Assembly: GCA_021772955.1 (NCBI GenBank)
Contig: JAJFKZ010000013.1
Coordinates: 1-33,601 of the forward strand
DNA length: 33,601 nt
Source of the DNA: Gammaproteobacteria bacterium
GTDB lineage: Bacteria; Pseudomonadota; Gammaproteobacteria; Xanthomonadales; Wenzhouxiangellaceae
Direction: 5' to 3'
This document shows, piece after piece, positions 1-33,601 of the stretch (position 1 is its first letter; the number at the start of each line of letters is the position of its first letter). The notes beneath the pieces were generated by a model. That model was not told where the DNA came from. It was given only the letters and a program-made list of their open reading frames with translations, and searched no databases. The translations under genes and the position numbers were made by a program.

Positions 1-3
1 ACC

Positions 4-1194
<1,191 letters not shown>

Positions 1195-1297
1195 ATCACT
1201 GGCTCTGGGAACAGTAGGCCCGTTGGGCATAACGGTTGGCAGAATCAGTAACGGTAATTTATAACAGGTAGCGACAAGTACAGTCTGCACATGACAT

Positions 1298-1373
<76 letters not shown>

Positions 1374-1509
1374 TTGCAGCGCAGCCTGAGTTGCTGCGGT
1401 GCAGCCAGACCAGGAGTCAGGCTGCCAGCAGTACAGCAGGTTTCGTTGCATTACTCGCGCAGCTGACATTTCGCACTACCGACAAACTAGCAGGTAATTG
1501 AAGACGCAT

Positions 1510-1884
1510 ATGAAACAGACCGACAAACACAATTCAGCGATGGATACAATGCTGCTCGGCCTGTCATTGCTGCTTCTTGCCGGTGGTATTTTCGGTTTCT
1601 ACTACTTTGAGAGCCAGGCATTGCCGGTGATACGCGTGGTCGGCCTGTTCGCCGCCATTGCCATTGCCTTGGCCATAGCAGCGTTCACGGTGCGTGGCAG
1701 GGCCATGCTGCAGTTTTTTCGCAACTCGGACATTGAACGACGCAAAGTGGTCTGGCCGACGCGACCTGAGACCGTGCAGACGACCATCATGGTCTTGATT
1801 GTGACCTTGATTGTAGCCGCTATTCTGTTTTTGTTCGACAGTCTTCTAAGTGTCATCGTGCGCGCAATGATGACCGGGGGCTGA
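1510..1884 (+). CDS. secE: Preprotein translocase subunit SecE
   Basis: SecE is the small membrane subunit that clamps SecY in the SecYEG protein-export channel. From ATG 1510 the protein has 124 residues and the E. coli-type three-helix form. Hydrophobic segments lie at about residues 14-33, 42-60 and 92-116. The conserved cytoplasmic amphipathic helix before the last membrane segment carries the signature [16 protein letters not shown] at 1498 would add four residues (MKTH), but its AGGT lies too close to serve it; ATG 1510 has a weak GAAG about six bases upstream. nusG starts 4 bases after the stop, so the two genes are co-transcribed as in most bacteria. Confidence 0.96.
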
Positions 1885-1888
1885 TGCC

Positions 1889-2422
1889 ATGACCATGCGC
1901 TGGTATGTCGTACAAGCTTATTCCGGATACGAAAACACGGTCCGCAAGTCCCTGCTTGAGCGCATCGAGCGCTCGGGGCTGAAAGACTATTTTGAAGAAG
2001 TGCTGGTGCCCACGGAAGAAATCGTGGAAATGAAACAGGGACAGAAAAAACGCACTGAACGTAAGTTCTTTCCCGGTTATGTGCTGGTCAAAATGGACAT
2101 GAATGACGATAGCTGGCATCTGGTCAAGGATGTGCCCAAAGTGTTGGGTTTCATCGGTGGGACTTCAGATCGTCCGGCGCCGATCACTGATACCGAGGCG
2201 AATTCGATTTTGCAGCGCGTGCAGGACAGTGCCGACAAGCCGAAACCGAAGGTGTTGTTCGAGCCAGGCGAAATGATTCGGGTTACCGAAGGTGCGTTCA
2301 ACGATTTCAACGGTGTGGTCGAAGAAGTTAATTACGAGAAGAGCAAGCTCAAGGTGGCGGTGCTGATTTTTGGTCGCTCGACGCCGGTTGATCTGGATTT
2401 CACCCAGGTTGAGAAGGCCTGA
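1889..2422 (+). CDS. nusG: Transcription termination/antitermination protein NusG
   Basis: NusG binds RNA polymerase beta', suppresses pausing, and links polymerase to Rho or ribosomal protein S10. The 177-residue protein has the N-terminal NGN domain ([16 protein letters not shown], then [10 protein letters not shown] and the PKVLGFIGG turn, about residues 3-110). The C-terminal KOW domain follows (about 125-177; [19 protein letters not shown] and the end [13 protein letters not shown]). ATG 1895 two codons downstream is an equally good start by homology (MRWYVVQ). It follows secE by 4 bases and precedes the structured rplK leader. Confidence 0.98.
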
Positions 2423-2549
2423 TTGCGTAAAGTCTGAAGGCAATAAACCTGATTGGTGAAATTAATCAGGCGATGAAATTTTCGGCAATTGCCGGAACCA
2501 TGTAACGGGGAGTCAGCCGGGCTGACGTTTGCACCCACGAGGAGTTGAA
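2423..2549 (+). promoter_or_regulatory. Structured leader of rplKA
   Basis: This nusG-rplK spacer carries three stem-loops: CCTGATT/AATCAGG (2448-2454 with 2464-2470), the palindrome CGGCAATTGCCG (2483-2494), and GTCAGC/GCTGAC (2512-2517 with 2521-2526). The ribosome binding site GAGGAG and ATG 2550 follow. In E. coli L1 represses rplKA by binding this region of the mRNA, so an autoregulatory role is likely by position. I did not recognise the L1-binding helix itself, nor a clear sigma-70 promoter. Confidence 0.5.
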
Positions 2550-2981
2550 ATGGCGAAGAAAATTGACGGCTACATCAAGCTGCAAATACCAGCTGGTCAG
2601 GCCAATCCGAGTCCACCGGTCGGTCCAGCATTGGGTCAGAAAGGTGTCAATATCATGGAGTTCTGCAAGGCATTCAATGCCCAGACCCAAGACACCGAGC
2701 CCGGTCTGCCTTTACCTGTAGTGATCACGGTCTACAGTGATCGCAGTTTTACCTTTATTACCAAAACGCCACCGGCAGCAGTGCTGTTGATGAAGGCTGC
2801 CGGAATCAAGAAAGGCAGCGGCGAACCTAACACCGTCAAGGTCGGTAAAGTCACGCGTGCTCAATTGGAAGAGATTGCCAAACAAAAGGAACCGGACTTG
2901 ACAGCGAACAGTCTGCAAGCCGCAGTGAACACCATTGCCGGCAGTGCTCGCAGCATGGGCCTTACCGTGGAGGGTTTGTAA
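2550..2981 (+). CDS. rplK: 50S ribosomal protein L11
   Basis: L11 forms the base of the GTPase-associated centre of the large subunit and binds 23S rRNA with L10. The start is ATG 2550 ([16 protein letters not shown]), preceded by GAGGAG about six bases upstream; an upstream in-frame TTG (2529) lacks this support. The 143-residue product has the proline-rich N-terminal domain ([19 protein letters not shown], about residues 15-33). The C-terminal rRNA-binding domain ends with the family signature [16 protein letters not shown]. rplA starts 2 bases after the stop, so translation is probably coupled. Confidence 0.98.
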
Positions 2982-2983
2982 TC

Positions 2984-3676
2984 ATGGCTATCAGTAAACG
3001 TAAGCAGGCCTGGGCTGACAAGATACAGCCGGGTAAAGCCTATCCGTTGGAAGAGGCTTTGCAGTTGATCAAACAAGCCGCAACCGCCAAGTTCAGCGAA
3101 TCAGTCGATGTGGCAGTGCGTCTGGGTGTGGATGCAAAAAAATCCGACCAGGCTGTGCGTGGATCGACAGTGATGCCAAATGGCACCGGCAAGACGGTGC
3201 GTGTGGCAGTTTTTGCACAGGACGCCAATGCCGATAAGGCCCGGGAAGCTGGTGCAGATATCGTTGGTTTTGATGACCTGGCTGAGCAGATTCTCGGCGG
3301 CATGATGGATTTCGATGTGGTCATCGCCACTCCCGATGCCATGCGCGTGGTTGGCAAACTGGGTCAGGTACTGGGTCCACGTGGTTTGATGCCTAACCCC
3401 AAGGTTGGCACCGTTGCCACCGATGTGGCTGCCGCAGTAGTCAATGCCAAGTCGGGTCAGGTTCGTTATCGCACCGACAAGGCCGGCATCATTCATGGCT
3501 CCATCGGCAAGGTGGATTTCGAAGCCGACGCCCTGGCTGGCAATTTGCGTGCGTTGTTGCAAGATCTGGTCAAGGCCAAGCCGGCCTCAGCCAAAGGTCA
3601 GTACCTGCAGAAAGTTGCCTTGTCTTCCACCATGGGACCTGGCATCACAATCGATAACAGCACTCTGGGCCTGTAA
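2984..3676 (+). CDS. rplA: 50S ribosomal protein L1
   Basis: L1 forms the mobile stalk at the E site of the large subunit and in E. coli also represses the rplKA mRNA. The 230-residue protein has the family length. Its L1 signatures are [15 protein letters not shown] (about residues 64-78) and [15 protein letters not shown] (about 128-142). The C-terminal part ends [15 protein letters not shown]. It follows rplK by 2 bases and is separated from rplJ by a 315-base hairpin-rich leader. Confidence 0.98.
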
Positions 3677-3991
3677 CGGCACAGAGCAAAGACCCGGTGC
3701 CACTGCTTGCAGTGGTGCCACAACTCCGGCCCTGCCGGAGTGTCGGGCGCGTGCACCTTCGGGCGCACAACCCCGTCCAAGACCGTAGGCTGACATGAAC
3801 ACCATCGGGTGTGCATGTCATTAATTGTAATGACTGATAACCATTACGGCCTGCGCAGATGGTGTTGCTCGGTAAAGCTGATTTTCATGTCTACAGTCAT
3901 GCAGATCTTCGTACAACGGCCAGCACATAACCGCGGTAATTTACCGCATAAGCAGATACCAGAAATGGTATCACATGACAGGAGGTAGCAA
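3677..3991 (+). promoter_or_regulatory. L10(L12)4-type leader of rplJL, hairpin-rich
   Basis: This 315-base spacer has no gene but many inverted repeats: a long G-U containing hairpin at 3697-3720; CTCCGGC/GCCGGAG at 3724-3740; a C(TTCG)G tetraloop hairpin at 3751-3768; GACATG..ACACC/GGTGT..CATGTC at 3792-3819; GTAATG/CATTAC at 3827-3847; GCGGTAA/TTACCGC at 3933-3947; and GATACC/GGTATC at 3955-3972. The last sits just upstream of the strong ribosome binding site AGGAGGT (3980-3986). The position matches the known L10 leader, where the L10(L12)4 complex represses rplJL translation. I could not verify the kink-turn binding site by eye. Confidence 0.6.
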
Positions 3992-4519
3992 ATGGCGCTC
4001 AATATTGAGCAGAAGAAGGCAGTGGTAGCGGATGTGGCCATGGCAGCTGCATCAGCACACTCTGCGATTGCTGCCGAGTATCGCGGCTTGACCGTTGCTG
4101 AATTGACCCGTCTGCGTGACCAAGCTCGCGCCAGTGGTGTCATCATCAAGGTCGCCAAAAATACTCTGGTACGTCGCGCCATTGCGGATACAGACTTCGA
4201 ATGCATGTCATCCGAGTTGACCGGTCCATTGCTATATGCATTTTCAATGGAAGATCCGGGCTCGGCGGCACGCGTCGTCAAGGAGTTTACCAAGGACAAC
4301 CCGAAGCTGGTGACAAGACTGGTCGCGATTGGTGGTCATCTGCATGGTGCTGAAGAACTCAGCCGCCTCGCAGAAATGCCGACCCTGGATCAGGCCTTGT
4401 CCATGTTGATGGGGGTCATGCGCGCTCCGATTGAGAAGTTTGTTCGCACCATGGCAGAACCACACACCAAACTGGTTCGCGTGGTTGCGGCGGTTCGCGA
4501 CAGCAAAGAAGCTGCCTGA
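3992..4519 (+). CDS. rplJ: 50S ribosomal protein L10
   Basis: L10 anchors the L7/L12 dimers to the large subunit and in E. coli represses its own mRNA. The 175-residue product starts at ATG 3992, six bases after AGGAGGT. It has the family N-terminus (MALNIEQKKAVVADV), the motif EYRGLTVAELTRLR (about residues 29-42) and the RNA-binding region KVAKNTLVRRAI (about 54-65). The C-terminal helix that binds L7/L12 is about residues 135-170. rplL follows after an 88-base AT-rich spacer. Confidence 0.98.
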   Translation: MALNIEQKKAVVADVAMAAASAHSAIAAEYRGLTVAELTRLRDQARASGVIIKVAKNTLVRRAIADTDFECMSSELTGPLLYAFSMEDPGSAARVVKEFTKDNPKLVTRLVAIGGHLHGAEELSRLAEMPTLDQALSMLMGVMRAPIEKFVRTMAEPHTKLVRVVAAVRDSKEAA

Positions 4520-4607
4520 TTGCAATAACTTGGGCCGGTCCGCAGTGGGCGCCAGGCTTTGATTTGCCAAGTTTTGATTTTATTTTATTATTTTGGAGAT
4601 ATTAACA

Positions 4608-4985
4608 ATGGCTGTTTCTAAAGAAGACATTCTTGACACGATTTCAAACATGACCGTCATGGAGGTTGTAGACCTGATTGACGCGATGGAAGAAAAGTTC
4701 GGTGTTTCTGCCGCTGCACCGGTTGCGGTTGCAGCTGCGGCTGCTGGTGGTGATGCTGCCGCAGCCGAAGAGAAGACCGAATTTGACGTTATTCTGACCA
4801 GCTTCGGCGACAACAAGGTTTCCGTCATCAAGGCAGTTCGTGCACTCACCGGTCTGGGCCTGAAAGAAGCCAAGGACATGGTTGAAAGCGCCCCTGCTGC
4901 ACTGAAGGAAGGCGTGCCCAAAGCGGAAGCTGAAGACGTTAAAAAGCAGCTGGAAGAGGCTGGAGCCAGTGCAGAGATCAAGTAA
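4608..4985 (+). CDS. rplL: 50S ribosomal protein L7/L12
   Basis: L7/L12 is the multicopy stalk protein that recruits translation factor GTPases. The 125-residue protein starts at ATG 4608 ([10 protein letters not shown]), eight bases after GGAGA (4595-4599). An in-frame upstream ATG at 4593 would overlap that site and is disfavoured. The N-terminal dimerisation domain (about residues 1-33) is followed by an Ala-rich hinge (about 34-54). The globular C-terminal domain contains [29 protein letters not shown] and [14 protein letters not shown]. The AT-rich tract before the site is typical of very highly translated genes. Confidence 0.99.
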
Positions 4986-5342
4986 GTATTGATCTGACAT
5001 TGGTTCATTTCGCAGTTTGAAAAAAACAAGGTCTGGGCTGGGGACGGTAGCGTCTCCGGCCCGCTTGTGCTGTTATTGAATGACGAACAGTTGCTGGTCT
5101 CTGGCTGCGTCACGAGAGCATTGGATGACTCGCAGACACTGACATTTGCTGGACATGCATTGACAACGCAGCGGTCCTTGTCCGGCGACAGCAGCGCAAC
5201 GACCCGGACCGAACAAGGCGGGCGAAAAGACCCGGTATGACGACATCCGGCATGACGACATACTGACAAATTTATGGCAAACAGGCAACCCTTACCGGTT
5301 GCAGACGCGACAGGCTCGCGATTATCAAGCAGGTGGCACAGC
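4986..5342 (+). promoter_or_regulatory. rplL-rpoB spacer with attenuator-like hairpin
   Basis: No gene is evident in these 357 bases. A strong stem-loop lies at 5035-5062: a 12-bp stem with two G-U pairs and loop GTAG. It is followed by GCTTGTGCTGTTATTG instead of a T run, so it should terminate only partially. The same site in E. coli holds an attenuator plus an RNase III processing site. A 10-bp direct repeat ATGACGACAT lies at 5237-5246 and 5252-5261. No convincing promoter was found for rpoB. Confidence 0.55.
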
Positions 5343-8300
5343 ATGACATATTCATTTACTGAAAAGAAACGTATACGCAAAGATTTCGGACGCTATGAGC
5401 GCGTGCTGGATGTTCCCTATCTGCTGGATACCCAGATAAAGTCCTACGGCAAGTTCCTGCAGACCGGCGCTAATTACGATGAGCTTGACAGCAATGGCTT
5501 GCACGGTGCGCTTACTTCTGTGTTCCCGATCGTCAGCTACAACAACAATGCCATGCTTGAATACGTCAGCTACCGTCTGGAGAAGCCGGTTTTTGACGTG
5601 CGCGAGTGTCAACTGCGCGGTGCATCCTATGGTGCCGCACTGAAAGTCATGGTACGTCTGGTCATCTTTGACAAGGACGCGCCTGCGAAGAACAGAAAGC
5701 CCAAGATCGTCCAGGAGCAGGAGGTCTACATGGGAGAAATTCCGTTGATGACCGAGAATGGTACGTTTGTCGTCAACGGCACCGAGCGCGTCATTGTCAG
5801 CCAGATGCATCGCTCCCCCGGCGTGTTTTTTGATCACGACAAGGGCAAGAGCCACTCCTCCGGAAAACTGCTGTTTTCCGCACGTGTGATTCCTTATCGT
5901 GGCTCCTGGCTGGATTTCGAATTTGATCCCAAGGATGCCATCTTTACCCGTATCGATCGTCGCCGCAAACTGCCGGTCACGATATTGCTGCGCGCGCTGG
6001 GTATGCAAACCCCGGACATTCTGGAAACCTTTTTTGATTTCACCACCATCACCTTGCGCAAGAAGGATATCAAGGTGGAAGTGGTACCCGAACGCCTGCG
6101 TGGTGAAAACGCACTGACCGATATCACCACGGCCAAGGGCGATATGATCGTCGCTGCGGGCAAGCGCATTACCATGCGCCACGTCAAGCAAATGCAAGAG
6201 GCCAAGATCAAGTTTCTGGAATTGCCTTATGACTACCTGATCGGCAGGATTCTGGCGCGCGATATCATTGATGAGGCCACCGGTGAAGTCTTGTATGACG
6301 CTAACACTGAAATCACCGAAGAGGTGCTGGAAGACCTGCGTGAACGTGACCTCAAGAAAATCGAGATTCTCTATATCAATGATCTCGATCAAGGCCCCTA
6401 CATGTCCGATACTTTGCGCCTGGACCCGACCCCGGGTGAGCTGGAAGCGCTGTACGAAATCTACAAGATGATGCGCCCCGGCGAGCCGCCAAGCAAGGAT
6501 TCGGCCCAGAACCTGTTCAACAATCTGTTCTTCTCTGAAGATCGCTACGATCTTTCCACTGTCGGTCGCATGAAGTTCAATCGCAGACTCGGCCGGGAAG
6601 AAATTGTGGGCTCCGGTGTGCTGGATCGTGAAGATATTATTGCCGTACTTAAAGAACTGATCAATATCCGCAACGGCCGTGGCAATGTCGATGATATTGA
6701 TCATCTTGGCAATCGTCGTGTCCGCTCCGTTGGTGAAATGGCAGAAAATGCCTTTCGTATTGGCCTGGTGCGGGTTGAGCGCGCGGTCAAGGAACGCCTG
6801 AACGTGGCGGAAAGCGACGGTCTCACGCCGCAGGATCTGATCAATGCCAAGCCGGTGGCAGCATCGATGAAGGAATTCTTCGGGTCGAGCCAGCTCAGCC
6901 AGTTCATGGATCAGAACAATCCGCTGTCCGAAGTGACCCACAAGCGTCGTGTCTCTGCACTGGGCCCGGGTGGATTGACCCGAGAACGCGCGGGTTTTGA
7001 AGTGCGTGACGTGCACCCGACACATTACGGTCGGGTGTGCCCGATTGAAACGCCTGAAGGCCCGAACATCGGGCTGATCAACTCGCTGGCTGTGTATGCC
7101 CGCACCAATGACTATGGCTTTCTGGAAACCCCGTATCGACGCGTAGTCGATGGCAAGATTACTGATGAGGTGCACTACCTGTCGGCGATTGAAGAGGGCG
7201 AATTTGTCATTGCGCAGGCCAATGCAGCAGTTGGCAAAAAACGCCAACTTACCGATGATCTGGTGACTTGCCGTTATCAGGGTGAGTTCAACCTGCACGC
7301 GGTCTCCGCCGTGCAATACATGGATGTATCGCCGCGTCAGATCGTTTCTGTGGCCGCTGCTCTGGTGCCTTTTTTGGAGCACGATGATGCCAACCGCGCG
7401 TTGATGGGTTCCAATATGCAGCGCCAGGCCGTGCCCACACTGCGCGCCGAAAAGCCGCTGGTAGGCACCGGCATGGAACGCGTCGTGGCACGTGACTCGG
7501 GTACCGTGGTCAAGGCCATGCGTGGTGGTGTAATTGATCAGATCGACGCCGGCAGAATTGTCGTGCGCGTGAATGATGAGGAAACGCCGGTCGGTGATCC
7601 GGGTGTTGATATCTACAATCTGACCAAATACACCAGATCCAACCAGAACACTTGCATCAACCAACGCCCGCTGGTGCGGGTTGGCGAAAAGATCAGAGTT
7701 GATGACATTCTTGCCGATGGCTCGTCCACCGACCTCGGTGAACTGGCACTGGGCCAGAATCTTCTGGTCGCATTCATGCCCTGGAACGGTTACAACTTCG
7801 AAGACTCGATCTTGCTGTCCGAACGTCTGGTCAAGGACGATCGTTTGACCAGTATTCACATCGAGGAGCTGACCTGTGTGGCACGTGACACCAAGCTGGG
7901 CTCGGAAGAAATCTCCTCGGATATCCCGAATGTCTCCGGTGAGAATCTGGGTCGACTGGATGGCTCCGGCATTGTTTACATCGGTGCTGAAGTCCAGGCC
8001 GGTGACATTCTCGTCGGCAAGGTTACGCCCAAGGGCGAAACCCAACTGACCCCGGAAGAAAAACTGCTGCGTGCGATCTTCGGTGAAAAGGCATCTGACG
8101 TCAAGGATACCTCACTGCGTGTGCCATCGGGCATGGATGGCACCGTGATTGATGTGCAGGTGTTCACCCGCGACGGCGTGGAAAAGGATGCCCGTGCACT
8201 GTCCATCGAGCAAGATGAGATCGCAGAAGTCAAAAAAGACCTGAATGACCAGTTGCGCATTGTGGAACAGGCCATTTTTGCTCGCCTGCGCAGTGCCTTG

Positions 8301-9425
8301 CTCGGCAAGGTCGCCGAAAAGGGTCCGAAAGGACTGAAAAAAGGCAGCAAGATTGCCGATGAGTATCTGGACGGTCTGAACCTGGATGAGTGGTTCAAGT
8401 TACGTATGGCCAACGACACGCTCAATGATCTGCTCGACAAGGCCGGTGATCAGCTGCAGCAGCAGCGCAAGAACTTTGAAGGACGGCTGGAAGAGAAGCG
8501 GCGCAAGATCACCCAGGGTGATGATCTGGCGCCCGGTGTATTGAAGATGGTCAAAGTTTATTTGGCCGTCAGACGACGCATCCAGCCGGGCGACAAAATG
8601 GCGGGTCGTCATGGTAACAAGGGTGTTATCTCGATGATCGCAGCGGAAGAGGACATGCCGTTCATGGCCGATGGCACTCCGGTCGACGTGGTGTTGAACC
8701 CGTTGGGCGTGCCGTCACGCATGAACATCGGTCAGATTCTGGAAATCCATCTCGGTTGGGCTGCCAGCGGTTTGGGCAAGAAAATTGATGCCATGCTCAA
8801 CGAACAGCGCAAACTGGCCGATGTGCGCAAGTACCTGAGTGAAATATACAACCATGATCGTGACGGCCGCGTCGATATGACATCGTTCAGCGATGCTGAG
8901 GTGCTGGAAATGGCCAACAACCTGCGCAAGGGCGTGCCAATGGCCACACCAGTGTTCGATGGTGCCGATGAAGAAGGGCTGAATCGCATGCTGGAACTGG
9001 CGGACTTGCCGCAGTCCGGTCAGACCATCCTGTATGACGGTCGTACCGGCAATGCCTTTGATCGTCCGGTCACGGTTGGCTACATGTACATGCTCAAACT
9101 CAATCACCTGGTTGACGACAAGATGCATGCCCGTTCCACCGGGCCATACTCTCTGGTCACCCAGCAGCCGTTGGGCGGCAAGGCCCAGTTCGGTGGCCAA
9201 CGCTTCGGGGAAATGGAAGTCTGGGCGCTGGAAGCCTACGGCGCAGCCTACACGCTGCAGGAAATGCTGACCGTCAAGTCCGATGATGTGGACGGTCGCA
9301 ATGAAATGTACAAGAACCTGGTCGCCGGCAATCACCAGATGTCCGCTGGCATGCCAGAATCGTTCAATGTGTTGCTGCGCGAAATTCGTTCGCTCGGCAT
9401 CAACATTGAAACCATTGAATCCTGA
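5343..9425 (+). CDS. rpoB: DNA-directed RNA polymerase subunit beta
   Basis: This catalytic core subunit forms one side of the polymerase cleft and carries the rifampicin pocket. The start is ATG 5343 ([16 protein letters not shown], aligning with E. coli [16 protein letters not shown]), preceded by AGGTGG. An in-frame ATG at 5274 would add 23 residues with no family counterpart. The 1360-residue product is close to the 1342 of E. coli. The rifampicin cluster at about residues 515-540 ([16 protein letters not shown], then THKRR and SALGPGG) has the sensitive-type sequence. The conserved [15 protein letters not shown] lies near residue 1082. The C-terminal clamp ends with the usual [15 protein letters not shown]. 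rpoC starts 14 bases downstream. Confidence 0.99.
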
Positions 9426-9439
9426 TCACGGAGGCTGCT

Positions 9440-12400
9440 GTGAAAGATCTTATTAATTTTTTCAATCGTCAGCGTGAACAGCAAGATTTTGATGCCATCA
9501 AAATCGGGTTGTCTTCACCCGAGCAGATCCGTTCCTGGTCCTATGGCGAGGTAAAAAAGCCGGAAACCATTAACTACCGGACTTTCAAGCCCGAGCGTGA
9601 TGGGTTGTTCTGCGCTGCCATTTTTGGTCCAATCAAGGATTACGAATGCCTTTGCGGCAAGTACAAGCGCATGAAGCATCGTGGCGTGGTGTGCGAAAAA
9701 TGTGGCACAGAAGTCACCCGCACCAAGGTGCGACGTGAACGCATGGGACATATCGATCTGGCCAGCCCGGTGGCGCATATCTGGTTTCTGAAGTCCTTGC
9801 CGTCTCGTATCGGCCTGTTGCTGGACATGACTCTGCGCGAAATCGAGCGGGTGCTGTATTTTGAGTCCTACATCGTAGTGGACCCGGGTTTGACCGAGCT
9901 GGAAAAAGGCGCGATTCTGACCGAAGATCAGTATCTGGATGCCTACGGTGAGCACGCCGATGAGTTCGAAGTCAAGATGGGTGCAGAAGCCATCTATGAG
10001 CTGATCAAGAGCATCGACCTGAACAGCGAGCTGACGCGCCTGCGTGAAGAGATTGACGGTACGCGCTCGGAAACCAAGCTCAAACGCTTGACCAAGCGCC
10101 TCAAGCTGGTGGAATCATTCCTGGCTTCCGGCAACCGCCCGGAACACATGATTCTGACCATATTGCCGGTGCTGCCGCCAGATTTGCGGCCGCTGGTGCC
10201 GCTGGATGGCGGACGCTTTGCCACTTCTGACCTGAACGATCTGTATCGACGGGTGATCAATCGTAACAATCGCCTGCGTCGATTGCTGGATCTGAGTGCA
10301 CCGGATATCATCGTGCGCAACGAAAAACGCATGCTGCAGGAATCGGTGGATGCATTGCTGGACAACGGTCGGCGCGGACGTGCCATCACCGGCTCCAACA
10401 AGCGCCCACTGAAATCTTTGGCCGACATGATCAAGGGCAAGCAGGGCCGGTTCCGTCAGAACCTGCTCGGCAAGCGCGTGGATTTTTCCGGTCGTTCGGT
10501 GATCGTGGTTGGTCCAACTCTGAAACTGCACCAGTGTGGCCTGCCCAAGAAAATGGCGCTGGAATTGTTCAAGCCGTTTATCTTTTCCAAGCTGCAGCTG
10601 CGCGGCATCACCAGCACCATCAAGGCATCGAAAAAGCTGGTGGAGCAGGAAACTGCCGAAGTCTGGGATATTCTGGAACAGGTGATCCGTGAGCATCCGG
10701 TCATGCTTAACCGTGCTCCGACGCTGCATCGACTGGGTATTCAGGCGTTTGAACCGGTACTGATTGAAGGCAAGGCCATTCAATTGCATCCGCTGGTGTG
10801 TACGGCGTTCAACGCCGATTTCGATGGTGACCAGATGGCGGTACACGTACCGTTGTCCATCGAAGCACAGCTGGAAGCCCGTGCCCTGATGATGTCATCC
10901 AACAACATTCTCAGTCCGGCCAACGGTGAGCCCATCATCGTGCCGACCCAGGACGTGGTGTTGGGTCTGTACTACATGACTCGCGAGTTGGCCGGGGCCA
11001 AGGGCGAGGGCATGCTGTTTAGCGATGTGGATGAAATTCACCGCGCCTATGAAAACCAGGCGGTAACGCTGCACGCCGCCATTCGTGTGCGCATCAAGCA
11101 GTACGAGCGTGATGAACAAGGCGAATGGCAAGCTCGCCAACAGCTGATGCAGACCACCGCTGGTCGGGCCTTGTTGTCCAATATCATGCCCAAGGGGCTG
11201 CCGTTTGAGTTGATCAACCAGACGCTGAAGAAAAAGCAGATTTCCAGACTGATCAACAGTTGTTATCGCAGCCTGGGTTTGAAAGCCACAGCGGTGTTTG
11301 CCGATCAGCTGATGTACACCGGCTTTCATTACGCCACCAAAGCAGGTGTCTCCATTGGTCTGAATGATCTACACATTCCCAGTGAGAAAGAGCACATCCT
11401 GAAGGTAGCCGAAAAAGAGGTGCTTGATATACAGAACCAGTATTCCTCTGGTCTGGTGACGTCGGGTGAGCGCTACAACAAGGTTGTGGATATCTGGTCG
11501 CGTACCAACGAGCAGGTTGCGCAGGCCATGATGAAACGCATCGGTAAGGAAAAGCGCATCGATAATGAAGGCAATGAAGTCGAGCAGGATTCGATGAACT
11601 CGGTCTACATCATGGCCGATTCCGGTGCGCGTGGTTCAGCGGCTCAGATTCGTCAGCTTGCCGGTATGCGAGGTCTGATGGCGAAGCCGGATGGCTCCAT
11701 TATTGAAACACCGATTACTGCTAACTTCCGCGAAGGTCTGAATGTTCTGCAGTACTTCATTTCCACCCATGGCGCGCGTAAAGGTCTGGCTGATACAGCG
11801 TTGAAAACCGCTAACTCAGGGTACCTGACCCGACGTCTGGTGGACGTGGCACAAGACATGGTCATCACCACCGAAGACTGCGGTACCGAGCAGGGCATCA
11901 CATTGACCTCCATCATTGAAGGTGGGGATGTGGTCGTGCCGCTGGGGCATCGCATACTTGGGCGCGTCGCGGCGGTGGATATTACCGCCCGGGACAGTGA
12001 TGAGGTCATCTGTGCGGCCAAGACGCTGATTGATGAAGCCATGGTCGAAGTGCTCGAAACTGCCGGGATCGACAAGGTTCTGGTGCGCTCGGCGATCACC
12101 TGTGAAGCTGGTTTTGGTGTCTGCGCCAGCTGCTATGGCCGTGATCTGGGCCGTGGTGACATGGTCAACATGGGTGAAGCCGTGGGTGTGGTTGCCGCAC
12201 AGTCGATCGGTGAACCCGGTACCCAGCTGACCATGCGTACATTCCATATTGGTGGTGCCGCATCCAGAGCCGCTGCAGTCGACAATATTCGCTCCAAGTC
12301 CGATGGGCACCTGCGCTTGCACAACGTCAAAACCGTGGTCAACAGTGACAAGAAACTGGTCGCCGTGTCACGTTCTGGTGAGCTGTCGGTGATTGACGAG

Positions 12401-13723
12401 CAAGGCCGCGAGCGTGAACGCTACAAGCTGGCCTATGGTGCACTCATCCACTGCAATGAGGGCGATGCGATCAAGGCGGGCGACATTCTGGCCAACTGGG
12501 ATCCGCACACGCATCCGATTGTCTCGGAAGTGGCTGGCCGTATCCGCTTTGAAGATTTCATCGATACTGTGACCATGAACCAGGACGTGGATGAAATCAC
12601 CGGTCTGTCCAGTATTGTCATTACCGATCCGAAACAACGCGGTTCAGTTGGCAAGGATCTGCGCCCACTGGTACGTCTGACCGACGGTCGTGGCAAGGAT
12701 CTCAAGTTGCCAGGTACCGAGGTTCCGGCCCATTACATGTTACCGGCCGGTGCGATCGTGTCACTGGCGGATAAGGACAAGGTGGAAATCGGTGACGTGT
12801 TGGCACGTATTCCCCAGGAATCCAGTAAAACCCGTGATATCACCGGTGGTCTGCCCCGGGTTGCCGATCTGTTCGAGGCGCGCAAACCCAAGGAACCAGC
12901 CATTCTTGCCGAAATATCAGGCATCGTATCGCTGGGCAAGGAAACCAAGGGCAAGCAGCGCATAGTCATTACGCCAACCGAAGGCGACAACTTCGAACTG
13001 CTGGTGCCGAAATGGCGGCAGATGATCGTGTTCGAGGGTGAGCAGGTAGAGCGGGGCGAAGTGCTGGTCGATGGCGAACTCAACCCGCAGGATATCCTGC
13101 GTTTGCTGGGCATCGAAACCATGGCCGCCTACGTGGTCAAGGAAATCCAGGATGTGTACCGTTTGCAGGGTGTCGGCATCAATGACAAGCACATCGAGGT
13201 CATCATTCGCCAGATGATGCGCAAGGCCAGAGTGCTGGATCAGGGCGAAACCACGCTGCTGCATGGTGAACAACTGGAGTTGAGCAAGCTCGAGATGATT
13301 AACAAACGCGCGCTGAGCGATGGGCTGCAACCGGCAACCTACGAGCATTTGTTGCTGGGCATCACCAAGGCATCACTGGCCACCGAGTCGTTCATTTCAG
13401 CGGCCTCGTTCCAGGAAACAACGAGAGTGCTGACTGAGGCTGCGGTAACTGGCACGGTTGACGATCTGCGCGGCTTGAAAGAAAACGTCATCGTCGGTCG
13501 TCTGATTCCTGCCGGAACTGGTCTGGCTTATCATGCTGAACGCAAGAAGCATCGCTTTGGCGATGCCGAAGCAGAAATGGCGGACTACATGAACAAGTCC
13601 GATGCCAAAGAGTTGGCCGCTGAAGAGTTGGCTGCCGAGGAACTGGCTGCCGGTACACTCAAGGAAAACGAGCCGCAGGCGCAAGAGCAGCTCGATGATG
13701 TGGCGCCCGGTGCCACGGAGTAG
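9440..13723 (+). CDS. rpoC: DNA-directed RNA polymerase subunit beta'
   Basis: Beta' carries the catalytic magnesium site and the clamp. The start is GTG 9440, five bases after GGAGG (9430-9434); MKDLINFF matches the E. coli start. Zinc site 1 is Cys70, 72, 85 and 88. The active-site loop NADFDGD lies at residues 458-464. The second zinc cluster is in [12 protein letters not shown], with Cys888, 895 and 898. All have the same numbers as in E. coli. The 1427-residue protein is about 20 residues longer than the E. coli one, largely through an acidic C-terminal tail containing three copies of a 15-bp unit (LAAEE-like, 13610-13654). A strong terminator follows. Confidence 0.99.
13610..13654 (+). 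repeat. Three 15-bp tandem units in the rpoC tail
   Basis: Three in-frame copies of a GAGTTGGC(C/T)GC(T/C)GA(A/G)-like unit (13610-13624, 13625-13639, 13640-13654) encode [10 protein letters not shown] and ELAAG. The unit length is a multiple of three, so copy changes would lengthen or shorten the beta' tail without a frameshift. Confidence 0.8.
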
Positions 13724-13771
13724 CTCGCAGGCGTAAGCCGGTCCGAGCAATCGGGCTGTCTCACTACGAAC

Positions 13772-13802
13772 AGCATGGCCCCTTGGGCCATGCTTTTTTT
13801 TT
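13772..13802 (+). terminator. Rho-independent terminator after rpoC
   Basis: A perfect 10-bp stem AGCATGGCCC / GGGCCATGCT with loop CTT (13772-13794) runs directly into nine T residues (13794-13802). It sits 48 bases after the rpoC stop and closes the tuf-rpoC cluster. Confidence 0.95.
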
Positions 13803-14111
13803 GCTCGCAGCCGGTGGGCTTGACCGGTCGTAGCAAGGGGAAGTCAGCTTGAGACAGGCTGCCAGGGCATCAGTCATGCTGGCGATGACTGGCGTATAAA
13901 CTTGTGGGCATAGAAACTGTGACGATAACCTTTGCTGCTGCTTGCAGTTAGCGGCAATCGATAGAGCGGGAAGGGCGCTACTGATGTCGGCTCGGCTGGA
14001 CACCAATCGTTGGCCTCCAATCGTTATCTTGAGCTTGCCTATACTGCTTGGGCTTGAAATACGTAAAGTTTCATAGTACATTAACAGTACTGACAACAAT
14101 CGATACCCAAG
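13803..14111 (+). promoter_or_regulatory. Intergenic region with candidate BlaI-family promoter/operator
   Basis: No gene is evident between the rpoC terminator and the repressor gene. Near the 3' end, the inverted repeat AGTAC-7-GTACT (14075-14091) lies 20 bases before the repressor ATG. A weak promoter TTGGGC (14048-14053), 18-base spacer, CATAGT (14072-14077) overlaps it. BlaI/MecI/CopY-family repressors bind palindromes with TACA/TGTA cores and usually control their own operon. The half-sites GTACA and the GTACT arm fit loosely, so assignment as the operator is inference. Confidence 0.4.
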
Positions 14112-14513
14112 ATGACAAAAGCAAACAAACAGACAGGTGTCCAGTTGCGACCGACGCCAACCGAGCTGGCCATCCTCAGAGTGCTTTGGGAACAACAGCC
14201 GGCAACCGTTCGGGTGGTTCATGAGTGTTTGAATCCAAATGGCGGCAACAGCTACACCACCACACTGAAAATGCTGCAAATCATGACCGACAAGGGGCTG
14301 GTGGTCCGCGATACGGCGCAGCGAGCGCATATCTATCGAGCCAATTGTACACAGCAAAACGAGCGTCGTGCCTTCGTCGCTGAACTCGCCAATCGATTGT
14401 TTGATGGTTCTGCATCACAACTGGCACTGCAGGCGCTGGGGCAATCCGGTAACATCGATGCGAGTGAGTTGGCTGAAATCAAGGAACTGATCCGTCGGCT
14501 TGAGCCCGACTGA
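14112..14513 (+). CDS. BlaI/MecI/CopY-family transcriptional repressor
   Basis: This is a 133-residue winged-helix repressor. The N-terminal DNA-binding domain (about residues 12-80) shows family features: PTPTELAILRVLWEQQPATVRVV, then NSYTTTLKMLQIMTDKGLVVRD and the wing HIYRA. The C-terminal part (about 85-133) is the helical dimerisation segment, which in BlaI/MecI contains the proteolytic cleavage site. The start ATG 14112 has no clear ribosome binding site. The M56 peptidase gene begins 5 bases after its stop, the usual repressor/sensor-protease pairing. It probably represses its own operon until the protease relieves repression; the inducer is unknown, and no beta-lactamase or PBP2a gene is nearby. 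Confidence 0.9.
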   Translation: MTKANKQTGVQLRPTPTELAILRVLWEQQPATVRVVHECLNPNGGNSYTTTLKMLQIMTDKGLVVRDTAQRAHIYRANCTQQNERRAFVAELANRLFDGSASQLALQALGQSGNIDASELAEIKELIRRLEPD

Positions 14514-14518
14514 ATCCG

Positions 14519-16357
14519 ATGGACAACCCGGTGCTGACAGAAACGCTGGTCTGGACACTGATCCATTTTCTTTGGCAGGGTGTTCTGATCGGCTTGTTGT
14601 TGGCATTGGCGTTGATGTTTTCGCCACGCGCTGACGATGCAAAACGCGCCAACTACCGCTATGCGGCGGCACTGGTGGCGCTGCTGCTGCTGTTGCTGGC
14701 ACCGGCACTGACTTTTGCATATCAATGGTTTGGTTATACCGCTGCGGTTCAGCAGGTAGTCAATACGCCACTCATGACCCTGATGGAGAACATCGATCCA
14801 GGCGCTGGCGGGATGCAGATCACACCACTGGCGATGCAATTCATGCTGGCGTTCTGGGCTGCGGGGGTTAGCTGGTTCGCACTGAAAATGCTCACCGCGT
14901 GGCTGGCGTTGCTGTATCTGCAACGCACCGAAGTGCATGCGACACCGGGCTGGGTGACGCAACAGTTGCATGGACTGACCGAGCAGATGGCGATTCGCCG
15001 CCCGGTGCGCATCATTGTCTCGGGCATCATCGCCACTCCCATGACCGCCGGCTGGTTACGCCCGATCATCATTATTCCGGTCACCTTGTTGACTGGACTG
15101 CAATACGATCAATTGCGATTGTTGCTGGCGCATGAGTTAGCCCATATCCGTCGTCACGACTATCTCGTTAACGTGTTCCAGAACCTGATCAAGATTCTGT
15201 TGTTTTATCATCCGGTGGTGCATTGGGTATGCCGGATTCTCGATGAGGAGCGGGAACTCTGCTGTGATCACATGGCGATCACCTGCTCGGCCAGCAAATT
15301 GCAATACGCCAAGGCCCTGATCAGTTTGCAGGATCATCCGCAATGGCTGCCGGTTCTGGCGGTCGCTGCAACCGGCAAACGCTCGCTGTTAAGACGTATT
15401 CAAAGAATTCTGGGAGAACCAGCCGAACTGTCACAAGCTGGGCTGCGGCAACGTCCACTGGTCTGTGTGCTAAGCCTGATTATGGGGGTGACCATGTTGT
15501 CTACCGGCATAACCGGAATTGACTCCAGCACAGCGGCCATCCGCGTAACGCCAGACAGCGCTTTTCTCTCAGCTGCTGCCATGAGCTCGGAACCGGCGCC
15601 TGCAAGTCGCGAGATGTTGCTGGATGAGCTCTATCTGCATGCCCGGAACTTCATGCAGAATGCCGAGTTTGCTGAGTCAAGCTCAAGCGCGGGTGTATTC
15701 CATATCAGGCCACCATCCAGTGAGCAACCCGAACCTCAGTCAGCGACCGCACTGTCGTTGCATGAACAGCAAAATAATCTGGCGCAGGCCACTGATCATG
15801 CTCTACCGCAGGTCCGCGCAATGGCGTCTGCGCTGGAACAACGACAAAACCTGCAGCAACTCTCGCACAGCATGACGGGTCTGATCAAGCACACCATTTC
15901 GTCGATCGCTAACCAACCGGAAATTGATAACAGTCTGGTCAAACTGGAGCCAGGTCTGATCCACAACGGCATTAGCCCCGATTTTGATTTGGCGGCTGAC
16001 GACGTACCCGAGCCGGTGCACAAACCGATACCAAAAATTCCGTCCCGTTCGATTGCGCAGGATTCCACTACCATCGTCAATCTGATCTACAGCATTGGCC
16101 CTACCGGTAAACCGGTTGATATTCTGGTCGCCGACGATCTGGATGGCTATCAGGAGGCCTTCGCCAATGCCGCCGTGGCGGCCTTGCGTCAGTGGCAATA
16201 TCCGCCGGTATCCGTCAAGGTGCAAAAATTGCGCATTCGTCAGCAATTCATCTTCATCCAGCCCGAAAGCACTGCCGGCTACTGCATGACTGGAAGCCGC
16301 ATCTGTGCTCGTAACAGTTATCGGGTCGAGCAGTTGTACATCAATCCGAATAGCTGA
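14519..16357 (+). CDS. M56 (BlaR1-like) membrane metallopeptidase with TonB-like C-terminus
   Basis: The product has 612 residues. Hydrophobic segments lie at about residues 10-33, 45-68, 105-130 and 318-340. Between the third and fourth is the M56 zinc peptidase domain, with HELAH at residues 205-209 and a downstream DEERELCCD segment (about 244-252) likely to give the third ligand. In BlaR1 this domain faces the cytoplasm and inactivates BlaI. After the last membrane segment, about 270 residues should be periplasmic. Residues about 515-590 resemble the TonB C-terminal fold (IVNLIYSIGPTGKPVDILVADD, then FANAAVAALRQWQYPP). The penicillin-binding SxxK sensor domain of BlaR1 is absent. Two cysteines lie near the end. 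The signal sensed is therefore not obviously a beta-lactam. Confidence 0.9.
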   Translation: MDNPVLTETLVWTLIHFLWQGVLIGLLLALALMFSPRADDAKRANYRYAAALVALLLLLLAPALTFAYQWFGYTAAVQQVVNTPLMTLMENIDPGAGGMQITPLAMQFMLAFWAAGVSWFALKMLTAWLALLYLQRTEVHATPGWVTQQLHGLTEQMAIRRPVRIIVSGIIATPMTAGWLRPIIIIPVTLLTGLQYDQLRLLLAHELAHIRRHDYLVNVFQNLIKILLFYHPVVHWVCRILDEERELCCDHMAITCSASKLQYAKALISLQDHPQWLPVLAVAATGKRSLLRRIQRILGEPAELSQAGLRQRPLVCVLSLIMGVTMLSTGITGIDSSTAAIRVTPDSAFLSAAAMSSEPAPASREMLLDELYLHARNFMQNAEFAESSSSAGVFHIRPPSSEQPEPQSATALSLHEQQNNLAQATDHALPQVRAMASALEQRQNLQQLSHSMTGLIKHTISSIANQPEIDNSLVKLEPGLIHNGISPDFDLAADDVPEPVHKPIPKIPSRSIAQDSTTIVNLIYSIGPTGKPVDILVADDLDGYQEAFANAAVAALRQWQYPPVSVKVQKLRIRQQFIFIQPESTAGYCMTGSRICARNSYRVEQLYINPNS

Positions 16358-16667
16358 CCTGTTCATACACGACATTCTGCTCGGAAAAGTCCCTGCTTGC
16401 GTGCTGAGGGTGCTCCAGGTCGTTTTGCTTGATTCATGCGCCAACGGGCAAGGAACTACTCGTCACAGCAGCACAGCAGCATCCCGCAAGCTCTGTCCCG
16501 AGCGCTGTCGGGGTATGCAGGCGAACCATGCGTCGACTTTCCGAGGATTACCTTGTCTGCTTGACCGCAGCGCTCAGTGACTCCAGAACGCACTGACTTC
16601 AGCGTTATCACAAATCCATTCAATCCTGCTATGCTATGGGGCTTTTAATAGCTTACGCAGAAAACCA
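16358..16667 (+). other. Intergenic region before ppnN, no gene seen
   Basis: These 310 bases contain no convincing ORF or terminator. Near the end is a possible -10 TATGCT (16630-16635), with only a poor -35 candidate TTATCA (16605-16610, 19-base spacing). The ppnN promoter is probably here but is not resolved. Confidence 0.4.
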
Positions 16668-18032
16668 TTGAACTCCATCAGCACGCAAATCTATCCCGCC
16701 GGTATTCTCAACACTTTGTCCCAGCAAGAGGTCGCACGTCTTGCCGACGCGAGTCAGGGCAAGCTCAACGAGCGCCTGCGTCGATGCGTACTGGCCGTGC
16801 TCAACAGTGGCAACCCGACTGACGATGCTGATCAGGTGCTGGAGCAATTCCAGCACTTTCAGGTACAGGTGATTCCGGTCAATCGTGGTATCCGTCTGGA
16901 TATCCACAATGCGCCGGCCTCGGCCTTTGTCGATGGCAAGATCATTCGCGGTATTCGTGAGTTGATGTCGGCAGTGATTCGCGATCTGATTTATTTTCAC
17001 ACCGAGATAGAAGGCAATCCGAACAATGACCTGCAGGACAGCAGCGGCATTACCAACGCGGTATTTGAAATTCTGCGTAATGCCAATGCATTTCGCCCAG
17101 AGGCTGACCCGGATGTCGTGGTTTGCTGGGGCGGTCACTCGATTTCCGGTAGCGAATACGACTACAGCAAGGAAGTAGGCTATCAGTTAGGGCTACGGTG
17201 CATGAACATCTGCACCGGTTGTGGCGCTGGTGCCATGAAAGGGCCGATGAAGGGGGCGACCATCGCACATGCCAAGCAACGCACTTTACCAGGTCGTTAT
17301 CTGGGCCTGTCCGAGCCAGGGATCATTGCTGTGGAGTCTCCCAATCCGATCGTCAATGAACTGGTGATCCTGCCGGACATCGAGAAACGGCTTGAAGCAT
17401 TCGTGCGCACCGGCCACGCTGTGCTGGTGTTTCCGGGCGGTGCCGGTACCGCAGAGGAAATCCTGTTCTTGCTGGGGGTGTTGTTGCATCCCGACAATCA
17501 GGGAAATCCAATGCCGGTGGTGTTCACTGGTCCGGAATCCGCCCGTGATTATTTTGCCCACATTGATCGCTTCCTGAGTTTTGCGATTGGCCCGGAAGTG
17601 CGTGAGAAATACCGCATTGTCATAGACGATCCGGTGACCGTGGCACGATTGATGGTCGAGGGCATGGAACAGGTCAAGGACTATCGAACGAAACGCAATG
17701 ATGCCTATTATTTCAACTGGTTGCTGACCATACCGGAATCGCTGCAACAGCGCTTCAAACCCACGCATGCAAACATGAACAGCCTGGATTTGCGGCTTGA
17801 CCGGCCCAAGCATGAACTGATCAGAGACTTGCGAAGGGCGTTCTCGGGTATCGTCTCGGGCAATATCAAACCCGATGGCGTTGCCGCAATCAGAGCCGAG
17901 GGGCCGTTTCAGATACGCGGCGACCAGCAATTGATGAGTGCGGTGGATGAATTGCTGACGGCATTCAACCAGCAGCAGCGAATGAAACTGCCGGGTAGCG
18001 TGTATGAGCCGTGCTATCGAATTGTGTCTTGA
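16668..18032 (+). CDS. ppnN: Pyrimidine/purine nucleotide 5'-monophosphate nucleosidase (LOG family)
   Basis: PpnN (YgdH) splits nucleoside monophosphates into base and ribose 5-phosphate, and in E. coli is activated by (p)ppGpp. The 454-residue product matches E. coli PpnN over its whole length. The N-terminal domain has FVDGKIIRGIRELMSAVIRD. The Rossmann core has VVCWGGHSISGSEYDY and NICTGCGAGAMKGPMKGA. The LOG motif PGGAGTAEE lies at residues 256-264. The C-terminal domain ends RMKLPGSVYEPCYRI, almost identical to E. coli. The start is TTG 16668, chosen because no in-frame ATG fits and it gives the family length; no clear ribosome binding site precedes it. A mobile element begins 3 bases after the stop codon. 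Confidence 0.96.
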   Translation: MNSISTQIYPAGILNTLSQQEVARLADASQGKLNERLRRCVLAVLNSGNPTDDADQVLEQFQHFQVQVIPVNRGIRLDIHNAPASAFVDGKIIRGIRELMSAVIRDLIYFHTEIEGNPNNDLQDSSGITNAVFEILRNANAFRPEADPDVVVCWGGHSISGSEYDYSKEVGYQLGLRCMNICTGCGAGAMKGPMKGATIAHAKQRTLPGRYLGLSEPGIIAVESPNPIVNELVILPDIEKRLEAFVRTGHAVLVFPGGAGTAEEILFLLGVLLHPDNQGNPMPVVFTGPESARDYFAHIDRFLSFAIGPEVREKYRIVIDDPVTVARLMVEGMEQVKDYRTKRNDAYYFNWLLTIPESLQQRFKPTHANMNSLDLRLDRPKHELIRDLRRAFSGIVSGNIKPDGVAAIRAEGPFQIRGDQQLMSAVDELLTAFNQQQRMKLPGSVYEPCYRIVS

Positions 18033-18035
18033 GTC

Positions 18036-18200
18036 TAGCCCGTATATTTCATGAAGGCGGACAGTTGCTGGTCACATTATACGGATAAACAAGGCGATAA
18101 CAGTGAAATTAGGCTTAGTGGAGTGGCTACGGTTTGCCCTGTTCGAGTTCAGGCCAAATCTGGCGTTGCACCTCGAACCCTTCATGCAATAGGCGGACTA
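18036..18200 (+). mobile_element. MITE-like element, type 2 (165 bp)
   Basis: The element runs from TAGCCCGTATATTTCATGAA to a right end whose reverse complement is TAGTCCGCCTATTGCATGAA. These are terminal inverted repeats of about 22 bp bounded by TA. The ends resemble those of the type 1 elements in this window, but the interior is unrelated. The interior holds the inverted repeat GTTCGAG/CTCGAAC (18141-18147 with 18172-18178) around GCCAAATCTGGC (18153-18164). There is no transposase ORF. It starts 3 bases after the ppnN stop and shares its right-hand TA with the abutting type 1 element. Confidence 0.7.
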
Positions 18201-18444
18201 GCCCGTATATTGCACGAGGACGGACGTTCAGGTAAGAAAAGCGTATGCACACCAACAAGTTATAACGAAATTGATCGAAATTGCAAAAGTACAGTTTGTC
18301 CTATTCGGTTTTAGGAAAAATCTGTCGTCGTATTTTGGCACATCCTCCTTGAACCTTAGCCAGCTATGGCTCTGCGGACGATGCACCAAACTACTTTGGC
18401 AGATTTCCCCTAAAACCCGAATCCCTCATGCAATATGCGGGCTA
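18199..18444 (-). mobile_element. MITE-like element, type 1, full-length copy (246 bp)
   Basis: Read on the minus strand it starts TAGCCCGCATATTGCATGAG. It ends with the near-perfect inverse of that (TAGCCCGTATATTGCACGAG read from the other side), giving TIRs of about 21 bp bounded by TA. Inside, ATTCGG...AAATCTGCC and GGCAGATTT-like arms flank a core that is itself an imperfect palindrome with AGCCA/TGGCT at its centre. The rest is a unique segment of about 85 bp. It is nearly identical to the copies at 32480 and 33458. It has no ORF of its own and must be moved in trans, if it is mobile. It lies between the convergent genes ppnN and the minus-strand gene at 18534. Confidence 0.8.
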
Positions 18445-18495
18445 GCAGCCTGTGGGACTGAACGCTGATCTACTGCGGAAAAACAGCCTATAGTC

Positions 18496-18520
18496 GACTT
18501 ACAAGTCGTGGCCCGACTTG
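18496..18520. other. Overlapping inverted repeats 3' of the secreted-protein gene
   Basis: GACTT-AC-AAGTC (18496-18507) overlaps CAAGTCG-5-CGACTTG (18502-18520, perfect 7-bp arms). The three arms could form alternative hairpins. They sit just beyond the 3' end of the minus-strand gene. No adjacent T run is present on either strand, so they are a weak terminator candidate at best. Confidence 0.35.
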
Positions 18521-18533
18521 CCATGTCGAGCAG

Positions 18534-19331
18534 TCAGTATTTTCCACCCAGCGTTGCTCGGCGCAAGTTCTCTCGTCCAATCAAATCAATAAAGTGGTTT
18601 GAGTGAATGCCCAGTGTGTATTTGACCCCGCGCGCATCGACAATGCCACTCACCTGCTCAGCGAGCTGCTGCTTCCGTCCCGGGGTCAGCTCAGGTTCGC
18701 CGGCAAAGGCAGCCGGATCACTGAATTGATACTGTTGCACCCATTGCTTTTGCTCATCGGTGAGCTTCACCATGCCGTCCAGTGGGTAGCGCAGGGCATA
18801 ATCATGTTCATCGGTCACCAGCACTGCCAGTTTGCAGCCGACCGGGTGGCCGACAAATTCTTTCAGGTCAGCACTGTTGTCTTCGATGGCGGCCATAAAG
18901 ACCAGAAACCGTGCGCCTTCATCGCCTAGAAAAGTTTGTGGGAAATAACAGGCATTGTCACGCAGACCGCTTTCGCGTACGCGTACATAGCCCGTGCGAA
19001 CACCCATTTTATAGGGAATCAATATACGCAGATCGGCATAGCCACTAATCGGAAAACCACGACGATACTTGTACTGGGTTTGCTCCACCTGCACCAATGC
19101 CACCAAATCCACGGCCGCTGCCAGCTCACTGATCAGCCAGCTGGCCCGGGCGTCTGCCAGGGTATCTGCCTGAGCATCTGCCTGAGTGCCTTTCTGGGCT
19201 TCTGCAACCGCAGTGTCGGATGGCGGGCTGTCCGTCTGACTGCTGGCAACAGCAGTCATGGCCAGCAACAATAGCAGCGAGATAAGCTGCAGACGACGGG
19301 TCATGGTGAAACTGGAGCGGCTGGCTGGCAT
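18534..19331 (-). CDS. Secreted protein of unknown function
   Basis: I do not recognise this family with confidence. The likely start is the internal ATG at 19304 (MTRRLQLISLLLLLAMTAVASSQ, 256 residues), because it begins directly with a signal peptide; the outer ATG 19331 adds nine residues. No ribosome binding site decides between them. After the signal come a low-complexity Ala/Asp/Gln stretch (about residues 32-60) and a folded domain of about 190 residues. That domain has DLVALVQVEQ, then NACYFPQTFLGDEGARFLVFMA and VGCKLAVLV. This pattern, with two cysteines and a GARFLVF strand, loosely recalls NTR/TIMP-like OB-fold domains, but that is a guess. It lies 97 bases behind psd and may be co-transcribed with it. 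Confidence 0.7.
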   Translation of the reverse strand: MPASRSSFTMTRRLQLISLLLLLAMTAVASSQTDSPPSDTAVAEAQKGTQADAQADTLADARASWLISELAAAVDLVALVQVEQTQYKYRRGFPISGYADLRILIPYKMGVRTGYVRVRESGLRDNACYFPQTFLGDEGARFLVFMAAIEDNSADLKEFVGHPVGCKLAVLVTDEHDYALRYPLDGMVKLTDEQKQWVQQYQFSDPAAFAGEPELTPGRKQQLAEQVSGIVDARGVKYTLGIHSNHFIDLIGRENLRRATLGGKY

Positions 19332-19405
19332 GATAATAATTTAACTTCTTGAGGAATAGTTGATTGGCGACAAGTCGTTGTTGTGTCGTGCACACACCTT
19401 GACCC

Positions 19406-19417
19406 TGCCAGCTGGCA
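19406..19417. other. 12-bp perfect palindrome after psd
   Basis: TGCCAGCTGGCA reads the same on both strands and starts 12 bases beyond the psd stop codon. It has no loop and no T run, so it is not a typical terminator. It could be a protein-binding site or coincidence. Confidence 0.3.
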
Positions 19418-19428
19418 ATAGTTCTTTA

Positions 19429-20262
19429 TCATAGTGCCTGAAAAAGGCTGACTGGCTCACCCATCCGGGCTGCACAGGAGGTGGCTACAGGCGAAATCAG
19501 GATGACCGTTGAGCCCATCAGAAACCGACCTGCTTCATCACCCTGAGCCAATCGCAGTGGTTGGTTGTTGGCAAAATGCTGCTGCCGGGCACGACTGCGA
19601 TGCAGGTAGCGGCCGTGCCAGACGGTGGCAATGCTGCCCACCATCATGGCGCCAACCAGCACCATGACAAATGGGCGTTGCTGAACATCGTTGAACCAGC
19701 ATACCAGGCGCTCATTGCGACAAAATAGCAGCGGAAGCGTGGCGGCGCTGACAGGCGAAACAGAAAACAATCGACCGGGTATGTGCGTGCAATAGGCCAG
19801 GTCAGCGGCTGTTGGCATGTGCACGCGATGGTAATTGTGCGGAGCCAGATACAGTGTCTGGTAGGTATAGCCGATCAGGCGGTCGAGCTTGCCTGGTCCA
19901 CAGGCCAGCAGCTGATGCAGCGGATACGAGATGCCTTTGGCCTGCATCAGTTGCATGGCCGAATCAATAACCCCGCTGGCGCCTATGCGGCCATCACAAG
20001 GGCTGAGCAGACGATCATCACGTCGCTGCAAGCTGCGTGCACCAGCGCGCAGCGGTCTACAGAAAAAATCGTTGAAGCTTTGGAAATCGTTTGCCGATTG
20101 CGCTTCGATTTCCTGCCAATTGACTGCATAGACACGACTGAACAGTCGAATCATGGCGTTTTTAAGCCATACGATTCGACATTCCGCAAGTTGGCCCATG
20201 ATGCGCGTCAGCAGCACGGTGGGCAGTATCTGCTGCAGTCTGACGAACAGGCGCGTGATCAT
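19429..20262 (-). CDS. psd: Phosphatidylserine decarboxylase proenzyme
   Basis: Psd makes phosphatidylethanolamine at the inner membrane. It is a pyruvoyl enzyme formed by self-cleavage of a proenzyme. The 277-residue product has the E. coli-type layout. Its N-terminus matches the family (RLFVRLQQILPTVLLTRIMG), and Asp90 is in SPCDG, the same number as the E. coli triad Asp. The histidines of HNYHRVHMP are at 142, 145 and 148. The cleavage site MGST is at 249-252, with Gly250-Ser251 where E. coli has LGST. Everything needed for self-processing is present. It is divergent from prmB. No Shine-Dalgarno sequence precedes the ATG, where the leader is C-rich. Confidence 0.96.
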   Translation of the reverse strand: MITRLFVRLQQILPTVLLTRIMGQLAECRIVWLKNAMIRLFSRVYAVNWQEIEAQSANDFQSFNDFFCRPLRAGARSLQRRDDRLLSPCDGRIGASGVIDSAMQLMQAKGISYPLHQLLACGPGKLDRLIGYTYQTLYLAPHNYHRVHMPTAADLAYCTHIPGRLFSVSPVSAATLPLLFCRNERLVCWFNDVQQRPFVMVLVGAMMVGSIATVWHGRYLHRSRARQQHFANNQPLRLAQGDEAGRFLMGSTVILISPVATSCAARMGEPVSLFQAL

Positions 20263-20406
20263 GGGGTTGTGGTTGCTGGGGCTGTGGTTTGTTGGGGCAT
20301 GTGGTTGCAGTATAATGCGTTGGCAAAGCTGCCAGCATAAACAGATTGTCGCAGCGCTTCAATGCGTGCACATTGAAGAACCACTAGAAGCCCGAGTCAA
20401 TACCCC
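20263..20406. promoter_or_regulatory. Divergent psd / prmB promoter region
   Basis: On the plus strand, TTGTTG (20289-20294), a 16-base spacer and a perfect TATAAT (20311-20316) form a good sigma-70 promoter toward prmB. On the minus strand the overlapping TATACT (reverse of 20309-20314) is a plausible -10 toward psd, though its -35 is poor. The prmB leader contains a perfect hairpin CTTCAATG/CATTGAAG (20357-20378, 6-base loop). The stretch 20263-20297 is very G-rich on the plus strand, with three GGGG runs. Confidence 0.65.
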
Positions 20407-21330
20407 ATGCCCAATAGCATCCGTCTACACGAGCTGATTGCCAGCATCACGGCGCGTTTCGATGCTGCCGGACTGGTTTTTGGTCATGGTACCAGTAATG
20501 CACACGATGAAGCCTGTTGGCTGGCAGCCCACGCACTGGCCATGGATGTGGCCGCTGAGTTGCCAGATGTGGAGCTTTCGCCGGCACAAAGACTGGCCAT
20601 TGATGAGCTGACTGCGGTGCGGCTAAAACAGCGCCAGCCACTGGCTTATCTGCTTGGGGAAGCCTGGTTTTGTGGTTTGCCGTTCAGCGTCGATCAGCAC
20701 ACGCTGGTACCGCGTTCACCACTTGCCGAGCTCATCAACGAGCAGTTTCAGCCGTGGCTGGATATGCGCAGCAAGCAGACATTACTGGATATCGGAACCG
20801 GTTCAGGCTGTATCGCCATCGCTTGCGCCAAGACCATGCCCTGGCTGCAGGTCAGTGGTTCGGACATTGATGCGCAGGCTTTGTGCCTGGCTGCGGGCAA
20901 TGCACAGCGCCATGGGCTCGGTGATCGTTGTCGCTGGCTTGAAGCCGACGTTTTTTGCGGTATTGATGAAGCATTTGATGTCATCATCAGCAATCCACCC
21001 TATGTGCCCGCAATGCAGGCGCAGACCATGCCACGGGAGTATCAACACGAGCCTGCGCATGCATTGTTCAGCGGTGTGGACGGACTGGACCACGCTGCAG
21101 CCATTTTGCTGGATGCCGCCGATCATCTGCAGGCCCAAGGCGTGCTGGTACTTGAGTTGGGCGAGTCTGCTGCACTTTTGCAACAGCAGTTGCCGATGCT
21201 GCCGTTCATCTGGCCGGACCTTGAACACGGTGGCGAAGGGGTGATCATAGCCGAGCTCGGCATGCTACAACGACATGAACATGCTATAAAGAGCTGGTAC
21301 CAACAGCGGCAACAACGCAGCAAATCCTGA
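20407..21330 (+). CDS. prmB: Ribosomal protein L3 N5-glutamine methyltransferase
   Basis: PrmB methylates a glutamine of ribosomal protein L3 using S-adenosylmethionine. The 307-residue protein has the helical N-terminal domain of the HemK/Prm family (about residues 1-85). The PrmB-type sequence PRSPLAELI follows, then the SAM-binding motif LLDIGTGSGCIAIACA (about 126-141). The catalytic NPPY is at 196-199. PRSPxxELI and the position 4 bases before aroC favour PrmB over PrmC; E. coli has the same prmB-aroC order. The promoter is described for the divergent region upstream. Confidence 0.95.
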   Translation: MPNSIRLHELIASITARFDAAGLVFGHGTSNAHDEACWLAAHALAMDVAAELPDVELSPAQRLAIDELTAVRLKQRQPLAYLLGEAWFCGLPFSVDQHTLVPRSPLAELINEQFQPWLDMRSKQTLLDIGTGSGCIAIACAKTMPWLQVSGSDIDAQALCLAAGNAQRHGLGDRCRWLEADVFCGIDEAFDVIISNPPYVPAMQAQTMPREYQHEPAHALFSGVDGLDHAAAILLDAADHLQAQGVLVLELGESAALLQQQLPMLPFIWPDLEHGGEGVIIAELGMLQRHEHAIKSWYQQRQQRSKS

Positions 21331-21333
21331 ACC

Positions 21334-22425
21334 ATGTCCAGCAACTCATTTGGAAAATTGTTTACCGTCACCACGTTTGGCGAGAGCCACGGGCCGGCCA
21401 TCGGCTGCGTCATTGACGGATGTCCACCAGGCTTGCCGATTGCAGCGGACAGAATCGAGCAGCAACTGCAGCGCCGTGCCACTGGTCGCAGTCGGCATAC
21501 CTCGCAACGTCACGAAGAAGACGCAGTGGAAATTCTCTCCGGCGTGTTTGCCGGACACAGCACCGGCGCGCCGATTGCCTTGCTGGTGCGCAACACCGAT
21601 GCCCGCAGCAAGGATTACCGCAAAATTGCCGAGCAGTTTCGTCCCGGCCATGCTGACTGGACCTATCACAAGAAATACGGCATTCGAGATTATCAGGGCG
21701 GTGGTCGCTCGTCAGCGCGCGAAACCACCATGCGCGTTGCGGCCGGTGCAATAGCCAGAGATTATCTGGCCACACTGGGCATTCAGATTCGCGGCTATCT
21801 GGCGCAAATCGGGCCGCTAAGAACCGATCATACACTGCAACTGGACACGGTCGACGACAACCCGTTCTTCTGTCCGGATCCAGCGCTGGTGCCGGAGCTG
21901 GAAGCCTTCATGGACAAGCTGCGCAAGAGTGGCGACTCGGTCGGCGCACGCGTCAACGTTATCGCCAGCGGTGTTCCCGTGGGCCTGGGTGAGCCGGTTT
22001 ACGGCAAGCTGGATGCAGAAATTGCTGCGGCGATGATGAGCATCAATGCAGTCAAGGGCGTGGAAATTGGTGCCGGATTTGCGGCAGTTGAACAGCCCGG
22101 CAGTGTTCATCGCGATGAAATCACGCCGCAGGGGTTTCTCAGTAATCACGCCGGTGGTGTGCTGGGTGGCATATCCAGTGGGCAGGACATACTGGTGAGC
22201 ATGGTGTACAAGCCAACTTCAAGTTTGCGCCTGCCCGGCAAGACCATCAATACTGACGGTGAACCGGTGGAAATTGTCACTACCGGCAGGCATGATCCTT
22301 GTGTCGGTATTCGTGCCACGCCCATCGCTGAAGCCATGCTCGCGCTGGTGCTGATGGATCAGTATCTCAGGAACCGTGCACAATGTGGCGATGTTGGTAT
22401 AATCAAACCTGATATTTCTCAATAA
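21334..22425 (+). CDS. aroC: Chorismate synthase
   Basis: AroC converts 5-enolpyruvylshikimate 3-phosphate to chorismate using reduced FMN, the last step of the shikimate pathway. The 363-residue product has the family length. Its signatures are [17 protein letters not shown] (about residues 12-28), [24 protein letters not shown] (about 126-137) and the late [16 protein letters not shown]. It starts 4 bases after prmB and is probably translated from the same mRNA. Chorismate also feeds the tryptophan pathway whose trpFBA genes lie downstream, though they are not adjacent. Confidence 0.98.
22398..22403 (+). promoter_or_regulatory. Candidate extended -10 promoter for asd
   Basis: TGG-TATAAT (TG at 22395-22396, TATAAT at 22398-22403) is a perfect extended -10 inside the 3' end of aroC, with no recognisable -35. 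It lies about 80 bases before the asd start codon, which is preceded by AGGAG (22470-22474). Confidence 0.5.
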
Positions 22426-22483
22426 TACATGGACATAGTGCCATTTTGAAAAATCATTCTGGAATAATGCAGGAGCCGAGCTC

Positions 22484-23539
22484 ATGAACACCGACGTTGC
22501 CGTGGCCGTGGTCGGTGCCACCGGGCTGGTCGGTGAAACCATGCTCGAAATGCTGGCTGAACGTCAGTTTGCAGTGACCCAGGTGCATGCTCTGGCCAGT
22601 AGTGCCTCGGCCGGCAAGCGCATGCGTTTTGCCGATCACAATCTGGTTGTGCGTGAGGCCAGTCAGTTTGACTTCAGTCAGGTCCAGGTGGCATTGTTTT
22701 CCGCTGGTAGCGAGGTGGCACGCGAGCACGGGCAGCGCGCTGCTGCTGCTGGTTGTCTGGTCATTGATAACTCGTCGGCGTTTCGAAATGATGACGACAA
22801 GTTGTTGATTGTGCCGGAAATCAATGGCCATCTGATGGCAGATTTGCAGCCCGGACAGGGCGCGATCATCGCCAATCCAAATTGTTCGACCATACAGATG
22901 TTGATGGTGCTGGCGCCATTGCATCGCGATATTGGCATTGCGCGTGTCAATGTCAGCACCTATCAGTCGGTGTCCGGGGCCGGGCGCACGGCCATGGAAG
23001 CACTGGCCAGGAATGCGCTTGATCGGCTTTCCATGCGCGAACCGAAAACCCTGGGACAACAACATTGCATGGCGTTTGACGTGTGGCCGCAAATCGATGA
23101 GCTGCAGGACAATGGCTATACCCGTGAGGAAATGAAAATGCTGCTGGAGACCAGAAAAATTCTCGGTGACCAGCAGTTGCACGTGAACGCAACCGCAGTG
23201 CGAGTGCCGGTTTTTAATGGTCATGCCATGACCGTGCATATCGAGTTCAAGGCCGAGGTGGACATGCAGCGGGTTCAGGCTATTCTGGAACAGCAAGTCG
23301 GGGTCAGGTTGATGAATACTGATCAGCATTGGCCATCACCGGTACAACAGACTGGTAGTGACGAAGTGTATGTCGGCAGACTGCGGCGGGATCTTGGCAA
23401 TCCATGTGCCATAAACTGCTGGATAGTCGCTGATAATATTCGTAAAGGTGCGGCCCTGAATGCAATTCAGATCATGGAACAGTGGTTACGGCTGTTGCAG
23501 GCTGATGAGCCACTTCATGAACGGGCTATGGTTGTTTGA
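22484..23539 (+). CDS. asd: Aspartate-semialdehyde dehydrogenase
   Basis: Asd reduces aspartyl phosphate to aspartate semialdehyde with NADPH, the branch point to lysine, diaminopimelate, methionine and threonine. The 351-residue protein begins with the nucleotide-binding VAVVGATGLVGETMLEML. It carries the catalytic Cys134 in NPNCST, then NVSTYQSVSGAGR, FDVWPQIDE, NGYTREEMKM and the late VPVFNGH, which supplies the active-site histidine. In Pseudomonas a degenerate paralogue (USG-1) lacking this cysteine occupies the equivalent locus. Here the cysteine is intact, so I call a true enzyme. The start ATG 22484 follows AGGAG. fimV begins about 31 bases downstream. Confidence 0.95.
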   Translation: MNTDVAVAVVGATGLVGETMLEMLAERQFAVTQVHALASSASAGKRMRFADHNLVVREASQFDFSQVQVALFSAGSEVAREHGQRAAAAGCLVIDNSSAFRNDDDKLLIVPEINGHLMADLQPGQGAIIANPNCSTIQMLMVLAPLHRDIGIARVNVSTYQSVSGAGRTAMEALARNALDRLSMREPKTLGQQHCMAFDVWPQIDELQDNGYTREEMKMLLETRKILGDQQLHVNATAVRVPVFNGHAMTVHIEFKAEVDMQRVQAILEQQVGVRLMNTDQHWPSPVQQTGSDEVYVGRLRRDLGNPCAINCWIVADNIRKGAALNAIQIMEQWLRLLQADEPLHERAMVV

Positions 23540-23570
23540 GTAACGAGAACACAGCAGTGGAAAGCAAGTA

Positions 23571-26500
23571 GTGATGACATTATCCGGACCAGACAGACTA
23601 ATTAAAGCCATGACAATGGATTGCAGCCGGATCTGGTTGCTGTTGTTGAGCGTGCTTTGCATGCCGCTGGCAGCGACTGAACTCGGTGCGCCGGAAATTC
23701 GCTCTTATCTGGGCGAGCCGTTGCAGGCGCGCATTGCGCTGGATAACGTCGATCTGGAACAGATTGATGTCGCCAAGACCGGTTTGGCGCCGCCACTGGA
23801 ATGGGCCCGTCAAGGTGCCGGAGTCTTTCCGGAATCGCTGCAGCTTTCGGCTGCTATCGAACGCGACGAACAAGGCTATTTTATCGAGGTACGCTCGGAG
23901 AACCCGGTCAATGAGCCGGTTCTGCAACTGCTGCTGGATCTGCAATTGCCGGAATCTGCGCTGGTCAGCAAACCGTATATCCTGTTTCTGGATCCCAAGC
24001 CCAGCCCGGGGGATCGGGCGCGCAACAGTCTGGCCATGCGCAGATCCCAGCGTCAGGCTGATGCCAGGAGCACGGATGCGGCCAGCAGTGCGAACAACAG
24101 TCAGGCCTCCAGGGCCACTGTGGCTAGACCAGCGATACAGTTGCAATCGACAGCGTCGACCGCTACCAGCTATGGTCCGGTGCAATCCGGGCAAACACTG
24201 TGGGGCATCGCTCAGCGTCATGCTGCTGCCACGCCGCTGACCGCACAGCAATGGCTGGTCGCATTTCAAAACGCCAACCCCAATGCACTGCAGGATCCTG
24301 AAAATGTGAATACCCTGCGCAGCGGCGCCATGTTGAAGATACCTGATGTCAACTCGGTAGCGGGTATCTCGCACTATGACGCAGTGATAAGATTGCGTGA
24401 ACAGAACATGGCCTGGAGTAATACCGGCGGCCGCTTGCAGGTACTGGATGCTGACGACGGCGGAGCCTCTGGCGATGGCATCAACAACAGTGTCGCAGCG
24501 CTGCGAATTGCACGTCTGCAGGAAGAGTTGTTGACCGTAAAGCGTGAAAATGCAGCCTTGCGTGAACAAGTAGAAGTGCTGGATGCCGAAATTGATCAGC
24601 GTGATGTGGAAATACAGGCACTGCAAGCCAATGTCAGACTGAATGCAGCTGGTAATGGCGAAAGTCTGGATGCATTGGTCAGTATGGAGTATGGATTGAA
24701 TGGCAATAGCAATGCTGGTTCAGGCGCAGCTACCGAGCTCGATGTCTCAACCGATCAGCCAGGTTCCAATCAGGCAGATACCAGTCTGACCGAGTCCGCC
24801 AAGTCCACAACTGATCAGTTTGACGTCAGCGGCAACAATGCTGACGACAGTGTCTCCGACCATGCAGCGCGGGAAGCTGCCACCAGCACCGCCGGAGATG
24901 AAAGCACTGCCGCCGCCATCCTGTCGGCGCAGAACAAACCGGCATTGGCTGCTCAGCTGCCAGATGCCACCGAGTCCTGGCTGCAGCAGTTTGACTGGCT
25001 GCCCGGCTCGACCAACGGCATGATCGTGTTCGCGGCAATGACGCTGTTGCTGCTGGCGGCATTGTTCTGGGCATTGCGCTCCATGTTCAGTCGCAGCAGT
25101 GACGATACTGATTATCAGGCAATGCTGAATGAGCTGAACCGGCATCGTAAATTACCGCCCACAAAGGAACCTGATGGTGTTGCGGGCGACCTCGGCGCAT
25201 CCGAGTCAGCGGCAGTCAGCGCCGACTCGTCATCAGCTAATGGGCCATCAGCTAATGAGCTGGGGCAAGAAGTGGGTGACAGCATTGACCACACAACAGC
25301 AGAAGACCACGCGGACCAGCCTGTCCGCAACGCTGCAGCTGATACCGCAGCCGCCACAGCGAGGCAGCATGCTGATCTGAGTGACCCGTCGAGCAAAGCG
25401 GATCCTGCTGCTGTTGCTGAAGATGTTGCTATCGATCTGGCTTGGGAAATGCCCGCTGCAGAGGATGCTGAAGGTGACGATTGGCGAGATCAGATCAATG
25501 CCATCATGGATGAGATGGAGCAGGAACAGCAGCAACACAGTAGCCAGGACGATCAAGCCAGTCGAACTGCTGCAGGTACGGATGATGATCATGCAGCTGT
25601 TGCTTTGGACTTGCCAGCAGCAACAACTGACAGTGACTCGGGCGCGCAGGCTGAACCAGCAGCAGAGACTGTCGCCGAGCAGCTGCCTGCCATGGATATG
25701 AACATGGGCATGGACGTGGATGTGGATGTGGACAGGGACGAGCAGGTCATGGCCGGCACGGATCTGCGCCAGTCTGCCGCTGGCCAATCGACTGCGGTTG
25801 ACGACAACACGAGCGAAGTTGATTCAGACGATATGATTGCAGAAGCAGCTGAAACCGAGCAGGGTTTCATCGGCAACGAGCCGCTCAAGTTTGATTTATC
25901 CGCCAGTACTGCGACAGCGGATGAAGACATCACGGCAGCCGATGACGATGCACCTGCTGCTGCGGGTAAATCGGCACAAGACAGCTTGCTCAGTGCGCCG
26001 TTGGCGTTCGACCATGGTAACGAGCCATCAGCAGCACAAGGTCAAAGTGCACAATCCAGCAACGACCCTGACAGGCTTGCAGATGGGGATGAACCTGTTC
26101 AGACAGACCGCGATGATGTTGTCACTGCTGCTGCGAGCGCAACCGAGCAACCCGTGGATGATCTGCCGCCGCTGTCGTTTGATGTATTCGATGATGATCT
26201 TACCGGTCTGGATGACGATGCAGCGCCAATAACAGATCAGGCTGCTGCAGGCGCTACCCACCAGCAGTCTGATACGGACGCTGACTCGCTATTGCAAAGT
26301 GAGTTCGATCCGTTTGCCGACAGCATACCCGAGCCGAATGCCGGTGATGGTGATGACTGGTTGGATATCGGCTCGGATGACGCTGCATCAGCAGAGGCTT
26401 TGACCGAGCAAGCCGCTACACCATCCGCACCATCGCTGCCAGCAGAACAGCTGCGGTCTGATGCAGCGGCAAGTCCTGCAGCGCCGTCGTCAGTAACGCG

Positions 26501-26723
26501 CCAGCCGCCGCCCCAAGACAGTAGCACTGATAGCACTGATAGCACTGATGACGACGACGAGGATGAGTTTGACAGCATCGAAATCAAGCTGGATCTGGCG
26601 CGTGCTTATCTGGCCATGGGCGACTATCAGGCCATGCGCATCTTGCTGGATGAGATTGGTGACCAGGGCAATACGCAACAGCGTGATGAAATCGCCGCCT
26701 TGCTGCATCAGGCACAAAGCTGA
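23571..26723 (+). CDS. fimV: FimV-family peptidoglycan-binding hub protein
   Basis: FimV is an inner-membrane hub needed for type IV pilus assembly and polar organisation in Pseudomonas. The 1050-residue ORF has the FimV layout: a signal peptide (MTMDCSRIWLLLLSVL, best start ATG 23610; outer GTG 23571 and ATG 23574 are possible), the FimV core domain (about residues 36-145) and a LysM peptidoglycan-binding domain (about 201-262, beginning YGPVQSGQTLWGIAQRHA). A coiled coil (about 310-360), one membrane helix (about 482-502) and a very acidic low-complexity cytoplasmic region (about 510-995) follow. The C-terminal FimV motif (about 1001-1047, KLDLARAYLAMGDYQAM) is a TPR-like partner-binding segment. 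The acidic region holds several short tandem repeats. Position between asd and truA matches Pseudomonas. Confidence 0.95.
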   Translation: MMTLSGPDRLIKAMTMDCSRIWLLLLSVLCMPLAATELGAPEIRSYLGEPLQARIALDNVDLEQIDVAKTGLAPPLEWARQGAGVFPESLQLSAAIERDEQGYFIEVRSENPVNEPVLQLLLDLQLPESALVSKPYILFLDPKPSPGDRARNSLAMRRSQRQADARSTDAASSANNSQASRATVARPAIQLQSTASTATSYGPVQSGQTLWGIAQRHAAATPLTAQQWLVAFQNANPNALQDPENVNTLRSGAMLKIPDVNSVAGISHYDAVIRLREQNMAWSNTGGRLQVLDADDGGASGDGINNSVAALRIARLQEELLTVKRENAALREQVEVLDAEIDQRDVEIQALQANVRLNAAGNGESLDALVSMEYGLNGNSNAGSGAATELDVSTDQPGSNQADTSLTESAKSTTDQFDVSGNNADDSVSDHAAREAATSTAGDESTAAAILSAQNKPALAAQLPDATESWLQQFDWLPGSTNGMIVFAAMTLLLLAALFWALRSMFSRSSDDTDYQAMLNELNRHRKLPPTKEPDGVAGDLGASESAAVSADSSSANGPSANELGQEVGDSIDHTTAEDHADQPVRNAAADTAAATARQHADLSDPSSKADPAAVAEDVAIDLAWEMPAAEDAEGDDWRDQINAIMDEMEQEQQQHSSQDDQASRTAAGTDDDHAAVALDLPAATTDSDSGAQAEPAAETVAEQLPAMDMNMGMDVDVDVDRDEQVMAGTDLRQSAAGQSTAVDDNTSEVDSDDMIAEAAETEQGFIGNEPLKFDLSASTATADEDITAADDDAPAAAGKSAQDSLLSAPLAFDHGNEPSAAQGQSAQSSNDPDRLADGDEPVQTDRDDVVTAAASATEQPVDDLPPLSFDVFDDDLTGLDDDAAPITDQAAAGATHQQSDTDADSLLQSEFDPFADSIPEPNAGDGDDWLDIGSDDAASAEALTEQAATPSAPSLPAEQLRSDAAASPAAPSSVTRQPPPQDSSTDSTDSTDDDDEDEFDSIEIKLDLARAYLAMGDYQAMRILLDEIGDQGNTQQRDEIAALLHQAQS
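25231..25260 (+). repeat. Imperfect 15-bp tandem repeat in fimV
   Basis: Two copies of CATCAGCTAATG followed by a variable triplet lie side by side and encode S-S-A-N-G-P then S-A-N-E. The unit is a multiple of three, so copy change keeps the frame. Confidence 0.6.
26522..26548 (+). repeat. 9-bp tandem repeat (TAGCACTGA)x3 in fimV
   Basis: Three exact copies of TAGCACTGA encode a Ser-Thr-Asp triplet repeat just before a run of acidic residues and the C-terminal FimV domain. The in-frame unit predicts length polymorphism between strains. Confidence 0.85.
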
Positions 26724-26818
26724 ATCTTGCTGCCAGCTGCTCATGCAGCGTATTAACCTCAAGCATCCGCTTGCGCACGGCCGCGGCTTTTGCCGCAGCT
26801 GATGTCCAGCGACTGTAG

Positions 26819-27607
26819 GTGAATGCCCGCTCCGCATTACCCATGAAGCGTCTGGCCATGGGTATTGAATACGATGGTCGCGGCTATCTGGGCTGGCAAC
26901 GACAGCGCCAATCGCCCACCGTGCAGGAAGTACTGGAGCAGGCCATCAGCCTGGTTGCTGACCAGCGCTGCGTTGTGCATGCCGCTGGACGCACGGATAC
27001 CGGTGTGCATGCTCGTTGTCAGGTCGCGCATTATGACAGCTCGGCCAAGCGCACTGAGCGGCAGTGGTTGCTGGGCATCAACAGTCATCTGCCGGCAGAC
27101 ATTACAGTCTTGTGGGTGCAACAGGTGAGTGCAGATTTTCACGCTCGCTTCAGCGCCAAATCACGCAGTTATGAGTATTTGATCTGCAATCGGGTGGTGC
27201 GGCCGGCGTTGCAGAACGGTCTGGTTGCCTGGGTGCGCAAGCCACTGAATCATGAGCACATGCACGCGGCAGCGCAACAGTTGCTCGGTGAACATGACTT
27301 CAGCAGCTTTCGTGCGCAGGGGTGTCAGGCGCACTCACCACAGCGGGAGGTGCAAGCTGTCAGTGTCAGCCGTAGCGATGATCTGGTACGCCTCCACATA
27401 CGCGCCAATGCATTTTTATATCACATGGTTCGAAACATCAGCGGTAGTCTGATCGACGTTGGTCTGGGCCGGCATGAACCGGCCCACATGCACCAGCTGC
27501 TGCTGGCCAGGGATCGCAAGCTGGCGGGTGTGACCGCGCCCGCCCACGGCTTGTATTTTTTGCAGGCGGAGTATGCCGATACATTTGCCCTGCCGAGTAT
27601 GCCCTGA
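26819..27607 (+). CDS. truA: tRNA pseudouridine(38-40) synthase
   Basis: TruA converts uridines 38-40 of the tRNA anticodon arm to pseudouridine. The protein shows LAMGIEYDGRGYLGWQRQ, the catalytic Asp in GRTDTGVHA and DFHARFSAKSRSYEYLI. The C-terminal FLYHMVRNISGSLIDVGLG is typical. Counted from GTG 26819 the product is 262 residues and the catalytic Asp is residue 60, the same number as in E. coli, which favours this start. ATG 26843 (MKRLAMG) is an alternative, and neither has a clear ribosome binding site. It lies 95 bases after fimV, as in Pseudomonas. Confidence 0.96.
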   Translation: MNARSALPMKRLAMGIEYDGRGYLGWQRQRQSPTVQEVLEQAISLVADQRCVVHAAGRTDTGVHARCQVAHYDSSAKRTERQWLLGINSHLPADITVLWVQQVSADFHARFSAKSRSYEYLICNRVVRPALQNGLVAWVRKPLNHEHMHAAAQQLLGEHDFSSFRAQGCQAHSPQREVQAVSVSRSDDLVRLHIRANAFLYHMVRNISGSLIDVGLGRHEPAHMHQLLLARDRKLAGVTAPAHGLYFLQAEYADTFALPSMP

Positions 27608-27672
27608 GCAGGTTTGCACTGAGCGAGGGTTCAGATAGTGCAAGCTTTGCTGAAATTACAGTTATCATGTCA

Positions 27673-27700
27673 TTGACAGTCACCACTGCTGGCACATACT
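27673..27700 (+). promoter_or_regulatory. Sigma-70 promoter candidate for trpFBA
   Basis: TTGACA (27673-27678, consensus), a 16-base spacer and CATACT (27695-27700) lie about 130 bases before the trpF start. I saw no leader peptide rich in Trp codons and no attenuator-like hairpin with a T run in 27701-27831. Confidence 0.5.
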
Positions 27701-27831
27701 GGTCAGCTGCACTGAACCGGCCTTGGCAGCAAGGCGAACAAGAGGATGAACAATGATTGCCTTGACGTAACGGGATCAATACATGCTGTTGGAACTTGAA
27801 CAACCATCAAATTGCTGATTATCATCCGACT

Positions 27832-28524
27832 ATGCAGGATTCACGAAACCACAACACAAGAATCAAGTTCTGCGGCCTGACCCGGGCCGAGGATGTTGAT
27901 TGTGCGATACAGCTCGGCGTGGATGAAATCGGACTGGTGTTTGCCGGTCATAAACGTAACCTGGACATTGACAGTGCCGGCAAGCTGGCGGCCATGGCCA
28001 CGGGCAAAGTGCAAATTACCGGGTTGTTTATGGATCACGACGTCGCGGCTGTGCAGCAGATTCTGGCCCAGGTGGCGCTGGACCGGCTGCAGTTTCATGG
28101 TCGTGAGAGTGCGGACTACTGCGCCAGTTTCGGTCGACCATGGTTGAAGGCCATCGCCGCCGGTGACCGGCAGGATCTGCTGCAGGAGCTGGAACAATGG
28201 GCGCCGCAGCAAGCTCGACAACTGCTGGCCTTGCTGCTGGATGCACACACCAGCGGCACAGCAGGTGGCAGTGGAGAGGTATTCAACTGGACGCGCATTC
28301 CGCAGCAGCGGCCGTTGCCAATTTATCTGGCAGGTGGTTTGACGCCTGCCAATGTCGCTGCCGCAATCAGGCAAGTCAGGCCTGAAACCGTCGATGTATC
28401 GTCGGGCATAGAAATCAGTCCGGGTATTAAATGTCCGGATACCATGGAATCTTTCGTCAATGAGGTAAGAAATGTCTTTGAAAGCAGGCAACCAGATGCC
28501 AACATCAGCAACAACCAGCGGTGA
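27832..28524 (+). CDS. trpF: Phosphoribosylanthranilate isomerase
   Basis: TrpF isomerises phosphoribosylanthranilate to the deoxyribulose form in tryptophan synthesis. From ATG 27832 ([18 protein letters not shown]) it has 230 residues, and an upstream in-frame TTG 27796 adds twelve without support. The catalytic cysteine lies in KFCGLTR, the catalytic aspartate in [20 protein letters not shown], and the phosphate-binding strand ends [11 protein letters not shown] and VDVSSGIE. It heads the trpF-trpB-trpA cluster. Its 3' end overlaps or abuts trpB, depending on the trpB start. Confidence 0.96.
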
Positions 28525-29764
28525 GATTCCTGCAATGTGGCGATTTGCTGACGCCATAGCCGGAGCCAGCGGTGCCAGTGTGCCGGATGCACGCGGTCAT
28601 TTTGGGGACTATGGTGGCAGCTTTGTGTCCGAAACCTTGATGACCGGGCTGCAGGAATTGACCGAGCAGTATCAGCGCTGGCGACATGACCCTGGCTTCA
28701 TGGCCGAATTTGCGCGCGACCTCAAGCATTACGTTGGCAGACCCTCGCCCATCTATGCGGCTGAGCGACTCACGCAACACGTCGGTGGTGCGCGCATCTT
28801 GCTCAAGCGCGAAGATCTCAACCACACCGGCGCACACAAGATCAACAACACCGTGGGACAGGCATTGCTGGCCCGGTATGCCGGCAAACAGCGGGTTATT
28901 GCCGAAACCGGTGCTGGCCAGCACGGCGTGGCAACGGCCACCGTCGCGGCACGCCTGGGTATGCAATGTGTGGTGTACATGGGTGAAGTCGACATTCAGC
29001 GCCAGTCCATTAATGTGTTTCGCATGCGCCTGTTGGGGGCCGAGGTGCGTTCGGTGAGCAGTGGTTCGAAGACGCTCAAGGATGCCATGAATGAGGCATT
29101 GCGGGACTGGATCACCAACGTTGATGACACGTTTTACATCATCGGCACAGTTGCCGGCCCGCATCCGTATCCGATGCTGGTGCGCGATTTCAATTCGGTG
29201 GTCGGGCGCGAGGCGCGCGAGCAGATGCTGGCTGATCATGGCTGTCTGCCGGATGCGCTGGTGGCCTGTGTTGGCGGGGGCTCCAATGCAATGGGTCTGT
29301 TCCATGCCTTCGTCAATGACGAGGAAGTGGCCATGTACGGTGTCGAAGCCGGTGGTGAAGGTATTGCTACCGGTCAGCATGCTGCCAGCCTGGTGGGTGG
29401 TCGTCCCGGTGTCTTGCACGGTAGCAAGACCTATTTGCTGGACAACGATGACGGCCAGATTACCGAAACACACTCCATTTCTGCCGGTCTGGATTATCCG
29501 GGTGTTGGTCCCGAGCACGCCTGGCTCAAGGATACCGGCCGTGCCAATTATGTCAGCGTGACCGATAGCGAAACCATGGCGGCTTTTCACAAGCTGACCC
29601 GGCTGGAGGGTATATTGCCAGCGCTGGAAAGCTCCCACGCGGTTGCCTATGGCATGCAACTTGCCGCCAGCATGCGACCGGATCAGACCGTGTTAATCAA
29701 CCTGTCCGGTCGTGGTGACAAGGATGTGCAGACCGTGGCCAAGCTGGAAGGAATCAAGCTGTGA
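28472..29764 (+). CDS. trpB: Tryptophan synthase beta chain
   Basis: TrpB is the PLP enzyme that joins indole and serine, within the alpha2-beta2 complex. The PLP lysine is Lys123 in [10 protein letters not shown] (Lys87 in E. coli). [20 protein letters not shown] and the phosphate-binding GGGSNAMG are intact. Start choice is open. ATG 28472 has a good site (GAGGT, 5 bases upstream) but overlaps trpF by 53 bases and adds about 35 unaligned residues. ATG 28535 ([10 protein letters not shown]), 10 bases after the trpF stop, gives 409 residues, nearer the usual 397. Family similarity begins at about residue 40 ([14 protein letters not shown]). trpA overlaps the stop. Confidence 0.97.
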
Positions 29765-30582
29765 ATCGTATTGATCAAGTTTTTGGGCAAGCTCGCAAGC
29801 AGGGACACAAACTGCTGATACCCTTCATCACCGCCGGCGACGGTGGCGCTGCGTTCACGCTGCAGGTAATGCGCGCATTGGCTGACGAGGGTGCTGACGT
29901 CATTGAGCTGGGAATGCCGTTTTCTGACCCGATGGCGGATGGGCCGGTGGTCCAGAAAGCCTGTGAACGAGCCCTGGCTGCCGGCATGAACCTGCGTGGT
30001 GTACTGGAGCTGGTCAGACAATTTCGCAGCCGCAACACACACACACCGGTGGTGCTGATGGGCTACCTGAATCCGGTCTGGCGCTATGGTCTGCAAGCCT
30101 TTGCTACCGATGCCGCCGCCGCCGGGGTCGATGCCTTGCTCATCGTCGATGCACCGCCGGAGGAATCGGCAGACCTTCATGCCGTGCTGCAACCGCTTGA
30201 CTTGCATCAGATTATGCTGGCAGCGCCGACATCCAGTGATCAGCGTTTGCAGCTGATTTCCGCTGCCGCTGGAGGTTTTGTCTATTACGTGGCGCTGAAA
30301 GGTGTGACTGGCGCGGCCAGTCTCGATGGTCAGGCCATGGTCGAGCCGCTGCAGCGTTTGCGCCGCTGTACCAAGCTGCCGATTGCGGTCGGCTTTGGCA
30401 TCAAGACCGCTGCCGATGCCGCAACGGTCGCAGAGCATGCCGATGCCGTGGTGATCGGCTCGGCGTTGGTCCAGGTGCTGGCCGAATGTCAGCAACAGCG
30501 GTCTGAGCCAGATCGGGTAATCGCAGATTTCATGGCGCCGCTGCGAGCTGCGCTGGACGCACCAGTATTGCTGACCAGCTGA
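29761..30582 (+). CDS. trpA: Tryptophan synthase alpha chain
   Basis: TrpA cleaves indole-3-glycerol phosphate and passes indole through the tunnel to TrpB. The start is GTG 29761, overlapping the trpB stop as GTGA, so translation is coupled. The 273-residue barrel has the catalytic Glu and Asp in [15 protein letters not shown] (about residues 48-62). [25 protein letters not shown] and the phosphate-binding VGFGIKT and VVIGSALV follow. The gene is complete. accD, which follows trpA or trpF in many relatives, is not next; a Rid-family gene is. Confidence 0.97.
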
Positions 30583-30689
30583 TGCTGGCCCTCGGCTGCA
30601 GATTGCGGGTGGTGCGGACAGTAATGGTATGCCTGCGCGCGCTACCGCTATCAGCAGCCTGTACAACAACAGCAGAGCGTTATTAAATC

Positions 30690-31082
30690 ATGCCAGTGAA
30701 AAAATTCATCAGCAGCCAATCGCAATACGAGGAAATGGCCAGTTACTCGCGCGCTGTGGTGGTCGGTGATGAAGTGTTGGTGTCTGGTACCACCGGCTTC
30801 GATTATCGGACCATGCAGATTGCCGAGACTGCCGCAGACCAGACCGAGCAGTGCTTCATCAATATTGCCGCAGCCTTGCAGCAGGCCGGTTGCAGTCTCG
30901 ACGATGTGGTCAGGGTGCGCTACATTGTTGCTGAGCGAGATGATTTCGAGCAGTGTCTGCCGGTGATCCGTCGCTACATGCAAAGTGCCAGACCGGCTGC
31001 CACGATGCTGGTGGCCGGTTTGCTGGATAAGCGCATGAAGATCGAAATCGAAGTTACTGCAAGGCACGGCTGTAGCGCATGA
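30690..31082 (+). CDS. Rid (YjgF/YER057c/UK114) family protein
   Basis: The 130-residue product has the Rid fold pattern: SRAVVVGDEVLVSGTTGFDY, QTEQCFINIAAALQQAGCSLDDVVRVRYIV, ARPAATMLVAGLLDKRMKIEIEVTA. Canonical RidA hydrolyses reactive 2-aminoacrylate and related imines, using an arginine in its VARLP motif (Arg105). Aligned on the shared KIEIE strand, this protein has GLLD there and no arginine, so it probably belongs to another Rid subfamily with unproven activity. It lies 107 bases after trpA and overlaps the next gene by 4 bases (ATGA). No clear ribosome binding site precedes ATG 30690. Confidence 0.9.
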   Translation: MPVKKFISSQSQYEEMASYSRAVVVGDEVLVSGTTGFDYRTMQIAETAADQTEQCFINIAAALQQAGCSLDDVVRVRYIVAERDDFEQCLPVIRRYMQSARPAATMLVAGLLDKRMKIEIEVTARHGCSA

Positions 31083-32482
31083 CTGATCCGCACTCACAAT
31101 CTGAAAATACGAATAGCAACAGCGGCTTGCAACGGCTGCGAGACCGCACCGACGAGCTGGAGCTGATCATCTCCAGCCTGACCATCTTCGCGCTGTTTTC
31201 ACTGCCGGGCTGGCTGTTTGAAAGTTTTGCCAACAGCTACACGCACCTGTCGCTGGCGCTGATTGTCGGCGGTAACCTGGGCATGACCATCATCACCGGT
31301 TTGAGTTATGTGCTGGGCAGCTGTTTTGTGCTGCATCTGCTGGTGCGCGCCTACTGGGTCGGCTTGATCGGTTTGCGCACAGTGTTTCCGCACGGGATCA
31401 ACTGGCAGCGCACACCCGGTATCGGACCGATAACCCGCGCGCACTACCAGCGCGAGCTGCCGAATCTGGAGCAGACCATACAGCGTGCTGATCGCATTGC
31501 TTCGTCACTGTTTGCGCTGATCAGTCTGTTGACCCTGGCGATCCTGTGGGTGGGCTTGTTGCTGGCGCTGATGCTGGCCATTGCCGGTCAGGTCGGTGCC
31601 CAGTTCGGATTGACCAACAGGTTTATCGTCATCACGACGCTGGTTATGGTCGGTATACTGGCGGGATTACCGGCATTGTTGTGGTTGCTGGATAGCGTGC
31701 TCGGCACGCGCTTGCCGGGCTTGCAGCGCAGCGCTGGTTTTCGAGCCCTGATTCGCAGCCTGACTGCCTGTATCGGACTGATTTATCCACAACGGTTGAT
31801 CTTGCCGGTGCAATTGACCCTGCAGAGCAACACCCATCCGCGCATGTTCATACTGCTCCTGTTTTTGGGCGTGGTTGCCATCGTATTTATCGGCAATTTT
31901 CGCGTGACCGGCTGGACAGATTTCACCTTGTCCGGAGAGTTTCATTACCTTGGTGATGAGGCCTTGCGGCAAGACTTTCACAGTGCTCACTATGAAGCCT
32001 GGCGCACGGACAAGGACAAGCTGCGTGCCTGGCCGATGATTCCTGCATTCGAGCAATCCGGGGCATTTGTCCAGTTGTTCCTGCCCTACCAACCGTTGCG
32101 CGACAATCTGCTGCTGAAACAGGTTTGTGCGCAGGGGCCGGATCTGCCAGCCAGCGCGGACTGCCTGCAACAAATATGGTCAGTCCGTTTGAACGATCAG
32201 GACGTTGCCATGGCGCAGTTTATTCCGGCTGAACGAGGCGATCTGCGCATGCGCGGTCTGCTGGGCCTGGTTCCGGCGTCTGGACTTCAGCCTGGCTTGC
32301 AGGAACTGGTGGTCACCTGGGATCCTTCCGGCTTTACCGATGACTTGTCACTGGATGATCGCTACGCAAATCTTAACACCGAGGCTCACATCCCATTTGC
32401 TTTCAATCCAGCCTACGAACTGTCGCTGCCGGAAGTACAGATTGACGACCCAGCACCGCAGTTGCACACAGAGGTTCCCTAG
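31079..32482 (+). CDS. Multi-pass membrane protein of unknown function
   Basis: I do not recognise the family. The 467-residue product has hydrophobic segments at about residues 28-50, 57-92 (possibly two helices), 143-170, 182-208 and 258-276. A soluble, probably extracytoplasmic, C-terminal region of about 190 residues follows, containing two cysteines (KQVCAQG and ASADCLQQ). The N-terminal 27 residues are polar. It overlaps the Rid gene by 4 bases, so the two are translationally coupled and may share a process. The stop codon TAG (32480-32482) is formed by the first three bases of an inserted mobile element. Removing the element with one TA would give TAA at the same codon, so the protein end is unchanged. 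Confidence 0.8.
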   Translation: MTDPHSQSENTNSNSGLQRLRDRTDELELIISSLTIFALFSLPGWLFESFANSYTHLSLALIVGGNLGMTIITGLSYVLGSCFVLHLLVRAYWVGLIGLRTVFPHGINWQRTPGIGPITRAHYQRELPNLEQTIQRADRIASSLFALISLLTLAILWVGLLLALMLAIAGQVGAQFGLTNRFIVITTLVMVGILAGLPALLWLLDSVLGTRLPGLQRSAGFRALIRSLTACIGLIYPQRLILPVQLTLQSNTHPRMFILLLFLGVVAIVFIGNFRVTGWTDFTLSGEFHYLGDEALRQDFHSAHYEAWRTDKDKLRAWPMIPAFEQSGAFVQLFLPYQPLRDNLLLKQVCAQGPDLPASADCLQQIWSVRLNDQDVAMAQFIPAERGDLRMRGLLGLVPASGLQPGLQELVVTWDPSGFTDDLSLDDRYANLNTEAHIPFAFNPAYELSLPEVQIDDPAPQLHTEVP

Positions 32483-32664
32483 CCCGCATATTGCATGAGG
32501 GATTCGGATTTTAGGGGAAATCTGCCAAACTACGACGGCAGATTTTTCCTAACACCGAATAGGACAAACTGTACTTTTTCAATTTCGATCAATTTCGTTA
32601 TAACTTATTGGTGTGCGTACGCTTTTCTTACCTGAACGTCCGTCCTCGTGCAATATGCGGGCTA
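32480..32664 (+). mobile_element. MITE-like element, type 1, internally deleted copy (185 bp)
   Basis: Terminal inverted repeats of about 21 bp (TAGCCCGCATATTGCATGAG and its near-perfect inverse ending GCAATATGCGGGCTA) bound an element nearly identical to 18199-18444 but 61 bp shorter. The missing piece is exactly the interval between two TGCCAAA repeats in the full copies. As a result the inner arms (32502-32526 and 32537-32560, about 24 bp, few mismatches) now close on a 10-base loop, giving a strong hairpin followed by GGCAGATTTTTCC. The element supplies the stop codon of the upstream membrane-protein gene. Confidence 0.82.
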
Positions 32665-32770
32665 AACTACACAGGTCAGGTCAGCCTGAATGGCGGCCTG
32701 GCATGATGATTTGTATGATCTTGACCAGACCCGCATGCCGTCAGCTGCTGCACTGACTGAGAGATTGACC

Positions 32771-32813
32771 GGGTTGATGACACACTCATTAGGGAACCTT
32801 TGTCATCAATCCG
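32771..32813 (+). promoter_or_regulatory. 13-bp stem-loop just before a small ORF
   Basis: GGGTTGATGACA (32771-32782) pairs with TGTCATCAATCC (32801-32812), and one further C-G pair (32770 with 32813) extends the stem. Only one position is a G-U pair, and the loop is 18 bases. The stem ends 2 bases before GGGAG (32816-32820), the ribosome binding site of the ORF at 32827. It could be an operator or an mRNA structure limiting translation. Confidence 0.5.
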
Positions 32814-32826
32814 TCGGGAGCCGTCA

Positions 32827-33060
32827 ATGTTGCGTAGTATCTTGCATTCTGCTTTGTTCCTCGCTGCATTCCTGCTGACCATCAGGTTCATCGCGTCGGC
32901 CATCGAACAGCATACGGTCAGCACACTATCGCTGGAGTCTTCCGGCCAGCAAGCCTCCTTTCAGGAGCAGACATACAGCTACCCGTCACTGTACGACCTG
33001 GCAGTAGGGGTTGGGTATCCAGGGTTCGAGAGCACGGCTGGTTTGTGTGCCAACAACTGA
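32827..33060 (+). CDS. Small secreted or membrane protein, unknown
   Basis: The 77-residue ORF starts at ATG 32827, six bases after GGGAG. It begins MLRSILHSALFLAAFLLTIR, a basic start plus hydrophobic stretch that could be a signal peptide or membrane anchor (about residues 4-26). A polar 50-residue remainder ends with FESTAGLCANN. An in-frame start at 32800 would place the ribosome binding site inside the gene. It lies alone between two element copies. The leader carries a long stem-loop. No homologue is recognised. Confidence 0.5.
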   Translation: MLRSILHSALFLAAFLLTIRFIASAIEQHTVSTLSLESSGQQASFQEQTYSYPSLYDLAVGVGYPGFESTAGLCANN

Positions 33061-33243
33061 ACCAGAAATCGTATTTTTTTAAAGCTAACCGCAATCTGGC
33101 TCAGCAATCTGAATCCCCCGGGGGGCGACTTGTAGTGCGGTGCAGGGCTACTAACAGTAGCACCAATCAGTTTGGTCGCAACGGCGTTTGCAGCACGGGC
33201 CAGCCAGCAGCCTTGGCAATCATCGGGGCAATCATCGGGGCAA
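33061..33243. other. Gene-poor stretch with short repeats
   Basis: There is no supported gene here. The stretch holds a run of seven T residues (33074-33080) without a preceding stem, a hairpin GCTACT-AAC-AGTAGC (33147-33161), and the start of a 12-bp tandem repeat. Confidence 0.4.
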
Positions 33244-33250
33244 TCAGCGG
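33215..33250 (+). repeat. 12-bp tandem repeat, three copies
   Basis: GGCAATCATCGG occurs at 33215-33226 and 33227-33238, and a third copy with one change (GGCAATCAGCGG) at 33239-33250. In one plus-strand frame it reads as Gly-Ala-Ile-Ile repeats (glycine-zipper-like). That frame has no convincing start. The repeat overlaps the 3' end of the minus-strand small ORF. Confidence 0.8.
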
Positions 33251-33426
33251 AGCCTGCCCTGGCGCCGGGTTCGGGACTGTCCGTTCAACCAGGCGCGCAG
33301 CCGTTGTCGGCGGCGAATCTGTTGTAACAAGGCGAGCCAGACCGACTGGTAAATGGGGTTGTGCATGACGTTGCTGGCAGCACGGGTGGAGGGTGCTACT
33401 GGTAGTATGGTGTCGTTTGGGTACAT
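33244..33426 (-). CDS. Small basic protein candidate
   Basis: On the minus strand, AGGAGA lies five to six bases before ATG (33426-33424). It opens a 60-residue ORF starting MYPNDTILPVAPSTRA and ending with an Arg-rich tail (QIRRRQRLRAWLNGQ, then RTRRQGRLR). The ribosome binding site is among the better ones in this part of the window. However, the protein matches no family I know and its composition is biased. It could be real, a decaying remnant or chance. Confidence 0.35.
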   Translation of the reverse strand: MYPNDTILPVAPSTRAASNVMHNPIYQSVWLALLQQIRRRQRLRAWLNGQSRTRRQGRLR

Positions 33427-33457
33427 GGTGATCTCCTGCCGCATTTATTGTTGTTGC

Positions 33458-33601
33458 TAGCCCGCATATTGCATGAGGGATTCGGATTTTAGGGGAAATC
33501 TGCCAAAGTAGTTTGGTGCATCGTCCGCAGAGCCATAGCTGGCTAAGGTTCAAGGAGGATGTGCCAAAATACGACGGCAGATTTTTCCTAACACCGAATA
33601 G
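33458..33601 (+). mobile_element. MITE-like element, type 1, cut by window end
   Basis: The element starts TAGCCCGCATATTGCATGAG at 33458 and follows the full-length type 1 sequence, including the 61-bp core missing from the 32480 copy (TGCCAAA at 33501 and again at 33562). The inner hairpin arms are 33480-33504 and 33576-33599. By comparison with the 246-bp copy, about 102 bp should continue beyond the window. Its orientation is the same as the 32480 copy. Confidence 0.8.

Follow-up and report, generated by a model that had tools for sequence, protein, structure and literature searches.

We found the repeated sequence at positions 18198-18445 to be, as certainly as sequence can make it, a MITE, and we read it as a non-autonomous element of 240 bp that an IS1380-family transposase probably (about 0.88) moves in trans, a partnership that we regard as strongly supported, not proven. 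The reading draws on the ends of the element, the duplication of a YTAR target, its dispersed copies, orthologous regions that lack it, and IS1380 elements that match it in both ends and targets. The window, the whole stretch of DNA analysed, is a complete contig of 33,601 nt (C25) from a genome assembly of 2.63 Mb in 176 contigs that is 88% complete and in which many contigs break at repeats.

With both CTAG flanks the element measures 248 bp and has the layout CTAG-[240 bp CCCG...CGGG]-CTAG. Its core occupies 18202-18441 on the plus strand, as delimited by the sequence, the genome copies and comparison with their consensus, and lies between a left (18198-18201) and a right (18442-18445) target duplication CTAG, both defined by sequence and flank statistics. 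The sequence, the copies and a scan for the end pattern agree on terminal inverted repeats of 13 bp, with the consensus CCCGNATATTKCA at both ends; the left one reads CCCGTATATTGCA (18202-18214, plus strand) and the right one CCCGCATATTGCA (18429-18441, minus strand). Cross-genus comparison divides the interior into a left arm that differs between genera (18223-18287, plus strand) and a conserved right module (18288-18445, plus strand; the 159-position model R1), which consists of a TACAGTTTGTCC box, a long hairpin and the right end. Within the module, covariation places the inner inverted repeat at 18303-18422 (plus strand), and alignment places the hairpin tip, CTTAGC-CA-GCTATG, at 18354-18369 (plus strand). 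Folding of this copy exceeds that of its own shuffles by far (z of -6.2 as DNA and -8.5 as RNA), and it contains no ORF that reaches 90 aa, as in a short element that has no transposase of its own.

Sequence and comparison with the consensus place two more copies in the window, both on the minus strand and thus opposite in orientation: a shortened one at 32479-32665, from which 62 bp of the hairpin tip are missing, and one at 33457-33601 that ends at the contig end and equals the consensus over its own length. All three copies, the inverted ends, the inner repeat with its palindromic tip and the lack of an ORF had been pointed out in the earlier note, and all were borne out. In the window, the copies occupy gaps between convergent genes or the 3' end of a gene. 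The insertion at 32479-32482 sits at the 3' end of the ORF 31079-32482, where its CTAG provides the TAG stop; the corresponding protein of a relative from the same genus (G001) stops at a similar place. As YTAR targets hold TAG or TAA, insertion at stop codons may therefore be harmless.

Further elements adjoin the copy at 18198-18445. On its left lies a second, different multi-copy MITE whose ends are of the same kind (core of 159 bp at 18039-18197, plus strand; whole stretch 18035-18201), which abuts the element with the CTAG at 18198-18201 in common and to which stretches at some ten other places in the genome are related. On its right, sequence comparison revealed a fragment of a third MITE family (18446-18482, plus strand; ends CAGCCTGTSGGACTT), again at a CTAG. 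This family, of about 160 bp with ends CAGCCTGTSGGACTTRAC and CTAG flanks, abuts the first one and also occurs at L033 1518-1677 and L012 1750-1909.

Counting copies across the genome, we obtained about 40 separate places that match the element, the full copies at 89-97% identity and many copies at contig ends, and the end pattern CTAGCCCGNATATTNCA had 56 exact matches compared to none for the reversed control. Upon comparing the four bases before CCCG with the four after CGGG in the 22 full-length copies with both flanks, we found agreement in 14 of them, where shuffling predicts 6.5 (p=0.0003). The agreeing flanks are direct repeats (CTAA/CTAA, TTAG/TTAG), while membership in the inverted repeat would set CTAA against TTAG; the duplicated target is therefore the 4-bp YTAR (CTAG, CTAA or TTAG) and not TA, as had been proposed from the window. 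A MITE of the IS630/mariner type, with a 2-bp TA duplication, is ruled out by these same repeats. The copies differ by 1.3-8.8% from their consensus (most by 1-4%, the extremes by 9%) and by 6.5% from one another in the pairwise mean. Hence, with most copies at 1-4% from the consensus, the element underwent a fairly recent burst that includes older members and is not current. The earlier suggestion of recent activity from near-identical copies thus holds for the burst and fails for present activity, the identity being only moderate.

The copies have the marks of insertions. Their flanks are mostly unrelated and their ends sharp at YTAR, with two small sets of duplicated flanks as the exception. 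Copies on contigs C10, C62 and C163 (L004, L009 and L012) have one flank in common at 97-98% and the other not, as recombination between MITE copies or the joint binning of two strains would produce; in its left flank, some 40 bp from the element, L009 also holds a REP-like palindrome, GTAGGCCGGATAAGCGCAGCGCATCCGGCA. The gene that precedes the element in the window (16668-18032) has orthologues in relatives, and in three of these, G001 (protein 88% identical), G004 and G008, it is followed by a short spacer without any of the MITEs. That spacer has diverged in all three, and the comparison resolves the region, the exact junction not being recovered. Of the two outcomes named beforehand as arguing against transposition, conserved flanks were encountered only in the two small sets, and a lack of empty sites in relatives is countered by these orthologous regions without the element. 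That the copies could be segmental duplications or artefacts of assembly is suggested by the many contigs that end within a copy and by the few copies with one flank in common, yet against the unrelated flanks and sharp ends of most copies, and the orthologous regions without the element, we give this next to no credence.

The earlier note had left the partner unassigned; searching for a transposase element with the same ends, we arrived at IS1380 from two directions. A scan for the end pattern, with one genome per species, returned at least 115 stretches, which by record name came, among the matches listed, from Gammaproteobacteria, Betaproteobacteria, Deltaproteobacteria, Nitrospirae, Verrucomicrobia, Planctomycetes, Hydrogenedentota and others. 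Between such ends lay full-length elements of 1589-1635 bp with one long ORF each (L140, L084 and L133; L140 as two tandem copies with 4 bp in common), so that the end pattern alone retrieved three kinds of IS1380 element. PF13701 identified the IS1380 transposase in L140 (E=3e-170) and L084 (E=3e-166), and NF033539 matched L140 as well (E=1e-126). Wherever an end-pattern locus among the matches listed held an IS1380 transposase (nine of nine), it stood 4-178 bp from an end. The reverse search, starting from the transposase family within the same order, yielded IS1380 elements of 1.63-1.74 kb with such ends, namely L187, with 1687 bp and TTAG on both sides, and L263, L266, L267 and L278. Identity among five of the IS1380 transposases was 53-63%. 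The ends of L140, L084, L133 and L187 are the same as those of the MITE, and those of L263, L266, L267 and L278 closely similar with small differences. Overall, other genomes, one of which belongs to the same order, hold full-length IS1380 elements of 1.6-1.7 kb that have these ends and lie at YTAR sites.

In the element's own 88%-complete assembly, with its many contigs broken at repeats, no intact transposase of IS1380 bounded by these ends was found, and the L084 transposase as query had no match there. An IS1380 transposase of a different subgroup survives there as a C-terminal remnant (L061 1451-1929), directly followed by a related end, TTAACCCAATTGTTGCA. IS1380 scored above the cut-off in 6 of 34 relatives that carry the conserved module versus 2 of 46 others, a weak enrichment only. 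A plasmid search with the element gave no match, and viral contigs held the end pattern in only six stretches. No homology was detected between the interior of the MITE and those of the IS1380 elements; only the ends align, over about 20 bp, so that the MITE did not arise by simple deletion within the IS elements seen. YTAR-like targets are also a property of IS5-group elements and of IS701, and the partner might come from such a family. As both search directions linked the ends to IS1380 elements, and DDE_Tnp_1 transposases have no match in the own genome at E<=0.001, we judge another family to be very improbable.

For a partner from the IS1380 family, which is related to piggyBac, we propose that the transposase would bind the 13-bp ends CCCGNATATTKCA and cut, and that insertion of the element at YTAR, in most cases CTAG, would double these four bases. 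Such a CTAG could then serve as a target again, which would account for MITEs that abut at one CTAG. With less confidence, we suggest that the inner hairpin may be kept since a cruciform or single-strand hairpin of the DNA helps the element, either by bringing its ends together or by protecting a single-stranded stage.

We found the hairpin itself to be real and conserved. The element's right 159 bp recur in other genera, with the left arm variable, and in 10 such sequences 21 of the 37 modelled hairpin pairs had changed on both sides, a count that none of 500 shuffles reached; sliding the partner by one base reduced the pairing from 92% to below 40%. Using a covariance model, with scoring at no more than nine places per genome, we searched 299 genomes of the order and detected the module in 35, across 11 genera and five families, at a near-constant length (157-161 bp in nearly all full matches). 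Whole elements of 240-251 bp with both ends occur in other genera, as does one 186-bp variant (L261). A model-free alignment of 36 sequences again showed changes on both sides to dominate over one-sided ones, and the compensatory changes were almost all Watson-Crick. G-T made up 2% of paired cells, with 23 instances versus 97 expected under independence of the columns, about a quarter. A-C on the plus strand, equivalent to G-U on the minus strand, was about twice as frequent as G-T (46 instances), an excess that stems from few columns common to whole clades. By comparison, 13 tRNAs of the same loci had 5% G-U and no A-C. When folded as RNA, the minus strand reached -107.6 kcal/mol versus -91.8 kcal/mol for the plus strand.

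Stretches of 60-420 bp bounded by the same ends, 57 in the at least 115 loci, form a wider set, with lengths that cluster at 183-188 bp (19 stretches) and 245-265 bp and interiors with a median fold z-score of -3.5. In the 183-188 bp class (which includes L128, L094, L173, L166, L125, L142, L065, L171, L121, L073, L103, L120, L079, L115, L168 and L153), 17 sequences were chosen for having such ends and put into one orientation by eye; when then aligned, they match from end to end and have boxes in common inside each end. The subterminal boxes of this class read CTGCTGCGACC and CTCGCGACGA. Its hosts span four phyla (Deltaproteobacteria/Desulfobacterota, Gammaproteobacteria, Hydrogenedentota and Verrucomicrobia), a pattern that rests on many placements, as many hosts are metagenome bins and any single one could be wrong. 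In the stem of this class, 21 of 33 pairs had changed on both sides (none of 500 shuffles). Beyond the end, scores between the 159-bp module and this 183-188 bp class were low.

What maintains the hairpin can be read in several ways, among which we hold selection on DNA folding and template switching to be about equally likely, and RNA less so. At heart, the element could be a structured RNA, regulatory or serving as the 3'-end element of an mRNA, which uses MITE ends to spread and is selected as a transcript: the compensatory changes, the location of the window copies between convergent genes or at a gene 3' end, the better-folded minus strand and the surplus of A-C over G-T would all fit. 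Yet G-T is much rarer than independent columns would give, the tRNAs of the same loci show G-U and no A-C, and the A-C surplus traces to few clade-wide columns; we set this strand asymmetry aside as proof of RNA, since few independent events underlie it. An Rfam search of the window at the gathering threshold returned tRNA only, with no curated family for the element, and no promoter- or terminator-like site was found near it, both of which count against a selected transcript. Taken together, the rarity of G-T and the clade-shared A-C favour pairing in DNA over a plus-strand RNA; a minus-strand RNA is possible, and we consider selection on an RNA unlikely overall. Alternatively, the hairpin may be unselected, with template switching at replication repeatedly copying one arm onto the other, which would yield Watson-Crick changes on both sides without intermediates and would rival the hairpin part of our reading, not the MITE part. 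Strand switching is known to act on long quasi-palindromes, one-sided changes are far fewer than those on both sides, and the shortened copy at 32479 has lost its hairpin tip. This account has a substantial chance of being right, if less than an even one; unpaired positions of the internal loops are fixed across genera, uncorrected, and the lengths of the module and, across phyla, of the 183-188 bp class are kept. The element might even belong to a very widespread, IS1380-tied superfamily of non-autonomous elements whose members in several phyla have fixed sizes (about 184-186 and 245-265 bp) and whose DNA hairpin, no by-product of IS decay, is selected and functions in cis in transposition, an extension that we offer tentatively and consider rather unlikely.

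The assignment of a partner makes mobilisation of the element testable, and its conserved hairpin offers a clean example in which to ask if transposition makes use of DNA folding within a bacterial MITE, with the covariation naming the pairs to break and restore. IS1380-family IS elements (PF13701, NF033539) share with the MITE the 13-bp ends and YTAR targets, but the MITE lacks a transposase gene and has only the roughly 20 bp of end in common with them. The available portions of the literature that we searched on IS1380 and MITEs contained no IS1380-driven MITE and no description of this element, and the exact end sequences gave only unrelated matches in the literature. Correia/NEMIS, ERIC and RUP elements duplicate TA, unlike the present element with its YTAR. 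By description (PMC3733652), they resemble it as palindromic MITEs dispersed between genes, and GTAG- or CGTC-tagged REP/BIME sequences resemble it as palindromic repeats of several phyla. REP/BIME, as portrayed there, are however 20-40 bp long, carry a tetranucleotide tag and are tied to IS200/IS605-like transposases; the length of 240 bp, the 13-bp ends and the 4-bp target duplication, a feature that REP/BIME lack, rule out the element as one of them. Among bacterial mobile elements, MITEs have received the least study according to PMC10969869, which also describes Chunjie of Geobacter uraniireducens, a MITE of 235 bp with variants of 178-235 bp and about 38 copies with ends. Chunjie is like our element in size, copy number, mostly intergenic location and ends with direct repeats, a likeness by description only (PMC10969869), and may or may not be in the same group. 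MITEPye1 of Paracoccus yeei, as given in PMC11578231, is likewise non-autonomous, with ends, direct repeats, a long stem-loop and an IS family assigned by its ends, but differs in being assigned to IS1182 and in having 1-3 copies per chromosome.
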